Assembly: GCA_029552745.1 (NCBI GenBank) | Contig: JAKPDK010000070.1 | Span: 468,813-532,812, forward strand | Source: Candidatus Hydrogenedentota bacterium | GTDB taxonomy: Bacteria; Hydrogenedentota; Hydrogenedentia; Hydrogenedentales; SLHB01 | Length of the DNA: 64,000 nt | Direction of reading: 5' to 3' | Shown here: piece by piece, positions 1 through 64,000 of the stretch | How the letters are laid out: the number at the start of each line of letters is the position of its first letter | Position numbering within the stretch: position 1 is the stretch's first letter | The notes under the pieces: model-generated | The model's database searches: none | The model's input: only the letters and a program-made list of their open reading frames with translations | Told to the model about the DNA's origin: nothing | Program-made: the position numbers and the translations under genes

Positions 1-736
1 AAACAACACCGTCAATCAAGGATTCATAGCTCTCTTTTAACACAGTCCCATTATCTGCCAACCAGTATTTGACTGCATCTTCATTCACTTTGAGTCCCGA
101 AGAGACATCGGGACTCACGAGATCAGTTGGGTCTTTCAGGCGGGCATCGGCAAGCAAGGGGCCAAAAGGTGCAACGATGGTTTTGCGCCAGACTATCTTG
201 CCGTCCGGCACGCGCAAGACCTTAGCTGAGACCTTTGCCGCTAGAGTAGCTTCAGGACCGTAAATGCCGTAGGTTAAGGAAAGGTCGGTCAAAAGCGTGA
301 TGCCATCTTTCCCCAGTCTGGTAAGCCTCGCACGTTGGGCATCCTCCTGATTTCGGTATCCTGCTACGCTAGTCAGAGGGCTAACCTCTCGCAGTCCATC
401 GCCCCATATCTCGCGTAAACGTTTTTCTACTATCTCTCTTGCTACTGTTGCAGGATCGTAATCTTTCAATAATTCTTCTAGTTTGTCCTGATACTTAGCA
501 TTGACACTGGCATCTATCACGGCACCTACTAAGAGACCGCTAGAACCCGCAATCCGCAAGGTCTTACCCGCGGGTGAAACCGCTACAACTAGTTTGTGAG
601 GCGGATTCTTTAGTGACCAAGCAGGCCCTTTGGTTTCCAGTACCGTTTTTCTCAGGTCGTTTTGTTTTGTAGCGCAGCCAATAAAGTTGGTGACTACCAA
701 AGAAATAAGAATGCAATGTACTAGAAATGTTCTCAT
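1..736 (-). CDS. Putative lipoprotein, unknown function (3' end cut by window edge)
   Basis: The reading frame opens at an ATG at 736 and stays open to base 1, so about 245 residues are visible and the C-terminus lies outside the window. A GGAGGAAG Shine-Dalgarno sequence sits about 9 bases before the ATG. The N-terminus is a short hydrophobic segment ending in FIGC, a plausible lipobox with Cys22 as the lipidated residue. A glycine-rich stretch (GSSGLLVGAVIDA) near residues 69-81 is the only other hydrophobic patch. The rest is soluble and mixed alpha/beta in appearance, with a VWRK segment late in the protein. I recognise no family. The next gene on the same strand also encodes an exported protein, so an envelope role is likely. 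Confidence 0.75.
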   Translation of the reverse strand, partial: MRTFLVHCILISLVVTNFIGCATKQNDLRKTVLETKGPAWSLKNPPHKLVVAVSPAGKTLRIAGSSGLLVGAVIDASVNAKYQDKLEELLKDYDPATVAREIVEKRLREIWGDGLREVSPLTSVAGYRNQEDAQRARLTRLGKDGITLLTDLSLTYGIYGPEATLAAKVSAKVLRVPDGKIVWRKTIVAPFGPLLADARLKDPTDLVSPDVSSGLKVNEDAVKYWLADNGTVLKESYESLIDGVV

Positions 737-780
737 AAGGGACTTCCTCCCGACCGGCTGGAGTTTTTGTATCGGTGCTT

Positions 781-786
781 ATTATA
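781..786 (-). promoter_or_regulatory. -10 box upstream of the lipoprotein gene
   Basis: On the minus strand this is a perfect TATAAT preceded by TGC, an extended -10 arrangement. It lies 45 bases upstream of the ATG at 736. There is no good -35 hexamer at 16-18 bases, which is tolerable for an extended -10 promoter. The call is by pattern only. Confidence 0.45.
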
Positions 787-867
787 GCATGGTGGGACGT
801 CCTTTCGGGTGTGTGCGCTCCTTTTTATAAATGTTTTTGTCGGTGTATGTGTTTGAGATGGCTCTGC

Positions 868-1995
868 TCAGTTCTGAGGCATTAATGAGATTATGTTAGC
901 CACAACACTCTTAGCAAAAAAGGTGACACCAGAAAACTTGTTTCTTGTCAAGTACTCGACTAATCCAGTTATGGAAGAGTTGTACTGGATAGAAATACGA
1001 GACAGCTCGTTAGATTGCAACAAAATCTCGGCATGTTCTACACCGGGGAATTGCTGTATTCTTTCTGCAATCTCATTCACAATGGTAATGTCTTTCAATC
1101 CCATGATTTCAACGAATATCTCAGAGCTTTTTTTCGTCCGAGAGGAAGCCAGCAACGTTGCCACCAGAGTTTTCTCTTGAAGTTTTGTAGCAGCATCGGC
1201 TCCTGCCTGAGCAATCCCTTCCATCGTATCTTCACTGTTCACCGTGGCCTCAGCCTGTAACAGCCACGAAGCCTTACTATCATCTGCCGAGACGACTGTA
1301 AGTTTTAAGGTGACGTCGTTTTTGAAAATATTGGAATTAGGAGCTGCGGGCTGACTTACACATTCCGTTATGCCGCCAATGCTGACCTGCGCTAGGTTCT
1401 CCCTTCCCAAACGAGCGATTCCTTCAGTCTCCCCCTGCAAACGGCCTAAAATTTCATCTTCGCCATATAATCGTAGGAGTCGTTCTCTTGCAAGTACATC
1501 AAACCCTTTTTGTTCTAGAAATTTCCTCAAGACCTGTTCTGTTTCTGAGTGGGATGAGATGGAGAGAGGTCCTCCCGGTTGCGTTTGCTCGGCAATTATT
1601 AAAATGATCTTGGGCTTTGTATCTAATTTAGCAAGCTTGAGCAAGGCAGAATCTCGAGTTAACAGCTCTTCCTTTACTACCGCCGAAATCTTGACGGTTG
1701 TAGTCCCGTTCTCACTACGACGGTCTAAAACCTGAAAGTACTGTACGTAAATGGAAGGGTTGTCTATAATTGGCTTAAAGATGGCTAGATCGGAAGTTTG
1801 CCAGCAGGAAATCAGTTTGTCAACGATAATTGCCGCTTGCGCATTCTCAATAGCGGCTTGAAAGGCAGCTTTATCAACCCCGGGAGCGCTTCCTTCCATT
1901 TCGACAGGTTGTGCTGTTGGCTCGTCGGCACGAGCAACACCTAGACAGATGAGGAATACAGGTATGATCGTGAGGAATTTTATAATTAACTGCAC
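868..1995 (-). CDS. Exported protein of unknown function
   Basis: A 375-residue protein starting at GTG 1995, with a GGGAG ribosome binding site 9 bases upstream. Residues 1-23 are a typical Sec signal peptide (hydrophobic core, then GVARA), so the product is periplasmic or outer-membrane associated. A central region (KPKIILIIAEQ, then an SETEQVLRKFLEQKGF segment) has the rhythm of CsgG/FlgT-type lipoprotein-assembly folds, but the similarity is impressionistic. A C-terminal part (about 295-375) could be a small ferredoxin-like domain. An inverted repeat TGAACCG/CGGTTCA (1998-2029) brackets the ribosome binding site and could mask it. No catalytic motif is visible. Confidence 0.8.
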   Translation of the reverse strand: MQLIIKFLTIIPVFLICLGVARADEPTAQPVEMEGSAPGVDKAAFQAAIENAQAAIIVDKLISCWQTSDLAIFKPIIDNPSIYVQYFQVLDRRSENGTTTVKISAVVKEELLTRDSALLKLAKLDTKPKIILIIAEQTQPGGPLSISSHSETEQVLRKFLEQKGFDVLARERLLRLYGEDEILGRLQGETEGIARLGRENLAQVSIGGITECVSQPAAPNSNIFKNDVTLKLTVVSADDSKASWLLQAEATVNSEDTMEGIAQAGADAATKLQEKTLVATLLASSRTKKSSEIFVEIMGLKDITIVNEIAERIQQFPGVEHAEILLQSNELSRISIQYNSSITGLVEYLTRNKFSGVTFFAKSVVANIISLMPQN

Positions 1996-2052
1996 TGTGA
2001 ACCGCTCCCGCGGTCAGATGAACGGTTCATCATGGCCTTGGTATGAACCGAC

Positions 2053-2757
2053 TTAATCGCGGCTGCGAGCCAAAAGAAACATTCGAAGTAGTTGCAAGAT
2101 GGCCATAGCCGCCGCCGCGACATAGGTCAAGGCAGCAGCAGAGAGAACCTTCCTTGTGGCACGAATCTCTTCTGAATCGAGAAATCCTCCTGTTGCAAGA
2201 GCGTGCAACGCTCGATTGCTCGCATTAAACTCGACCGGCAATGTAACGACAGTGAAGAGCACAGCCAAACTGAAAAGGATAATGCCTGCTTTTAAAAGGA
2301 GGGGGCTCGAAAAGATTAAACCAATGAAGAACAAAGGCCACGCCAGAAAAGATCCAAAACTGCTCACAGGATACATTACATTCCGCAGCATTAAGGGAGC
2401 ATATGACTGTGCGTGTTGTATCGCGTGGCCCGCCTCGTGCGCTGCTATACCCACGGCTGCGACGCTGCGACCATAATAGACCGGCTCTGACAAGCGAAGA
2501 ACTCGGGTTCTTGGATCATAATGGTCGGTCAATTCGCCACCAATAGGCTCAATAGGACAAGAGCCTTTTTCGCCAAATTCCCCAATGCCAGCATTCCTCA
2601 AAATCAGCCGTGCCACTTCTGCTCCCGTTAGGCCGGAGCGAGTCATTACTTCGGAATACTGAACATAGGCGCTTTTAACTTTGATCTGTGCCCAAATAGC
2701 GAGCAATAGCGCTGGAATCAACAGTACAAAAGTAGGATCAAAAGGATAGAAATACAT
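2053..2757 (-). CDS. Membrane zinc metallopeptidase (Zn_peptidase_2 / YugP family)
   Basis: A 234-residue integral membrane protein. The zinc-binding HEAGH motif (preceded by AA, followed by AIQHA) is at about residues 107-111, with hydrophobic segments at the N-terminus (about 8-25), the middle (about 130-180) and the C-terminus (about 208-228). This order and length match the neutral zinc metallopeptidase family PF04298 (YugP). Physiological substrates of the family are poorly known. The gene begins 9 bases after the bactofilin stop codon, so the two are almost certainly co-transcribed with the upstream MinD-like ATPase gene. There is no strong ribosome binding site, which suggests translational coupling. 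Confidence 0.85.
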   Translation of the reverse strand: MYFYPFDPTFVLLIPALLLAIWAQIKVKSAYVQYSEVMTRSGLTGAEVARLILRNAGIGEFGEKGSCPIEPIGGELTDHYDPRTRVLRLSEPVYYGRSVAAVGIAAHEAGHAIQHAQSYAPLMLRNVMYPVSSFGSFLAWPLFFIGLIFSSPLLLKAGIILFSLAVLFTVVTLPVEFNASNRALHALATGGFLDSEEIRATRKVLSAAALTYVAAAAMAILQLLRMFLLARSRD

Positions 2758-2766
2758 ACGCTTTCA

Positions 2767-3453
2767 TCAGTCCTTTTTCGGGGAAGAACGCATAAAGCAA
2801 TTCCCGTTAAATATAGCACCTTCTTCTATAATTAGGGATTGTGCTCGCACGTCGCCAGTAACTTTGCTGGTCGAAGCCAATCTTACCAGCCCCCCACAAA
2901 GCACATTCCCGCAGACTTGCCCACTGATACTTACCCGTTTGCCGGCAACAACATCGGCATTCAGTCTTCCAGTTTCCCCCAATTCCACTTCCTGTGTGCA
3001 CTCTACTTTACCCTCCACCAGGCCATCCACTTTGCAAGCAGCCGCTTTCACATTTCCAGATACCAATGCGCTGGCTTCCAGCGTGAGGCGTCCTTCTACT
3101 GTTACATTTCCATCAATACGGCCTGCAATTTCTGTCTCAGCGCCGCTCGTTAATGACCCATCAATAATTACACTTTCGGGTACCGTCATTTTCTGGAGTT
3201 TTACCGAGCGAGCGCGGCGCATCGCCAAGTCATCAATTGTAGTTGGCGCAGGAGACTCTTCCATCTCCCGCACCGGCGACCGCATTTTGCTCGGGCCACG
3301 GCTGGTCTGCAGCGCATCTTGAAAAGCCTGATTCATTCGCTCAAGGAAAGATCCCCGCCTTGCCCTCTGAAGTTCCCCATAAGGGTCTGAGTCAGGGGTC
3401 TGTTCAGTTTTATGCTGTTTTTCAGGCTGCAGGTTGTTTGTTTCGTTTGTCAC
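2767..3453 (-). CDS. Bactofilin family cytoskeletal protein
   Basis: A 228-residue protein with the bactofilin layout: a charged, disordered N-terminus (about 1-90) and then a right-handed beta-helix core. The core shows regularly spaced IDG, VEG, VSG and VKA turns, for example IIDGSLTSGAETEIAGRIDG at about 95-115. Bactofilins polymerise without nucleotide at the inner membrane and scaffold cell-wall enzymes or chromosome-segregation proteins. The GTG start overlaps the stop codon of the MinD/ParA-like gene (GTGA), so the two are translationally coupled. The zinc peptidase gene follows directly. The N-terminus is longer than in minimal bactofilins and could be a partner- or membrane-binding tail. 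Confidence 0.9.
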   Translation of the reverse strand: MTNETNNLQPEKQHKTEQTPDSDPYGELQRARRGSFLERMNQAFQDALQTSRGPSKMRSPVREMEESPAPTTIDDLAMRRARSVKLQKMTVPESVIIDGSLTSGAETEIAGRIDGNVTVEGRLTLEASALVSGNVKAAACKVDGLVEGKVECTQEVELGETGRLNADVVAGKRVSISGQVCGNVLCGGLVRLASTSKVTGDVRAQSLIIEEGAIFNGNCFMRSSPKKD

Positions 3454-4397
3454 GACGAGAAAAACCCCAATTTGTCCGCAATCTCACTAACGCACGTACT
3501 TATGCGCCGATGCGGATAGCGTACCACGAAAGGTGTTCCACAGTTTACCGCTTCCGAGACATAAGAATCAAAATAAATGAAGCCCAAAAACTCTGCTTCC
3601 ACAAAAAGGTCTTTTCGAAGAAGCTTTTTCAATATCATGGCTGCGACGTGTGCTTCATGGGCATTCACTACCCGATTGACCACAATTCGAGGCCGCATCG
3701 ATCGGGCCAAAGCAATCAGTTCTCCAGAAATTCTGTTCGCGTCGTCATATTCAAACACATCAGACTGCCGAAGAACGTCTACAAAGCTTTTCAACGATTC
3801 GCTTCGTTTTAACAAGACCCCCAATTCGGGGCTTTGGTAGAAACGCTCGATACGGCGAAATAACGAGGCGCGCAAGAATTTGAATGCATTGTCTATGCTT
3901 GTCTTTTCTGGTGCAATAACCAAAACTCCGTTTCCTTCGGCAAGCAAGAAAAAGTCCAGCGTGTTTAGGTGTGCCCCTGCGTCAAGGTCTACCACTATCA
4001 AATCGGCTTCCAGTGTCCGAAGCTCTCGTATGAGAGCGGTCTTCTGTTGGTACCGGGGATTGGCTACATCCAATAGTCCGGTTGTCCCTGGAATCAATAT
4101 AAGATTCTCATACGGTGTCGGAAATAATAAATTGTCTAAAGTTTTCGTGCCTTTCTGATAGAAGAATTCATCAAGTTTTGTCCGACACTGTACCCCCAAA
4201 ACTGCTTCCACGTTGGAGCAACTTAAGTCTGCATCAACGAGAATTACCTTCCATCCTCGTCGTGCCACTTCAACAGCGACGTTTACGGCAAAACAAGTCT
4301 TGCCAACCCCGCCTTTTCCGCCTCCAACCACGAGCAGTTCAGGCGTGCGCGTTTTTGGACGCAACGATAGCTTTTCAGGAACTAACTCGATTGTCAT
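3450..4397 (-). CDS. MinD/FlhG-like ParA-family ATPase
   Basis: About 316 residues from the ATG at 4397. The frame is open to a TTG at 4517, but the added residues do not resemble the family and neither start has a clear ribosome binding site. A deviant Walker A (GGGKGGVGKT) lies at about residue 26, followed by VILVDADLSCSNVEAVLG, the MinD/FlhG/FleN Walker A' region, and DLIVVDLDAG as Walker B. Such ATPases dimerise on ATP and position cellular machinery at membranes or poles. No MinC, MinE or flagellar gene is visible. The 4-base overlap with a bactofilin gene suggests work with that scaffold. Confidence 0.85.
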   Translation of the reverse strand: MTIELVPEKLSLRPKTRTPELLVVGGGKGGVGKTCFAVNVAVEVARRGWKVILVDADLSCSNVEAVLGVQCRTKLDEFFYQKGTKTLDNLLFPTPYENLILIPGTTGLLDVANPRYQQKTALIRELRTLEADLIVVDLDAGAHLNTLDFFLLAEGNGVLVIAPEKTSIDNAFKFLRASLFRRIERFYQSPELGVLLKRSESLKSFVDVLRQSDVFEYDDANRISGELIALARSMRPRIVVNRVVNAHEAHVAAMILKKLLRKDLFVEAEFLGFIYFDSYVSEAVNCGTPFVVRYPHRRISTCVSEIADKLGFFSS

Positions 4398-4583
4398 TTT
4401 TGCCAGGCCAATTTTCGAGTTCCACTTAAGAAACATATCAATCTTGACGTTATTTGTCAACAGAATATCGTTGCGACTGGCGAGGGCAGTGAATTGCGGG
4501 GATTTCCGTTTGTCCAAGGGCGAATAGTCTGATAAGATTATGAAGACACTTTCAAACTTGGGACAGGCTCATACAAACTGAAA

Positions 4584-5528
4584 ATGACAGAAAACAAAAC
4601 AGAACAAGATGTCCCCTCTGCTACCCCATCAAAGGGCGCCTTGGGCGAGTTTCCTCCCTGGCTGCGGCGGCCATGGGGTTCCGGAGCCCTTTTTGAATCG
4701 ACCAGAAACGTTGTTCAAGGTTATCGGGTGCACACGGTTTGTCAAAGTGCACGGTGTCCAAACCAGGGCGACTGCTGGCAGCGGCGTACTGCAACTTTTA
4801 TGATTTTGGGCAATGTCTGTACGCGTAATTGTCTTTTTTGTTCGGTGCGTAGTGGGAATCCAGCAAGAAATGTTGATTTGGAAGAGCCTCTACGCGTGGC
4901 AGAGGCTGTGCGTGCTTTGTCTATACGTCACGCGGTGATTACCAGTGTTACCCGTGACGATCTCCATGACGGGGGCGCCCAACAGTTTTTGAATACTATT
5001 CGTGCCATTCGCGAAATAAATCCACATACCACCGTTGAAGTTCTTACCCCAGATTTTAAGGGGGACGTAAATGCGGTAAGGACGGTTGCCGAGGCTTACC
5101 CTGAAGTGTTTGGCCACAACATTGAGACTGTGGAACGTCTTCACGCGGTTCTAAGAAGAAATGGTCGACTTTATGAAAAAAGTCTGTCTTTATTGCGGTT
5201 TGTAAGTGGTTTCAGCGATAAAATCATTGTAAAGTCTGCCCTGATGCTCGGTCACGGAGAAACTCGAGATGAGATCGTAAAGACTCTTCAAGACCTTCGT
5301 GAGGTGGGGTGTCAGGTGGTTGCAATGGGACAGTACTTGCGTCCCACGAAGTCGCAACGGGCTGTGCAAAGATATATTACGCCGGATGAATTCCAGGAAT
5401 TAGAGCAGATTGCATATAGCATGGGGTTCCTTTTTGTGACGGCGGGTCCGTTTGTTCGGAGTTCCTATCGAGCGGAAGAACCCATCAGCATGCTGAAAGA
5501 GAAACGTTTTGGGAGTGTGGCACGATGA
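4584..5528 (+). CDS. lipA: Lipoyl synthase
   Basis: A 314-residue radical-SAM enzyme that inserts two sulfur atoms into protein-bound octanoyl groups. Both iron-sulfur clusters are readable: the auxiliary cluster as Cys53-X4-Cys58-X5-Cys64, and the radical-SAM cluster as Cys79-X3-Cys83-X2-Cys86 (CTRNCLFC). The RSSYRAEE segment near the C-terminus carries the serine that ligates the auxiliary cluster in LipA. Length is normal. The gene overlaps the next one, a lipoyl domain, by ATGA, and lipB lies 3 kb downstream on the same strand, so the octanoylation and sulfur-insertion steps are both encoded here. The ATG lacks an obvious ribosome binding site. Confidence 0.97.
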   Translation: MTENKTEQDVPSATPSKGALGEFPPWLRRPWGSGALFESTRNVVQGYRVHTVCQSARCPNQGDCWQRRTATFMILGNVCTRNCLFCSVRSGNPARNVDLEEPLRVAEAVRALSIRHAVITSVTRDDLHDGGAQQFLNTIRAIREINPHTTVEVLTPDFKGDVNAVRTVAEAYPEVFGHNIETVERLHAVLRRNGRLYEKSLSLLRFVSGFSDKIIVKSALMLGHGETRDEIVKTLQDLREVGCQVVAMGQYLRPTKSQRAVQRYITPDEFQELEQIAYSMGFLFVTAGPFVRSSYRAEEPISMLKEKRFGSVAR

Positions 5529-5764
5529 AAGTCGAAATACGTTTGCCGGAGCTTGGCGAAGATGCGGAAGAAAAAGCCAGTGTGTCCAGGTGGCTCGTGA
5601 ATATAGGGGATATTGTAAACACAGGCGATGACTTGATCGAGTTAACTACAGATAAAGCGGCGTTCACTGTACCCTGTCCACAGAACGGAGTCGTGGTTGA
5701 GCTCCTGGTGGAAGAAGGTGATGAGGTGGTCGCAGGCGATCCGTTATGTATTCTGGAGTCATGA
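5525..5764 (+). CDS. Stand-alone lipoyl/biotinyl domain protein
   Basis: A 79-residue protein that is a single lipoyl domain and nothing else. The lipoylation site is Lys44 in LTTDKAAF, matching the E(S/T)DKA hairpin of E2 lipoyl domains, and the C-terminal half has the usual GVVVELLVEEGDEV and GDPL pattern. It shows no linker, subunit-binding domain or acyltransferase domain. It is too short for a GcvH. Its ATG overlaps the lipA stop codon, so lipoyl synthase and a likely substrate are co-translated. It may act as a free lipoyl carrier or donor, or be the detached arm of an E2 encoded elsewhere. No E1, E2 or E3 gene is in the window. Confidence 0.85.
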   Translation: MKVEIRLPELGEDAEEKASVSRWLVNIGDIVNTGDDLIELTTDKAAFTVPCPQNGVVVELLVEEGDEVVAGDPLCILES

Positions 5765-5927
5765 AGAATGATTCTTCTTTGAAATTTCCATATTAGTAAT
5801 ATTTCTCTTCGGTGATTTCCCTACACTTTGGGGTATGAAGGCAAAAGGACTTGGCTTTTAGAATTTGTGAAGGGAATGTGAAGAAGAAGTTGTGTTTAGT
5901 CCTAATTTGACAGGCGGAGAAAAACAA

Positions 5928-7202
5928 ATGACGATAGGTGTTGGTGTTATTGGAGGAGGAACAGTTGGTGGTGGCGTTATTTCGATTCTTACCCATTCTC
6001 GTGAGCATATTAAGTCAACAAGCGGTGTAGATATTCGTTTGGTTCATGTGGCCGATATAGACACACGAAAATTTCAAGGATTTGACTTAGATGGTGTGCA
6101 AATAAGCGAAGATGCGGAAGAACTCCTTCACAATCCCTCTGTTGATGTGGTGTGCGAGTTGATTGGAGGAATAGAACCGGCGCGGCGATTCATTCTCGAG
6201 GCTTTTCGTCAGGGGAAACATGTGATCACAGCGAACAAGATGCTTTTAGCGTACCATGGTCCGGAGCTAACCCAAGCCGCTGCTTCTGTGGGTGTGGAAT
6301 TGAGATATGAGGCTGCGGTAGCCGGGGGAATTCCCATTATCAAGGCTATTCGCGAAGGGCTTGCTGCAAGTGTAATTCGCTCCGTATATGGCATCTTTAA
6401 TGGAACCTGCAATTATATTCTCACTCGAATGACTTATGACGGACTGGAATTCGGCGAAGCTTTAAGCCAGGCAATCGAGCGCGGATTTGCCGAGACGCCT
6501 CCGGATTTGGACATTGAGGGACATGATACGGCGCACAAGTGCTTAATCATCGCATCTCTTTGTTCCTCGTCAGTCATCAACCTAAAAGATGTCTATGTGG
6601 AAGGTATCACGCGAGTCACCCATGCCGATGTTCTTTATGCGAAAGAAATGGGTTATATCATTAAACTTTTGGGGATTGTGCGTACGATGGACGACTCGGT
6701 CGAAGTTCGAGTGCATCCGACCCTCGTCCCCGAAGACCATTTATTAGCCTCTGTCCGCAACGAGTTCAATGCTGTGTACGTACTAAGCGAAGCCACTGAT
6801 GCCACGTTATACTATGGAAGGGGTGCGGGGAGAATGCCCACCGCTGGCGCCGTTGTTGCGGACATCATCGATATTGGAAGGAGAAATAGAAACGCTCCGA
6901 TGCCTGCGTTTGTTTTTAATGCGCAGAGACGGGTCCGACCCATCGGTGAGGTGGAGAGCCGGTACTATCTTCGTTTGACTACGCTCGATAGACCGGGAGT
7001 CTTGGGAAAGGTATGCACGATTTTGGGCGCGAAAAATGTTAGCATAGCCTCTTGTATTCAGAAGGAAGAGCACGAAGAACGCCCGGTACATGTCGTGCTT
7101 ATGACTCACACCACCAGAGAAGCTTCTTTGCGGTCGGCTCTGTCTGAAATAGATCAGCTAGACTTTATTCGCGAGAAAACCCAGGTTTTGCGAGTCTTAT
7201 AG
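5928..7202 (+). CDS. hom: Homoserine dehydrogenase with ACT domain
   Basis: NAD(P)H-dependent reduction of aspartate semialdehyde to homoserine, the branch to threonine and methionine. I chose the ATG at 5928 (424 residues) because GGCGGAG precedes it at proper spacing and the protein then begins directly with the dinucleotide-binding glycine motif ([11 protein letters not shown]). The frame is open to a GTG at 5892. The catalytic-domain signature around [11 protein letters not shown] is at about residue 160. The C-terminal 80 residues form an ACT domain ([20 protein letters not shown]), consistent with threonine feedback. thrC follows after 13 bases. Confidence 0.95.
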
Positions 7203-7215
7203 GAGTAAAACGACC

Positions 7216-8322
7216 ATGCCATATTACGGAGTGATCGAACGGTACCGCCGTTTTCTTCCCGTTACGGAACATACAAGGATTGTGAGCCTCAATGAGGGTT
7301 CCACTCCCCAAATCCTTGCCCGGAATCTAAGCGCCGCCATTCATCCTCGCCTGGAAATATGGCTGAAGTATGAGGGGCTGAATCCTACGGGCTCCTTTAA
7401 AGACCGCGGCATGACGGTCGCCATAACAAAAGCGCTTGAGGATGGTTTTCGCGCCGTCATCTGTGCATCCACGGGCAACACGTCGGCATCGGCGGCTGCT
7501 TATGCGGCACGTGCCGGTATTCGCTGTATTGTACTGATCCCCGAGGGAAAGATTGCCTTGGGAAAGCTTTCTCAAGCCATGATCCACGGCGCAAGGGTGG
7601 TGCAGATTAAAGGTAATTTCGATGATGCCTTGGAGCTTGTTCGCAGCATCAGCAAAAAATACCCAATCGCGCTTGTTAACTCCGTCAATCCGAATCGTAT
7701 TGAGGGGCAAAAGACCGGAGCTTTCGAGATCGTCGACCATTTCGAAGGCTTCGCTCCGGATTTCCATGTATTGCCTGTTGGAAATGCAGGCAATATCACC
7801 GCTTATTGGCGAGGATACAAAGAGTATCACGCGGCAGGTCTCGCGGCAAACCTGCCCAAAATGTTGGGTTTTCAGGCAGCAGGAGCAGCGCCTATCGTTT
7901 TGGGGCATCCTGTGTCGAAACCTCAAACCTTCGCTACGGCGATTCGCATAGGAAATCCGGCGAGCTGGAAAACAGCAGTGGAGGCTCGGGATGAATCGGG
8001 TGGGCTAATCGATATGGTGACGGACGACGAGATTCTGGCCGCCTATAAGATGGTGGCCGCTCTCGAGGGTGTTTTCGTAGAACCCGCTAGCGCCGCAGGT
8101 ATTGCGGGGATTTTGAAACTGGCACGGGCTGGTTATTTCAACAAGCAAGAACCTTACAAAGGGGACATGTTGCGTGTTGTCTGTATCCTGACCGGTCATG
8201 GTTTGAAAGACCCGGATAGCGCCATCAAAGCCGCCGAAGAACCCATAACGATTGAAGCAGAGGAAGACCAGGTACTCGACGTTATGGGGGTTTTGGAACC
8301 TGAACCCGTAGGGACATTTTAG
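7216..8322 (+). CDS. thrC: Threonine synthase
   Basis: A 368-residue PLP enzyme converting O-phosphohomoserine to threonine. PLP-binding Lys62 is in [10 protein letters not shown], and the phosphate-binding glycine loop GNAGNI is near residue 190. The length fits the short threonine synthase class. AGGAG is at 7200-7204, about 11 bases before the ATG. The preceding hom gene supplies the pathway intermediate homoserine. Homoserine kinase, the intervening enzyme, is not in the window. The C-terminus ends in an acidic tail ([19 protein letters not shown]), perhaps a small regulatory extension. Confidence 0.95.
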
Positions 8323-8379
8323 TTGCTATTTTCCGCGTGTTCCAAACCTTTAAGCTTCTTATACTGAAAAGGTGAAGGC

Positions 8380-9039
8380 ATGTCTTCCCAAATTGAAGTT
8401 GTATTTATTGAGGGCCTGTGTCCGTTTCAAAAGGCTTGGACACTTCAACGCGAACGGTTAGAGCACGTCCGCAGGGGTACCATGCCAAATGCACTGTTTT
8501 TATTAGAGCATGCTCCCGTCATCACCCTGGGGAGAAATAGTCGGGATGAACATGTATTAGCTTCTTCAAACGAACTTTCAAGGAAAGGAATCGAAGTCGT
8601 CTCAACCGACCGCGGGGGGGATGTAACATACCATGGCCCGGGACAGATGGTCGCATATCCCATCTTAAATTTGAGACAGTGGCAAAAGTCTATACGTTGG
8701 TATCTTCGAAGTTTAGAAGAGGTTGTCATCACGTTACTAGATACCTACGGAGTGTCTGCTACGCGGGAACCCCCTTTTACTGGGGTGTGGGCCCGAGGTG
8801 AAAAAGTAGCGGCAATTGGTGTGGGATTGAGAGATTGGGTGACATTTCATGGCTTATCCCTAAACGTCAATACAGATCTGAAGGCTTTTGAGCTGATCGT
8901 TCCTTGTGGCTTGTACGGAAAATCGGTGACATCGCTCCAAAAGATTCTCGGGAAATCGCTGAGTATGGCTGACGTTATGGAGCGGTTTACAGAGATTTTC
9001 TGTAGGCAGTTTTCTGCCAACCAACCGAAGATTTTTTGA
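8380..9039 (+). CDS. lipB: Octanoyltransferase
   Basis: A 219-residue LipB that transfers octanoyl from acyl carrier protein to the lysine of lipoyl domains, making the LipA substrate. The signature RGGDVTYHGPGQ is at residues 78-89. The catalytic dyad is readable: Lys142 in GEKVAAIGV and Cys176 in IVPCGLYG. GGTGAAGG provides the ribosome binding site. The gene follows thrC by 57 bases and ends 8 bases before the convergent TPR gene. With lipA and the stand-alone lipoyl domain upstream, this is a loose lipoylation locus interrupted by two threonine genes. Confidence 0.95.
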   Translation: MSSQIEVVFIEGLCPFQKAWTLQRERLEHVRRGTMPNALFLLEHAPVITLGRNSRDEHVLASSNELSRKGIEVVSTDRGGDVTYHGPGQMVAYPILNLRQWQKSIRWYLRSLEEVVITLLDTYGVSATREPPFTGVWARGEKVAAIGVGLRDWVTFHGLSLNVNTDLKAFELIVPCGLYGKSVTSLQKILGKSLSMADVMERFTEIFCRQFSANQPKIF

Positions 9040-9047
9040 AGAAGGTA

Positions 9048-10061
9048 TTAAGGCAGCGGAGAGGGACTTTGGCCATTGTCCTTTCCAAGAGATTCCATAG
9101 CATCGCGAATTCGTGGCTGATCCGGGTAGAGCTCCAAGGAACGGGCGTAGGCTTCGCGTGCCCGGTCGATGTCATTTGTAAATCGACAAACACTTGCCAA
9201 GGTGTTCCAATAGGTATACTCGTCCGGAGCGAGTTTTACAGCGCGTTCAATTGGCAATAAACTTTCTTCCACTCGATTGGCGCGTATCAACAGTTTTGCA
9301 TAAGCGGCATGGCTGGCAGCTTCGTCTGGAATAAAACCCCGTGACAGATCGAAATCATCAAGCGCTTGCGCCAACACCTTATTTAACAACACGCCCTGTT
9401 GAGGGGAAAGCTGGGTAACCGAATTGAGTTCAGCCTCGGCGTCCTTAAATCGGCCTTCCCGAGTGGCCAGTCCAGCTTGGATTATGATGTTGGGTATGTT
9501 GTCTGGCTTTTTTTCCTTCAGGAGCGAGCTCTGTTCTTTTGCAGCAGCGTATAATCCAGCATTCCAGTAAAAAAGGACTAGTGTAGCCCGGGTTTCAGCT
9601 TCTTCGTCTTGAGTTTTGGATAAATCCAAAGCTTTCAGAAAGGCCTTTTGCGCATCCGTCAAATACGTGGGTCCTAAGTCAACAAGCGCCTTACCTAACG
9701 ATAGCCACGCCTTTTGAGAATCGGGCTTTAGTTTTACAGCTTTCTCCAAAATTTCCCGTGCTAGGTCTGAATCGCCGGTCCAACTCAAAGCGTCAGCGTA
9801 TTCCATAAGGGCATCAAAGTCATTCGACTGAGAAACGCCAGCTTTTTCGAAAAGCTGATGCGCTTTTTCTAAAGCTTCATATGCTGAACGCTGCTGTTCC
9901 TCCGCTGCTTCCGCTTGCCCTCGGTTTTGGAGTTCCTGCGCCTTTGTTAAGGCTGTTTTGAAACGGGCATATTCTTTCCTCGCCTCAGCAAGTTCGTTTG
10001 ATGCAGGTGCTGCCAGGTGATAGAAGGCTGTAAGGGCAAATACCACGACTATTTTTTTCAT
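9048..10061 (-). CDS. Exported TPR-repeat protein
   Basis: A 337-residue protein with an N-terminal signal peptide (residues 1-20, MKKIVVVFALTAFYHLAAPA) followed by a coiled region rich in Glu and Ala. The rest is an array of tetratricopeptide repeats (for example DALMEYADALSWTGDSDLA and TYWNTLASVCRFTNDIDRA). TPR arrays act as periplasmic protein-interaction scaffolds; no enzymatic motif is present. The gene lies 15 bases downstream of hflX on the same strand, and the pair is probably co-transcribed. Its 3' end faces lipB convergently. Confidence 0.8.
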   Translation of the reverse strand: MKKIVVVFALTAFYHLAAPASNELAEARKEYARFKTALTKAQELQNRGQAEAAEEQQRSAYEALEKAHQLFEKAGVSQSNDFDALMEYADALSWTGDSDLAREILEKAVKLKPDSQKAWLSLGKALVDLGPTYLTDAQKAFLKALDLSKTQDEEAETRATLVLFYWNAGLYAAAKEQSSLLKEKKPDNIPNIIIQAGLATREGRFKDAEAELNSVTQLSPQQGVLLNKVLAQALDDFDLSRGFIPDEAASHAAYAKLLIRANRVEESLLPIERAVKLAPDEYTYWNTLASVCRFTNDIDRAREAYARSLELYPDQPRIRDAMESLGKDNGQSPSPLP

Positions 10062-10076
10062 TATCGACCTTTCTTT

Positions 10077-11633
10077 TCATCCAACCACATTACTTTCTTT
10101 GCTCATTATAGGCTTTTCTCCCCATAACAGAAAACTCAGGGCATCTGTTAGCGGAAGGAGTGAACGGCGGTCCAGCGCACAAATGGGTAATGCCTGAAAA
10201 CGCGCACATAACCCCGGCAGGTCATTCCGATCGATTTTGTCTGTCTTATTTAAGATGTTTATGCAGGATTTGTCTTGCAGACCGAGTTGAGCGAGCATAT
10301 CACGAACGAGTTGGTATTGTTCTTCGATGTGTTTACTTGAAGCGTCCAAGACGTGAACCAAGACATCGGCTTCATGTAGCTCTTCCAATGTGGCACGAAA
10401 CGCGTCTAAAAGGTCTTCCGGAAGATTTCGAATGAACCCCACCGTGTCCGTTACGATAGCTTCTCGTTCGTGAGGGAAACGTAGCCTTCTGGATACGGGA
10501 TCCAATGTAGCAAATAAAGCATCTTGAACGGATACATTGCTTCCAGTGAGCTGGTTCACGATAGTGGATTTTCCCACATTGGTATAACCAACCACAGAGA
10601 TCGTTGGAATGTTTGCCTCAACACGAACCTGCCGACGAAGGCGTCGTCGTTCCGTCAGCTTATTTAATTGTCTCTCCAGTAGGGCAATCCGATCCTTTAC
10701 ACGTCTTTTGTCTATTTCCAATTTTGTTTCACCAGGGCCTCTTCCTCCGATGCCTCCTGTAAGCCGCGAGAACGCTATGGAACGTTGTTTGGCGCCTAAA
10801 CGCGGCAACATATAGCGAAGTTGAGCAAGTTCGACTTGAAGCATTCCTTCGCGTGAGACAGCGTGCTGGGCAAAAATATCCAGAATTATCAAGGAACGGT
10901 CGAGAATCTTCATATTAGAAATTGAAGACAGACTGGCCACTTGTGCTGGCGAAAGATTCATATCAAAAACCAGGGCCTCAGCATCGGACTGCATTGCATC
11001 GATTAAGGTTTCTTTGAATCGCCCTTCACCCATAACAAATCGAGGATCCGGTGGGCGTCGTTGCAAAATCTTGCCAAGCACGTGCATTCCCGCACTTTGA
11101 GCAAGGTCTTCGAGCTCTTGAATAGAATCTTCAGCAAGATTTCTTGGTTTCTCCGAAACATGAACGAGAATAGCCCTTGTACGTTTGTCGCCCGGGCGCT
11201 GTGTAGGAACTTGGCTTGCGAAAGCTTTTTCGATGTCGTCAACAAGGTCAAAAAAGTCTGGTTTCAGGTCTTGAACAGACTGCGGGTTCGATATTTCCCA
11301 AGACCTGCCATTGCCATTTGTTGGAATAAGATGGGCGATGTGCACTTGTCCAGCTTGACCCTTTTCTGTGACCTCGATAGCAGCGACTAAATCGAGCCGA
11401 AGAAGAGCCAAGTCGGTAAGGTCTTCGCGTGTCAGGGGTTCCCGACCCAGATGCGTATGGACCAGCCTGAGTCCACATAATCGACTCTGTGCTCGCCTGT
11501 AGTCAGAAAGGTCCGGCAAGAACAAAGACCGAGCATCACCCACCAGTAGGAATTCGATGTGACCCCCGTCTATCGACAAGCACACCGATCTGGCGTCGAA
11601 TCGCGTGGGATATTTCGGCCAGCAAACGCGCAA
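10077..11633 (-). CDS. hflX: GTPase HflX (5' end out of frame, see adjoining entry)
   Basis: Ribosome-binding GTPase of the HflX family, which rescues or splits stalled ribosomes. The HflX domain precedes a glycine-rich linker (GGIGGRGPGETKLE), and the G domain carries G1 GYTNVGKST, G3 DTVGF and G4 NKTD. The open frame starts at a TTG (11633), but its first 23 or so residues look spurious. Homology resumes at GHIEFLLVGD, while the expected preceding sequence lies in another frame up to about 11739. Joining them by removing one G from the G5 run at 11563-11567 gives a long-form HflX of about 553 residues. Either a sequencing error or a genuine frameshift is possible. Confidence 0.9.
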   Translation of the reverse strand: MRVCWPKYPTRFDARSVCLSIDGGHIEFLLVGDARSLFLPDLSDYRRAQSRLCGLRLVHTHLGREPLTREDLTDLALLRLDLVAAIEVTEKGQAGQVHIAHLIPTNGNGRSWEISNPQSVQDLKPDFFDLVDDIEKAFASQVPTQRPGDKRTRAILVHVSEKPRNLAEDSIQELEDLAQSAGMHVLGKILQRRPPDPRFVMGEGRFKETLIDAMQSDAEALVFDMNLSPAQVASLSSISNMKILDRSLIILDIFAQHAVSREGMLQVELAQLRYMLPRLGAKQRSIAFSRLTGGIGGRGPGETKLEIDKRRVKDRIALLERQLNKLTERRRLRRQVRVEANIPTISVVGYTNVGKSTIVNQLTGSNVSVQDALFATLDPVSRRLRFPHEREAIVTDTVGFIRNLPEDLLDAFRATLEELHEADVLVHVLDASSKHIEEQYQLVRDMLAQLGLQDKSCINILNKTDKIDRNDLPGLCARFQALPICALDRRSLLPLTDALSFLLWGEKPIMSKESNVVG

Positions 11634-11739
11634 AATCAGGATACACAGGATAATCAGGGTGAAGTCTGCGTTTGGTTACCCGTTCCAAGCGCCTCAAGGG
11701 AAGCGCCTTAAGTCCGTGTGTATTCCCTATGATCTGAAT
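11563..11739 (-). other. hflX: Out-of-frame N-terminal segment of hflX
   Basis: Reading the minus strand in the frame offset from the main hflX frame gives about 59 residues with the hallmarks of the long HflX N-terminus: IIGNTHGLKALPLRRLER, then KRRLHPDYPVYPDFARLLAE, then IGVLVDRRG. It runs straight into the main frame if one G of the five at 11563-11567 is dropped. After the in-frame TGA at 11760-11758 there is no ATG, GTG or TTG before the homologous stretch. An ATT at 11739 lies 10 bases after a GGAGG and is the only start that fits; the next in-frame TTG, at 11697, would lose the IIGNTHGLK part. Confidence 0.8.
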
Positions 11740-11809
11740 CTGATCACCGCCTCCAAATCATACATTTTAGTAAACGGCACTCTAAGGAAGAGTTAATTTG
11801 ATTTCCAGT

Positions 11810-12799
11810 CTAGACCATACCCGTAAACATGACACGACGAATGATTTTTTGAGATTCCACAGCGTCTAAAGTACGCTGGGCTTTTCTCAGCTCCGTGGGA
11901 TCAAGACGCTCGATTTTCTTCCAGAAAATCGAGAGATTTCCCACCGCGATTTGGCATGCTTGAGAAGGATCGATACGTTCGGGAAGCATCTCCAACACTA
12001 TGAATCCCTTGTACTTGGCCATTTTGAGGTAGAACAACGCTTCCATGACTTCCCACATGTGCACACTGCCGGGAACCATCATGTCGTCCCAGAACCTGTA
12101 GCTATCCGCCATGTACACTTGAAATAGCTTGTTGGAACGAGTCAGAAAAGCAATAGACTCTGCTGGGTTTTCTCCGGCCATCATGGCATGACCAAAATGT
12201 AGAGAAACACCGACGTTTTTCATGGCAATTTCTTGACACAGAGAGAGGCTTTTCCCCACAGAAGCGACCGTCAGAAACTTCCTCGGGTCACGAGGTTTGT
12301 AAGCAATTGAAATATTAATATCAGGAGACGCATATTTGGCGATGGTCTTGATTGAAGAAATAACGGTATTCCAGTGTGCCGTGTAATCAATGTGAAACGG
12401 GTAATCAAAACCATCGCTATAGAGTCTCAAAGTGACATCTGTGGCGCCGAGCTGACGCGCAATGTCAACCGCTTTACGTCCCTCATCTATCGCCGCATTT
12501 CGAGTTTTCGGATGTTGATGACCAAAGGCTCCCAAGGCAAATCGCCGGTCATTCGCCAGGTCGGCCGATACCCCAGAGCATAATAAACCTTGATCTTTTA
12601 GGATTCTTCGTAGTTCCTTTGTGGGGAAATCACTTGTGATGTCGTTTTGAGACACTTCTACCGCCTTGATAGTCTTCAGTTTAGCAATGGCGGCCAATTT
12701 TTCGGTAAGTTTCAACTCTTCCCGATATCCGCTAGGACAATATCTATCTGGGGTTGTGCCGAACACATTCAGGGAAACCGAGAATCGTAATGACATCAT
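11810..12799 (-). CDS. Sugar phosphate isomerase/epimerase-like TIM-barrel protein
   Basis: A 329-residue protein of the xylose-isomerase-like (AP endonuclease 2) superfamily. Expected metal-site features appear along the barrel: an early EVSQND strand end, AIDEGRKAVDIARQLGA, a VGVSLHFGHAMMAGENP segment and a late FIVLEMLPERIDP. Members isomerise or epimerise sugars or polyols using a divalent metal. The exact substrate cannot be told. The start is one of two adjacent ATGs after AGGAG. A clear sigma-70-type promoter lies about 150 bases upstream, and a putative terminated RNA lies beyond it, so the gene looks monocistronic. Confidence 0.8.
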   Translation of the reverse strand: MMSLRFSVSLNVFGTTPDRYCPSGYREELKLTEKLAAIAKLKTIKAVEVSQNDITSDFPTKELRRILKDQGLLCSGVSADLANDRRFALGAFGHQHPKTRNAAIDEGRKAVDIARQLGATDVTLRLYSDGFDYPFHIDYTAHWNTVISSIKTIAKYASPDINISIAYKPRDPRKFLTVASVGKSLSLCQEIAMKNVGVSLHFGHAMMAGENPAESIAFLTRSNKLFQVYMADSYRFWDDMMVPGSVHMWEVMEALFYLKMAKYKGFIVLEMLPERIDPSQACQIAVGNLSIFWKKIERLDPTELRKAQRTLDAVESQKIIRRVMFTGMV

Positions 12800-12952
12800 T
12801 TTCTCCTATGGTTTATATGTGTTTTACGGTCGTGCAATTTGTGCGTTGGTGCCCCTAAGTCTGACAAGATAGAGTGCAGTAGCGACTCACTTGATATCCC
12901 GTCTTTTTCTGTATAAGTCGGGAATGCACAACCAACATTCAGTCAACGACTT

Positions 12953-12981
12953 ATTGTAATCCGCAATTTAAAAAAAGTCAA
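12953..12981 (-). promoter_or_regulatory. Sigma-70-type promoter for the TIM-barrel gene
   Basis: On the minus strand the sequence reads TTGACT, a 17-base spacer, then TACAAT. It lies about 150 bases upstream of the start at 12799, giving a 5' leader of about 145 bases in which I see no recognised riboswitch. The upstream terminator at 13064-13115 would insulate this promoter from the candidate RNA. Confidence 0.6.
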
Positions 12982-13063
12982 GAGGTGCCAATATTTATAT
13001 AAAATAACATTTTAAGTATAAATAGTAACCCTGTGTCAATTTACATGCTTTTAGAGACGCGGC

Positions 13064-13115
13064 AAAAAAGGAGGCGAGTGCTAACAGCGGGGGAACTGTC
13101 ATTCACGCACTCGCC
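13064..13115 (-). terminator. Rho-independent terminator of the candidate RNA
   Basis: A perfect 9-bp stem (13107-13115 with 13073-13081) with a 25-base loop that itself contains ACAG/CUGU, followed on the minus strand by TCC and six T residues. The T-run makes the minus strand the transcribed one. Confidence 0.6.
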
Positions 13116-13181
13116 GGTGGTAGGATTCAGCCATAACGGCTGGGCTACCGATTAAACCCGGGGGAGAGGTCCTCGGTAACC
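13064..13181 (-). ncRNA. Candidate structured noncoding RNA, family not recognised
   Basis: The minus strand here folds into three consecutive stem-loops. The first is CCGAGGA paired with UCCCCCGG. The second has GGUAG/CUACC enclosing CAGCC/GGCUG with a GUUAU loop. The third is a 9-bp GGCGAGUGC/GCACUCGCC stem with an internal ACAG/CUGU hairpin, followed by six U residues. No reading frame of useful length covers it. It is bounded by AT-rich DNA on both sides. I could not match it to tmRNA, 6S, SRP, RNase P or the common riboswitch classes by eye. It could be an independent small RNA or a long leader element that terminates before the TIM-barrel gene. Confidence 0.5.
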
Positions 13182-13291
13182 AATAAATTAAACTATTGTG
13201 CCAGACACTTTATTCCTAAACTGGAAACGTTTATATTAGTTTTCCTGATGAACTGGTTTGTTAAGGTCATTTAGAAAAGAGCAACCCAGGC

Positions 13292-14458
13292 GTGCTAAAT
13301 TATGCTATGTGTTTCATGATTTCTGCGAGTTTTTTTGTTTTTCCTATTTTTGTAGGAATCTCCTTTACATGTTTTCCAACTATTTCGGATTTGGCATCAG
13401 ACCAATCCTACAATAAAAACGGCCAAACGTGTTCCTGTCGATTTCAGGCTCCACCCTTTTTTGTGGCTGCATCGAGTTCAGCATTTGTGGAGCCTTCCCC
13501 AGGTTATACTACGTCTCAGTTGAAATCATTGCTGGCGCTGGCTCGTTCACCCAATCCAACTTCTCGTGCCCGTTCTCTAGAGGGTCTGAAGCATTTTGAT
13601 ACGGAAGATGCCAACCACACCATAGTCAAGGCTCTGATAGACCCCGAGACTGTAGTACGCGAAGCCGCATTCAACGCAATCCGAGAGTGGGATGGAGATC
13701 GGCTGTGTGGGAGCCTAATACAAGCCTATTCTACAAGTGGCGACGAAATACGACATGCTTATGACCAAGTGGTCCCTTTGTTTTCGATGAAACTGGCTAC
13801 CCCGTTTAAGCGTATTCTAGTTGACCCTTCTGAGAACAGCCAAAACCGGTGTATCGCTGCTCATTGCCTCGGGGTAATGCGTGTGCAGGATGCGGCCAGA
13901 GTCTTGGCGGATGCCGTGTGGCTCAATGATGATTATCTGGCAATCGAAGCGGCATGGGCCTTGGTTGTGGTGGCGAGTCCGGAGTCAGTATCCGATTTTG
14001 TCAAAATGACTTACCATTCCTTAAAGGAGGTACGTCGTGCAGCAATTGAAGGCTTGGGTAGGATATCTACTCCAACGTCACTGCGCGCTTTGGAGTCCAT
14101 TGCCTCAGATCGCCAGGTGAAAGATCGAGACATTCGACGGGAGGCCGTTTTATGGTTAGGCACGATCGGTGATAATCAGACCGTCGACACGCTTGTGTCA
14201 ATTTTGCGCAACGAACCTTTCTTGCGCCGTGCCGCTACTCAGGCACTCAGACGCTTGACGGGGCTACCTTTCGGAGATGCGCCCCGGGAATGGTACGAAT
14301 GGTATGCAGACTATAAGCAGTCAACCCGCACGCAGACATCATCTCCACCAACTCCGCCGCCTTTAGTTCCGCGGGGTGTAGTCCTTCCTGCAGTTCCACC
14401 TGGATTTGTGCCGGGGTCTCCTGCTCAGACAGAAGAGCAACAGAAAAAGAAACCCTAA
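13292..14458 (+). CDS. HEAT-repeat protein with N-terminal signal or anchor
   Basis: A 388-residue protein starting at GTG 13292; ATG 13307 is an alternative and neither has a good ribosome binding site. A hydrophobic stretch at residues 6-30 is a signal peptide or membrane anchor. From about residue 70 to 340 it is built of HEAT/armadillo helical pairs (for example SLEGLKHFDTEDANHTIVKA, AARVLADAVWLNDDYLAIEA and VKDRDIRREAVLWLGTIGDN), an interaction solenoid without catalytic residues. The tail is proline-rich (TPPPLVPRG and similar). It precedes the large WD40 kinase gene by 141 bases on the same strand, and the two may be functionally linked. Confidence 0.8.
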   Translation: MLNYAMCFMISASFFVFPIFVGISFTCFPTISDLASDQSYNKNGQTCSCRFQAPPFFVAASSSAFVEPSPGYTTSQLKSLLALARSPNPTSRARSLEGLKHFDTEDANHTIVKALIDPETVVREAAFNAIREWDGDRLCGSLIQAYSTSGDEIRHAYDQVVPLFSMKLATPFKRILVDPSENSQNRCIAAHCLGVMRVQDAARVLADAVWLNDDYLAIEAAWALVVVASPESVSDFVKMTYHSLKEVRRAAIEGLGRISTPTSLRALESIASDRQVKDRDIRREAVLWLGTIGDNQTVDTLVSILRNEPFLRRAATQALRRLTGLPFGDAPREWYEWYADYKQSTRTQTSSPPTPPPLVPRGVVLPAVPPGFVPGSPAQTEEQQKKKP

Positions 14459-14599
14459 ATTGAGAAGACCTTATTGGAGTGGCTCTGCGCTTTTCGACAT
14501 TTGTCCTCTTTCCACTTAAGTCCATTCATTCGGTTATACTTTATTTGTGTATTGGATCTCAGGCTATAGCTTTTGGTGCAATGAAGTTAGTTTGTCCTA

Positions 14600-17500
14600 A
14601 TGAATAATTCAGAAAAGATACATTCTCGCTCAAAGCACGCCCCGGGGGAGACATCGGCTTCCACGAAGGATGAAAGTGCTTCTTGGAGTCATGACCAAGA
14701 TAGTGTTTGGCAGATAGGTAATACTATCTTGGGGACTTATGTGGTAACCGATTTCTTGGGGCAGGGAGGGATGGGAAAGGTTTTCCGCGTGAAACACCTG
14801 GGCTGGAACATAGATATGGCAGTCAAGCTCCTTAAACCCAACCTTCTCACGAATCCTTTGGCGGTCGAATCGTTCCAGCAGGAATGTGAAACGTGGGTTA
14901 ATCTAGGTCTGCATCCTCATGTTGTGTCGTGTTATTACGTGCGCATGATCGATGGGACTCCAAAAGTTTTTGCAGAGTACGTTGATGGGGGGAGTCTTCG
15001 CCGATGGCTCACAGAAGGCAAACTATACGAAGGCGGCCAGAAGATGGCATTACGCCGGATCCTGACTATCGCTATTCAGACTGCTTGGGGGCTTCATCAT
15101 GCGCACCAAAATGGGCTAGTCCATCGGGATGTGAAGACGGGCAACATTTTGATTTCCCGTTCCTCTGGAGCAAAGGTGACAGATTTTGGCCTTGCCGGTG
15201 CCCGAATTTCTGCGGCGCATTTGGAAAATTCGGCACGAGAGTCTGGCTTGGTGAGTGCTGGTGGCATGACTCCCGCCTACTGTTCACCAGAACAGTTCCG
15301 TCGAGAAAAAGTGTCCTACAAGACAGATATTTGGAGTTGGGCACTCTCTGTATTAGAAATGTTTGTAGGTGGAGTAACCTGGAAACGCGGCCCCGAAGCG
15401 CCGTCCGTTATGTGTAGCCTGTACGAGAAAGGTCCCGTTTTTGCTTATTGTCCTCCCATGCCGGAGAGAGTCTATGATGTTTTGTTGAAGTGTTGTCAGG
15501 AAGATCCCGCTGCACGTCCAAAAGATATGCTCGAAGCGGTTGAGTCTCTCAAGGAAATCTACCATGAGCTCGTCGGGAAACCTTTCCCCCATCGTTCTCT
15601 TCGGCCGATTCGAATGAGGGCGGATAGTTCGAACAATCGGGCTGTTTCTTTGATAGACTTGGGTAAATGGGAGGACGCCGAAAAGGCATGGTGTGATGCC
15701 CTAAAGGCAGAGCCTAAACATACGGAGGCGACGTTCAATTTCGGCTTGGTGAAGTGGAGGTCAGGGCGACTCCATGACGAAGGTTTACTTCAAGAGTTAC
15801 AGGAAGTCCGTCGTCTACATCCATCGGAAACACTTCCATTTGTTCTTTACAACCAAGTCCTGTTGGAACGCGGCGATTATGAAGAAGTTCTCAAGAATGT
15901 AAATCGCCTTGAGACGTCAGGACAATATTCTGAAAACTGGCTATCCATAAAACAGCAAGCAATTGAGCTTTTGCCCTATACTCGAAAGTTAGTGCGTACC
16001 TTTTGTGCACACAAGGATGCGATCACTTCGGTTGCCGTAACAAAGGCAGGACGCCTTATCATCTCTGGTAGCCATGACAACACGGTGATCGTCTGGGATA
16101 CGCAGTCCGGTACTCCTTGCTATTTTTTAACGGGACATCAAGGCTCAGTGACCCGAGTCGGGTTGAGTTTGAATGAAAAGATCGCTGTCTCTTGCAGTAG
16201 TGACAGAACTGTTCGCACGTGGGAATTGGATTCGGGGGAATGTATTCGAGTTTTGAAGAAACACAATGCCTGCGTGGTCGGTGTACATGTTTTTGATGAT
16301 TCGGGTTCCGTCCTTTCTTGTGGTCAAGATGGCCTAATTGTTCACCAGAGTCTGGAAGACGGAAGCATAGAAAGTTTGTCACTTGAGATCCGTTCGAGTG
16401 TTGCGGCTTCTTCTTTTTGTGCAAAGGGAAAACTTCTTTTCTTGGGGCATGTTGATGGGCAAATTACAGTATGGTCTTACCCCGAGGGAGTAAGAAAGGC
16501 AGCATGGAAGGCACATGACGCCCCGATTCGAACCATCACAGCAGATGTTCATTCAAATGCTTTATTAAGCGCGTCAGACGACGGCAAGATAAAGGTATGG
16601 GATAAACGTACCTTTGCTTGTAGGCACATTATTGATGCGCACTTGGAGGGAGTTCTTGATCTCCATTGTTTAGCGAAATCCCCTTTTGCCGTTTCTTCAG
16701 GCAAAGATGGCGCTGTCCGGCTATGGTGTCTCCGAAATCGGAGATGTCTCTATACATATCGGGGGCATAAAGGGGCAGTGCGTTGTGTGACGTTCATGGC
16801 AGATGCGAGATATCTAGTTTCAGGGGGAGAAGACGGTTTAATAAACCTCTGGAGTGTGGGGAGCATAATTCCAAAATACCGAGCGCCTTTTGTTTTGTGT
16901 CGAGCAATTGAGAGCGAAACAGCAGCGAAAGATGAAATGACGTTTGTTCAAATACTGAGTAAGGCAAAGGGCTGTTTTGATAAAGCCGATTGGAATGGTG
17001 CAGCCGATGCGCTTCGAACTGCCCGCGAATTGCCCGGTTTCCGTCGTAATGCTGGAGCTTTGGCGCTGTGGACGGCTTTATATACCAAATTGCCTTGCGG
17101 TGAATTCACCGGTTCATGGCGTGTGGGAAAGACCTGTGCGCACAAGGGAGCAGCAACCTGTTTGGCGGTAAGTCCAGAAGGCACTATACTTTTTTCCGCT
17201 GGGGAAGATGGATGCATTGTGGGCTGGGATCCAGAAAACTGTACACGAAAAATTGCATTTGAGGGACATACCAAACCTGTTAAGGCGCTCGATGTGGACC
17301 CGCTTAATCGTTTTCTGCTATCTGCCGCAGAAGACAACGTCGTAATGGCTTGGGACATTCGAAACGGGAAAGCCCTCAAGTTTTTTGAGCCACCGGCAGG
17401 CAACATTGATGCAGTTGCTATAAGTCCGAACGGTCAGTTCATCGTCGGTGGTGGGTGGGCGTTAACGCTGTGGCACGTTGACACGGGTCGATGCTTACTG

Positions 17501-18295
17501 GCCGGCGAAGTAGACTCAGGTTCCATTCTTTCTTTAGCGTGGACTCCGGATTCCCGCCACGTGATTACGGCGACATCTGAAGAACTTGTGCAGATCTGGG
17601 ATATGTCGCAACTGAAATGTGTTCACGTTCTGCAAACTGGCACGGGGTGTGTTGCATCTATCAAAGTGAGCGCTGACGGGAAATTCCTGATGACGGGCAA
17701 TCGGCCTCTGTGGGGGCACCAGGGACGGTTGATGCTATGGGACATGCAAGACCTCAAACCTATTTTCTCTGAAGAGGCACATCGAGGTGGCATAAACACG
17801 GTCTCACTGTCTGTCAATGCAAGAATTGGTTTGACAGGTGGACAAGACAATACCGTGCGACTTTGGGACTTCCAAGATCGCGCCTGTTTGCAAGTTTTGT
17901 CTGAGACCACTCCGAACGTTCGGGCAGTTGTGTTGAGTCCGGAATGTCGGTTTGCCGCAGCAGCGGACGAACACGGAAATATCGAGATTTGGTACTTGGA
18001 TTGGTCACTCCTGCCACGACCTTCAAAGGATTGGGATGATGGAGCGTTACCATACATCCACGCGTTTTTATCAAATCGCCGGGCAAGCGAAAAAGGAATC
18101 TCCGACGGTAAGAATGTTGGGTTTGAGGACGTGCGTCGGTTTTTCCATTTTAAGGGAAAGCCTTTTTGGACCGAGACAGACGTAGATCACCTCCTCTTTA
18201 TACTAGGCTGTGCGGGCTATGGCTGGTTGTCCCGTGAAAGAGTCTTAAAAGCTTTAGCCTATGAATCTTCCAAGAAGGCTTTCGGGTGGTTCTAG
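14600..18295 (+). CDS. Serine/threonine protein kinase fused to TPR and two WD40 propellers
   Basis: A 1231-residue cytoplasmic protein with no membrane segment. The Hanks-type kinase domain (about 45-320) has glycine loop GQGGMGKVF, VKLL lysine, catalytic VHRDVKTGN near 173 and DFG near 195, so it should be active. A TPR-like stretch follows (about 345-450). Seven WD40 repeats (about 465-757) end in VWD, TWE, VWD or LWS. A helical TPR-like linker (about 760-840) separates them from seven more repeats (about 843-1135) and a 95-residue C-terminal module. Such kinases probably read out partner binding through the propellers. Targets are unknown. The HEAT-repeat gene upstream is a candidate partner. 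Confidence 0.92.
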   Translation: MNNSEKIHSRSKHAPGETSASTKDESASWSHDQDSVWQIGNTILGTYVVTDFLGQGGMGKVFRVKHLGWNIDMAVKLLKPNLLTNPLAVESFQQECETWVNLGLHPHVVSCYYVRMIDGTPKVFAEYVDGGSLRRWLTEGKLYEGGQKMALRRILTIAIQTAWGLHHAHQNGLVHRDVKTGNILISRSSGAKVTDFGLAGARISAAHLENSARESGLVSAGGMTPAYCSPEQFRREKVSYKTDIWSWALSVLEMFVGGVTWKRGPEAPSVMCSLYEKGPVFAYCPPMPERVYDVLLKCCQEDPAARPKDMLEAVESLKEIYHELVGKPFPHRSLRPIRMRADSSNNRAVSLIDLGKWEDAEKAWCDALKAEPKHTEATFNFGLVKWRSGRLHDEGLLQELQEVRRLHPSETLPFVLYNQVLLERGDYEEVLKNVNRLETSGQYSENWLSIKQQAIELLPYTRKLVRTFCAHKDAITSVAVTKAGRLIISGSHDNTVIVWDTQSGTPCYFLTGHQGSVTRVGLSLNEKIAVSCSSDRTVRTWELDSGECIRVLKKHNACVVGVHVFDDSGSVLSCGQDGLIVHQSLEDGSIESLSLEIRSSVAASSFCAKGKLLFLGHVDGQITVWSYPEGVRKAAWKAHDAPIRTITADVHSNALLSASDDGKIKVWDKRTFACRHIIDAHLEGVLDLHCLAKSPFAVSSGKDGAVRLWCLRNRRCLYTYRGHKGAVRCVTFMADARYLVSGGEDGLINLWSVGSIIPKYRAPFVLCRAIESETAAKDEMTFVQILSKAKGCFDKADWNGAADALRTARELPGFRRNAGALALWTALYTKLPCGEFTGSWRVGKTCAHKGAATCLAVSPEGTILFSAGEDGCIVGWDPENCTRKIAFEGHTKPVKALDVDPLNRFLLSAAEDNVVMAWDIRNGKALKFFEPPAGNIDAVAISPNGQFIVGGGWALTLWHVDTGRCLLAGEVDSGSILSLAWTPDSRHVITATSEELVQIWDMSQLKCVHVLQTGTGCVASIKVSADGKFLMTGNRPLWGHQGRLMLWDMQDLKPIFSEEAHRGGINTVSLSVNARIGLTGGQDNTVRLWDFQDRACLQVLSETTPNVRAVVLSPECRFAAAADEHGNIEIWYLDWSLLPRPSKDWDDGALPYIHAFLSNRRASEKGISDGKNVGFEDVRRFFHFKGKPFWTETDVDHLLFILGCAGYGWLSRERVLKALAYESSKKAFGWF

Positions 18296-18330
18296 CCTAA
18301 GTTGTTTGAAAATACTTCAGCTCTAGGTTT

Positions 18331-19434
18331 TCACTCGTCAAGCAACCCGTGCTCCAAACCCACTGGCAAAGGAGCCGGTCTTTGGCACGCACTGGCAATG
18401 TCAACGTGGCGACTAGTCTCAGATGCTTCCAGAAAAGCATGCATAACATCCAAGACGTGGTAGGTTAGTTCACCGTTGGCGCGATGTGGACGGCCGGTTG
18501 TCAAGGCGTAAGCCATGTCGGCTACTCCCAATCCTCGTGAGTTTTGAGCGTAGCCATGAGTCAAGGGTATCTCGCTCCACTCCTGAGCTCGTTCTCGTTT
18601 GATACGAACGGGACCTCCGAATTTATTCGGATCCGGCAAGAGCATTGTGCCTTCTGTGCCGTATAATTCCAAACAATGGTGCGACGTGCTCCAGACGTCG
18701 AAACTCGTCGTGATTGTTCCTATAGCCCCGTTAGAAAAATCCAAAATACCTGCAATGTGGGTTGGCGTATTTACCTTGATAATTTCGCCGTACTTTTCCT
18801 TGCTTGTAATCTTGCGCGTTGGGAACGTGATTCGCGTGGAGCCACTGACTCGTTTCACTGGGCCCAGCATTGAAATCAGCGCTGTGAGATAATAGGGTCC
18901 CATGTCAAACATGGGTCCCCCGCCGGGCTGATAGTAAAAGTCTGGATCGGGATGCCAGCTTTCATGGCCATGGCAAAGCATAAATGCAGAAGCCCCAACT
19001 GGCTCACCAATCCATCCATCATCCAATAGTTTTCTGCACGTTTGAAGTCCGCCCCCCAAGAAAGTATCAGGTGCACCACCTAGTAGCACACCTTTTTCTT
19101 TGGCGAGTTGAACGAGGCGTTTCCCATCCTCCCGGCTTATCGCCAAGGGTTTTTCGTTGTATAAGGATTTACCCGCTTCAAGGACCTTGAAGCCCACTTC
19201 TGCGTGTGCTTTCGGTATGGTTAGATTAACGACGATGCGGATATCGGGATCTGCTAAGAGCTCGTCGACCGTGCACGCGCGTGGCACATTATGCTTTTCT
19301 GCTTTTGCCCTAGCCCGTTCGGGTAGGAGGTCTGCGCACGCCTTTATTTCAAGTATTTGAAACGTCTTGCCGGCTTCGAAGTAAATGTCCGAAATGTTAC
19401 CACACCCTATAATTCCAATAGCGACTCGTTCCAT
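18331..19434 (-). CDS. Gfo/Idh/MocA family oxidoreductase
   Basis: A 367-residue NAD(P)-dependent sugar dehydrogenase-like protein. I start it at ATG 19434, where AGGGAG precedes at normal spacing and the Rossmann motif ([10 protein letters not shown]) begins at once; the frame is open further to 19491. The [15 protein letters not shown] segment is the family's conserved EKP motif, and the C-terminal domain contains [12 protein letters not shown]. The ATG shares one base with the stop codon of the ThuA-like gene (TAATG), so the two are translationally coupled. This pairing is common in carbohydrate-degrading bacteria. The sugar substrate is not determinable from sequence. Confidence 0.92.
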
Positions 19435-20090
19435 TACACATTCTCCCTGTTGGCAGCCCATAGAATGCCACGCTGCATGATAAGGCGACACTCCGGTACA
19501 TCAAAATCCTTTCTCACATGCCCGAGAGAGGAATAAAAGACTTTACCTTTTCCATACCGACGCCGCCAAACTACCGGCATAACACAACCTGCAATCCAAG
19601 GATGTGGAACACCATCAAATGTAGTCGTTGCTAGAACTTCATTCGAGGGGTCAACATGTAAATAGTATTGTTCTGACCTCATTTGAAAATCTGAAATTCC
19701 TGTGGTGATGGGATCGTCTTTTTTCACAATGTGAACAGTGTAATCGCGAATGCCCCCCGGGTGCTCTACCCAATTACCCCCTGTCATGAATTGGTATCCT
19801 GTGTTGTTGCGAAACGCATCGCACATTCCACCATGCCAACCGGCAAAACCCGTCCCATTACGTACTGCTTCCAGCAACCCTTTCTCTTGTTCCCCCGTGA
19901 TTTGTCCCATAGTCCAGCACTGGATGATAACGTCGTAACTAGCCATGGCATCTCGGTCAAGATAGGCGTCCAGGGTATCGGACTCCGTGACGTCAAAACC
20001 CTGCTCTCTTAACCATGGAATGAACACATCAACACACTGCTTTGGCTCATGTCCTTCCCAACCGCCCCAAACGGTCAATGCTTTTTTCAT
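19434..20090 (-). CDS. ThuA-like (trehalose-utilisation domain) protein
   Basis: A 218-residue protein with the class-I glutamine-amidotransferase-like fold of ThuA. Visible markers are the opening [14 protein letters not shown], the central [15 protein letters not shown] and the late [20 protein letters not shown] with a conserved HVRKDF. ThuA proteins are linked to oxidised disaccharide metabolism, though their reaction is not settled. The start is ATG 20090, just after AGGAAGAGGTG; a GTG directly before it is possible. The gene is coupled to the downstream Gfo/Idh/MocA gene by a one-base overlap. Confidence 0.88.
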
Positions 20091-20127
20091 CACCTCTTCC
20101 TTTCATTGATGGTAAGGATTGAATTGT

Positions 20128-20787
20128 TCAGTCGAGTTTTGTAGCGCAATAGACACGCGCAGGCGGGAAATTCTGCCAAATAATTGGAGACAACTCAACA
20201 TGGTTTTTGAAGCGAGCGTTTAGCAGATGGCGGAAGCGTTTTCCGCCTCTTGTCCATAGTGAGAAGAAATAGGTAAACGTTACAAACCTTCCCCCAGGAG
20301 CAAGTACGTTCCATGCAGCGTCGAGTATTTGCGTTTGCAGTGGCTCTTCAAATAGTGCCCAAGGCAGACCGGATATAATGCAGTCACAACTATTGACACC
20401 TAATTCGTTAAGATGTGTTTGGACGTTGGCTGCTGAATCTTCAAAGATGTGAAGGGCAGGATATTTTTTCCGCAGAGCAGTGGCGAACTCGGGATTAATT
20501 TCAATCGCTAGGAAAATGGAGTTCGAGGCAGCGTTCTCTAAAATGACCTCAGTAATGGCTCCTGTCCCGGGACCGAATTCTACAATGGTTCGCGCTAAAG
20601 CCAATTGGGATGTTTCAACCATGTATAATGCCAAGGCGCGGGAACTGGGTGCCACCGTGCCTGTGGTTTTCGCCGCAATCAATCCTTGTTTTATGAACGT
20701 GAAAATATCACATAGGTTTGCCCATAGGCGCACATCTGAACGCGTTTGTAAAGTTGCTTTGCTCGTCGAATGTTCAGAATTTGTCAC
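20128..20787 (-). CDS. Class I SAM-dependent methyltransferase, PmtA-like
   Basis: A 219-residue methyltransferase. The SAM-binding motif I reads IVEFGPGTGAITEVIL (about residue 65), acidic motif II is LAIEINPEF, and motif IV is IISGLPWALF rather than the NPPY of nucleic-acid methyltransferases. The N-terminal GTVAPSSRALALYMV and the C-terminal PPARVYCATK resemble bacterial phospholipid N-methyltransferases (PmtA, COG3963) and related KsgA-like proteins. If correct it would methylate phosphatidylethanolamine toward phosphatidylcholine, and pssA and psd are in this window. The start is a GTG with a weak ribosome binding site. An rRNA-type target cannot be excluded. Confidence 0.75.
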   Translation of the reverse strand: MTNSEHSTSKATLQTRSDVRLWANLCDIFTFIKQGLIAAKTTGTVAPSSRALALYMVETSQLALARTIVEFGPGTGAITEVILENAASNSIFLAIEINPEFATALRKKYPALHIFEDSAANVQTHLNELGVNSCDCIISGLPWALFEEPLQTQILDAAWNVLAPGGRFVTFTYFFSLWTRGGKRFRHLLNARFKNHVELSPIIWQNFPPARVYCATKLD

Positions 20788-20878
20788 TTTATAGAGATCC
20801 CCATCATTTTGCTTTTAACTTTTCAGAATGATCATGTCTTTCATGTTACACGGAAAATATCTGTCTATTCAATCGTTT

Positions 20879-21346
20879 GTATAAGTCCAGTACCTTCGGC
20901 ACGTTTTGTTATGTTGGATTTGGAACTGGAGAGAGAATTTTCCATGAAGGTTATTGAGAGAAAGTCACTGACGCATAGCGTCGTAGGTGGGTTTGATCTT
21001 TCTATGCTCCCTTAGTCCCCGAACACGCGGGCGAAGGCTCCCCGCCGTGTTGTTCTTTTGTCATCCCTTCTTACTCCACCGCATGCCGGTGGACAGAGGG
21101 GGCTGAACCCTGCGTAAAGGATAGAAAGCTGTCCCCCGGTGTCATTGCGAGGAGTGCCGTCAGGCACGACGCGGCAATCCCCTTAGGAATCAGGGGATCT
21201 CCCCGTCTCTGCACAAAGCTCTCTAGCGCTACGCGGTTGAGGGGATTGCTTCGTCGCTTCGGGGACTCGCTCCTCGCAATGACAACCAGGCGTACAAGCC
21301 TAGTCTACGTCCTCGATGCAGTGACAAACGTATGTGAGCTTATGCA
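20879..21346 (+). repeat. Dispersed repeat, copy 1
   Basis: About 470 bases that align end to end with 30396-30875, roughly three quarters identical by eye. Shared landmarks are the opening TGTATAAGTCCAGTACCT, a TTTTCCATGAA segment, a degenerate inverted repeat around CTTAGTCCCC, a GGATAGAAAGC segment and a snap-back palindrome at 21141-21283. It fills most of the 672-base gap between the methyltransferase and aminotransferase genes. It has no transposase. A 45-codon frame is open in both copies. The mobility mechanism is unknown. Confidence 0.85.
21141..21283 (+). repeat. Snap-back palindromic element within repeat copy 1
   Basis: Begins with GTCATTGCGAGGAG and ends with its exact reverse complement CTCCTCGCAATGAC, giving perfect 14-base terminal inverted repeats around 115 bases. 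Inner arms (GGCAATCCCC with GGGGATTGCTTCGTCG) extend the pairing. The same terminal motif recurs at 30664-30812. I recall similar GTCATTGCGAGGAG palindromes as multicopy repeats in many unrelated bacteria. It could be MITE-like or REP-like. Confidence 0.8.
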
Positions 21347-21459
21347 GTGTAGTATTCGTTTTGACTTGACACAGGCTATTGGGAAATCATAGCCACGACA
21401 CGGTAGGATACCGCGGAGCCTATCTATTTCCTTGGTTTCCAAACTTGGAGGACTTCGAA

Positions 21460-22575
21460 ATGTCTTTTCTAGCCGAACGATTGAACCGAATTGACGCCAG
21501 TGGCATACGCAAAGTATTTGCCTTGGCGACGAAACTGGAGAATCCCATCAACTTAAGCATCGGCCAGCCAGACTACGATGTGGACGAGGAGGTCAAACTT
21601 GTTGCGATAGACGCCATCAAGGCGGGCTTTAACCGCTACACTCAAACTTGGGGGATAGAGGAATTACGGGAAGCTTGTAGCGATTATTATAAACGGTCGT
21701 TTGGAGTGGGACTCGAAAACGTGATGATAACTTGTGGAGTATCTGGGGGGTTATACCTTGCTCTTCTTGCAACCGTCAATCCTGGGGACGAGGTCATCTT
21801 CGCAGACCCCTATTTTGTGATGTACAAGCATCTTGTGAATTTGCTGGGTGGCAGACCTGTCCCGGTGGACACGTATCCGGATTTTCGTTTGACTGCGGAA
21901 AGGGTCAGCCGTTACATAACTTCGAAAACTAAGATAATACTTATAAACTCTCCAGCAAACCCGACGGGTGTCACACTGACTACCGATGAACTTCGCGACC
22001 TTGCCGAACTTGCTCGAAAAAACGGGCTTCTTGTAATTTCCGATGAGATATATGAGTGCTTAAGTTTTGACGGTCCCCGGGTGTCTATGGCGGGTATGTA
22101 TGAAAACACTATCATTCTGAACGGTCTGTCTAAGATCGCGGGGATGACTGGCTGGCGAATCGGGTATGCCGCCGGCCCTTCAGAAATCATTCAAGCTATG
22201 AATACTCTTCAACAATACACCTTTGTTTGCGCTCCTTCTTTTGCCCAGGTTGCTGCCGTAAAGGCACTTCAAAGAGATCATTCCCCGAAAGTTTTATCCT
22301 ATCGTAACAAGCGGAATCTCATTTACGGTGGTTTAAAAAGTATAGGATATGAAGTAGTCAAGCCACAGGGGGCGTTTTACATATTTCCAGAAGCGCCCGG
22401 ATGCGATGGTGATGCTTTTGTGGCGGAAGCGATTCGTAATAGATTGCTAATTATTCCAGGGAGTGTCTTTAGTGAACATAAATCACACTTCCGAATCAGT
22501 TTTGCAGCTTCGGAAGAAGAAATAAAGAAAGGGTTGCTTGTTTTAGAGCGTTTATTTTCGTTATGGAAAAGATAG
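21460..22575 (+). CDS. Class I/II pyridoxal-phosphate aminotransferase
   Basis: A 371-residue aminotransferase of the aspartate aminotransferase (I-alpha/I-gamma) type. The start at ATG 21460 is set by GGAGG 9 bases upstream; the frame is open back to 21379. Markers are the N-terminal LSIGQPDYDV substrate segment, INSPANPTGVTLT at about residue 165, SDEIYECLSFDG with the PLP-contacting Asp and Tyr, PLP lysine in NGLSKIAGMTGWRIGY, and a late FRISFAASEEEI with the carboxylate-binding Arg. The amino-acid partner is not determinable. It stands alone between a repeat and an AT-rich gap. Confidence 0.93.
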   Translation: MSFLAERLNRIDASGIRKVFALATKLENPINLSIGQPDYDVDEEVKLVAIDAIKAGFNRYTQTWGIEELREACSDYYKRSFGVGLENVMITCGVSGGLYLALLATVNPGDEVIFADPYFVMYKHLVNLLGGRPVPVDTYPDFRLTAERVSRYITSKTKIILINSPANPTGVTLTTDELRDLAELARKNGLLVISDEIYECLSFDGPRVSMAGMYENTIILNGLSKIAGMTGWRIGYAAGPSEIIQAMNTLQQYTFVCAPSFAQVAAVKALQRDHSPKVLSYRNKRNLIYGGLKSIGYEVVKPQGAFYIFPEAPGCDGDAFVAEAIRNRLLIIPGSVFSEHKSHFRISFAASEEEIKKGLLVLERLFSLWKR

Positions 22576-22669
22576 GTTCTGAAAAATACGAAGTGATTTA
22601 TTCTGAAATATACTATTATCTTTTTTGTAAGTTCAATCTGATATTCGGTGTTTGATGACCTTTTTAGGA

Positions 22670-22748
22670 GAATACTATATTAATCGTTCATTTATAAAAC
22701 ATAACGGAGAATCTCATTATAATTGTTTTATAAATGAACATAGTATTC
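22670..22748. repeat. Long inverted repeat in AT-rich gap
   Basis: GAATACTAT at 22670-22678 and GTTCATTTATAAAAC at 22686-22700 are matched exactly by GTTTTATAAATGAAC at 22725-22739 and ATAGTATTC at 22740-22748. That is 24 perfect pairs with a 7-base bulge on one side and a 24-base loop. It lies in a strikingly AT-rich 278-base gap between the convergent aminotransferase and acyltransferase genes. It could terminate transcripts, be a processed hairpin RNA, or be a small mobile relic. No T-run abuts the stem. Confidence 0.75.
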
Positions 22749-22853
22749 ACTTTTTCAATTTTTACTCGAAAATAAAATGAGTTCTTATTTGGAAAAAAGA
22801 TTTAATTCGGTATAATATTTTTCAGTAACCATTCTTTTTTTCGAAGTAAACTC

Positions 22854-23534
22854 TTATATCATGCCTTTCTCTAGGAGATCTTGTGCTGAGTTTAGGCGCT
22901 GTTCTATTTCAATTCGTATATCTTCTATTCGTGTTGAAGAAGTGGGAATAACTGGTTCTCCATAGCTGATTTGGATTCGACAAAATGGTTTTGGGATAAT
23001 CATCCTATCCCATGACCTCAACCGCCAGCAGGGTGTGGCGTATAATGCGACAGGTATAACTGGAATCCTCCTTTTTTTCGAAAGTATTGCAATTCCGGGT
23101 TTTGCAATTCTCCGAGGACCTTTTGGCCCATCAATGGTGAGACCAGCAACCTTGTGTACGTTTATGGCTTGGAGCAGCTGTGTTATCGCTTCTGGACCAC
23201 CTTTTGTCGATGACCCTCTCATAACGTGAAAACCAAATTTTTGAGCCACTCGAGCTGCTAATTCTCCATCGAAGCTCAGACTCGTTAGTGTGGCATAACC
23301 TGTATAACGAAAATGCCAAAGCGCGAGGGCAAGCGTTTCATGCCAAAATGCTAACAACAGACTACCATGGTTTTTTAAGCAATTGGTAAATATAGACTTA
23401 TTTTGAACGACTTCTCTGCTGGTAATACCAATAGTCTTCAGTAAAGTAGATGCAATTACGGGGAAAGTGGCAAGAATGAAACTTTTTTTAAAGCCAAGAG
23501 GAACACCCTCAATGTCTTCCATCAGGGACTTCAC
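22854..23534 (-). CDS. DUF374 / lysophospholipid acyltransferase-family protein
   Basis: A 226-residue protein of the LPLAT superfamily, DUF374 type. The acyltransferase motif I appears as LAFWHETLALAL near residue 60, and a later motif is GLTIDGPKGPRRIAKPGIAIL near 133-153, typical of the family. Relatives are often annotated as lipid A or Kdo-linked acyltransferase-like and occur in diderms, so an inner-membrane role in outer-membrane lipid assembly is likely. The GTG start overlaps the panE stop codon (GTGA). The last codons border the AT-rich gap. Length is normal. Confidence 0.85.
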   Translation of the reverse strand: MKSLMEDIEGVPLGFKKSFILATFPVIASTLLKTIGITSREVVQNKSIFTNCLKNHGSLLLAFWHETLALALWHFRYTGYATLTSLSFDGELAARVAQKFGFHVMRGSSTKGGPEAITQLLQAINVHKVAGLTIDGPKGPRRIAKPGIAILSKKRRIPVIPVALYATPCWRLRSWDRMIIPKPFCRIQISYGEPVIPTSSTRIEDIRIEIEQRLNSAQDLLEKGMI

Positions 23535-24406
23535 TTCGTTTCCAAAGCCTTAATAAGTTGCCAGATGACCCTCGTTCGGGGGGCGGGTAAGCCGGCAATT
23601 TGAGCTCTGTCCAGTATTTCACCGCAGATTGCGTCAATTTCAGTCTTTTTGCCTGCACGCATATCCTGCAACATGGACGAAATGTTTTCTCTAGTGGCAA
23701 GACAGACCTCTTCGGTCCTTTCAATAAGACTGAAAGGGAACCTGTAGCCTTCGGACGTAGCAACTTTGACAGCTTCAACTACGAGATCTCTCATAAGTTG
23801 TCTGGCTTCAGGGATTTGTAATAATGCGCCGTTGCAAACGTTTAAGATAGCGGTTAAGGGGTTGATACCGGCATTGACAATAGTCTTTTCCCAAATTGCC
23901 TGTCCGGGCGCTTCGGTAACTTCCACCAAAAAGCCGGCTTGACGCAATATCTGCTCTGCGATTTGGGTTTCACAGGAGGTCCATGCGCCGAACCGAGTCA
24001 ATCCAGACGCCACATGCCGTACTACACCCTCACTCAAGGAATGAGCAGCTTCATAGGTTGCCCCAGCCAGTACCCGGTGACTGCCTACCAACGAACAAAG
24101 CGTTTCAACATTCCCGAGGCCATTTTGCAGCGTTAAGATAGGACAGGAAGGCAATTTTGTTAAGGTCTTGGTACTATATGCTTTAACTAATACAATCACT
24201 AGTCGTGTCGTCCTTGGAAAGGTCACGGTGCAATGCACATGCTCTGTATATCTTTCATCAGAACTTTCGATAGTTATGCCAGAGCTATTTAGTCGCTTCA
24301 CACGATCTGGTTTGTAGTCCACGAGACATGTGCGAATACCGGCGCGCGAGAGACGCGCGGCGAAGAGGCAGCCCAAAGCTCCCGGGCCAACAACACTGAC
24401 GTCCAT
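23531..24406 (-). CDS. panE: 2-dehydropantoate 2-reductase
   Basis: A 291-residue NADPH-dependent ketopantoate reductase-type enzyme (pantothenate and coenzyme A synthesis). The Rossmann motif VVGPGALGCLFAARL is at residues 5-19, LTLQNGLGN is near 91-99, the catalytic-lysine region is IWEKTIVNAGINPLTAI near 168-184, and a C-terminal helix bears TEIDAICGEILDRA. The family also includes reductases of other 2-keto acids, so the substrate is probable but not proven. It overlaps the acyltransferase gene by 4 bases. The SPOR-domain gene ends 27 bases upstream. Confidence 0.88.
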   Translation of the reverse strand: MDVSVVGPGALGCLFAARLSRAGIRTCLVDYKPDRVKRLNSSGITIESSDERYTEHVHCTVTFPRTTRLVIVLVKAYSTKTLTKLPSCPILTLQNGLGNVETLCSLVGSHRVLAGATYEAAHSLSEGVVRHVASGLTRFGAWTSCETQIAEQILRQAGFLVEVTEAPGQAIWEKTIVNAGINPLTAILNVCNGALLQIPEARQLMRDLVVEAVKVATSEGYRFPFSLIERTEEVCLATRENISSMLQDMRAGKKTEIDAICGEILDRAQIAGLPAPRTRVIWQLIKALETK

Positions 24407-24433
24407 AAGTTTAAGTCCATATGGTAGAATGAG

Positions 24434-25360
24434 TTATAATTTCCGTATAAAACAACCTGAAAACTCTTTCTTTTTTTTTAGTTCCAACATTTTTTTCTCC
24501 GCAGTCTGTCTGTCGGGATACTCGCCCACTAGCACGCGCAGAAACTTCTTATCCTCGGATTCTCTAATGTAAGGATTTAAATCATTAAGCTTCTTAATAT
24601 ATTCCTCTGCCTCTCGTCTTCGGGATGAGGGAATGGCGGCCACCTGAATCGCGTATAACGCCTTTCCGTTCGCCTTTTTAACATTTGTCGATGCGGGTAT
24701 AGCTTCTTGTCGTGAATCCTCAGGTCGGTCATCGGCAACATCCGACATAGGCTCCAAAGGCTTGGTTTCCTTTGCTCCCACCTGGTTTGATGCAACGGTT
24801 GTAGTTTCTGCCTGAGAAATCGACGGGGAATGCTCTGACGCTGTTGCGGTAGGTTCTGACCCTGCCGGAATGGCCTGGGAGGCTGCCGCTTCAGGTGATG
24901 GAGATACTGTTTGGGCACTAACACTTTGATCTTTCATAATATCGGACGGAAACTGATCCGTTTTTGTGCCCACGTTTTTCGCGGGTGTGGATGAGTGTGC
25001 AGGGGCTGGCACTTCTACAAATTTTGGCTGTTCTGTATCTCTCGTTTCGTTTTTTGATGCCGCGGGTTTTGCTGGTGAAACGGGAGCGATAAGGGGACTA
25101 AGTTGGGTGCCCTTACCTTCGTTTGTTACGTTTTGGACATTGTTCTCTTTATCAGTGTTTTTTGCATTTGATAATTTGGTCATTTGTTCTTGCAACTTAC
25201 TGTATTTTTCCCTTTGTCCTAGCTGGATACCGAGGAGAATTAATCCAGCCCCCAAAAGCAAAAACACACAGATTGCAAAAACAAGCTGGCGTGAGGTGTA
25301 CTCAAAGGTTCGTAATTCATTAAGTCCACTGGACTCAGGTTTGTTCGGGCGCTCTGTCAT
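24434..25360 (-). CDS. SPOR-domain membrane protein
   Basis: A 308-residue bitopic inner-membrane protein starting at ATG 25360, chosen because GGAGG lies 9 bases upstream. The start lies inside the end of the preceding gene, overlapping by 26 bases. A cytoplasmic N-terminus of about 25 residues precedes a single membrane span (about 26-50). A long low-complexity Ser/Pro/Ala/Thr-rich periplasmic linker (about 60-225) leads to a C-terminal SPOR domain (ALYAIQVAAIPSSRRREAEE to the end). SPOR domains bind denuded septal peptidoglycan, so it probably localises to the division site, like FtsN or DedD. Confidence 0.88.
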   Translation of the reverse strand: MTERPNKPESSGLNELRTFEYTSRQLVFAICVFLLLGAGLILLGIQLGQREKYSKLQEQMTKLSNAKNTDKENNVQNVTNEGKGTQLSPLIAPVSPAKPAASKNETRDTEQPKFVEVPAPAHSSTPAKNVGTKTDQFPSDIMKDQSVSAQTVSPSPEAAASQAIPAGSEPTATASEHSPSISQAETTTVASNQVGAKETKPLEPMSDVADDRPEDSRQEAIPASTNVKKANGKALYAIQVAAIPSSRRREAEEYIKKLNDLNPYIRESEDKKFLRVLVGEYPDRQTAEKKMLELKKKKEFSGCFIRKL

Positions 25361-25865
25361 CTGCGGTTTCCTCCAGAGACTGTAGTCTTTGCAGCAAGGT
25401 TTCTCGAGCTTGGGAAAGCTCTGCATAACTCAGATCCGGGTCTCTAACCTCTACAAACTTTCCATTTATTCGGTCGATGAAAAGTAAGACTTTTGCGTCC
25501 CCGTCGGGGTTTTCAGACTCTTTGATAAGGCGGAAGGCCTTTTGGCGTCTGAGAAGTTGGGCTGCGAGATAGGCAATGGCCAATTCATTGCGGTCAGAAA
25601 GCTTGACGGAAGAATAAAATACACTTCGCAACGGAGAAAACTCTTCCGGAGGACGATTTTCTTCTTCTTTAGGGTCAAGATATCGGCAAGACCACACTGC
25701 CAATGCTCCCTGTCCGAAGTCGGCCGAATAGGCTTCGGAAGAGTAGTCTTCCCGCGCAAACTCGTTTTCTCGAAATCGAATCAACGAAACGATTTCCTCA
25801 CCATGGGTGAAAGGCTTGCCTGATGCGTAGCAATGTCGCGAGCTTTTACTTATCTTGATTTCCAT
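25335..25865 (-). CDS. Conserved-looking hypothetical protein
   Basis: A 176-residue soluble protein without signal peptide or membrane span. I do not recognise it. The N-terminus (KISKSSRHCYASGKPFTHGEE) places Cys and His residues in a pattern that may bind metal, and a helical C-terminal third (SYAELSQARETLLQRLQSLEE) may be coiled coil. It overlaps the SPOR-domain gene by 26 bases and so is translationally coupled to it, suggesting a shared role around division or the envelope. It follows the AsmA-like gene by 46 bases. Confidence 0.75.
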   Translation of the reverse strand: MEIKISKSSRHCYASGKPFTHGEEIVSLIRFRENEFAREDYSSEAYSADFGQGALAVWSCRYLDPKEEENRPPEEFSPLRSVFYSSVKLSDRNELAIAYLAAQLLRRQKAFRLIKESENPDGDAKVLLFIDRINGKFVEVRDPDLSYAELSQARETLLQRLQSLEETADDRAPEQT

Positions 25866-25911
25866 CTTGCCTGGTAAACTAGAAAATTCCGGAACTGTAA
25901 CTCTTCACTTT

Positions 25912-28900
25912 TCACCTGGTCCTGGTACTTGGTCCTAAGATTCCGCCTCCAATTCTAAGCAAATCCAGCAATATTTTTCTAGGCAAATCTATTACTTTGA
26001 CAGCCTCGCTTACCACGCCAAGTCCGCCAGTTACCAAGGTCACGCTTACTGGTGGCCCCTCGGAGAGCTCCCCATGGGGTTTGTACGTGGGTCCGGTAAT
26101 CTTGAAACCAAGATCAATGTTCTGACCGGCAAGTCGGTGTCCCTCAATATTCAAATATTGGTTTAGCGCTGGTATTTTGTCTGCCACTTCCGGACTTAAA
26201 GAAACGACGAGATCGTATTCCATGTCTCCTCGTATGACGAATTGTCCCTGCGCTGAGATGTCAATCCCTGGGGAAACAAGTCTAATTTTTGGGGTGCGAA
26301 TCAAATCCCGCTCAAATTCGGTCTCGACAGAGAGTTTGTCGAAAGTTAGTGTGGGAGGTAGGGGGGAGGTTATTTCACCAAATCTGCTTAAACCTAACTC
26401 GAATAGCAAGAAATCCGCACTAAAATTGCCCGGTGTGACCTCGAATTTACTTTTCCCGCGCAAAGTGCTGGGATCATCTGTGTCGACGGTGTACTCCACA
26501 TCTCCGGTAATGGTTCCTTTGAGTAACTCAGGCATATGAAGATGCTTTATCAAATAGGTCGCAGGCACTGAATTCCAACGCGCGTAGGATTCAACCGTGT
26601 TGTCAATACGATTCTTCACATATTTGCCTTCGATATTTCCTTCGCCAACTTTTGCCGAGTAAGAATTGAAACCTGCCTCCTTCCTCGAGAAAAAGGCGGA
26701 ACCTTGAAAGTCAGATCCTTCCCAAGGAGGAACAGAGACAGATCGGCACGCAAGTTTATATGTGTACGAACGTTCTTCTGGCTTGTATATCTGCTGGAAT
26801 TCTGAAGGGATTTCGATGGGTGTGAACCATGAAGTGCCAAAAGGCGGCATGACACAAGTTTCTGCTTCGAGCTTTATGTCAGCCGTGTTTTCGAGTGCAT
26901 TTCGATAGGACACTTCTATTTTTGTCTGATTGGCATGAATGGGTTCGGTAGCATTTGTCGACTTAACCGATATCTCATCGATTTCACAATTCACGGAAGC
27001 ATGCCATTGTGGTGTTTCATTTGTTTTGGGATCATTGTCTCTCAGCCACTCATAGGTGCCGTTGCTGGCTGTTCCTCCCCGTACTTCATACGGAATGCGG
27101 AGGCACTTTCCCACCGTTGTCACATCGAGTCTGTCGAAAGTAGCGGTGGTTCGCATTAACCGGTAGCGCCCTGACTTATATGAAAGCTCGGATTCAAATT
27201 TGCCTTCCGTGTTCAAACCTTCCAAGCTGCCTTTGAACGTGCACGATTTTCTGGGGTACCAGGTTGCCTCCACACGGCTTCTTACTCCGATTCCTGGTGG
27301 TTTGCGGTACCACCAGCGGTAAGTGAGTTCTGTTTGGGACGCGTCAATATCCAAATTCGCGGTGACTACTGAAGGTTCGAATAAGATGTCAGCACTAACA
27401 GCGCACCCCCCTGAGAGCAAGACATTCTTGATGGAAGTGGACAATGCTGTTTGTTCTATTTTAGATACCAGCGCATGTAAAACGGCGTGCCCTTTTTTTT
27501 CTACCCAATCGTAGCTGACAACGCCGTTTAGGTTGGATTGGTTCATCTCACAAGTAATTGAGTCTAAGTAAACCTTTCGGTCTTCCAATCTTACAAGGGC
27601 GTTTAGATTCTTACCCAATATCTTGAACTTTGGTAAGTTAAACATCCCGCTCGTAATGGAACCTGAACCCAGAATAATACCTTCCGGATAGTTCCATCGG
27701 AGTTGATTGACGCTGATGGATGTATCTACGTTTGGAATGTTTGTCTCTGAAGGAGCAAAGGATACTCGCGCGAGAGATTGTTGAACCTCGGCAGAAAAGC
27801 GCATTTGCGGCGGGACGCCTTGAAGGGTGAGTAAAATCCGTCCTGGGTTGTCCAATACTATATCGCATTTGCCGTACTTGCCTAAATAGTGGTCTAGTAA
27901 GGGGGACAACAAGAGTTCCGCCGGCATTTTTACTATTTCACCAGACAAATTAAATTCGGGCGGCGGCTGTGAGATAGAGACCGTACCCTTGATTTGACAA
28001 TCCAAATCGTTGGTCCGTAAACGAGCTTCTTTAATGGTAAAAAGTTTTTCGGGTGTCTCCAACAAGGCTTCTCCGGAGAAAACGCCATTCAATGGACTCG
28101 CCACGTACATGTTGTTAGCGATTTGAACGTTTTGAAAACCGCATTCCCATGAAATACGGAATGAAGTATCTGGGGGTTCCTTTTCGGCACGTACGAGAAA
28201 ACTCGTTGCTCCCTCAGCCACATATTGGTTAATTCCAGCGTAGAAATAGGCTAAGGAGTCCTTTGTAAGTTGGTCGATTTTGAAAGAGGACCGGAGTTTT
28301 GTTGTCTGTTGTGAATCGAGCTCGATAGAAATATTCGGCTTTCCCGGGATATCAAGAGACCCTTTAGCGGCGATTCGTGCGCCGTGGTTATCTTCATTAC
28401 GGCTGGCAGACACATCTATTTCAGCAACGGAGATCGTTGGTATTTGTTGCAGATTCTGTAGTCTAAAAGTACCCTGTTTTATCTGCAGAGACTCCATAGG
28501 GAAGAAAAACGTGGGCGTCCGTTTGGCTTCTAACGTTGCAGCCAGTTCTTGGAGCGTTAGTCCTTGGCAATCAATAGACAGCGTGGGCGAGTCTAGTACA
28601 ATACGTTCCAAAGTAAATCTGCCCGAAAGCACGTCGAGCAGGTTAAAACGAATGTATGCGGCGGGTGCAGTGAAGGTTCCGTGAAGGGCAGGTTTTCCCA
28701 GGCTATAATCAAAGAGAGGACTTTCTATACGCAAACCTTCCGTTAGAGAGAATGAAAGTGTAGAAAAAGAGAACCTTATCCCCAAACGTTCTTGAATCGT
28801 TTTGGCTAGTTGACTTTTATATTCGGTAACCTGACGTTCCGCTAGGAGTACGCCGGCTGTCAGAATGGAAATAAAAATAACAAATAGCGCTAACCAAACA

Positions 28901-28947
28901 CCGACCGTACGCGAAAAACGGCTATGAACCGTTGTTTTTTCTGCCAC
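25912..28947 (-). CDS. AsmA/TamB-like envelope protein
   Basis: A 1011-residue protein with one N-terminal membrane anchor (about residues 12-32, WLALFVIFISILTAGVLLAE). It is followed by a very long beta-rich region of repeating 20-40 residue units typical of AsmA-like and repeating-beta-groove proteins. The C-terminal portion (about 840-1000) matches an AsmA_2-like domain, with PLPPTLTFDKLSVETEFERD, GIDISAQGQFVIRGDMEYDL, LGFKITGPTYKPHGE and a final LPRKILLDLLRIGGG amphipathic tail. Such proteins bridge inner and outer membranes for lipid transport. The GTG start is 7 bases after recA. Confidence 0.85.
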   Translation of the reverse strand: MAEKTTVHSRFSRTVGVWLALFVIFISILTAGVLLAERQVTEYKSQLAKTIQERLGIRFSFSTLSFSLTEGLRIESPLFDYSLGKPALHGTFTAPAAYIRFNLLDVLSGRFTLERIVLDSPTLSIDCQGLTLQELAATLEAKRTPTFFFPMESLQIKQGTFRLQNLQQIPTISVAEIDVSASRNEDNHGARIAAKGSLDIPGKPNISIELDSQQTTKLRSSFKIDQLTKDSLAYFYAGINQYVAEGATSFLVRAEKEPPDTSFRISWECGFQNVQIANNMYVASPLNGVFSGEALLETPEKLFTIKEARLRTNDLDCQIKGTVSISQPPPEFNLSGEIVKMPAELLLSPLLDHYLGKYGKCDIVLDNPGRILLTLQGVPPQMRFSAEVQQSLARVSFAPSETNIPNVDTSISVNQLRWNYPEGIILGSGSITSGMFNLPKFKILGKNLNALVRLEDRKVYLDSITCEMNQSNLNGVVSYDWVEKKGHAVLHALVSKIEQTALSTSIKNVLLSGGCAVSADILFEPSVVTANLDIDASQTELTYRWWYRKPPGIGVRSRVEATWYPRKSCTFKGSLEGLNTEGKFESELSYKSGRYRLMRTTATFDRLDVTTVGKCLRIPYEVRGGTASNGTYEWLRDNDPKTNETPQWHASVNCEIDEISVKSTNATEPIHANQTKIEVSYRNALENTADIKLEAETCVMPPFGTSWFTPIEIPSEFQQIYKPEERSYTYKLACRSVSVPPWEGSDFQGSAFFSRKEAGFNSYSAKVGEGNIEGKYVKNRIDNTVESYARWNSVPATYLIKHLHMPELLKGTITGDVEYTVDTDDPSTLRGKSKFEVTPGNFSADFLLFELGLSRFGEITSPLPPTLTFDKLSVETEFERDLIRTPKIRLVSPGIDISAQGQFVIRGDMEYDLVVSLSPEVADKIPALNQYLNIEGHRLAGQNIDLGFKITGPTYKPHGELSEGPPVSVTLVTGGLGVVSEAVKVIDLPRKILLDLLRIGGGILGPSTRTR

Positions 28948-28954
28948 AAAGGCG

Positions 28955-30010
28955 TCAGTCCTTATCTTTGGTCACCTCATCCGTTTCTACGGGTGCGCTG
29001 ACTGCCCATGAAATTTTCCTGTTTTTCAAAATTTCCTGACGTAATCGTTCCGTGACATCCGGGTTCTGTTTAAGATATAAGCGGGTGTTTTCTCTGCCTT
29101 GTCCCAGGTTTTCGCCATTCAGCGAGAACCACGCACCGCTTTTCTGAATCAGTTTGTCTTCAATGGCAAGGTCGAGAATGTCGCCTTCTTTTGAAATGCC
29201 TTCGTCAAACAGGATGTCAAATTCTGCTTGACGAAACGGCGGACTCATCTTGTTCTTTACTACCTTTGCCCTCACTCGATTTCCAACATTTTCTTCTCTG
29301 TCTTTGACACCCGAGACTCTTCTGATGTCTATTCTCATACTGGCATAAAATTTAAGGGCTCTTCCGCCTGTAGTAGTCTCAGGACTACCAAACATGACGC
29401 CTATTTTTTCACGGATTTGGTTGATGAAAATAACAAGCGTTCTTGATCGGCTAATGGCGGCAGTCAATTTCCGCAGAGCTTGCGACATCAGCCGCGCTTG
29501 TAAACCGACGTGGGCGTCGCCCATTTCACCTTCTACTTCTGCTTTGGGTACGAGCGCTGCCACGGAGTCGACTACAATTACTTCAACCGCATTGCTTCTC
29601 ACGAGTGTTTCGCATATCTCGAGCGCTTGTTCCGCAGAGTCTGGTTGAGACACCAGCAAATTATCGATATCTACTCCTATCTTGGTTGCAAAGGTGGGGT
29701 CAAGCGCATGCTCGGCATCAATATAACAAGCTATACCCCCGCTCTTTTGGGAATTAGCCACCACGTGCAATGCCAATGTCGTTTTACCAGAAGCTTCTGG
29801 TCCGAATATCTCCACGACACGTCCAACGGGAAAACCGCCGATACCCGTTGCGATGTCCAGCGAAAGGCTGCCCGTCGGGATTACTTTCACGCGCTGTTCA
29901 AAATGGTCATCTCCGAGACGAAGCAACGTTCCCCGTCCAAACTGCTTCTCAAGCTGGGCGACTGCAATATCCAATGCTTTTTTTCGAGAATCAACCGGGT
30001 TAGTCGTCAT
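28955..30010 (-). CDS. recA: Recombinase RecA
   Basis: A 351-residue RecA, the ATP-dependent strand-exchange protein of homologous recombination and the SOS co-protease. Walker [10 protein letters not shown] is at residues 70-78, Walker [16 protein letters not shown] is near 140, and [24 protein letters not shown] carries the L2 DNA-binding loop with the family signature. Length is standard. AAGGAAGG lies a few bases before the ATG. I looked for a LexA-type box (GAAC-N4-GTTC or CTGT-N8-ACAG) in the 250 bases upstream and saw none. The AsmA-like gene follows 7 bases downstream. Confidence 0.98.
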
Positions 30011-30271
30011 GGTAACCTTCCTTAAGTTATCAGTGTAAGAGGAAAGAGCTCGGCAAACACCAATAGCTCATTACTACTATGACTTATTCTACACCGTGCA
30101 TTTCGGCGGGTCTACTTTTTGCCCACAGGGACATGAACCATGTGACAAGATAACGACGTGAAAACAGTTTTGTAGAGATTTTGCAAGGGTCGCAGGCTTT
30201 CCCGAAGGAAGATCCGCGCAGGATGAGAGGCTACACGCGGGAGTAAAATACTATAGTCCACAAAATGGATA

Positions 30272-30347
30272 TGGAGCGGGATACGGGCCTCGAACCCGCG
30301 ACATCCAGCTTGGGAAGCTGGCACTCTACCAACTGAGTTAATCCCGC
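30272..30347 (-). tRNA. tRNA-Gly (CCC)
   Basis: A 76-base cloverleaf on the minus strand. The acceptor stem GCGGGAT pairs with ATCCCGC. The D arm contains CTCAGTTGGTAGAG, the anticodon stem is CCAGC/GCTGG with loop TTCCCAA (anticodon CCC, glycine GGG codons), and the T arm is GCGGG-TTCGAGG-CCCGT with one mismatch-tolerant pair. The 3' CCA is encoded. It lies between recA and dispersed repeat copy 2, whose near end is 48 bases from the tRNA 5' end. Confidence 0.95.
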
Positions 30348-30395
30348 TCTTCGTAAATCTATACTAGCCATAAACTGGGCTTCTTGTCAAGAGCC

Positions 30396-30875
30396 TGTAT
30401 AAGTCCAGTACCTTTGGCACTTTTTGTTATGTTGGATGAGCAATTGAAGAGAGGATTTTCCATGAATGTTATTGAGAGAAAGGCACTGACGCGTAGCGTC
30501 ACAGGTGGGTCTGATCTATCTATGCTCCCCTTAGTCCCCCGCACACTCAGAGGGACGGCTCCCCGCCGTGCTGTTTTTTTGTCACCCCTTCTTAGGCTCC
30601 CGCATGCGGGGGGACTAAGGGGAGCTGAACCCTGCGCCGGGGATAGAAAGCCGTCCCCGCACTGTTATTACGAGGAGTGCCGCAGGCACGACGTGGCAAT
30701 CCCCTCGGGAAGTCGGGGGTAACCCAGGGACGGGAAGGGCGCAACGCGTTGCGCCCCTACAAAAGGGGAGGAGATTGCTTCGTCGCTTCGGGGACTCGCT
30801 CCTCGCAATGACAACCGAGCGTATAAGCGTGGTCTGCCTCATCGATGGAGTAGCGAAGGTTTGTGAACTTATGTA
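30396..30875 (+). repeat. Dispersed repeat, copy 2
   Basis: About 480 bases homologous to 20879-21346. This copy retains a good inverted repeat: CCCCTTAGTCCCCCGCA at 30527-30543 and its complement at 30605-30622 around a 61-base loop. It also carries a snap-back element (30664-30812) and an inserted 20-base palindrome (30737-30756). Together with the tRNA and the rpmE leader it fills the gap between recA and rpmE. Beyond it (30919-30945) is a 9-bp hairpin (TCAAAATGC/GCATTTTGA) of unknown role. Confidence 0.85.
30664..30812 (+). repeat. Snap-back palindromic element within repeat copy 2
   Basis: The left arm GTTATTACGAGGAG (two changes from copy 1) pairs with the right arm CTCCTCGCAATGAC, enclosing GGCAATCCCCT and GGAGATTGCTTCGTCG arms as in copy 1. 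The interior differs from copy 1 because a perfect 20-base palindrome, GGGCGCAACGCGTTGCGCCC (30737-30756), sits in it. Confidence 0.75.
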
Positions 30876-31062
30876 GAGCCCGTTTCCGATTATATGCCTT
30901 GACACCTGAGAAGAGGTTTCAAAATGCGGTCTCAATGCATTTTGAGAACAGGTTCCCTCCGTAACAAACGAATTATTTGCGCCATGTTAGATTTTTATGC
31001 TATGGTATAAAAGTTAGTTTTTGGGGTTGTATATTAAAATTGTTGATAGCGAGGAGACTCTT

Positions 31063-31269
31063 GTGAAGGAAGGAATTCATCCGAAATATGTTACGGCACG
31101 GGTCACGTGTGCTTGTGGAAATACCTTTGAGACCCGTTCTACGAAGCCGACCATTAACGTGGAAATATGCTCGGCCTGTCATCCGTTTTTCACCGGCAAA
31201 CAGAAATATGTGGATAGCGAAGGCCGCGTAGATCGTTTTCACCGTAAATACAAACGCAGCAATAGCTAA
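31063..31269 (+). CDS. rpmE: 50S ribosomal protein L31
   Basis: A 68-residue zinc-binding (C+) form of bL31. The start is GTG 31063, set by GAGGAG 7-8 bases upstream and by the expected N-terminus MKEGIHPKY. The frame is open upstream to a TTG but the extra residues are not L31. Cys16, Cys18, Cys36 and Cys39 make the zinc site (CAC and CSAC). The C-terminus [14 protein letters not shown] is typical. A TATAAA -10-like box at 31006-31011 could start a leader of about 45 bases. A hairpin terminator follows, then prfA. Confidence 0.95.
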
Positions 31270-31290
31270 TATAGCTTGAGGGGTATAACA

Positions 31291-31317
31291 GGGCGCAGGA
31301 GTGCGCCCTTGTCTTTT
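31291..31317 (+). terminator. Hairpin terminator/attenuator between rpmE and prfA
   Basis: GGGCGCAGGAGTGCGCCC forms a compact GC-rich stem-loop (31291-31308), followed by TTGTCTTTT. It ends only a few bases before the prfA ATG at 31320, so it may terminate most rpmE transcripts and also shape the prfA initiation region. Confidence 0.65.
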
Positions 31318-31319
31318 CT

Positions 31320-32399
31320 ATGGAACGTGTTGTTTACGAGCGTTTGTTGGCCGTTCAATCCGAATATGAACGTATTGCCAACGAAATGGCGAAGCCGGAC
31401 GTCGCTACAAATCCTGTACGATTTCGGGAATTGGCGAAGGGACAGGCTGAAATCGCCGAAATCGTTGACTGTTTCCGCCGTTATCAATTGGATGAGGAGC
31501 GCCTCATTGAAGCGGAACGGATATTGCGAGAGGAAAAAGATCCCGAATTATTGTTGCTTGCGGAGCAAGACAAACGCGAGTTGACGCAGGCCCTATTAGA
31601 ACATGAAAAGATGTTGAAGATTCTCTTGCTTCCGCGCGACCCAAATGACGCAAAAAATACGATCGTCGAAATACGTTCCGGCACCGGGGGAGAAGAGGCG
31701 GCGCTTTTTGCGGCGGATCTTTACCGCATGTACTGTCGATTTGCTGACCGCAAAGGATGGCGCGTGGAGGTAATGAACTCGAATGCGACGGGGATAGGGG
31801 GGTTCAAAGAAATCTGTTTTAAGGTCTCCGGGGATAGTGTTTACAGCCAACTAAAGTTCGAAGGGGGCGTCCACCGGGTACAGCGAGTGCCTGTCACAGA
31901 GGCGCAGGGTAGAATCCACACATCTGCGGTTACGGTGGCAGTATTGCCGGAAGCGGATGAAATTGATATAAAAATTGATCCGAGCGAGATTCACTTTGAT
32001 GTGTTTCGTTCTTCGGGACCCGGAGGACAGAGTGTCAACACCACCGATTCCGCCGTCCGTCTAACGCATAAGCCTACGGGGCTAGTAGTAACCTGCCAAG
32101 ATGAAAAATCCCAACACAAGAACAAAGCGAAAGCACTTGCGGTATTGCGGGCCCGTCTTCTGGCTATGAAACAGGAAGAAGAGGAGAGCCAGCGTTCGGC
32201 AGAGCGCAGAATCCAAGTAGGTTCTGGCGATCGCAGCGAACGAATCCGCACATATAATTTTCCTCAAAATCGGGTGACGGACCATCGCATCAATTTGACA
32301 TTGTATCGTTTAGAAGCCGTTCTTGACGGTGAACTCCAAGAACTTATTGATGCATTGATAGCGGCCGACCGTGCCGTCAAATTGGCAAAGATGGGATGA
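31320..32399 (+). CDS. prfA: Peptide chain release factor 1
   Basis: A 359-residue RF1, which reads UAA and UAG stop codons and triggers peptide hydrolysis. The catalytic GGQ is in [16 protein letters not shown] near residue 235, and the [17 protein letters not shown] segment is typical of class I factors. No ribosome binding site is visible; the hairpin upstream lies where one would be. The stop codon overlaps the start of prmC (ATGAG), whose product methylates the glutamine of GGQ. Length is normal. Confidence 0.96.
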
Positions 32400-33247
32400 G
32401 TACGATTGGGGATGTTTTGCTTGGAACCGCCAAGCGTTTGGAAAAGGTAAGTGAAACCCCTAGATTAGACGCAGAGATTTTGTTGGCATGCGCTTTGGGG
32501 ATAAATCGCGCTCATCTAATGGCACGTTTGCGAGACGCAATCGAAGTCCCTGCCCTTTTCGAAGAGTATATCAGGAGACGAGAATCCTACGAGCCCCTTG
32601 CTTATATTTTAGGGGAGTGGGAGTTTTTTTCCCTTCGTTTTAAGTGTAAGAAGCCGATTTTTGTCCCGCGGCCTGAGACCGAAATCTTAGTAGAAAGGGT
32701 ATTAGAGGAACTTGACGATTTGCAAGGCAGGGTGTTAGACGTGGGGGCGGGCACAGGGTGTGTCGGCATCGCCATTGCTGCAAATAATCCACAGGTTACT
32801 GTTGTTGCTCTGGACAAGAATCCAGACGCTCTAGACCTTGTTCAAACTAATGCGCGACTTCATTCGGTGGAAGAGCGGGTTCGTGCGGTGTGTTCAGATG
32901 GTCTGTCTGCTTTTTCGAAAGGCGGGCATTTTGATGTCGTCTGCTCGAACCCGCCCTATGTAGAAACCTCTGTTTGGAATGACATTTCGCCTGTTATACG
33001 ATTCCATGAAGATTCCCGGGCAATCTTGTCCGGTATAGATGGGTTGGAGTTTATAAGACAGTTGATTCGAGATGCAAAAGGCGTTTTGCGAGACCAAGGC
33101 GTACTGGCTTTTGAAATAGGATGCGGACAGAAGGATGCTGTATATGACATTCTTCTTCAAATGGGCTACACTTGTCTAAGTTCTTTTCGAGATCTGAGCG
33201 GTATTGACCGTGTTATCACAGCGAGAAATTCTTGTATGAAATGGTGA
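32396..33247 (+). CDS. prmC: Release-factor glutamine N5-methyltransferase
   Basis: A 283-residue SAM-dependent methyltransferase that modifies the GGQ glutamine of RF1 and RF2. The N-terminal helical domain includes [19 protein letters not shown]. The SAM motif [16 protein letters not shown] is near residue 115-130, and the catalytic NPPY ([10 protein letters not shown]) near 185. It overlaps prfA by 4 bases, the classical prfA-prmC arrangement. radC begins 9 bases after its stop codon. Confidence 0.95.
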
Positions 33248-33256
33248 GTAGGTGAA

Positions 33257-33952
33257 ATGGTTGACCAAGCGAAAGGTTCGGCGGTTCGTGAGATGCCTCC
33301 GGAGGAGCGGCCCCGTGAACGCTTGAAGAGGCTAGGAGCCGAGGCCTTGAGAGATGCGGAGTTGCTTGCCGTTCTATTTCGCACGGGGACTCGACAAAAG
33401 GGAGCGGTCGCGCTTGCTGACGATCTGCTAAAACACTACCGTGGCTTGCGTGCCCTTGCGCGTGCCTCGGTGGAGGAGCTTATGCAAGTGCCGGGTTTGG
33501 GAGAAGTGAAAGCCATAGAAATAAAGGCGGCACTTGAGTTGGGTAAGCGGCTTGCCTTGCATGTAGAGCCTAAACGCCACCGTATCCGCTGTGCGGAAGA
33601 TGTGGTCAATTTTATCATGCCTCACTACAAAGACAGTGAAGTTGAACATTTTGTTGTATTATTGCTCAACACGAAGAACGATGTTTTGAAGGTGGTGGAG
33701 GTGTCAGCTGGCGGACTTGATGCGACTTTGGCCTTGCCACGGGATGTGTTCCGCCAGGCGGTAAGAGAGGGCGCGGCAGGCGTAATCGTTTGTCATAATC
33801 ACCCCAGTGGGGATCCGGAGCCCAGTGCGGACGATATTGCTTTGACGCGGCGTCTTCAGGAGGGCGCGACGCTTCTGGGATTGCGTTTCTTAGATCATAT
33901 CGTCTTGGGGGATGGTAAGCATGTCAGTCTAAAGGAGCGAATGGCGTTTTGA
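33257..33952 (+). CDS. radC: RadC/JAB-domain protein
   Basis: A 231-residue RadC-family protein. The N-terminal helix-hairpin-helix-like part (LMQVPGLGEVKAIEIKAALEL) is followed by a JAB/MPN-like domain with the metal motif HNHPSGDPEPSADD near residue 180. Despite the historic name a DNA repair role is not established for the family. The start ATG follows GTAGGTGAA. The last codons overlap psd by ATGA, so it belongs to the rpmE-prfA-prmC-radC-psd-pssA run. Confidence 0.94.
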   Translation: MVDQAKGSAVREMPPEERPRERLKRLGAEALRDAELLAVLFRTGTRQKGAVALADDLLKHYRGLRALARASVEELMQVPGLGEVKAIEIKAALELGKRLALHVEPKRHRIRCAEDVVNFIMPHYKDSEVEHFVVLLLNTKNDVLKVVEVSAGGLDATLALPRDVFRQAVREGAAGVIVCHNHPSGDPEPSADDIALTRRLQEGATLLGLRFLDHIVLGDGKHVSLKERMAF

Positions 33953-34608
33953 TGACTCGTTTTAGTGCTTGGAAAGAAGGCCTTCTCTTGTATCTCCCTT
34001 GGTGTATCAGCGGGCTCACCTTACTCGTGTGGGGAAAGTTCACCGTTTTATCGCTTGTGGGTTTTGTTTTTCTCTTAATTGGTTTGTCTGTGCTTTTGTT
34101 TTTCCGTGATCCTTCTCGTCACGCTTTGGCGGGAGAACTTGACATACTTGCACCCGCAGATGGAAAAGTTGTTGGTATTGAGACCCTGGAAGCCACGCCG
34201 CATTACGATGGTCCGTGTATCCGAATCTCCATCTTTCTTTCCCTCTTGGATGTACATGTCAATCGGGCGCCTTTTGCCGGTACGGTTCTTAAAATCATCT
34301 ACAAGCCGGGAAACTTTTTGGACGCGCGACGAAAAGAAACCTCGGAGCTCAATGAGTCGTTAACTCTCGTTCTGGAGACTACGCATGGGATGCTTGCTGT
34401 GAGACAAATTGCTGGTGCGATTGCTCGGAGAATTGTGTGTCGAGCGGCCCCCTGCGATTTTCTGAACCGCGGCGAAAAGTATGGTATGATACGATTTGGT
34501 TCCCGTACGGAACTCTATCTTCCATGCGATGTAGAGATAGTTGTTAAAGAAGACGAAAAAGTGCGGGCCGGTGAAACAGTCGTAGCGCGGTTTAAATTAA
34601 ATGTCTAA
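33949..34608 (+). CDS. psd: Phosphatidylserine decarboxylase (short, membrane-anchored form)
   Basis: A 219-residue proenzyme that decarboxylates phosphatidylserine to phosphatidylethanolamine using a pyruvoyl group. Two hydrophobic segments fill residues 10-50. LAPADGKVVGIE is near 65, DVHVNRAPFAGTV is near 100 and the self-cleavage site is in MIRFGSRTEL, between Gly184 and Ser185, where Ser185 becomes the pyruvoyl group. This matches the short archaeal-type Psd class. It overlaps radC by 4 and pssA by 8 bases, and pssA makes its substrate. Confidence 0.95.
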   Translation: MMTRFSAWKEGLLLYLPWCISGLTLLVWGKFTVLSLVGFVFLLIGLSVLLFFRDPSRHALAGELDILAPADGKVVGIETLEATPHYDGPCIRISIFLSLLDVHVNRAPFAGTVLKIIYKPGNFLDARRKETSELNESLTLVLETTHGMLAVRQIAGAIARRIVCRAAPCDFLNRGEKYGMIRFGSRTELYLPCDVEIVVKEDEKVRAGETVVARFKLNV

Positions 34609-35452
34609 ATTTCTCAATAGACGCCGTTTTCGGACAAAGCGAATCGTCAAACGACGACCTATCAATGTTCTGGCAAGCGCATTGACGTGTGCGGGACTTT
34701 ACTGTGGCATGGCGGGGATTTTGGCTGGCATTGATGGGAAGTACACAATTGCAGCCTATTACATTTTGGGGGCAATCATCTTCGACATGCTTGACGGTAC
34801 AGTTGCCAAATTGACGAAGAGCGTTTCGGAATTCGGTAAGCAGTTAGATAGTCTATGCGACTTGGTTTCATTTGGTGCCGCTCCAGCCGTTTTAATATAT
34901 ACCGCTTACCTTGCGGAGGAGCGAGCAGTGGGTTCGCCTGTTGGCCACTATGGCGCTATCATGGCAATCATTTACGTTATCTGCGGTGCACTGCGACTTG
35001 CGCGATTCAATGTATACCAAGCGGAAGTTCGAGACTACTTTACCGGCCTGCCGATACCCGGCGCAGCGTTGACCGTTGCAAGTTTCGTGCTCTTTGCGGA
35101 TTACTGGCAGTTGCACGTTGCCTTTTGGGTATTAGGGCCTATGACCCTGGGGGTAGCATACCTGATGGTAAGTACGGTGCATTATCCCAAAGACCGCATG
35201 CGCTCTTTTATCTTGTCGCCCAAAAATGCCATTCGGCTTCTTTTCTTATGTGCAGTCTTGTTAGCGGTTGTTCATCGCGCCCTTCAATTCTCTGCAGCGC
35301 TGATACTTTTCCCTGTGGCTCTGGGCTATGTAGCTTACGGGTTAATTGATCGTGTAGTAGGATGGGTGACGAAACGGCCCGCAGAGTCTTTTATTAACGT
35401 AGGAAATGTATCTCCATCAAGAGCGCCGCAGGGCAATTCAACAAACTCGTGA
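34601..35452 (+). CDS. pssA: CDP-diacylglycerol-serine O-phosphatidyltransferase
   Basis: A 283-residue integral membrane enzyme forming phosphatidylserine from CDP-diacylglycerol and serine. The CDP-alcohol phosphotransferase motif is present as DGTVAK, then G, then D-SLC-D at about residues 64-86 (DMLDGTVAKLTK followed by GKQLDSLCDLVSFG). Multiple membrane spans follow. A basic N-terminus (RRRFRTKRIVKRR) precedes the first span. The gene starts inside the end of psd, so the two successive enzymes are co-translated. It closes the housekeeping operon; the next promoter is at 35460. Confidence 0.95.
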   Translation: MSKFLNRRRFRTKRIVKRRPINVLASALTCAGLYCGMAGILAGIDGKYTIAAYYILGAIIFDMLDGTVAKLTKSVSEFGKQLDSLCDLVSFGAAPAVLIYTAYLAEERAVGSPVGHYGAIMAIIYVICGALRLARFNVYQAEVRDYFTGLPIPGAALTVASFVLFADYWQLHVAFWVLGPMTLGVAYLMVSTVHYPKDRMRSFILSPKNAIRLLFLCAVLLAVVHRALQFSAALILFPVALGYVAYGLIDRVVGWVTKRPAESFINVGNVSPSRAPQGNSTNS

Positions 35453-35459
35453 ATGAGGT

Positions 35460-35489
35460 TTGACTATAGAGGATTGTGTTTGTTAATAT
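35460..35489 (+). promoter_or_regulatory. Sigma-70-type promoter for the ABC exporter operon
   Basis: TTGACT at 35460-35465, an 18-base spacer, and TAATAT at 35484-35489. It follows the pssA stop codon directly and would give a leader of about 95 bases before the GTG at 35592. It marks a new transcription unit for the ATPase, permease and TPR genes. Confidence 0.55.
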
Positions 35490-35512
35490 GCCGAGCCGTT
35501 ATGCTTCAAGTG

Positions 35513-35539
35513 TGCGGACAACAGAATAGGTTGTTCGCA
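35513..35539 (+). promoter_or_regulatory. Leader hairpin upstream of the ABC exporter operon
   Basis: TGCGGACAAC and GTTGTTCGCA pair over 10 positions (one G-U) around a 7-base loop, AGAATAG. It lies in the leader between the promoter and the GTG start. No T-run follows, so it is not a terminator. It could be a protein-binding or mRNA-stability element. Confidence 0.4.
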
Positions 35540-35591
35540 TGAACCTTCCGACCAATAGGCGCCAACTGGCCTAACAGAGAGGTGTGTTTAC

Positions 35592-36542
35592 GTGTCGGCT
35601 GTAATCGAAACAGAAGCTTTGACAAAGGTGTACGAAGGGGCACTCAAAGGGCAAGACGTTCATGCCCTAAAAGGAGTCTCGCTGACAATCAATCGGGGAG
35701 AAATCTTTGCTTACCTAGGACCAAATGGTTCGGGCAAGACGACGACAATCAAACTACTCCTCGGATTGATTTTTCCCACGTCAGGAACGCTGCGGATCTT
35801 GGGTAAAACCGACATCAATTCTGCAGCCGTAAAACGTAATATTGGCTATTTGCCTGAAGGTGCCTATTATCCTGAGTTTTTGGAAGGGGAAGAGGTGCTT
35901 CGGTTCTATGGCCAACTTTACGGTATGGGAGGGCGCGAGCTCGAGCGCAGAATATCCGAAGTGCTCGATACGGTAGGATTAACGCATGCTCGAAGACGTC
36001 TTGTGAGAGGATACTCTAAGGGAATGCGTCAGAGGATTGGTTTGGCACAAGCGTTGTTGAGCGATCCGCAAATTTTAATTCTGGATGAGCCTACGACGGG
36101 TCTTGATCCAATTGCCCGTAAAGAAATCCGCGATATTCTTGTTGAACTGCGTGATCGTGGCAAGACCTTGTTTGTTTCGAGCCATGAGCTTCTTGAAATC
36201 GAACTTATTAGCAATCGTGTTGGTATTTTGTTCGAAGGTGAACTTAAGACACTTGGAACGATTGACGAGTTGTTGACAGATCGAGACGTTACTGTTGAAA
36301 TTGAAAACACCACCACGGAGAAACTCGCGAAATTCTCCGAGGTGGGTGTCGCGATAGAAGACAGCGTCGACAATCGATATCTGTTGCGAATTCCGGCGGA
36401 TACGTCAGTTTTCAAAGTTTTGGATATGTGTCGGGATATGGAAATCAAGTTAGTTAGTGTTCGGCCTAGACGCGAAACACTGGAAGAGTTGTTTGTGCGT
36501 GTGGTCGGTGCTGCGGGAAAAGTTAAGGAAAACGTCCAATGA
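35592..36542 (+). CDS. ABC transporter ATP-binding protein
   Basis: A 316-residue ATPase of the ABC-2 exporter class. Walker A is GPNGSGKTTT at about residues 43-52, the signature is YSKGMRQRIGLAQALL near 138-153, Walker B with D-loop is LILDEPTTGLDP near 160, and the switch His is in FVSSHELLE. A C-terminal extension of about 90 residues is typical of the drug/gliding/NosF-like subfamily. The start is a GTG with GAGAGGTG upstream. The stop codon overlaps the permease start by ATGA. The substrate is unknown. Confidence 0.93.
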   Translation: MSAVIETEALTKVYEGALKGQDVHALKGVSLTINRGEIFAYLGPNGSGKTTTIKLLLGLIFPTSGTLRILGKTDINSAAVKRNIGYLPEGAYYPEFLEGEEVLRFYGQLYGMGGRELERRISEVLDTVGLTHARRRLVRGYSKGMRQRIGLAQALLSDPQILILDEPTTGLDPIARKEIRDILVELRDRGKTLFVSSHELLEIELISNRVGILFEGELKTLGTIDELLTDRDVTVEIENTTTEKLAKFSEVGVAIEDSVDNRYLLRIPADTSVFKVLDMCRDMEIKLVSVRPRRETLEELFVRVVGAAGKVKENVQ

Positions 36543-37387
36543 CGAATCTACTCACTTACCTGCGTGGGCCTTGGGCCATTGCTGTTTATACGTGGCGGGA
36601 AGGTATGCGGAAGAAAACGTTGGTGGGTTTTTTAATCTTAAGCCTGCTAGTGATTTTCGGTTCCAACTTTGTGACGGCCTTCTTGTACGAGAGTGGCGGT
36701 TCCGAGGGTCCCACATCCGATGTAGACACCAAATTGATCAAAGACATTTGCATAACAGCTATTGCCATTTTCGGTATTTTGATTACCATATTTATATCTG
36801 CTTCTGTTGTGCCGACAGAAGTCGAAAACAAAGTAATTTACACTGTCCTGTCGAAACCTGTGCGTCGTTTCCAGTACCTTTTTGGAAAATTTGTCGGGGT
36901 TCAGTTAATCGTTTTGTTAAATCTTTGCTTGATGGGGATCCTGTTTTTCTTTGCCCTTTATTTTAAAGAGAGGGTTTGGCCAACGTTGCTCCTTTGGTCG
37001 TTACTCGTCACCTATTTTGAATTTCTTATCGTTTCCGCTTTTACTTTTGCGGTTTCGTGTACGGCTTCTTCTTCCGTGCTACCTACGATAGCCGGTTTGT
37101 TCATTTATATAACGGGGTACTTGTGTGAGTATTTGAAGGACACAGCTGAACGTGCTGGGCAAACTACTCAAGTCTTGGATGCACTGATCGGCAAAATTGC
37201 ATACGGTTTGTACTTTGTGTTGCCCAACCTGAAGGCGTTCAGCCGAATAGAAAAACAGATTGTTTATGCTCAACCAAATGATCCGGTTCAGGCAGAACTG
37301 ATCCCGCAACTCATATTACTCAGTTTAGTGTATTGTTTTGCCGGTTACATTCTTGCCTATTGGATTTTCCGGCGAAGGGAGCTGTAG
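36539..37387 (+). CDS. ABC-2 type transporter permease
   Basis: A 282-residue membrane protein with about six hydrophobic spans (around 30-50, 65-90, 118-145, 155-175, 180-200 and 260-278) in the ABC-2 permease arrangement. A conserved NKVIYTVLSKPVRRFQYLFGK cytoplasmic coupling segment lies near residue 95-115. It pairs with the ATPase encoded immediately upstream, with which it shares four bases. The downstream TPR gene begins 7 bases after its stop codon. It is probably an exporter or gliding/secretion-type system. Substrate unknown. Confidence 0.9.
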   Translation: MTNLLTYLRGPWAIAVYTWREGMRKKTLVGFLILSLLVIFGSNFVTAFLYESGGSEGPTSDVDTKLIKDICITAIAIFGILITIFISASVVPTEVENKVIYTVLSKPVRRFQYLFGKFVGVQLIVLLNLCLMGILFFFALYFKERVWPTLLLWSLLVTYFEFLIVSAFTFAVSCTASSSVLPTIAGLFIYITGYLCEYLKDTAERAGQTTQVLDALIGKIAYGLYFVLPNLKAFSRIEKQIVYAQPNDPVQAELIPQLILLSLVYCFAGYILAYWIFRRREL

Positions 37388-37394
37388 TTCAGGC

Positions 37395-39248
37395 ATGAAC
37401 AAGAACCCAAACCTGAAATTAGGTCTGCTTTTTGCTTTAGCCGTGCTCGTGGGAGCGTTTTTTGGCACACGAGTTGATCACTTGAGCGAAAGTGAAGATT
37501 TCTTTAAATGGTTGATTAGTGCCTCTACTCAGATTCGCCTGAACCAAACTCTGGAGACTCTGGCATCGGATGGGTCTGATTCAAAAAAGGTAGAATACAA
37601 AGATAAAGAATTATTCGATGCTGTTAGCCAAAAAGCCGAGGAGCGGCTTCCGGACTTAGTTCAGGAAGATCCGGAAGAAAGCAAGTTACCCAAATTGGTC
37701 CAATATGCGGTGCCCCCTCCGAAACTGGTAGAAGTAGGGCAAGGTTCGGATATGTTCCTGCCAGACCCTGTGGAACAGCGCAGAAGGCTTTCTGCTCTGT
37801 GGAAATTTGCAAAAAGTTCCGATTTGGCTCCGGAGCGTGCGTTGTTTAAGCAATATCTCCGAGGTAAACAACTGGCTAGTGTGGGATCGCAGTTTGATAT
37901 CGACACAATCTATGGTGGGGGGGATATTTCTGTCAGCTTGACCAATCTCTTTTTCGGCTTTCGCAAGATGGCGGCCAACCTGCTTTGGCTAGAGTCTGAT
38001 AAGTATTGGCATCAGGGCGAGTACTACAAAATGTTACCGGTGATGCATGCAACCGTGAAGCTGGATCCCAATTTTATCGACGCCTACCTCATCGGTGCAT
38101 GGCACCTTGCCTATAATGCCACTTATGATCTTCCAAACACGCCGCCGGAAATGAAACGATGGAATCCGCGGTTCCGTGCCCGCGTGGGTCAGAAAGAGTC
38201 CTTTTATCACGAAGCCATCTTGTTCTTGCTGGACGGTATAAGTAAGAACCCCACCAATTACAAGCTTTATTTTGACTTGGGATTTGCTATTTACAGCGAA
38301 AAAATGAATGACCTGCCCAATGCCGTGAAATATTTGACGATGGCGCACAGACAACCACACGATTCGTGGGTACCGCGTATGCTTTACCGTGCCATGATGA
38401 AGAATGGGCAGTACGAGGAATCTTTGGCAGGATACGAGAAATACCGAGAGTGGGCGATATCGCAAGGTCGAAATGTTGAAAATGTGAATCGCTTTATTGA
38501 GTACAACAAAGCGTACATACAAGAAAGGGAAGCTAACAAAGCATTTGCTGATGCAAACTCTTTGCGGGAACAAGCGGCTCAGTTAAGAAAACAGGCAGAA
38601 GATGCGCGGGCCGTTGGAAATGGTGATGTCGCGAGTCAGCAAGAAAAAAAAGCGGAAGAGCTTGAACAAGAGGCTTCTCAACGAGAAGCCAAAGCCCGGG
38701 AACATATCGAGCAAGCGCGTAAAATATGGAAAACGGTAGCCGACCGGGAGCAGGACCCACTCGCAGAAGGGCGACTGATTCGACTTCAGGTTGACGAACT
38801 GTTGCGGAAGGGGGACTACGTGGAAGCATTAGCGTTGCTGGATTATGCCCGGTTCCAAAGCAACGACCTTTGGCAAGAGTTTACGGATTTTATCATTGAA
38901 GTTAAACAAAAGTATGGCGTTCCTTTGAACTTGTCGGAACAGAAGGATGTTTTTCGCAAGAGGATCGCGAGCGCATATGCGGACCGTGTCATCAACGGAG
39001 TAACATTCGAGTTTCGCGATGACGGTTGGTACGACAAAACGTATAACGGCCAACCTTTAACATTGCTTCAAGACGGTTCTCCTGACTTAAAGGCACTCCT
39101 GGAATCTGATCCTTCGTTACAGTCTGTGCTCGATTTGGCAAGATTGATTGAGAATTATACTGACATAGCCGATTTGGTCAACTTGGGTGATCGTGTTGTC
39201 TTTTCAAAAGACGGTGTCTGGTATAGTTATCAGGTTTCGAAGAGCTAG
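37395..39248 (+). CDS. Membrane-anchored TPR and coiled-coil protein linked to the ABC exporter
   Basis: A 617-residue protein from ATG 37395. The start is chosen because it puts the hydrophobic anchor (LKLGLLFALAVLVGAFFG) at the N-terminus. The extracytoplasmic part has a disordered stretch (about 60-150) and then TPR-like units (FRKMAANLLWLESDKYWHQG, YKLYFDLGFAIYSEKMNDLP). A long charged coiled coil at about 375-440 is rich in EQAAQLRKQAEDARA-like heptads. A smaller alpha/beta C-terminus follows. I recognise no named family. Being 7 bases downstream of the permease it probably serves that exporter. Confidence 0.8.
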   Translation: MNKNPNLKLGLLFALAVLVGAFFGTRVDHLSESEDFFKWLISASTQIRLNQTLETLASDGSDSKKVEYKDKELFDAVSQKAEERLPDLVQEDPEESKLPKLVQYAVPPPKLVEVGQGSDMFLPDPVEQRRRLSALWKFAKSSDLAPERALFKQYLRGKQLASVGSQFDIDTIYGGGDISVSLTNLFFGFRKMAANLLWLESDKYWHQGEYYKMLPVMHATVKLDPNFIDAYLIGAWHLAYNATYDLPNTPPEMKRWNPRFRARVGQKESFYHEAILFLLDGISKNPTNYKLYFDLGFAIYSEKMNDLPNAVKYLTMAHRQPHDSWVPRMLYRAMMKNGQYEESLAGYEKYREWAISQGRNVENVNRFIEYNKAYIQEREANKAFADANSLREQAAQLRKQAEDARAVGNGDVASQQEKKAEELEQEASQREAKAREHIEQARKIWKTVADREQDPLAEGRLIRLQVDELLRKGDYVEALALLDYARFQSNDLWQEFTDFIIEVKQKYGVPLNLSEQKDVFRKRIASAYADRVINGVTFEFRDDGWYDKTYNGQPLTLLQDGSPDLKALLESDPSLQSVLDLARLIENYTDIADLVNLGDRVVFSKDGVWYSYQVSKS

Positions 39249-39306
39249 TTCTTTTAGTTCTTTTTTATAATTGTTTCCGGTTTTCCAGCCGAGGCAAATT
39301 CCACCG

Positions 39307-39978
39307 ATGCAAGGGGCTGCCTTTAGAATCTGCGAGAATTTGAAACAAGTGCGCCATCGTATTGATGAGGCGGCTCGCAGAGTGGGGAGGAACCCGGATT
39401 CCGTACGCTTGGTTGCCGTAACGAAGTCAGTTGGCACAGAAGAAATCCGGATTTTGTACGATCAGGGCGTCCGTGAGTTTGGGGAGAACCGGGTAAAAGA
39501 AGCGTCAGCAAAATTGGCTTTGGTGGCGCTTGACGGGTGTGTCTGGCATATGATCGGGACCATTCAGTCCCGAAAAGCGAGACAAGTCGCACAATTGTTT
39601 GATTGCGTGGATTCTTTGGATCGCCTGGAACTTGCACAAGAGCTAAATAAACAGTGCGAGCGACACGGAAAGAAGATGCCCGTGCTCATTCAGGTGAATA
39701 CGACAGGAGAGACAACGAAGCACGGCTTCTCACCTGCTGAGCTTTCCGACGTAATCGCCCAAATCAGGCAGTTGTCGCATCTCGACGTACAAGGATTGAT
39801 GACGATGGCACCGCTTGTTGACGATCCTGAGAAAGCGCGTCCCGCGTTTGCTTTATTGCGGAAGTTAGCTGAGAAGTTTGAGTTGCCTGAGCTGTCAATG
39901 GGTATGAGCAATGATTATACGGTCGCTGTGGAAGAAGGGGCAACCCAAGTCCGTATTGGGACGGCGCTCTTTCAGTAA
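39307..39978 (+). CDS. YggS-family pyridoxal phosphate homeostasis protein
   Basis: A 223-residue single-domain PLP protein of the YggS/PROSC type. The start at ATG 39307 is preferred over an upstream TTG at 39271 because the extra residues are not family-like. The PLP lysine is in VRLVAVTKSV, followed by FGENRVKEA, WHMIGTIQSRKAR, and a late LSMGMSNDYTVAVEEGATQVRIG, all family hallmarks. Proteins of this type buffer pyridoxal phosphate and influence amino-acid pools. It precedes pheS by 14 bases. Confidence 0.94.
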   Translation: MQGAAFRICENLKQVRHRIDEAARRVGRNPDSVRLVAVTKSVGTEEIRILYDQGVREFGENRVKEASAKLALVALDGCVWHMIGTIQSRKARQVAQLFDCVDSLDRLELAQELNKQCERHGKKMPVLIQVNTTGETTKHGFSPAELSDVIAQIRQLSHLDVQGLMTMAPLVDDPEKARPAFALLRKLAEKFELPELSMGMSNDYTVAVEEGATQVRIGTALFQ

Positions 39979-39992
39979 CGGTATCTAGAAAA

Positions 39993-41015
39993 ATGTATGG
40001 CACTGTGGGGAGTGAACGAATTGCAATGAGACAAAAGCTCGAAGAATTACGCACTAATGCGCTAAAAGAGATTGACGAGGTTTCCGACCTTTCCCAGTTG
40101 GAAGCATTACGGGTGCGTATCCTAGGACGTAAAGGAAGTCTCACAGAGATCTTGAGGGGGCTCGGTCAGATTCCCTTGGAGGAAAGACGTGTCTTGGGTC
40201 AAATGGCAAACGAGTTGAAGGGCGTCTTGCAGGAGGCTATGGATTCCAAGAAGAAAGCCCTTGAGGCATCGGGGAAAGCCTCCGCAAAAGAGATGGCTCT
40301 GGACGTAACGTTACCTGGGCGTCGTCCGCCCAAGGGGCATCCGCATCCTGTAATGCAGGTGGCGGAAGAGATTGTGGAGATCTTTGCCGAGCTGGGCTTT
40401 CAAGTAGCATCAGGACCGGATGTGGAATTGGAGTATTATAATTTCGATAGTTTGAATACCCCAAAAGATCACCCGGCGCGAGATCTCCACGATACGTTTT
40501 TTGTAAAACCAGGCGTCGTACTGCGGACGCAGACTTCGCCTGTCCAGATGCGGGTGATGGAAAAGACTCCTCCGCCGGTTGCTATTGTCGCCCCCGGGCG
40601 CGTTTATCGCGTGGATGCTGACGCTACCCATAGTCCGATGTTTTACCAGATCGAAGGACTGTTGGTAGACAAAGGGGTTAGTTTTGCTGACTTGAAGGGC
40701 ACTCTTATTTATTTCCTGCGTCGCTTTTTCGGCAAAGGAACGAAGGTAAGATTTCGCCCGCACTATTTTCCGTTTACGGAACCTTCTGCAGAAGTGGACG
40801 TGCTGTGGAAAACAGATAAGGGAGAGAAATGGCTTGAGATTTTGGGCTGCGGCATGGTGCATCCGGAAGTGTTTAAGTATGCCAAGTATGATTATGAAAA
40901 ATACACCGGTTACGCCTTCGGGATGGGCGTCGACCGCATAGCAATGGCACGTTATTCCATTAATAGCATACATTACCTGTACGAAAACGACTTACGTTTT
41001 TTGGAGCAGTTCTAA
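39993..41015 (+). CDS. pheS: Phenylalanine-tRNA ligase alpha subunit
   Basis: A 340-residue class II aminoacyl-tRNA synthetase subunit; with PheT it forms the alpha2-beta2 enzyme. The N-terminal coiled coil precedes the catalytic core: DVTLPGRRPPKGHPHPV, FQVASGPDVELEYYNFDSLN, RDLHDTFFV, LRTQTSPVQMRVM (motif 2 region), and GFGMGVDRIAM-type motif 3 (AFGMGVDRIAMARY). The internal ATG at 40026 (MRQKLEELR) fits the family start well, so the first 11 residues are uncertain. pheT follows after one base. Confidence 0.96.
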   Translation: MYGTVGSERIAMRQKLEELRTNALKEIDEVSDLSQLEALRVRILGRKGSLTEILRGLGQIPLEERRVLGQMANELKGVLQEAMDSKKKALEASGKASAKEMALDVTLPGRRPPKGHPHPVMQVAEEIVEIFAELGFQVASGPDVELEYYNFDSLNTPKDHPARDLHDTFFVKPGVVLRTQTSPVQMRVMEKTPPPVAIVAPGRVYRVDADATHSPMFYQIEGLLVDKGVSFADLKGTLIYFLRRFFGKGTKVRFRPHYFPFTEPSAEVDVLWKTDKGEKWLEILGCGMVHPEVFKYAKYDYEKYTGYAFGMGVDRIAMARYSINSIHYLYENDLRFLEQF

Positions 41016-41016
41016 A

Positions 41017-43413
41017 ATGCGCGTATCGTTAAATTGGCTTAACGAGTTTGTGAATATTGACTTGGAGCCGTCCGAGCTGGCGCACAAGCTTATGATGCTG
41101 GGGTTGGACGTGGAATCTGTCGACTATTTGGGTGCTGAGATTAGCAATGTGGTGGTCGGGAAAATTCTATCCATTGAACCTCACCCTGCTGCCGATAAAC
41201 TTGTAGTCTGTCAGACGGATATAGGAGAAGGGGACCCACTTCAAATCGTATGTGGTGCTAAAAACATGAGTGTGGGGGATAAGGTGCCCACAGCCAAGGT
41301 CGGCGCGACGCTTCCCGGCGGGATAACCATAGGCCGACGTAAGATGCGCGGTATTGAATCGTGTGGAATGATGTGCTCGGGTAAAGAACTGGGCGTAAGC
41401 GATGATCAAGAGGGGCTTCTTATTTTATCACCCGATGCGCCTATCGGTGCGGATATATGTGTGGTACTAGGATTGGACGACTACGTCTTTGATATAGAGA
41501 TTACCCCAAACCGCGGTGATTGGGCCGGAATGATCGGTGTTGCCCGTGACCTGGCTGCTGCGTTCGGTTCGGAATTGCACATCCCATCTGCGGAAGTTGA
41601 GGAAAACGACCAATGTGTTGAAAATTATTCTTCCGTGGTGATTGAAGATACATTGGGTTGTCCTCGCTACATAGGCAGAGTCCTCCTTGATGTCGAGATT
41701 AAGCCTTCTCCTGAATGGATGCAACAACGTTTGAGAGCGGCCGGTCAAAGGCCCATCAACAATATTGTAGATATCACCAATTACATCATGTTAGAGACCG
41801 GCCAACCTCTTCATGCCTTCGATTATGATAAGCTGATTGAAAATCGGATTGTTGTTCGCCGCGCACGACCGGCAGAATCTTTACGAACAATTGACGGAAT
41901 AGTGCGACCACTATCGCCTGAAATGCTAGTTATTGCAGACGCGCAAAATCCTGTGGCCTTGGCTGGCATAATGGGGGGCGCCGACACTGAAGTGACCGAG
42001 GCGACAAAACGCGTTTTTCTCGAGAGCGCATTTTTCGACCCTATAACTATCCGCCGGACAGCTAAGGCACTTAGCTTGATGACCGAGGCCGCTCAGCGTT
42101 TTCAGCGTGGGGCAGACCCGGAAATGACAAAATTTGCCATTAATAGAGCCGCTAGACTGATGAAAGAGCTCGCAGGTGCTACAGTCACCACCGGTCTGCT
42201 CGATGTTTACCCCAATCCGAAACCTACGAAAGAGATCACGCTCCGTTTCGCACGGACGAATCTCCTGCTGGGAACTAATATCCCGTCGGGGGAACAAACG
42301 CGTTACCTTAAAGGGCTGGGCTTCGTTCCAACTCAAACAGGTGAGAATTCTGCGGTTTTTTGTGTGCCTTCGTGGCGTCATGACTGCCAGCAGGAAGCGG
42401 ACCTTATTGAAGAAATCGCCCGTTTGTATGGGTATGATCTTCTGGAGACTCCTTTGCCTGTGGTGCGTAGATCTGATCAGGTATTTGCCCCAGAGGAAAA
42501 ACGGACGAAAGGCCTGCGCCACAGGTTGCTTGAGTCTGGTTTGACAGAAATGATGAATATGACGTTCATCTCGCCAAAGGATATAACCCAGGCGTGTTTG
42601 CCCGATACGTACCTGGATATGGTCAAACTAGCGAACCCCTTGTCGGAAAACTATTCCGGTATGAGGACAAGCCTTTTGCCGGGTATTATTCGTGCGGCAG
42701 CCCATTCTGCCCGCAGAGGAATAGAGGATATATGCGTATTTGAAATAGGTCCGGTATATCGTCCGCAACCAGACGCTGACCTACCCAAGGAGTCTCTTCA
42801 TCTTGCCATCTTACTAAGCGGCTCTCTGGGTGGCAAACATTGGAGTTCTCCGCTTAGAAATGTTGACTTCTACGATATCAAGGGATATGTCGAGCTAGTT
42901 TTTGAATATTTCGGAGATGTGCCCGTTTGTGAAACAGCGGATTTTGGACCGTTGGACCCCCGTGAAGCGGCTAGGGTGGCATTAGGGGACATTCCGGTGG
43001 GTTGGATGGGCAGGCTCAATCGTAAGGTAACGGCGACTTACGATTTAGAAAAACCGGTCTATGTTGCCGAGTTGAATTTGGAGCCTTTACTTGGCCGAGA
43101 ATGGCAGACTCCAACCTTTGAGCCTATACCAGCTTTTCCTGCGGCACTGAGAGATCTTGCGGTTGTCGTTGACCAGTCTGTACCTGCGGCGGCAATTCTG
43201 GAGACTGTAAAGTTGTCAAGGGGGACAAGTTTGGTGGACGTGAGAGTTTTTGACGTGTATGTGGGAAACCAAATCCCTCCGGGAAAGAAGAGCGTAGCCC
43301 TTGCACTAAAATTCCAGTCCATGGAACGTACCCTTACGGAAGATGAAGTTCAGGAATCTTGTGATACTATCTTACGCAAACTAAAACAAGAGTTTGGTGC
43401 CGAATTGCGTTGA
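41017..43413 (+). CDS. pheT: Phenylalanine-tRNA ligase beta subunit
   Basis: A 798-residue subunit with the full bacterial architecture. It has an N-terminal B1 domain, an EMAP/tRNA-binding domain (about 40-150, with VVGKILSIEPHPAADKL), the B3/B4 editing region (about 205-390), the B5 domain, a catalytic-like core and a C-terminal ferredoxin-fold anticodon-binding domain (about 700-798, FPAALRDLAVVVDQSVPAA). Length is normal. The TGA stop overlaps the TTG start of the coiled-coil gene. Confidence 0.97.
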   Translation: MRVSLNWLNEFVNIDLEPSELAHKLMMLGLDVESVDYLGAEISNVVVGKILSIEPHPAADKLVVCQTDIGEGDPLQIVCGAKNMSVGDKVPTAKVGATLPGGITIGRRKMRGIESCGMMCSGKELGVSDDQEGLLILSPDAPIGADICVVLGLDDYVFDIEITPNRGDWAGMIGVARDLAAAFGSELHIPSAEVEENDQCVENYSSVVIEDTLGCPRYIGRVLLDVEIKPSPEWMQQRLRAAGQRPINNIVDITNYIMLETGQPLHAFDYDKLIENRIVVRRARPAESLRTIDGIVRPLSPEMLVIADAQNPVALAGIMGGADTEVTEATKRVFLESAFFDPITIRRTAKALSLMTEAAQRFQRGADPEMTKFAINRAARLMKELAGATVTTGLLDVYPNPKPTKEITLRFARTNLLLGTNIPSGEQTRYLKGLGFVPTQTGENSAVFCVPSWRHDCQQEADLIEEIARLYGYDLLETPLPVVRRSDQVFAPEEKRTKGLRHRLLESGLTEMMNMTFISPKDITQACLPDTYLDMVKLANPLSENYSGMRTSLLPGIIRAAAHSARRGIEDICVFEIGPVYRPQPDADLPKESLHLAILLSGSLGGKHWSSPLRNVDFYDIKGYVELVFEYFGDVPVCETADFGPLDPREAARVALGDIPVGWMGRLNRKVTATYDLEKPVYVAELNLEPLLGREWQTPTFEPIPAFPAALRDLAVVVDQSVPAAAILETVKLSRGTSLVDVRVFDVYVGNQIPPGKKSVALALKFQSMERTLTEDEVQESCDTILRKLKQEFGAELR

Positions 43414-43706
43414 ACCCGCTTATCAAAAGACAAATAGATCTACTGCTTGACACAATTGCCGAGATATCAGCTTGTCTTGATAATGCCAAATCCCATATTA
43501 GCCAACTAACCAAAGAACGCGATAAATTAATCCAAGAACAATGGCGACTCAAGAAACAGGTCAGCACCTTTCAACGTGTATCAGAGGAGTATGATAAAGT
43601 CTGCTCTGACGTTGAGACGAAAGAACATCTTATAGACTCACTGAAACAAGGGTTAAATGATCTGCTCGAGAAGGTGAAGAGGTTGCGGGGGGGAATAAAA
43701 GAGTGA
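43410..43706 (+). CDS. Small coiled-coil protein upstream of zapA (ZapB-like by context)
   Basis: A 98-residue protein that is almost entirely predicted coiled coil, with heptad-like runs such as LLDTIAEISACLDNAKSHIS and KEHLIDSLKQGLNDLLEKVK. It has no membrane span or catalytic motif. The start is TTG overlapping the pheT stop codon, and its own stop overlaps the GTG of zapA (GTGA). Being sandwiched translationally between pheT and zapA, and being a short coiled coil, it is a candidate ZapB-type partner of ZapA, but sequence similarity to ZapB is not something I can show. Confidence 0.75.
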   Translation: MNPLIKRQIDLLLDTIAEISACLDNAKSHISQLTKERDKLIQEQWRLKKQVSTFQRVSEEYDKVCSDVETKEHLIDSLKQGLNDLLEKVKRLRGGIKE

Positions 43707-44020
43707 GCGCCGACGAGAGCTATATTGAGTGTCGTATTGCTGGCGTTAATTTAAGAGTACCTGTCTGTCAAGATGAAAGCACCACAAAACGAATTGTAGA
43801 ACTTGTAAACAAAAGACTGAAAGAGATTGAGTCCGCAAGTTCACGCATTGACACCCAAAAGTTTGCGCTGCTGGCTGCTTACAGTTTTGCCACCGAGCTG
43901 CAAGACCTTATGGATAGGCAAGCTCAAGAGGAAAGGTCTTTGGCGAGGTTATTGGAAGAGGTTGGCAAGTCGCTCAGGGAATTGCTGGAGAAAGCCCAAG
44001 AACTCGAGGAACAGGAGTAA
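43703..44020 (+). CDS. zapA: Cell division protein ZapA
   Basis: A 105-residue ZapA-type protein that bundles and crosslinks FtsZ filaments. The N-terminal beta-rich head (SYIECRIAGVNLRVPVCQDE) precedes helix 1 (KRIVELVNKRLKEIESAS), then KFALLAAYSFATELQDLMD, and a C-terminal coiled-coil tail (LEEVGKSLRELLEKAQELEEQ). The GTG start overlaps the previous stop codon. Its position after pheT is common in many bacteria. A long noncoding stretch follows. Confidence 0.9.
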   Translation: MSADESYIECRIAGVNLRVPVCQDESTTKRIVELVNKRLKEIESASSRIDTQKFALLAAYSFATELQDLMDRQAQEERSLARLLEEVGKSLRELLEKAQELEEQE

Positions 44021-44799
44021 TACGAGTAGTTTTTTTGAGCCTATATAACGTCTGATAATATATATTATGTTAAATATAGACGCATAAATACTGGCTATCT
44101 AGTCATCAGGACTGGTCCGTATGGCAAAAAAGAGTTGCCAAAACCGATATCATGATCTAATCTTTAGTATGAAGTTGATTTCTTAATATATTACCATGTA
44201 GTGACTTACAGACGTAATTCCCAACGTGAAGTCTCGTTATGTCATCATTTTTTCAGTATTGGGTATCCAATATATAGGCTACATAGATGTATTTCATTAT
44301 AGATCAACAGAATATCTTATGGATAGCTATTTACTATTTTAAAACGTAACAGCGCTAAGGGGTCGGCAATTCTCAGTAAGGTGTAAATAAGACATGAATT
44401 GAGAGGTTTGACCTCTTCCCCTCCTCCCCGGTAGGCCTGCGAGAGTGCAATCCCATTCCTGTTCTTTTTCTGGCTATGTTTCTGATGCCAAGTTCTGCAG
44501 ACTACGAGTCCTCGGCAGAAAAACTGCAACCAACCAGGAACGCGAGCTCTTGGGTGTTTGTGCGAGACCTTGCGGGATCAATCCGTATTCTTCAGCGTAT
44601 TTATGGCAAGCCGGCGATTAAGGAACTCCTTGTTCGATGCCCGTCTCGACGTTTCCCATGCTGGATACCGTTTCACTTGTCAGTCAAAGGTTATTTTTGT
44701 ATCAGATAAAGCACATACAAAAACAGTCGCCTTGTCTGTAATCTCTTGAACCCACCCCGTCGTTTACGGTCTCTCTGTGCGATACGGACAAAAAAGAAT
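44021..44799. other. Long noncoding stretch downstream of zapA; possible small RNA
   Basis: About 780 bases without a credible protein; the ORFs at 44476-44749 look like chance frames. The first 300 bases are AT-rich. From about 44400 the composition changes and several complementary arms appear in order: GAGAG (44441-44445) with CTCTT, TTCCTG with CAGGAA, and TTCTGC (44493-44498) with GCAGAA. They would make an elongated rod with an open central bubble. In many bacteria the 6S RNA gene lies beside zapA, so a 6S-like RNA is conceivable, but I see no decisive match. A TTTTTGTAT/ATACAAAAA hairpin lies near 44694-44722. Confidence 0.25.
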
Positions 44800-44842
44800 C
44801 CCCTGCTTTTCCAGTGTGAATCGCAGGGGCAATAAAGTTTTT
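44800..44842. terminator. Bidirectional rho-independent terminator
   Basis: CCCCTGC (44800-44806) and GCAGGGG (44823-44829) form a 7-bp stem. On the minus strand it is followed by ATTCTTTTTTG and so terminates leuA. On the plus strand CAATAAAG and seven T residues follow and would end any transcript crossing from zapA. Confidence 0.7.
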
Positions 44843-44861
44843 TTAGAGTGTTAGCTTATGG

Positions 44862-46373
44862 TCACTTCGTGCTTCTAATGGCGAGATATTTGTTTAAAGC
44901 GTTTAGGTAGGCTCTCACGGCCGCTTCGATAATGTCAGTGCTTGCGCCTGTACCGTTATACAGGGTGCCCTCGATTCGGACAGAGACGTGCGCTTCCCCT
45001 AGTGCATCTTTTCCCGGGGTTGCGGCACGGATATGGAACTCCTCCAATTTGCCCGAAAAACCAATAGCCTCTTCCAAAGCCTGGCAGGCAGCGTCTACGG
45101 GACCGTCTCCGATAGCGGTTTGAATGATTTCTTGGTCCCCTTTACGAAGTTTGACCATTGCCATGGCCGGATTGTGCCCTGCTGTAGTCACTTCCTCTAA
45201 GTGATAGGTCACGAAACTTTCATCCCGCATGGACGCAATAAGAACCCGGAGGTCATCCTCGAAAACCTCCTTTTTCCGGTCTGCTAGCGCGATAAACTTT
45301 TGGTACAGGGTGCTGAGTTCAGTCTCAGTCAGCTTAAATCCCAATTCCTCACATTTCTTAGCTAGCCCGTGTTTACCGCTATGTTTTCCGAGCACGAGCT
45401 CGCTCCGGCTCCTTCCGACAGATTCTGGTGTCATAATTTCATAGGTTATGCGGCTGGCAATAACACCATGTTGGTGAATCCCGGCCTCATGGGCAAATGC
45501 ATTTCTACCAACAATAGGTTTGTTGTAAGGAACAACCAGTCCGGTTATGTTGCTTAACATGCGGCTGGACTTGTATATCTCTTCGGTCACCACATTTGTA
45601 AAATAAGGGTAAACGTTATTCCTTATCTTAAAGGCCATTACGACTTCTTCCAGGGAAGTATTACCGGCTCGTTCACCGATTCCGTTTACAGTACACTCAA
45701 CCTGTCGGGCACCACCTCGAACTGCTGCGAGGGCGTTCGCTACGGCCAAGCCAAGATCATTATGATTGTGACTGGAAAAGACAACGTGCGCCGGCGCATT
45801 GACCTTTGCGATGATGTACCGGAACATTTCTTCGATTTCGCCCGGTGTTGTGTAGCCGACCGTGTCGGGGAGATTTATGACGTCAGCACCTGCTGAGATA
45901 GCAGTTTTTACCACCTCTGTTAAATAATCCCAGTCGCTGCGCGTAGCGTCTTCCGCGGAAAACTCAACTCGCTCGACCAGGCTTTTTGCCAAGGCTACTG
46001 CTTCTCCCGTTCGGTCTAGAACCTGTTGTCTGGTCATGCGTAATTTGTGTTCCAAATGGATATCGGATGTGGCAATGAATGTATGAAGTACGGGCTTTTT
46101 AGCTGGTTCAAGCGCTCGAGCGGCGCACTCAATATCTCCCTTCACCGCTCGTGCCAAGGCGGCTACTTTACAGTTTGTAATCATTGCTGCCACTTTCCTG
46201 ACTCCCTCGAATTCCTGTTCAGATGCGACAGGAAAGCCAGCTTCCATAGTATCGACATTTAGACGCTCCAACTGGGCTGCCATTTCCAGTTTTTCCGCGA
46301 CATTCATACTGGCTCCGGGGGACTGTTCCCCATCGCGCAGGGTGGTATCGAATATTTCTACTCTATCCGGCAT
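44862..46373 (-). CDS. leuA: 2-isopropylmalate synthase
   Basis: A 503-residue enzyme condensing 2-ketoisovalerate with acetyl-CoA, the first committed step of leucine synthesis. The DRE-TIM catalytic motif [12 protein letters not shown] is at residues 9-20, the metal-binding [12 protein letters not shown] near 205, and the glycine loop [19 protein letters not shown] near 230. The C-terminal regulatory domain (about 390-503) is present, so leucine feedback is likely. The length and NHND pattern favour LeuA over homocitrate or citramalate synthase. No leader peptide rich in Leu codons is visible upstream. Terminator follows directly. Confidence 0.95.
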
Positions 46374-46562
46374 GATGCCTCCTGTGTTAGACTATGCGAT
46401 GACTTTGTCACATGGATTTATCAAACTAGTTCCAAAAAACAAGTCACTTTGCATTAGAGCTGAAAAACATACAACATAAGGTTACCATCGGAAGAACGTA
46501 TATTCAAACTGAACCCTGATGTTTTTACCCCTCTGCTCAATTATAAAGGTAAACTTATACTG

Positions 46563-47147
46563 ATGACATACAATCATCCGAAGCTGGTTCGACGGAAATT
46601 ATTGCTTGCACTTTATAATCGATACTTAAAAGATCCGCTCGAAATGCTGTCTCCGGAAGATGTTTTGAGCGAGAGCGGCATTGCGCGTGAGGATCTTTTG
46701 GCGAACATTCATTATCTCCATGACAGGGGTTTGGTGGAACTTATGGTCGGGTACAATCCTCCCTTGTTTGCTGCAGCGCGAATAACCGCCGATGGGATTG
46801 ACTTAATAGAGAACCAGTTTGAGTTCAACTTGAGGTTTCCGCCGGAACCGAGCGAGTTGGAAGTCAACGCCGCGTCTATACCCTATCTTTGCGAGCGTCT
46901 GGTCGAGGAGGCAGATTTTTCGCCACTGGACGGGGAAAAGAGAAGAACGTTACTCCGAGATGTGCAGTATCTTCGTGATGAACTTTCTCGTCCCGTTCAT
47001 CGCTGGCGACTTTACGTATTAGAAAGCCTCTTAGACTGGATAGATTCTCATTTTGAGGGAATAGAAGAAGGCTCCGCCGTTCATCTTCCCAGTCTTTGTC
47101 GATTAAGGGACGCCATACGCGCTCAATTTGGCAGCCAAAAGATGTAG
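46563..47147 (+). CDS. Winged-helix-like protein of unknown function
   Basis: A 194-residue soluble protein. The N-terminal 75 residues read as a winged helix-turn-helix (KLLLALYNRYLKDPLEMLSP, then EDLLANIHYLHDRGLVELMV and ITADGIDLIE), the layout of archaeal-type and DUF-class DNA-binding wings. The remainder is helical with a GEKRRTLLRDVQYLRDELSR segment and no catalytic motif. It could be a transcription factor or a scaffold using the same fold. It stands alone between divergent leuA and the convergent HDOD gene, which ends 8 bases away. Confidence 0.7.
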   Translation: MTYNHPKLVRRKLLLALYNRYLKDPLEMLSPEDVLSESGIAREDLLANIHYLHDRGLVELMVGYNPPLFAAARITADGIDLIENQFEFNLRFPPEPSELEVNAASIPYLCERLVEEADFSPLDGEKRRTLLRDVQYLRDELSRPVHRWRLYVLESLLDWIDSHFEGIEEGSAVHLPSLCRLRDAIRAQFGSQKM

Positions 47148-47155
47148 TTATCGCA

Positions 47156-48034
47156 TCAAGTGCTAGTTAGAATGCCTAACATAGTATCGATCCGGTCGCG
47201 TGATTCACGGACATTCTTTGAAATTTGAGAAATGATTTCTTCGCTAAGCCCAAGGGTTCCCATGCTAACATCGGGTTTATCCGGTGGTCTCCCGTTGGAC
47301 GTCTCTCCCATTTCCGCTTGGTATGCCAAATAGTCAGCCACTATGGTAACATGGACAACCCCATCTCCTTCGGAAGGCTCAACCACACCGTGGTGACCGC
47401 GCATGGCGGCTATCACGTTGGAAGGCAAATTCCAATATTCGCCTAGGCTTGCTCCTGATTCTCCGTGGTCCAGACCCAGTTCATTCTGTTCCACTTCAAA
47501 GACCAGGGCTCCACTTTCGCGGGCTTTTCGGACAACTTCTTCATATCTTGAAGGAATGACAAGGTCGAAACATACTTTACCTAGATCGTGCAGTAAGCCG
47601 GCAGTATAGTATCCGTTTTGGATAGGATATCTCTTGATTCGACTAATCCGCTCCGCGAGAATAGCCGTTGCGATGGAATGACGCCAAAGTTGGACCCGGT
47701 CGAAACAGCTTCGACTTGTAGGCAAGATTTTAAAGGCAGTTGCAGTGAGAACGAGGTCTCTAACTTTTGTAAATCCTAGCAGAACAACAGCATCTAGGAT
47801 GCTTGAAATATTTCGGTTAAAACCATAGTAGGCGGAATTTACCAATCGGAGCAGCGAAGCGGAAAGGCTTTGGTCTACGGCAATGTGCTTTGCTAGGTCA
47901 AGGGCTGATACATCCGGGTTCGCCGCATCCTCCATTATTTTAATAACCAGCGCCGGTAAGGTGGGCAAGTTCTGGATGGCAGCCAGGGCATCCCGGATGC
48001 TTGCTGCTTCGTTGTTGGGAAAAACCCGTGTCAC
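47156..48034 (-). CDS. HDOD-domain signalling protein
   Basis: A 292-residue protein that is one HDOD domain with a short C-terminal tail. The opening region (LPTLPALVIKIMEDAANPDV, then SLSASLLRLVNSAYYGFNRN) is diagnostic. Partial HD-like residues remain in LLHDLGKVCFDLVIP and in LDHGESGASLGEYWNLP with a following GHHGV. HDOD proteins link to nucleotide signalling and stress pathways, often without phosphodiesterase activity. The start is a GTG. A possible 46-codon ORF ends 3 bases upstream. Confidence 0.88.
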   Translation of the reverse strand: MTRVFPNNEAASIRDALAAIQNLPTLPALVIKIMEDAANPDVSALDLAKHIAVDQSLSASLLRLVNSAYYGFNRNISSILDAVVLLGFTKVRDLVLTATAFKILPTSRSCFDRVQLWRHSIATAILAERISRIKRYPIQNGYYTAGLLHDLGKVCFDLVIPSRYEEVVRKARESGALVFEVEQNELGLDHGESGASLGEYWNLPSNVIAAMRGHHGVVEPSEGDGVVHVTIVADYLAYQAEMGETSNGRPPDKPDVSMGTLGLSEEIISQISKNVRESRDRIDTMLGILTST

Positions 48035-48037
48035 ATG

Positions 48038-48178
48038 TTATGTCCTCTTTATGTTATTAAAGAACCTTAGGAATGCAATGGCCACGTCAAGCCCAAAAAT
48101 CAGGTTAGGGTCAACGCTTTCAGTTGCTTTTTCCAAACATATGCGGCGGGTTAAAAGTACTGTGTGGTGAAAAACCAT
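48038..48178 (-). CDS. Possible 46-residue small protein upstream of the HDOD gene
   Basis: A short frame beginning at ATG 48178 with GAGG six bases upstream and ending at TAA 48038, three bases before the HDOD GTG. The peptide starts MVFHHTVLLTRR and ends in a mildly amphipathic helix (DVAIAFLRFFNNIKRT). The good ribosome binding site and tight spacing fit a translated leader coupled to HDOD translation. I recognise no family, and a chance ORF is possible. Confidence 0.35.
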   Translation of the reverse strand: MVFHHTVLLTRRICLEKATESVDPNLIFGLDVAIAFLRFFNNIKRT

Positions 48179-48251
48179 GGTGTTCCTCGTAAGCCCCGTT
48201 CGTGGTTTGTGTCGTTTGTAAAAAAGTACCGTATCTCGAACCTCTCCGCCC

Positions 48252-48809
48252 CTATTTATTGCCTATGATGCCAATTTTGCCATCATCGGTCTCGTATTTT
48301 TGTCCTGGGCGCATGTACTTCAGACGTTCTTCAAAGAATATTCTCTGAATAGCTGGAAGCGCCCGAGGAGAGTAGTTGCTGGCTTTGAGTATCCCTTCGT
48401 AAATAGTCCAGCGGTTTTGGCATTCACCATCTACAATTAGGGCGTTTCTATCACGATCATGGCTTGTACCGGCTTTCTTATATTCCCTGCCTGTTAGGAT
48501 GTAGACAAGGCCATTTTTTCTTTCCCAAGCAAATCCCGTATCGAGAAAGGCGCTCAGAAGTTCATGACGTGCCGCCCGTGTCCGGACAGCTTGAATAATC
48601 GGTTCGGTATCAACTACCACCCCATCCCGATTCTGCAGACGTATTTCTCGGTTGTTCTCAGCCACTGCCTGTTCGATTTCGCGAGCGACTTCTCGGAGTG
48701 CTTGCTCGGACACTTCTTTATAATCAGGCTTTAAACTTGTGAAGGCTCCGGTAAGATTTTGGCAACCGCACGCCAAAGCTATCAGTATTAATCCAGCGAT
48801 GTACCTCAC
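48252..48809 (-). CDS. Putative lipoprotein, unknown function
   Basis: A 185-residue protein starting at GTG 48809, where AAGGAG precedes at good spacing; the frame is open into the upstream gene, but only this start gives a signal sequence. Residues 1-16 (MRYIAGLILIALACGC) end in a lipobox with the lipidated Cys at position 16. The mature part is charged, with a coiled helical start (SEQALREVAREIEQAVAEN) and a compact alpha/beta remainder. I recognise no family with confidence. It follows the diguanylate-cyclase-like gene by 13 bases. Confidence 0.75.
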   Translation of the reverse strand: MRYIAGLILIALACGCQNLTGAFTSLKPDYKEVSEQALREVAREIEQAVAENNREIRLQNRDGVVVDTEPIIQAVRTRAARHELLSAFLDTGFAWERKNGLVYILTGREYKKAGTSHDRDRNALIVDGECQNRWTIYEGILKASNYSPRALPAIQRIFFEERLKYMRPGQKYETDDGKIGIIGNK

Positions 48810-48822
48810 TCCTACTCTCCTT

Positions 48823-50373
48823 TCATTCAGGTTGTCCAACAACCACCTGGTTTTTGCCGTTACGTTTCGCGACGTACAGGGCCCCATCCGCCGTGCGTAT
48901 AAGGGCCTCCTGATCCATCATCCGGTCGTGGTCAAGCGTCGCCAAACCGATACTTGCCGTGACAACATAATTCGTTGGAAGTCCAGGATACGGGGGACGC
49001 GATAGTTCTGTCAACAGTCTGCAAGCTTGTGAGTAGGCGCCTTCTAAGTTGGTTTGCGGCATAATAACCACAATTTCCTCTCCCCCGTACCGGGCAGCCA
49101 CGTCGCTTTTCCTAATCATTCTCAAGATTCTTTGGGACATTTCCCGAAGAACAGCGTCGCCTTGAAGATGGCCGAACGTGTCGTTAACTTTTTTGAAATC
49201 ATCGATGTCGATGAGTATCACAGACAAAGGATGACGATAGCGCCGGGCTCGTTCAAATTCCCGGTCGAGAGTTTCGCGGAATGCGCGATGGTTCCTCAAC
49301 CCCGTTAAGTCGTCAGTTATTGCCAAATGCTCTAATCGTTCGTTGGCTCGTTGGATAGTATCAAAGAGGTAGGCGCGTTCGATAGCGTTAGCTGCAGCCT
49401 CCGCCACAATTTCACAAAAGCTAATGTCTCGCGGGGTGAACGCACCACGTGATCTTGCTGCGCGCAAGAGCAGGGAGCCGGCATTGATGTCGTGCAAAAC
49501 AATGGGTACTACGAGAATGGAGCGTATGTTGGCTTTGCGTAAGTCATTTCTGCAGGATTCCATGAGTGGGTCCGACTCAGCATCTTCAATGGTTACAGTG
49601 CGCTCCGTTTCTAAAGCGCGGCATATTTCGGGGTACTTTGACAAATCGATAAGTAGGTCGTTTAGGCGCGCATTGTCGTGAGATGCAAGAACATTTCCAG
49701 TTCGGGCACCATTCCAGATCCGAACAACGCTGCAACGGTCTGTTTCCATGATCTGGGCAATTTGCTCGACGAAGACAAAGAGGACGTCATGGCACCGCCG
49801 TTTTGACGAGATCGCCTTCAGTATTTCCAGCACTCCCTGCAAATCATGTTTCTCTAACGCGGCATTTTGTTCTTTTCGCGCCAGGTGATCTAGTAATGCC
49901 GATGTCATGCGCAACAGGTTGACATAGTCTTGCGCTGTACCCTGTTCCACCTTGGGTGTTTCATCAAACATGCTATCGGTGTCCCGTGCGAGGCAGTTCA
50001 GGGTTTTCCGAACAGTGGCTTTGTCATTTGTCCAACACGCACGGAAGGTATTTTCCAATACTTGGGCAGCCAGTAGGATATGCACATGTGGGGATGCGAA
50101 GAGGATAATTCTGTCTGCATTCTGAGCAAAAGATGCCCCGTCTTTTGTTCTAAATTCTGACGTCTTCTCGCCTGTATTTTTCAGAGGCTTGACGAAAATG
50201 CGTATCGCGGCGTCCTGATTCTTTTCACGGACTCGTTTTGCGGTCTGTTCATCCATGAGGAGTACACTTTGGGAAACACTATGCTCTAATGCGAAGCGTA
50301 TGGTCTCTTCGAGCAATAACTCAAATGTCTGAAGATCATCAAAAAAGGTAATATTGCTGCTTTTGCGTTCCAT
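48823..50373 (-). CDS. GAF-GGDEF diguanylate cyclase
   Basis: A 516-residue soluble signalling protein. The first 165 residues form a domain I do not recognise. A GAF sensor domain follows (about 180-335, EIDRCSVVRIWNGART-like core). The GGDEF domain (about 350-510) has ILIDIDDFKKVNDTFGH and the active-site form GGEEI near residue 429, so cyclic di-GMP synthesis is expected. No RxxD inhibitory site is obvious just before it (the pre-site reads RKSDVAARYGGEE). The protein lacks a membrane span. The lipoprotein and HDOD genes lie downstream on the same strand. Confidence 0.9.
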   Translation of the reverse strand: MERKSSNITFFDDLQTFELLLEETIRFALEHSVSQSVLLMDEQTAKRVREKNQDAAIRIFVKPLKNTGEKTSEFRTKDGASFAQNADRIILFASPHVHILLAAQVLENTFRACWTNDKATVRKTLNCLARDTDSMFDETPKVEQGTAQDYVNLLRMTSALLDHLARKEQNAALEKHDLQGVLEILKAISSKRRCHDVLFVFVEQIAQIMETDRCSVVRIWNGARTGNVLASHDNARLNDLLIDLSKYPEICRALETERTVTIEDAESDPLMESCRNDLRKANIRSILVVPIVLHDINAGSLLLRAARSRGAFTPRDISFCEIVAEAAANAIERAYLFDTIQRANERLEHLAITDDLTGLRNHRAFRETLDREFERARRYRHPLSVILIDIDDFKKVNDTFGHLQGDAVLREMSQRILRMIRKSDVAARYGGEEIVVIMPQTNLEGAYSQACRLLTELSRPPYPGLPTNYVVTASIGLATLDHDRMMDQEALIRTADGALYVAKRNGKNQVVVGQPE

Positions 50374-50436
50374 CTTATTTCCGTTTTTGTTTACGTTTAC
50401 GTATCGTCGTTTTCTTTGTATGATTGGTGTCGGTTT

Positions 50437-51690
50437 TTAGGACGGTGCGCCAGTGTTGTCTTGAGGTGACGCTTCCGAACTGGGTTGAAATGTCTCAACG
50501 ATTTCTACGGGGGTTGCACGAACGACCAAGTCATAGAGTTCTTCAACGTCTTCCCGTTTGAGTCGTGCGCAACCATGAGAATAGTAGCCTCCGACAGTCT
50601 CAGGCCGTATGGTTCCGTGGATTCCCAAATCGGTAGGAAGACCTTCTTCTAAGGGAATCAGGGGCATCCACCGAGTTCCCAGTTCGTTACGCGGATCTCC
50701 AGGAGGTATTTCTCCTTCTCCCGGTTTGAACCATGAAGGATCTTTTTGTTTATTGCCGATTTTAAATTTACCCAATGCGGTTTCATGACCAGGCATTCCG
50801 AGACCAACAACGTACATCTTGAATAATCCATCTTTATCCATTAGAAAAAGTCGACATTTTGACCGTTCAATGACAATATAAAAGTCCTTCGGCGTGTATT
50901 TTAGTCTTTGTCCCACAGATAGCGTTGCGTTTTCGGACAAACCGTTGGCTCGGGTGAGTAACCCCAGTGTCGTATTTAGTTTCAAACCTATATTGATCAG
51001 CGTGTCCCCTTTTTGAACCGTGTATATCATGCTTTCGGGGGTAGGCTGAGGTGAGAAAATGAGGGCTACGTTGAGGTCTCCTAATTCTTTTGCAGCTTTT
51101 TCCCATTCCTCGCTCCCCCACGTTGCTTTGGAGCACGCTTTTCTGAAGAAATCGCGAGCTGCAATCAGCTCATCTTGGGCTTTGTGAACCTTTCCCAAGC
51201 CAGCTAACGCGGGAGCATGGAATTCTGCGGGCGCCGAATCGATGACTTTTCGGAAAATCGCTGCTGCTTCATCATTTTTGCCTGCCTGAAGCATGGTCTC
51301 GCCGAGTTCAATAGCGATTCGAGGGCGATCGGGCTGGTTTTCCGAAGTATCATAAGCTTTCTGGAGCAAATCGATCGCAGTGCCTAGGTTTTCTCGGATT
51401 TTTTCAGTTTGCGCCAGGAGTTCAAGTGTAGCTGTGGGAAGTCTTCCTTGTCTTGCAAGGTTGATTAAGGGGTCGATAATTTTGGCTGCTTCCTCTTTTT
51501 TCCCTTGGTCAAGCAGCTGCAAAGCCAATTTAATGTCATCTTGAGATTTTACGTCACTGGAATCTAAAGCGGTGTCTTTTGAGAAAATCTTCAAATACTG
51601 TATCGCCCAAAAGAGGACAACGATGGAAAGAAAAACAATGACAACAACTTTAACTAGACCGAAGTCTTTTTTTGATCGGGTCATGGTCAA
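50437..51690 (-). CDS. LysM / L,D-transpeptidase (YkuD) with TPR region
   Basis: A 417-residue protein anchored by an N-terminal membrane span (about 12-30, VKVVVIVFLSIVVLFWAIQYL). The periplasmic part has TPR-like repeats (about 50-205), a LysM domain (about 222-270, YTVQKGDTLINIGLKL) that binds peptidoglycan, and a YkuD catalytic domain (about 275-400). The active-site motif is YYSHGCARLKREDV with catalytic Cys near 373 and an earlier LGIHGTIRPE. It makes 3-3 cross-links or attaches proteins to the wall. The start overlaps the stop codon of the upstream kinase gene (ATGA). Confidence 0.92.
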   Translation of the reverse strand: MTMTRSKKDFGLVKVVVIVFLSIVVLFWAIQYLKIFSKDTALDSSDVKSQDDIKLALQLLDQGKKEEAAKIIDPLINLARQGRLPTATLELLAQTEKIRENLGTAIDLLQKAYDTSENQPDRPRIAIELGETMLQAGKNDEAAAIFRKVIDSAPAEFHAPALAGLGKVHKAQDELIAARDFFRKACSKATWGSEEWEKAAKELGDLNVALIFSPQPTPESMIYTVQKGDTLINIGLKLNTTLGLLTRANGLSENATLSVGQRLKYTPKDFYIVIERSKCRLFLMDKDGLFKMYVVGLGMPGHETALGKFKIGNKQKDPSWFKPGEGEIPPGDPRNELGTRWMPLIPLEEGLPTDLGIHGTIRPETVGGYYSHGCARLKREDVEELYDLVVRATPVEIVETFQPSSEASPQDNTGAPS

Positions 51691-52643
51691 ATCCGTGATT
51701 CCGCCAAGCGCGTCAAGTCAAGCAGTAGTTCAGTAGCTGATTGATACCGCCTGTCCGGATGTTTACGCAAAGCTTTCAAAATAATGCGGTCAAGAGCAGG
51801 GGTAATTGATGGGTTGTACTTCGAAGGCAGCTCAAACTTGTAACTACTGCTCCGAAGCTGCCGTACAAGCTCGTTCTTGTCGGTCGCAGAACAGGGATGT
51901 TTTCCGGTGAAGAGTTCATACATTACAATTCCGAAAGAAAAAATGTCGGAACGTGCATCCAGTGACCCGTTGGCTAGTTGCTCGGGACTCATGTATTTTC
52001 TGGTTCCTCCTGTTTCCCGTAGTCGCCGTGTGCGCCAACTGGCATCAGACTTTGATAAACCGAAATCCACAATCTTAACTTTCTGTAAATCACGGGAAAT
52101 TAAGAAGTTATGTGGTTTGATGTCTCTATGAACTACTTTGTTCTGATGAAGATAATCGAGACCTCTACATAACCGAGTAATAATATCAAGCATTTGCGCC
52201 ATGGTAAGGTCGCGGTCTTGAATGTGTTTCATGAGGTTATGGCCATCGATATACTCCATAATGAGGCAGCGTCGGATATTTCCATTCACGTCCTCTTGTT
52301 CCACAATCTCATTATGAAGCCGGACGATGTTTTCATGTTCCAGAGAGGCGGCTATCAGAATCTCCCGACCAAGATAGTCCCTTTTTCTTCTTTTTTTGTC
52401 AACGTCGTAACGTCTATCGAGGACTTTGATGGCAACGGTGATGTCTCTTTGTCTATCTATCGCTTTGTACACAGTGCCCATTCCCCCTCTTCCGATGGGC
52501 GCCACGATTTCATAGGGTCCAACATGGGTCAATTCCAACGGAATATCATCCGGGTTGGTGGCTTTATCCTCTCCATCGGGTTCAGGGGCTCCCCCCGCTT
52601 TTTTCTCGTTATCCTTTTTTCTAAAAAACCACTTCAAAAACAT
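51687..52643 (-). CDS. Serine/threonine protein kinase (Hanks type), no sensor domain
   Basis: A 318-residue kinase. A short basic then acidic N-terminal tail (WFFRKKDNEKK) precedes the kinase domain at about 41-315. The glycine loop is IGRGGMGTVYKAID, lysine is in VAIKVLD, the catalytic loop is VHRDIKPHNFLI near 171, DFG is in IVDFGLSKSD, and the activation segment contains GGTRKYMSPEQL. No transmembrane or extracellular sensor is present, so input must come from partners. It overlaps the L,D-transpeptidase gene by 4 bases and follows the MoxR gene by 31, which suggests control of wall crosslinking. Confidence 0.94.
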   Translation of the reverse strand: MFLKWFFRKKDNEKKAGGAPEPDGEDKATNPDDIPLELTHVGPYEIVAPIGRGGMGTVYKAIDRQRDITVAIKVLDRRYDVDKKRRKRDYLGREILIAASLEHENIVRLHNEIVEQEDVNGNIRRCLIMEYIDGHNLMKHIQDRDLTMAQMLDIITRLCRGLDYLHQNKVVHRDIKPHNFLISRDLQKVKIVDFGLSKSDASWRTRRLRETGGTRKYMSPEQLANGSLDARSDIFSFGIVMYELFTGKHPCSATDKNELVRQLRSSSYKFELPSKYNPSITPALDRIILKALRKHPDRRYQSATELLLDLTRLAESRI

Positions 52644-52674
52644 TTGCGTTCACCACTTTTCCGATTTGCCATTC

Positions 52675-53631
52675 CTAGCTTTTCTCTATCCAGCTGCCTG
52701 TTGGAACAGACACTTCTGAAATTATATCACGTAAGACGCTATAACTTGTCACCCTTCGGAGTCTGCTTTCTGGGTTAAGTATCAGTCGATGTTCGAGGAT
52801 AGGATGTGCCAATGCTTTGACGTCATCAGGTATGGCATAGCTTCGACCTTGAACGGCAGCGAAAGCTTGCGTTGCGCGAAACAGGGCCAGGGTCGCACGA
52901 GGACTTGCTCCCACAGTCAGGTGTGCTGAATCGCGAGTTCTTGCTATAAGGCGAAGCATGTATTCCCGCACTTTTTCATGAACCGTGATTTCTCTAACAG
53001 CGGCTTGCATTCTCCTGATCGTCACGGGGTCCGTAACTGCTTGAAGGGTGTCTAGAGGGTGGCTAGTTCGCTGTCTTTCTATCATTTCGGCTTCGGCGAT
53101 TAAGCTGGGATATCCCATACTGAGTCGCATCATAAACCGGTCTAATTGGGCTTCAGGCAAGGGGAAAGTCCCTTCATGTTCCACAGGATTCTGAGTTGCA
53201 AACACAATGAAAGGCTGCTCCAGTTTATAGGTTTTCCCATCCACCGAAACTTGTCCTTCTGCCATCGCTTCCAGCAAGGCAGACTGGGTTCGGGGTGTGG
53301 CGCGATTGATTTCGTCTGCAACAACCATTTGCGAAAAAATCGGGCCCGGACGGAATTCAAATTCCTGGGTCTTTTGATTATATACCGAGACGCCGGAAAT
53401 GTCAGACGGTAACAGGTCTGGGGTGCATTGAATACGTGTAAACTTACAACCGGTAGAAATGGCCAGTGCCTTCACCAGAACAGTCTTTGCCGTTCCTGGA
53501 ACATCCTCCATCAACACATGACCGCCCGCAAGTACCGATGTCAAGGCAAGTTTAATCACGTTAGTCTTGTCCAGCACGACTCGAGCAACGTTGGAGATTA
53601 TTGCTTTTATATTGTCTCGAAACTCACCCAT
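52675..53631 (-). CDS. MoxR-family AAA+ ATPase
   Basis: A 318-residue ATPase. Walker A appears as EDVPGTAKTVL near residue 43-53, Walker B as VVADEINRATPRTQSALLEA near 107, and sensor 1 as IVFATQNPVEHEGTFPL near 147. The C-terminal lid is present. MoxR proteins usually act as chaperones with DUF58 and von Willebrand factor A partners for metal insertion or membrane-complex assembly, but neither partner is adjacent here. Instead a kinase and an L,D-transpeptidase follow in the same direction. Confidence 0.93.
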   Translation of the reverse strand: MGEFRDNIKAIISNVARVVLDKTNVIKLALTSVLAGGHVLMEDVPGTAKTVLVKALAISTGCKFTRIQCTPDLLPSDISGVSVYNQKTQEFEFRPGPIFSQMVVADEINRATPRTQSALLEAMAEGQVSVDGKTYKLEQPFIVFATQNPVEHEGTFPLPEAQLDRFMMRLSMGYPSLIAEAEMIERQRTSHPLDTLQAVTDPVTIRRMQAAVREITVHEKVREYMLRLIARTRDSAHLTVGASPRATLALFRATQAFAAVQGRSYAIPDDVKALAHPILEHRLILNPESRLRRVTSYSVLRDIISEVSVPTGSWIEKS

Positions 53632-53825
53632 AACAGTATTTCCTAATGATAAGGATCATACCTTCCAGGACAAGATAACACAACCGACCGTCAGCACCCT
53701 CCGGATTTTTTCATTTTCGTCTTGAGACGGCGCCCTGGCGAAAGAACCCTGATTAACATAGATTACGTCCTGGGGACTTTGTGGAAGGCGTAGGTGTTCA
53801 CAACGAGCGAATACGGACGAAGACT

Positions 53826-54782
53826 TCAGGTCTTTTCCCGGTCTGTTGCAAGAGGCGGCTCGGGAGATAAAGAGGAGATTTTTGTTCTTTCTTCATCAGA
53901 TAATCGGTAATCTAAACACGTCAAACTTTCTGCAAATTGTTCAGTCGTGCTTGCTCCGACGATTGCGGAGGTTACGGCGGGGTGTGAAATTGTCCATGCT
54001 ATCGCAAGCGCGCCCGGGAGTTTACCCGATTCTTCAGCATAGGAAACAAACTTCTTTACAGTACCTTCATAAGTTGGGTCTGAGTAGCGCTTCTTGTACA
54101 TTTCGTTATTGTCTAGTCTGCCTTGTGCGCCGCGCAAATACTTCCCCGTAAGCAGTCCGCCTGCCTGAGGGCTATACACAAGAACTGCCAGGTTCTCTGC
54201 GTGTGCCATCGGGAGTATTTCGACTTCTGCTTGTCGTTTAAGCAGATTATACATGGGTTGAATAGCTACGATAGGGTAAAACCCTTTCACATCACAGACC
54301 CATAATGCTTTCATAACTTGCCATGCTGAGAAATTTGATACTCCCCCATATAAGATCTTTCCTTGCGTAACAAGTATGTCCAATGCCGATAGAGATTCCT
54401 CTAAAGCTGCGTTATCGTCCCAGTGATGAAGATACAATAAGTCAATTCTGTCTGTATGGAGTCGCTTTAGACTTCCTTCAACTGAGCGAAGGATGTGTAA
54501 CTTGGAGCTTCCTCGATCGTTGGGCTTTTCGCTCACGGGAAAATGCACCTTTGTTGCCAAAAATATGTCGTCACGGCATGAAGCGAGAAATCTGCCAACA
54601 ATTTCTTCCGACACTCCCCTGTTGTAGATATTTGCGGTGTCAAACGAGTTAATACCAATGTCCAGTGCCTTCGACATAATTTGGCGGGACTGTTTTTCGT
54701 CAGCTTCCCTACCAAACGTCATCGTGCCCAGGGTAATTTGTGAAATTCTAACCCCTGTCTTACCAAAAAACCGATACTCCAT
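53826..54782 (-). CDS. Aldo/keto reductase
   Basis: A 318-residue NADPH-dependent aldo/keto reductase starting at ATG 54782; the two-codon upstream TTG is less likely. The catalytic tetrad is readable: Asp and Tyr in FDTANIYNRGVSEE, Lys in IFLATKVHF, and His in LLYLHHWDD. The cofactor-binding C-terminus (AIVGASTTEQFAES) is present. It belongs to the class often called oxidoreductase YajO/Tas-like. Substrate unknown. A 194-base gap separates it from MoxR. Confidence 0.92.
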   Translation of the reverse strand: MEYRFFGKTGVRISQITLGTMTFGREADEKQSRQIMSKALDIGINSFDTANIYNRGVSEEIVGRFLASCRDDIFLATKVHFPVSEKPNDRGSSKLHILRSVEGSLKRLHTDRIDLLYLHHWDDNAALEESLSALDILVTQGKILYGGVSNFSAWQVMKALWVCDVKGFYPIVAIQPMYNLLKRQAEVEILPMAHAENLAVLVYSPQAGGLLTGKYLRGAQGRLDNNEMYKKRYSDPTYEGTVKKFVSYAEESGKLPGALAIAWTISHPAVTSAIVGASTTEQFAESLTCLDYRLSDEERTKISSLSPEPPLATDREKT

Positions 54783-54837
54783 GAACAAGAAATCCTACAC
54801 ACTCGACTTAGACTGCAGGTTAGTACACTGGCTGAAA

Positions 54838-55413
54838 TTAGTCAGAACTATTTAATTTTTTCAGCGCTTCGTAAAGTGGTTCTTTTTCATTATCAACTTG
54901 GTAACTCTTGTCAATATAAGAAATCCGTCCTTGCTTGTCGACCAAGAAAACACACCGTGTCGCATTGCCGGAACTGGATGTCGGCACGTTGTAAGCTTCG
55001 ATAATTTTATGTTCGGGGTCTCCCACGACCGGGAATGGGTAATTATAATGTTCTTTGAATTTGTCGCTGTCTTCTTGGTTATCTGCGCTGACAGCGATAA
55101 TCTGCAAGTTGAGCTTGCTCAGTTCTTCAAAATCGTCTCTATAGCCACAGAGCTGTTTCGTGCAACCCGGTGTGAATGCTTTCGGATAAAACGCGACCAG
55201 GACATTCTTTTTTCCTCGAAAGTCACTCAGTTTGCTCTTGATTGGTTTTCCCTCGGGATTTTTTCCTGAGACAAATTCAAAGTCAGGAGCGACCATGCCG
55301 ACGTCCAACTGTGGTTGGTCGTCATCTTTTTTGTCCGTATTTTGAACATTCGGAGCGCACAACAAGAAACTGAAAGCAAAACCCAACGCAATATGACTCA
55401 TTCCGTAACCCAT
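54838..55413 (-). CDS. Exported peroxiredoxin (BCP/PrxQ type)
   Basis: A 191-residue thiol peroxidase. The N-terminus (about residues 1-20, MSHIALGFAFSFLLCAP) is a signal peptide, so it acts in the periplasm or at the membrane, which is unusual for this class. The catalytic core has VAFYPKAFTPGCTKQLCGYRD, with peroxidatic Cys in TPGC and a second Cys five positions later, the BCP/PrxQ arrangement. AAGGA lies about 10 bases before the ATG. The aldo/keto reductase gene follows by 55 bases, so the two may share an oxidative-stress role. Confidence 0.9.
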   Translation of the reverse strand: MGYGMSHIALGFAFSFLLCAPNVQNTDKKDDDQPQLDVGMVAPDFEFVSGKNPEGKPIKSKLSDFRGKKNVLVAFYPKAFTPGCTKQLCGYRDDFEELSKLNLQIIAVSADNQEDSDKFKEHYNYPFPVVGDPEHKIIEAYNVPTSSSGNATRCVFLVDKQGRISYIDKSYQVDNEKEPLYEALKKLNSSD

Positions 55414-55578
55414 AGTTTGTCATCCTTTCTTCCATTAACAGTCTTAACTGTACCTTCTAGAAAACAAAGGAAGAAAAGGATTTATTCAGAAGAAAAACAA
55501 CCAAAAACAATCGTTCTTCCCTTATGATAGCCAATGCAAGCAAGTTTGCGTTTCAGCAATATCTTCTGTGTTTTGACC

Positions 55579-56682
55579 TCAACCGTGTTTTTGTTGGAAA
55601 TCTTTCATGAATGCGCAAAGCGTTTCAACGCCTTCCAGAGGCATCGCATTATATATGGATGCGCGACACCCTCCGACCGATCTGTGCCCTTTCAACTCTG
55701 TGAGTCCAACGCTTGTTGCCTCTCGAACGAACTCTTTTTCCAGATCTTCCGAGGGCAATCTCCAGGTCACGTTCATGTTGGAACGCCATTTGGGCTGCGC
55801 ATGGCCTTTGTAAAAGCCATTGCTTTCGTCGATGACCTTATATAGCAGTGAGGCCTTCTTCGTATTGTTTTCTGCTACTCTCTCGAGAGTTTTGAACGTG
55901 TCCAGTAACCAGTTTGTTACAAGCATGATCATGTAGATGGCGAATGTTGGCGGTGTGTTGTACAACGAATTCTCCTCCGCCATAAGTTTGTAATTGAGAA
56001 GAGAAGGCAAGGTTTCGGAAGATCGTTCCAACAAGTCTTCACGAATGATGACCAACGCCACACCGGAAGGCCCGATATTCTTTTGCGCCCCTGCATAGAT
56101 GATCCCATATCGTTCCACGGGAATGGGTCTTGATAGAATGTCAGAGGACGCGTCACAAACTAGCGGGATATCGCCAACGGACGGTTCTGCTGGGAACTGA
56201 ACGCCTTGAATAGTTTCATTTGAAGTGAAATGGACATACGCTGCATCTGGGCTGAGTTTCAACTCATCTCTGTCGGGTACGCGGACATAGTTCTCATTCT
56301 TGCCATCCCAAGCGATATTTACGGTACCTTCTTTTTTGGCTTCTTTTGCTGCTTTGCCACCCCACGATCCGGTTATAATATAGTCTGCGGGCTTACCTGA
56401 TCCCCTAAGAAGATTCATGGCGACCATGGAGAACTGGAGGGACGCACCACCTTGAAGAAATAGAATGCGATAGTTGTCAGGTACCCTCAACAATGTTTTC
56501 ACGTTCGCCTTCGCTTTTTCCAGTATTTCGGAAAATGTCTTTGAGCGATGGCTGATCTCCATTACGGATGCGCCTACGCCGGGTAGTGCGAGCAAGTCTT
56601 TCTGTGCCTGCTTTAATGCGGGAACTGGCAAGACAGCGGGCCCCGCAGAAAAATTGAAAACACGTTTTACATCTTGATCCAT
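55579..56682 (-). CDS. serC: Phosphoserine aminotransferase
   Basis: A 367-residue PLP enzyme interconverting 3-phosphohydroxypyruvate and phosphoserine in serine synthesis. Markers are the N-terminal FNFSAGPAVLPVPAL, LFLQGGASLQFSMVAMN near residue 75, PLVCDASSDILSRPI, PLP lysine in IYAGAQKNIGPSGVAL, LYNTPPTFAIYM, and a C-terminal GHRSVGGCRASIYNAM. Length is normal. It stands alone on the minus strand, with a 212-base divergent gap to the glycosyltransferase gene. Confidence 0.97.
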   Translation of the reverse strand: MDQDVKRVFNFSAGPAVLPVPALKQAQKDLLALPGVGASVMEISHRSKTFSEILEKAKANVKTLLRVPDNYRILFLQGGASLQFSMVAMNLLRGSGKPADYIITGSWGGKAAKEAKKEGTVNIAWDGKNENYVRVPDRDELKLSPDAAYVHFTSNETIQGVQFPAEPSVGDIPLVCDASSDILSRPIPVERYGIIYAGAQKNIGPSGVALVIIREDLLERSSETLPSLLNYKLMAEENSLYNTPPTFAIYMIMLVTNWLLDTFKTLERVAENNTKKASLLYKVIDESNGFYKGHAQPKWRSNMNVTWRLPSEDLEKEFVREATSVGLTELKGHRSVGGCRASIYNAMPLEGVETLCAFMKDFQQKHG

Positions 56683-56901
56683 TGTACATCTCCAGTTCGT
56701 TGAATTTGGTCTGCTAGCTGACCCAAGCTTGTGTCCGTAATGCTACCCGCTTTGTTCTGGTATTTTCAATTTTGAAATCTTGGTAGAGGTCATGCCATTT
56801 TCAAAAGGAAAAGTTGTCTCCAACTTACTCAGGCATATAGGATGTATCCACGTGACAATAGGGTAGACATCTGATGGTGATATTCAAAGGATGAGCGGGA
56901 C

Positions 56902-57690
56902 GTGGTCGGTGGCAAAAAGGTCATAGTTGTTATGCCGGCATACAATGCAGAGAGAACGCTGGAAAGAACTCACAAGGAGGTTCTCGAGCAGGAAGTCGTC
57001 GACGAGGTTATCGTCGTGGATGATGCGAGCTCGGATCGCACCACGCCGATTGCTGAGTCTTTACCTAAGACCTACGTATACCGTCACGCTTCGAACCGCG
57101 GATATGGTGCCAATCAAAAGACATGTTACCGACTGGCATTGGAGCGTGGTGCTGACATCGTGATAATGGTGCATCCTGACTACCAATATACTCCCAAACT
57201 AATCCCAGCTATGGCGGCGATGATTGCTTGTGGGCTCTATCATTGCGTACTTGGCTCGCGAATTCTGGGGGGCAATGCCGTGAAACAGGGCATGCCCTTA
57301 TGGCGTTATATTGCAAACCGTTTTCTAACACTGGTGGAAAACTGGTTTTTTAATGCGAAACTTTCTGAATATCACACGGGATATCGGGCCTTTTCCAGAG
57401 AACTCTTACAAAAACTACCTCTTGAAAAAAACTCCGACGATTTTGTTTTCGATAATCAAGTGTTGGCTGAGGTGTTGTGGTTGGGCTATACCGTGGCGGA
57501 AGTCAGCTGTCCAACGCGATACTTCCGAGAAGCCTCTTCTATCAATTTCCGCCGTAGTGTTCAGTATGGACTTGGCTGTTTAGCAACTGCGATTTTGTTC
57601 CGGCTTGCGCGAATGGGCATTGTCCGTAGCGAACTTTTCCCAAAAATTGAACGACCGGACCACCGGATCGGCGGCAGTCCGGTCGCCTGA
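56902..57690 (+). CDS. Family 2 glycosyltransferase
   Basis: A 262-residue GT-A fold glycosyltransferase of the dolichol-phosphate mannosyltransferase/polyprenyl-glycosyl type. VIVVMPAYNAERTLERT opens the nucleotide-binding half, VDDASSDRT carries the first DD, the metal-binding DPD-like site is HPDYQYTP, and FDNQVLAEVLWLGYTVAEV is typical of the acceptor half. A short hydrophobic C-terminal part (GCLATAILFRLARMGIV) may touch the membrane. The start is a GTG; GGATGAGC lies upstream. It is probably involved in envelope glycan or lipid-linked sugar synthesis; the substrate is unknown. Confidence 0.92.
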   Translation: MVGGKKVIVVMPAYNAERTLERTHKEVLEQEVVDEVIVVDDASSDRTTPIAESLPKTYVYRHASNRGYGANQKTCYRLALERGADIVIMVHPDYQYTPKLIPAMAAMIACGLYHCVLGSRILGGNAVKQGMPLWRYIANRFLTLVENWFFNAKLSEYHTGYRAFSRELLQKLPLEKNSDDFVFDNQVLAEVLWLGYTVAEVSCPTRYFREASSINFRRSVQYGLGCLATAILFRLARMGIVRSELFPKIERPDHRIGGSPVA

Positions 57691-57710
57691 ACAAGAAGTA
57701 GGCTTCTCAA

Positions 57711-59135
57711 TCACACATCAAAGTACAAGTGGAACTCGTAGGGATGGGGGCGCAGATTGACAGCAAGCACTTCCCGGTTTCTCTTGTAATCGATCCAGGT
57801 CTGCAGCACGTCGTCGGTGAAGACTCCGCCTTTTGTTAAGAAGTCATGGTCTTTTTCCAGACTTTCAAGAGCTTGTTCCAGACTCCCCGGCATTTGAGGA
57901 ATCAAAGCCTTTTCTTCTGGAGGGAGGTCATATAAGTCTTTATCCATCGGTTCGCCCGGGTCAATTCGGTTTTGAATGCCATCAATTCCAGCCATTAGCA
58001 TGGCGGAGAATGCCAGGTAAGGATTGCAGCTCGGGTCTGGCGGGCGAAACTCCACGCGTTTCGCTTTCGGGTTGGAAGAGTACATCGGTATGCGGCAACA
58101 AGCGCTCCGGTTTCGGCTGGAATAGGCTAAATTCACGGGTGCCTCGAATCCCGGTACCAATCTTTTATAAGAGTTGGTTGTTGGATTGGCAAAGGCGGCA
58201 AGCGCATGGGCATGTTTCAGTAAGCCTCCGATGTACCAAAGCGCTATTTGACTCAAACCTGCGTATCTGTCGCCGGCAAAAAGCGGCTTGCCGTCTTTCC
58301 AAAGGCTTTGATGGGTGTGCATGCCGGAACCATTGTCTCCAAAAAGGGGCTTGGGCATGAAAGTTACAGTTTTACCAGCCCGAACCGCGGTGTTTTTGAC
58401 AATATACTTATACATGCTCAACTTGTCCGCCATGACTGTGAGGGTATCAAAGCGTAGGTCAATTTCTGCCTGTCCGCCCGTAGCCACTTCATGATGGTGT
58501 GCCTCGACTTCCAGGCCGCATTTTAGCATGTAGTCCACCATGCGGCTACGTAGGTCCTGTTGTGAATCAGCTGGAGGTACAGGGAAATACCCTTCTTTGT
58601 AACGCAACTTATAGCCTAAGTTGGGGTTCTCACTTCTTCCGCTATTCCAGATGCCTTCCACACTGTCAATTTCGTAGAACGCCATGTTTGACTGATTGTC
58701 ATACTGGACGTTGTCAAAGATGAAAAACTCCGCTTCCGGTCCGAAGAATGCCGCATCTGCAATCCCGGTCGAAATCAGATAATTTTCTGCTTTTAGAGCG
58801 ATTGACCTAGGACAACGCGAATACTTTTCTTTTGTTATGGGGTCAAGAATGGTGCAATACAAAATCAATGTCGGGATCTCAGTGAATGGGTCGACCGTAG
58901 CCGTCACGGGGTCGGGTACGACAAGCATGTCGCTTTCGTGGATACTCTGCCATCCACGAATACTGGAACCGTCAAAACCCAGTCCATCTTGAAAAGTCTC
59001 TTCCTTGAGTTCGGACACGGGTATTGTGAAATGTTGCATCAATCCAGGGAAATCCATGAAACGGAGGTCAACGAACCGAATTTCCTCTTTCTTACACAAG
59101 GACAAAACATCTCGTGGCGTTAAATTCTTTTGCAT
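57711..59135 (-). CDS. glnA: Glutamine synthetase, type I
   Basis: A 474-residue GSI that forms glutamine from glutamate, ammonia and ATP. The N-terminal beta-grasp ([17 protein letters not shown]) is followed by the catalytic signature [11 protein letters not shown], then VGPEAEFF-like [10 protein letters not shown], the metal site in [26 protein letters not shown], and [20 protein letters not shown]. Near residue 402 the sequence [10 protein letters not shown] carries the adenylylation-type tyrosine, so the GSI-beta class with GlnE control is expected, although no glnE is in the window. It lies 63 bases downstream of glnB and is probably co-transcribed. Confidence 0.97.
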
Positions 59136-59198
59136 ACTACGTTCCTCTCTTTAGTCTAATTACTTATTCGGAAATGCTTGCATGATGGGAAGCATATT

Positions 59199-59615
<417 letters not shown>

Positions 59616-59638
59616 CAATTTTACTGGTCTATTTTCAC

Positions 59639-59654
59639 AGCAGGATTTATACCA
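59639..59654 (-). promoter_or_regulatory. Sigma-54-like element upstream of glnB
   Basis: On the minus strand TGGTATAAATCCTGCT keeps the invariant GG and GC of a -24/-12 promoter with 10 bases between them, though the flanking bases match the consensus only in part. It is about 100 bases upstream of glnB and upstream of the sigma-70-type element, so two nitrogen-responsive start sites are possible. The rest of this 333-base gap (59541-59873) shows no other recognised feature. Confidence 0.3.
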
Positions 59655-59820
59655 TAGGGCTAAAACTTTCTCAGAACCGCCATTTCCCGTTTAATTTTCG
59701 GCTATATTAGACGTAAGAACCTTCGTCCCTGCCTTAAGATCATACAAATATGTAGCTTTTTGCGTCTTTCACATACCGGGATGTACGCTGATTTTAAAGT
59801 GATTTGCATATGAGAAAAAT

Positions 59821-59850
59821 AGGCCTCTTCGTAGATAACCGAAGAGGCCT
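59821..59850 (-). terminator. Rho-independent terminator after degP
   Basis: AGGCCTCTTCG and CGAAGAGGCCT pair perfectly over 11 bases around an 8-base loop. On the minus strand the stem is followed by ATTTTTCTC. It starts 23 bases beyond the degP stop codon and separates the glnD-degP unit from the glnB-glnA unit. Confidence 0.85.
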
Positions 59851-59873
59851 GATTTCCAAATCAAACCGGAATT

Positions 59874-61334
59874 TTACTGCTTTGGAATTCTAATCGGGAT
59901 GATAATAGGGGTCTTGTTAGGAGAGCGCAAGACCCGCAATAGAATCGCCTTGCCTGGTTCACTGTGTTCTCTAATAATTTTGGTGAACTCTTGAGGTGAA
60001 CTCACTGGCTGTTTTGCGACCTCAATGATCACATCATTTTCTATTATTCCGGCTTTCTCTGCCGGACTGTCGGGTTCCACGGAGCTGACAATAACTCCTT
60101 TTGTTCCCTGTTCAAGACCCAGCGCATCTATCATGTCGTTTGTCAGGGCTTGTACGCGCAATCCTAATGTACTTTCCCTGGTAGGTTCTTGAGCGCCGGT
60201 GGCTTGAGCGATCTGTTCATCAGAAAGTTCCTCGAGTTGGGCTTTCAGCTCTAGCGTCTTACCATTTCGCCAGACTTCGAGCGTAACGGTTTCGCCCGGG
60301 GGTACCTCGGCAACTTTGAATGTGAGGTCGCTTGCATTTTCGACAACCTGTCCATTGACTTTCTTGATCACGTCATAGACTTGTACTCCAGCCTTTGCAG
60401 CCGGTTTATCCGGAATGACGCTTACGACATAGGCCCCTTTTCGATCGGGGAGATTGTCCGCGTCAGCATAGTTTGCGGCGTCGTCGATCTGTACGCCGAG
60501 GAACCCGCGAACAACTTTACCTTTTGCGATCAGCTCTGGAACGACTTTTTTCGCGGTGTTAACTGGAATGGCAAAACCGATGGATTCTGCTCCCCAAACT
60601 ATTGCAATATTGATTCCGATAACTTCACCGTCAATGTTGCAGAGTGGACCGCCGCTATTCCCCAAATTAATCGCTGCGTCGGTTTGTATGAAATCCATAA
60701 ACCGCAGCACAGGGTCCGGAAGGCGTATGGCGTCATGTCTGCCCCTCCCCAACGCTGTGATATGTCCAAAAGAAAGAGAACCTTCAAGCCGTGCCGGATT
60801 TCCTGCTGCCATCGCAAACTGGCCTACTCGTAAAGTACTCGAGTCTCCCAGGGTGGCTACCGGTAAGTCAAAATCTGGCTCGATCTTGATAACCGCCAGG
60901 TCGGTTTGAGGATCTCGCCCTACGACGGTTGCATCGAAGGTTTTGCCGTTCCAAAGCTTGACGGTGATACTCTTTGCATCAGCGACCACGTGGTTGTTCG
61001 TGATAATGTGCCCCCGCTTATCGAAGATAAAGCCTGACCCAGAGGCCACGGCGCGGGGCATCCTCCTGACTTGGGGTCCCGGGCGGTCGGGGCGTTGAGG
61101 ACCTCGGAAAAACGGGAAGAACTCCTCAATCCCTGGAGGTAATGGCATTCCCTCAAGTTCAGATTGTGCTTCCCGTTCCACTTCAATATACACGACGGTG
61201 GGTCTCACTTTTTCGCCCAGTTCGATGAAGGCTCCTTCGATTTCCTTCAAAATGGGCGAAGTGGCGTATGTTGCGCCACAGAATAGGGCGAACATTGCCA
61301 GTGCTAGCATTTTAAGTAGACTCTTGTTTCTCAT
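59874..61334 (-). CDS. DegP/HtrA-type periplasmic serine protease
   Basis: A 486-residue DegP-like protease-chaperone. The start at ATG 61334 is set by AAGGAG at normal spacing; the frame is open to 61367. Residues 1-24 are a signal peptide (LLKMLALAMFALFCGATYA). The catalytic triad is readable: His in IITNNHVV, Asp in DPQTDLAVIKI and Ser in LGNSGGPLCN. Two PDZ domains follow (about 260-350 and 390-480), the DegP/DegQ arrangement. It degrades or refolds misfolded envelope proteins. It lies 47 bases downstream of glnD, an unusual partner, with a strong terminator after it. Confidence 0.94.
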   Translation of the reverse strand: MRNKSLLKMLALAMFALFCGATYATSPILKEIEGAFIELGEKVRPTVVYIEVEREAQSELEGMPLPPGIEEFFPFFRGPQRPDRPGPQVRRMPRAVASGSGFIFDKRGHIITNNHVVADAKSITVKLWNGKTFDATVVGRDPQTDLAVIKIEPDFDLPVATLGDSSTLRVGQFAMAAGNPARLEGSLSFGHITALGRGRHDAIRLPDPVLRFMDFIQTDAAINLGNSGGPLCNIDGEVIGINIAIVWGAESIGFAIPVNTAKKVVPELIAKGKVVRGFLGVQIDDAANYADADNLPDRKGAYVVSVIPDKPAAKAGVQVYDVIKKVNGQVVENASDLTFKVAEVPPGETVTLEVWRNGKTLELKAQLEELSDEQIAQATGAQEPTRESTLGLRVQALTNDMIDALGLEQGTKGVIVSSVEPDSPAEKAGIIENDVIIEVAKQPVSSPQEFTKIIREHSEPGKAILLRVLRSPNKTPIIIPIRIPKQ

Positions 61335-61381
61335 ACCTTTTTCTCCTTTCTCTTGGGAATTACCCATTTCGGTTCGTTTTT

Positions 61382-64000
61382 CTATTCTTCACCCTCTAAA
61401 TTCGTAGAGGGTGTCTCATCCTTGATCACGGATCTTGGGTGTATGGCAGCATGGATTCTGTCCCTGACTTCTTTTTGTTCTTCCGGCGAAATCAGTTTTT
61501 TGCCTCCGCGGTGAACGTAGAAAGAATCTCGGACGCGCCTGGCGTCTGTCATAATTCTTGCCGTTGTTATATTAAGGCCCGCCTTTGCGATGGCTCGAGT
61601 GATGTCGTACAGCAATCCGGTTCGGTCTCCGGTCTCCACATCAATCACAGTATCAGTTTTTGAGGAATCATTATCGAAAAGAATGCGTGTCGGCGTCTGG
61701 ATACGCGGTTGAAAAAGTGCAAACAGTCGCCCTTTCGCTTGTTCCACGTACGAGTTAACATCCGCTCCGTTTAGTAGGACATCCCGTAAAACTCGTTCAA
61801 GAGTCCTGACCTGGTTTCGTGTCAGGGGACGTTGCCCCCGTACGTCGCTGACATTGAAACAATCCACGATAAATCCATCTGGGCGTGTAAAAACTGCCGC
61901 GCTGTTCACATCGATCAGCTGAGAGCAGAAGGAGCCCGCTAATGCCGAGAACAATCCTTGTCGGTCTCGTGTACATATGACAACTATGCTTTGGGCATTT
62001 GTATGATCGTCTCGATGATGTACGGAAAGGCCCTTTGTCTTTGCTTCTTCTATCCAGAGTATATGTTCCGCAATTTGTGGAGCGGGTATAGATAAAAAGT
62101 ATCTCTGCCCTAATCCTCTAAGGTGGGGTTCAATCTCGCTATGAAGTGATTCCGGCAGGTATTCCCGGATCTGTATGGCTTTCTCGCTTTTCCAGAATTC
62201 TTCATCGACTGTTTCGGATCTCCCCATCAATCGTTTTACCGTTCTTAGGTATAATTGCAAAAGGAGGGTTCCTTTCCACTCATTCCAAACGTTTGGACCA
62301 ACCGCGTACAGATCAGCGAAGGACAACAGAAACAGTGCACGTAGTCTTTCCTCCGTTTTTACGGTCTTGACGAAGCTTTGAACAATATGTTCATCGTCTG
62401 TATCACGCCACTGACTCAGTGTATTCATGAGCATGTGGTTTTCCACCAGAAAAGTGACGCGGTTTTTGTCGTCTTCGGAAATTCCTATGCGGTCGCATAT
62501 TTCGCTGGCTATTCGAACACTTTCCGCAAGATGCACCTCGCCCTTCGCTTTTCCGAGATCGTGGAATAAGATCGCTAGCATGAGGATGTAAGGGTCTGGT
62601 AAATGTTCCAACGCCTCCTGAAGGCAACGTCCCACCGTTCCTTCGATAGACGGTATTTTTGCAATCGCTTCAAGCGCTTGTAAGGTGTGTTCATCCACGG
62701 GGTAGTGATGAAAATCTTCATATCGCAGGACCCCTTTGACCGCTTCAAATTCGGGCAAGTATTTCCCTAACAACCCACTTTCCGCAGCTTGTCGCAGGGC
62801 AGACCCCGTCTGTAGGGGTCTGTTACAAATCGCCAGGAAGAAGCGTTTCACCAATTCGTTCGTGCGGAATGTATCGTTTACCAAATGAAGGTTTTGAGTG
62901 ACTAGGCGTTCGGTGGCGCGACTCAGTTGCGCCTCTTTGCGAGCGCATTCCCAGTAGATCTCCATTAACCTCGTTGGAGAATGCGTAAACCAGTTTTTGT
63001 CGTGGAGTCCGGCGAAAATGAGATCACCTTCAATAACGATACCCCGTCGTGCATCCACCAGTTCGTTGACTCCGAGAGGTTCATATACCTGTACAGGCTG
63101 GTCACATATTTTTGCGGCAATTGTTAAGAAACGGCGCATTTGAACAGCGGCGGCATAATAATCTTGCATGAGAAGCAGGGTGTTGGATTGGTCCGGGCTC
63201 TGGTAATCAAGGTTTTGAGCAACAATTTGTTGATTCTTATAGGTCAGTGTGTCTTCTTGTCTGCCAAAATGAAAGTGTAAATCATTTCGAAGTTTCCAAA
63301 TGAAATCCAGCGACTCGGCAAACTCCAATTGTTCCTCCGAAGAAATGTGTCCTTGAGTCACTAAGTCGTCCAGGTTCTCAGCGTTAAACACCATCATCGT
63401 GAGCCAAATCGCGGTGTGAAAGTCTCGCAAGCCACCGGCATTCTCTTTTATGTTTGGTTCTGGGGAGAACAAGTCTTTATATTCTGACGGCAGTTCCTCA
63501 AAACGCTCTCTTATTTTTTGTTGAAGAAATTTCGCCGCGGTTTCTCCGTTCTGAAGTTCTTTCACTTTTAGCTTGAGTGCAGCAAACAAATCTGGATTCC
63601 CACATACCAAACGACTTTCCAACAAGCTTGTAAATGCTTTTATGTCTTTCAGAGCAACGTCGTGTGCTTCGGCTATCGTGCGGAGTGAGTGACCAATTTT
63701 GTACCCAATATCCCAAAGGAAATGAACGAGAAACTCGTTGAACTTTTTCAGAGTTGTGTCCAGCCCTCCATCGTAGACAACACAAATGTCAATGTCAGAA
63801 CAGGGGCTGAGTTCGCTTCTCCCGTAGCCTCCAAGCGCACAAATGCATAGACGTGACATAACATCTGGGTTAATACCTTCTTGCTCTAGCCCCAGATTGA
63901 CGGTTTTTTTCACCATAAAATCCGCTGTATTGGAAAGGAGTTTGACAATGTTGTACCCTGATTCGCCTTTAACGTGCCGTTGTCGGATTGATTCATATTG
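61382..64000 (-). CDS. glnD: Bifunctional [protein-PII] uridylyltransferase/uridylyl-removing enzyme (5' end cut by window edge)
   Basis: The frame opens before base 64000; an ATG at 63916 is internal, because the 28 codons upstream (including RQRHVKGESGYNIVKLLS) match GlnD. At least 872 residues are visible. The nucleotidyltransferase domain has GGYGRSELSPCSDIDICV, the HD domain has LFHDLGKAKGEVHLAES for uridylyl removal, and two C-terminal ACT domains (VVICTRDRQGLFSALAGSF and VETGDRTGLLYDITRAIAK) sense glutamine. It modifies Tyr51 of the P-II encoded at 59199-59540. degP follows after 47 bases. Confidence 0.96.
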   Translation of the reverse strand, partial: QYESIRQRHVKGESGYNIVKLLSNTADFMVKKTVNLGLEQEGINPDVMSRLCICALGGYGRSELSPCSDIDICVVYDGGLDTTLKKFNEFLVHFLWDIGYKIGHSLRTIAEAHDVALKDIKAFTSLLESRLVCGNPDLFAALKLKVKELQNGETAAKFLQQKIRERFEELPSEYKDLFSPEPNIKENAGGLRDFHTAIWLTMMVFNAENLDDLVTQGHISSEEQLEFAESLDFIWKLRNDLHFHFGRQEDTLTYKNQQIVAQNLDYQSPDQSNTLLLMQDYYAAAVQMRRFLTIAAKICDQPVQVYEPLGVNELVDARRGIVIEGDLIFAGLHDKNWFTHSPTRLMEIYWECARKEAQLSRATERLVTQNLHLVNDTFRTNELVKRFFLAICNRPLQTGSALRQAAESGLLGKYLPEFEAVKGVLRYEDFHHYPVDEHTLQALEAIAKIPSIEGTVGRCLQEALEHLPDPYILMLAILFHDLGKAKGEVHLAESVRIASEICDRIGISEDDKNRVTFLVENHMLMNTLSQWRDTDDEHIVQSFVKTVKTEERLRALFLLSFADLYAVGPNVWNEWKGTLLLQLYLRTVKRLMGRSETVDEEFWKSEKAIQIREYLPESLHSEIEPHLRGLGQRYFLSIPAPQIAEHILWIEEAKTKGLSVHHRDDHTNAQSIVVICTRDRQGLFSALAGSFCSQLIDVNSAAVFTRPDGFIVDCFNVSDVRGQRPLTRNQVRTLERVLRDVLLNGADVNSYVEQAKGRLFALFQPRIQTPTRILFDNDSSKTDTVIDVETGDRTGLLYDITRAIAKAGLNITTARIMTDARRVRDSFYVHRGGKKLISPEEQKEVRDRIHAAIHPRSVIKDETPSTNLEGEE

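Follow-up and report, generated by a model that had tools for sequence, protein, structure and literature searches.

We examined a 64,000-nucleotide stretch of DNA (the window), which is part of a 583-kb contig in the 4.36-Mb genome of a Candidatus Hydrogenedentota bacterium, assembled in 188 contigs. The window carries a gene for a long-form HflX, the features of which are listed in Table 1. Its 5′ neighbor, 70 nt away (12799-11810, minus strand), encodes a 329-aa protein resembling a sugar-phosphate isomerase, and its 3′ neighbor, 16 nt away (10061-9048, minus strand), encodes a repeat-rich TPR-like protein; both are non-translation genes. The same genome also encodes a short HflX paralogue (G000:C25:170906-171805, locus L165) with an ATG available as its start, and both the long and the short HflX are present in many Hydrogenedentota.

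Table 1. Features of the hflX locus, in window coordinates
Feature	Position	Strand	Remark
hflX	11739-10077	minus	reading frame split by a single surplus G
In-frame TGA	11758-11760	minus	upstream limit of the N-terminal frame; read from the sequence
Shine-Dalgarno region GGAGGCGGTGATC	11742-11754	minus	read from the sequence
ATT, inferred start codon of hflX	11737-11739	minus	4 codons before the G of GNTHGLK; no canonical start between the TGA and the block
N-terminal hflX frame, ATT to premature TGA (11538-11536)	11536-11739	minus	67 codons, the first 59 being HflX; alignment to relatives
Out-of-frame upstream extension of the hflX body	11565-11633	minus	residues unlike HflX
GGGGG at the frame break	11563-11567	minus	one G more than in an unbroken frame
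Remainder of hflX, GHIEFLLVGD to stop	10077-11564	minus	GTPase core intact; TIGR03156 and Pfam matches

The body of the protein scored 394.3 bits against the TIGR03156 equivalog model (cutoff, 216.75; window positions 11561-10080) and contained the domains GTP-bdg_N (PF13167), GTP-bdg_M (PF16360), and MMR_HSR1 (PF01926), in this order and all above their cutoffs. These matches indicate that it is a genuine member of the HflX GTPase family. By the same TIGR03156 and Pfam models, it shares this family with the ribosome-splitting HflX GTPases of Escherichia coli and Listeria, but the long-form proteins studied here have an additional N-terminal region of about 185 residues. This region (window positions 11739-11150) matched no Pfam family and no sequence in the PDB. 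Its AlphaFold2 model showed a confident fold (pLDDT 90), and the best structural matches in the PDB were JAMM/MPN proteins: JAMM1 of Pyrococcus furiosus (5lda and 5ld9; probability 0.99, E value 0.003 to 0.005, TM score of about 0.5) and, further, AF2198 (1oi0). A nearly invariant HTH is followed ten residues on by an invariant D, a pattern like the H-x-H-x10-D of JAMM proteins but one residue short. The N-terminal region is thus predicted to adopt a JAMM/MPN-like fold.

An earlier note on this DNA, made from the sequence alone, had claimed that hflX is split by one base, and reading both frames confirmed that the gene is broken by one surplus G in the run at 11563-11567. The N-terminal frame translates as QIIGNTHGLK...IGVLVDRRG and then runs out of frame through SHRIPTGG to its premature stop, while GHIEFLLVGD begins in the next frame at GGT (11564-11562), and this frame stays open as far as the stop that ends at 10077. 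Deleting one G of GGGGG joins the two frames. A TTG at 11633 could be called as the start of the body, giving a 518-aa open reading frame (10077-11633).

The break proved to be private to this sequence. In 207 of the 208 relatives long enough to be compared, none of them congeneric, the N-terminal frame was open across the site, and the sole exception (locus L083) has a masked stretch; 22 of the 207 have G runs of at least 5 nearby with the frame unbroken. For the 55 residues before the break, similarity to relatives was what the rest of the protein would predict (mean residual, +0.012; SD, 0.057), and the approximately 490 codons after it were intact, so that the break, if real, would be very recent. 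An old pseudogene was rejected, since hflX has this single lesion, its N-terminal divergence is normal, and the remaining codons are intact, which agrees with the earlier argument against old decay. A coding-frame scan of 464 kb from this genome (the window and 400 kb from contig C106), which is insensitive less than about 200 nt from a gene end and passed over the hflX break, revealed no other clear frameshift. It returned some twelve switches of frame flanked by coding sequence, which look like overlapping gene pairs, indicating that the assembly is not generally full of frameshifts; a generally error-prone assembly was therefore rejected as an explanation.

Judging from these comparisons, the extra G either arose in sequencing or assembly or is a private mutation of very recent date, and it has no conserved function; of the earlier proposals for the G5 run, an error in the homopolymer, or else a fresh strain-specific mutation, is supported. 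It had also been proposed that a relative with a normal ATG and four Gs would make the split strain-specific; the unbroken frame was found in relatives, and the normal ATG was not. Between error and mutation the evidence is divided. A true loss-of-function or truncating mutation in the lineage is favored by the lack of any other clear frameshift in the scan and by the second, short HflX, but homopolymers are a usual site of error, the scan was blind near gene ends and missed this very break, and the normal rate before the break and the intact codons after it leave only a very recent event; we rate such a mutation slightly below an even chance. If the extra G is real, only an N-terminally truncated HflX would be left, with the short paralogue on contig C25 as a backup. 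Programmed +1 frameshifting on the G5 run, also raised in the earlier note, would likewise unite the frames exactly, as the +1 shift does in prfB. Unlike in prfB, however, the break and the shift site are not conserved, and there is no conserved slippery site with a stop or hungry codon; the unbroken frame in relatives, including those with G runs nearby, leaves programmed slippage without support, and we give it almost no credence.

The start of the gene presented a separate problem. Read on the minus strand from the upstream stop, the N-terminal frame is TGA TTT GGA GGC GGT GAT CAG ATT CAG ATC ATA GGG AAT ACA, which confirmed the earlier observation that no ATG, GTG, or TTG lies between the TGA (11760-11758) and the conserved GNTHGLK block. 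The ATT does stand 10 nt after GGAGG (11754-11750), as had been noted, and a second, overlapping Shine-Dalgarno (SD) match, GGTGATC (11748-11742), also fits the complement of the usual 16S tail (TAAGGAGGTGATC), at an aligned spacing of 7 nt.

To classify start codons across phyla, we anchored all long-form sequences on the G of GNTxGLK and read them back to the in-frame stop. The loci came from Hydrogenedentota, a Desulfobacterota-type phylum (the name given to the phylum of a Syntrophaceae genome), further GTDB genomes (mostly delta-proteobacterial, Deferribacter-like, and Mucispirillum), Clostridia, and Myxococcota; they were partly chosen by profile-score order, and the GTDB and other genome sets may share some genomes. 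ATG, GTG, and TTG were all absent from 36 of 53 Hydrogenedentota loci (11 had one 8 to 40 codons upstream, 5 had one at 2 to 7 codons, and 1 was cut by a contig end), from 58 of 94 Desulfobacterota-type loci (15, 19, and 2, respectively), and from 36 of 63 further GTDB loci (9 and 18, with none cut). Among 29 Clostridia loci, only 4 lacked a canonical codon, 4 had one 8 to 40 codons upstream, and 21 had one, mostly ATG, at 2 to 7 codons. All 29 distinct Myxococcota loci (L276-L305) had TTG at codon −5. The weak start is thus not universal, being TTG in Myxococcota and ATG in most of the sampled Clostridia. In nearly all of the Myxococcota loci the TTG is followed by AAG GAA ATC; a weak start is invariably kept there in place of ATG.

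Altogether, 134 loci had no canonical start from the in-frame stop to the conserved block, and 40 of these have at most 8 codons of room; in some (L264, L338, L339, and L352) ATT or ATC comes right after the stop. The 39 loci with a canonical codon 8 to 40 codons upstream (class C) are less certain. A near-cognate start (ATT, ATC, ATA, CTG, or perhaps ACG) was assigned to 47 of 52 Hydrogenedentota, about 76 of 94 Desulfobacterota-type, and 45 of 63 further GTDB loci. Three loci (L254, L272, and L341) had neither ATG, GTG, or TTG nor ATH or CTG near the start and showed CCA ACG AAA before the block, where the ACG is a possible start codon. An ACG assigned in L133 was rejected as an artifact of the rule, since a CTG at −3 comes next, and the GTG of L130, which overlaps the SD, is uncertain as a start.

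The near-cognate codons were confined to particular positions. ATT, ATC, and ATA together occupied codon −5 in 76% of the Desulfobacterota-type loci and codon −4 in 50% of the Hydrogenedentota (26 of 52), the latter being the site of the ATT in the window, while they made up only 0 to 7% at most neighboring positions other than −2. In the 26 Hydrogenedentota without one of them at −4, codon −3 was CTG (22 loci), ATG (2), or TTG (2) and never another leucine codon, whereas several leucine codons were used freely at −2, which is the signature of a start codon rather than of a residue. Across the groups the near-cognate codon shifts among −3, −4, and −5 before the GN[TLV] block and its letters vary, but it stays one base from ATG.

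Furthermore, SD matches of at least 5 nt preceded the near-cognate codon in 36 of 47 Hydrogenedentota, 36 of 45 further GTDB, and 56 of 76 Desulfobacterota-type loci, compared with 7.5, 7.4, and 13.5 in shuffles, and their spacing in relatives was mostly 5 to 9 nt. Divergence by codon position was flat upstream of the near-cognate codon (0.71, 0.70, and 0.70) and three-periodic from that codon on in the three groups (0.42, 0.26, and 0.63, then 0.33, 0.23, and 0.67). On a tree of 179 leaves, the start changed between near-cognate and canonical at least 17 times, compared with about 56 when labels were shuffled, indicating an old, inherited state that has repeatedly traded places with ATG or TTG.

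We used two other genes as controls. infC, the textbook case of a near-cognate start, begins with ATC, ATA, or ATT in the same Hydrogenedentota genomes and with ATC in the genome of the window. obgE begins with ATG in 28 of 30 Hydrogenedentota and in the genome of the window as well, showing that neither the genomes nor the method create missing ATGs in general.

The missing canonical starts, the SD matches, the codon periodicity, and the sliding near-cognate codon together point to a start codon and not a residue. This sequence evidence requires translation to begin at the near-cognate codon or a few codons from it at most, and the weak start appears to have been kept over long evolutionary times despite changes in its letters and position. 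The suggestion of an ATT start as in infC is therefore strongly supported by the comparison with relatives. By the same comparisons, the frame break and the missing canonical start are two independent features, the first private to this sequence and the second common to most of the relatives sampled in Hydrogenedentota, the Desulfobacterota-type phylum, and Deferribacterota-like lineages. One could instead suppose that the N-terminal block is untranslated, that HflX starts at a downstream ATG, GTG, or TTG, and that the ATT is accidental; TTG codons do occur further on in the N-terminal frame, and the one at 11633 opens the body. Within the N-terminal domain, however, conservation is highest at GNTxGLK, and in all three groups the divergence pattern is that of coding sequence from the near-cognate codon on, making a downstream start very improbable.

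As to why such a start would be kept, IF3 represses or destabilizes initiation at noncanonical starts, by which infC autoregulates, and it represses the GTC start of Streptomyces sigR (PMC5472188). HflX of E. coli splits 70S ribosomes, and reassociation of free 30S subunits is prevented by IF3 (PMC9067457). If selection favors a start codon against which IF3 discriminates, HflX, a 70S-splitting factor, would be made at a low rate; its synthesis would then increase whenever there is too little IF3 for the 30S subunits present, together with that of IF3, whose gene starts with a codon of this type in the same genomes. By analogy with infC and sigR, we infer that discrimination by IF3 keeps HflX production low. 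The best joint explanation, to which we assign a probability of roughly 80%, is a conserved near-cognate hflX start with putative throttling by IF3, combined with a private error or recent mutation at the G5 run. A broader proposal, which we hold at even odds, is that hflX is the second translation-factor gene after infC with a near-cognate start conserved across phyla and that IF3 controls HflX in trans, so that an excess of 30S subunits titrating IF3, or stress impairing it, would induce the two together from their bad start codons.

The main rival accepts the near-cognate start and has it set a constant low expression, with no sensing of IF3. In its favor, near-cognate starts in Staphylococcus aureus reporters gave about 10% of the expression from ATG, with no effect of the medium for cvfC1 (PMC13009471), and the TTG of Myxococcota is also weak, yet treated as canonical with respect to IF3. 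A weak SD could give a constant low level, however, and yet a strong SD is paired with a bad codon, as in infC and sigR, and the bad codon has been retained through changes in letters and position. We regard constant low expression as a tentative alternative, with odds clearly short of even.

Known systems resemble the proposed IF3 control of hflX in part. Like hflX, infC encodes a translation factor and has a near-cognate start that is kept across bacteria downstream of a good SD, but the product of hflX is not IF3, so that control would be a putative cross-regulation, and exceptions with ATG or TTG are more common in hflX. sigR, like hflX, is a gene outside translation initiation with a conserved noncanonical start and an extended SD, and IF3 limits its translation (PMC5472188); sigR, with GTC or GTT, is limited to one genus, whereas hflX has ATH or CTG in several phyla, and of the two genes sigR alone has proven IF3 repression. 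Likewise, pcnB of E. coli (AUU) and cvfC1 (AUU) and ccpN (AUA) of S. aureus combine a near-cognate start with an SD and have low expression (PMC13009471), but unlike that of hflX, their near-cognate starts are known from single genera or families, and they do not encode ribosome-splitting factors. A literature search, with most subscription journals outside its reach, found no paper joining hflX with non-AUG starts.

Gene callers restricted to ATG, GTG, and TTG will mis-start or truncate the long-form HflX in these groups and thereby hide its N-terminal domain; a ribosome-splitting GTPase that carries a metalloprotease-like or binding domain would merit study. To our knowledge, start codons rejected by IF3 are known in very few genes. 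If the reading proposed here is true, hflX would be a second ribosome-related gene with such a start across several phyla, pointing to a circuit that would link the fidelity of initiation with ribosome splitting.

Follow-up and report, generated by a model that had tools for sequence, protein, structure and literature searches.

The stretch of DNA analysed here (the window, 64,000 nucleotides of a Candidatus Hydrogenedentota genome) contains an intergenic gap of 492 bases (12800–13291), flanked by a divergent HEAT-repeat gene and the gene of an AP_endonuc_2 protein with a xylose isomerase-like TIM barrel. The minus strand of this gap carries a predicted small RNA, preceded by a promoter and closed by an intrinsic terminator (Table 1). 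A first-pass annotation, made from the letters of the window, had described three tandem stem-loops followed by six U residues, and these are found where it placed them: a 146-base segment folds at -50.9 kcal/mol, compared with -35.4 kcal/mol (sd 3.7) for dinucleotide shuffles (z -4.17), and none of 200 shuffles folds as well. Two features had not been described there, namely the RNA's own upstream promoter and a repeated C-rich motif.

Table 1. Features of the RNA locus and its immediate neighbours, in window coordinates.
Feature	Position	Strand	Details and basis
AP_endonuc_2 protein (xylose isomerase-like TIM barrel)	11810–12799	-	Pfam PF01261, 4.1e-18; conserved downstream neighbour
Sigma-70 promoter of the TIM-barrel gene	12953–12981	-	TTGACT 12981–12976, N17, TACAAT 12958–12953
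Predicted small RNA, ~120 nt	13064–13184	-	5' end inferred from the promoter
U6 tract, intrinsic terminator	13064–13069	-	sequence reading
SL3, terminator hairpin	13073–13115	-	invariant lower stem GGCGAGUGC/GCACUCGCC; fold and alignment
SL3 loop, AGUUCCCCCGCU	13095–13089 (UUCCCCC)	-	
C-rich linker, single-stranded	13116–13127	-	AAUCCUACCACC in the window copy, GUUCCCACCACC in most relatives
SL2, short stem-loop	13128–13142	-	CAGUCAGCAAUGACUG in most relatives; fold and alignment
SL1, long stem of free sequence	13144–13180	-	fixed C-rich loop UCUCCCCC; C-run 13164–13160; predicted fold
-10 element of the RNA promoter, GTT	13191–13193	-	18 nt after GGAAT
-35 element of the RNA promoter (ECF-type), GGAATA	13211–13216	-	sequence reading and motif in relatives
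HEAT-repeat protein, divergent upstream neighbour	13292–14458	+	Pfam PF13646, 1.7e-28

Compensatory changes, which the first-pass annotation had proposed as a check, are seen among the homologues in all three stems. In an alignment of 30 copies, standard pairs fill 95.4% of the pair cells (shuffles, 89.3%). Cells with changes on both sides number 66, where shuffles give 19.2 and none of 500 reaches that count; when the partners are slid along the alignment, pairing falls to 25–42%. Double changes occur in all five inner pairs of SL1, two of the six pairs of SL2 and three of the six upper pairs of SL3. Nine of the ten pairs in the lower stem of SL3 are the same in all 30 copies and the tenth shows double changes; a T-rich tract stands at the terminator in every aligned copy (30/30). 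Reading of the sequence of one divergent copy, L154, finds a U-A pair of the SL3 stem replaced by C-G. The alignment of SL1 is unreliable, and its arms were tested alignment-free, joined by a fixed linker: the mean energy is -18.3 kcal/mol for own arms and -8.2 kcal/mol for arms swapped between genomes, and none of 10,000 permutations matches the pairing of the own arms. The own 3' arm is unbeaten by any foreign arm in 23 of the 30 copies, a foreign arm pairing better in the other seven. With a mean identity of 32% among the 5' arms, the arms of SL1 are almost random in sequence, yet they pair with their own partners.

Conservation is instead concentrated in the C-rich loops and linker, in SL2 and in the SL3 stem. 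The fixed C-rich motifs are (U/C)UCCCCC in SL1, GUUCCCACCACC between SL2 and SL3, and AGUUCCCCCGCU in SL3, and all three are predicted to be mostly unpaired: the mean unpaired probability of the SL1 motif is mostly high, that of the linker motif varies (0.43–1.0), and that of the whole SL3 motif, closing bases included, is about 0.67. The invariance of the SL3 stem exceeds what a terminator needs, which suggests a further function, perhaps protein binding.

Searches at several depths place the RNA within a single phylum. Of 60 relatives examined by DNA search, 32 carry it, the source genome included, and an exact SL3 pattern matched 31 contigs among 84,980 species genomes, 29 of them labelled Hydrogenedentota or Hydrogenedentes and two 'uncultured bacterium'. 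With a shorter pattern, 36 of the 68 genomes of the phylum were matched and the reversed control matched none; one of these matches, in G044, was discarded as coding-like sequence. A covariance model, R1, built from the 30 aligned copies, matches 38 of the 68 genomes, one of which (G056, 27.5 bits, with neither promoter nor terminator) was discarded as likely false, leaving 37 genomes with 40 copies of the RNA; two further genomes were recognised by position, G010 with a copy cut by the contig end and G061 with a divergent copy. Applied with stricter filters to 291 relatives, at least 223 of which lie outside the phylum, R1 matches 37, all inside the order. Neither the SL3 pattern in the 84,980 species genomes nor R1 in the 291 relatives found a relative of the RNA outside the phylum.

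Inside the phylum, no copy was seen in family f6 by covariance model or by position, and family f10 has the RNA only in genus g44, in divergent form. The two f10 copies, L154 (G062) and L166 (G061), keep the same type of promoter in the same place, have altered C-rich motifs and lack a clear SL2; they may represent the minimal functional core of the RNA. Second and third copies occur in G030 and G007 (L150, L151 and L152) in other gene contexts, and no copy was found on a viral contig.

The first-pass annotation could assign the RNA to no known class, and Rfam 15 agrees. No covariance model matches the RNA locus of the window at its gathering score, a lenient search (E up to 10) returned only irrelevant matches there, and a search of 12 related loci gave no match at the RNA. 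Identity with 6S RNA, which is likewise conserved, independent and non-coding but has a different fold, is rejected: RF00013 has no match at the locus, a separate 6S RNA scores above the cut-off elsewhere in the source genome (G000:C23:46170-46351), and 45 of the 68 genomes of the phylum have RF00013 matches, 39 of them over the cut-off. We rate the RNA as a new Hydrogenedentota family whose mode of action would be of a known kind. No report of a small RNA from Hydrogenedentota was found in the literature searched, in which two papers on the phylum were text-searched for small-RNA terms and contain none.

Upstream of the RNA, 33 of 39 copies have the motif GGAAT-N18/19-GTT. It occurs in just 8 of 9,094 control windows and in none of the 39 on the reverse strand, the fortieth copy having been set aside with a contig that begins too close; two of the six copies without the strict motif fit a looser form. 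This layout is the same as that of the SigH consensus of C. glutamicum, GGAAT-N18-19-GTT, as given in PMC10012870. The promoter can be classed as SigH/SigR-type. In five genomes Sigma70_r2 gave 108 matches, of which 87 were examined, the 21 left out being mostly very long frames, together with a few weak matches. The source genome has among them a SigH-like ECF factor (G000:C106:354908-355114) whose best NCBIfam model is TIGR02947 SigH_actino, at 174.5 bits below the cut-off of 251.55, and whose best match among solved structures in the PDB is M. tuberculosis SigH (6.7e-42); relatives 64–79% identical are present in all four of the other genomes. We infer that this factor drives the RNA promoter. 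Neither the SigH-like gene nor its relatives in the five genomes have a strict site upstream, which gives no sign of autoregulation. Strict sites precede two of the 87 sigma genes, for which we estimate about one by chance from the control-window rate; one of the two lies before a SigH-like ECF gene of G037 (L348), which is suggestive only. Across the source genome the promoter pattern has 19 matches and its reverse 15, and no regulon is visible. A promising lead, a site 76 nt ahead of a DJ-1 family gene, failed when the site proved to be present in only one of the 30 loci examined (from 56 matches in 54 genomes).

The genes around the RNA follow a conserved order, HEAT (divergent), RNA, TIM, HflX and TPR. 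The TIM-barrel gene lies downstream on the same strand of 31 of the 40 copies; in the other nine, some near contig ends and three being the additional copies of G030 and G007, no TIM gene was detected downstream. The first-pass annotation's sigma-70 promoter beyond the terminator proved real: all 31 loci with the gene have a TTGA-type promoter between RNA terminator and TIM start codon, while the reverse strand has one in 2 of 31. At loci with the RNA the -10 element lies 136–204 nt from the start codon, a distance that is shorter in family f6; genomes in which no RNA was seen keep the promoter as well. The TIM-barrel gene is unusually conserved, at about 58–77% identity in most full-length matches across the phylum, and combines a near-perfect sigma-70 promoter with a long leader (12799–12981 on the minus strand of the window; L118–L183). 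A second structured RNA in this leader was considered and is unsupported (mean fold z -0.17). Two genes from the RNA, the plus strand of the window encodes a large serine/threonine protein kinase with WD40 propellers (14600–18295), a gene also found near the RNA in G005 and G013, and in one genome, G038, a fluoride riboswitch (RF01734) lies about 1.3 kb from the RNA (L062 165–224, minus strand).

The structure, the promoter motif, the terminator and the separate promoter of the neighbour are all established by comparing sequences. Among characterised small RNAs, the nearest tested parallel is sX13 of Xanthomonas. According to PMC3771888, it is an Hfq-independent RNA of 115 nt with three stem-loops whose loops carry 4C, 4C and 5C, and it represses mRNAs that have GGGG motifs near their start. 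The RNA described here shares with sX13, as characterised there, its length (~120 against 115 nt), three stable stem-loops, runs of four to five C in loops and its place as a single intergenic gene. It thus has the features that mark the sX13 type (about 115 nt, three stable stem-loops, C-rich unpaired motifs), although one motif lies in the linker, so that its C-rich sites are in SL1, linker and SL3 rather than, as in that account of sX13, in all three loops. It also differs in its ECF-type promoter and in that its targets are postulated, and it comes from another phylum, the comparison being one of architecture. The likeness may extend to action without Hfq: PF17209 finds no Hfq in any of the 68 Hydrogenedentota genomes (the control finds Hfq in 5 of 14 known genomes), and therefore any action of the RNA would be Hfq-free.

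Other C-rich small RNAs differ in build. LhrC of Listeria has a C-rich unpaired motif aimed at ribosome-binding sites, and HPnc5490 of Helicobacter pylori, that is RepG, has a single C/U-rich terminator loop, the C-rich loop pairing with a G-rich mRNA leader. LhrC, RNAIII and the UCCC-motif RNAs differ from the Hydrogenedentota RNA in architecture, length and phylum, and RepG differs from it in that ours has two C-rich loops and a C-rich linker and comes from an unrelated organism. PMC3771888 names HPnc5490 and describes RNAIII and the UCCC-motif RNAs of Staphylococcus as having C-rich unpaired motifs aimed at ribosome-binding sites, a likeness to the proposed action of our RNA that the Firmicutes C-rich-loop RNAs have in common. 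As for control, PMC2628432 describes the small RNA VrrA as dependent on an ECF (membrane-stress) sigma factor and as having no stringent need for Hfq. The Hydrogenedentota RNA would share ECF-type control with this Sigma-E-dependent RNA; its promoter is of the SigH/SigR type, GGAAT-N18/19-GTT, and Hfq was not found in its phylum.

By analogy with sX13, we give a little better than an even chance to the reading that the RNA, some 120 nt long and independently transcribed, is stress-induced and Hfq-independent and acts in trans as an antisense RNA blocking G-rich ribosome-binding sites. An alternative sigma factor (ECF, SigH/SigR-type) would switch the RNA on under stress. Without help from Hfq, the RNA would then act in trans, its C-rich linker and the two exposed C-rich loops pairing with G-rich stretches at ribosome-binding sites and blocking translation, as with sX13. 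Stress induction, trans action and targets are parts of the model that we infer from the analogy. Two tests for targets were negative. Complementarity between the RNA and the leader of the TIM gene does not exceed that of shuffles (mean z -0.16, 31 loci), and an exact 12-mer antisense to the linker showed no clear excess outside the RNA gene itself in the 68 genomes, where 49 have a match, many of these at the RNA gene and the others about as frequent as matches of the reversed-pattern control. It also counts against loop pairing that it leaves the invariant lower stem of SL3 unexplained. Further points against the model are the lack of a visible regulon, the failed DJ-1 lead, the absence of a strict site before the SigH-like gene and its relatives, the six copies without the strict promoter and the constant placing of the RNA before the TIM gene.

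That stem and much of SL2, invariant in sequence though loop pairing does not need them, would fit a protein-binding RNA, in which the repeated (G)UUCCC(C/A)CC sites would form a multi-site decoy titrating an RNA-binding protein. Such a decoy is also consistent with the similar motifs exposed at three places and with the failure of both target tests. No candidate protein has emerged, however, and the divergent f10 copies change the motifs (UUCUCUCCC and UUCCCC in L154; also L166), so that we consider a decoy rather unlikely. It would work much as CsrB/RsmZ do, except that its site is C-rich; that the motif differs from the GGA site of CsrA also counts against it.

The chief reason to consider a local role is that the RNA keeps its place ahead of the TIM gene, and such a role remains conceivable. 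An independent small RNA whose main target is a neighbour, whether TIM, HflX or HEAT, would explain the conserved neighbourhood, but the lack of excess complementarity to the TIM leader and the existence of copies away from these genes make this distinctly unlikely. Alternatively, the RNA could be a cis-acting leader or attenuator of the TIM-barrel gene that senses something, with SL3 terminating before the gene, and its place upstream of that gene on the same strand, kept even in the divergent L154 and L166, would fit. We regard this as very unlikely: the sigma-70 promoter follows the terminator at every locus with a TIM gene and persists where no RNA was seen, and the nine copies with no TIM gene detected, second and third copies among them, count against it even with some near contig ends. 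As far as sequence evidence goes, then, the RNA does not belong to the TIM transcript as riboswitch, attenuator or leader, and because each has its own promoter, RNA and TIM gene look like separate units. Between the two possibilities that the first-pass annotation had left side by side, an independent unit or a terminated leader, the first is favoured and the second is not, and we favour an independent small RNA gene. A leader peptide or tiny gene read from the AUG in SL2 is scarcely credible, since the AUG (34 of 40 copies) and the MTGSHHRRV-like first codons of most copies follow from conservation of the RNA, loop spacers of 7, 8, 9 and 10 break the frame, the predicted lengths run from 11 to at least 50 residues and the AUG motif used fails to match six of the 40 copies; with frame and stop not conserved, this small open reading frame is rejected and the earlier statement that the RNA contains no reading frame holds.

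Returning to the independent, trans-acting antisense RNA, a bolder form of the proposal can be put forward at the level of the phylum, namely a SigH/SigR stress RNA that works without Hfq, silences many mRNAs with G-rich ribosome-binding sites through three redundant C-rich sites and uses the SL3 stem to dock a chaperone that replaces Hfq. We consider this tentative and, taken as a whole, somewhat unlikely; the stress in question, if it is true, would be thiol-oxidative or envelope stress.

With this RNA, Hydrogenedentota would gain its first described small regulatory RNA, as far as the literature searched shows. Its very strongly conserved loops, set against an SL1 stem that varies freely, make it well suited to target finding, and, Hfq being apparently absent from the whole phylum, it could be used to test how small RNAs act in trans when Hfq is missing. 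Shared by distant phyla, this C-rich-loop design would point to convergent evolution of RNAs directed at ribosome-binding sites.
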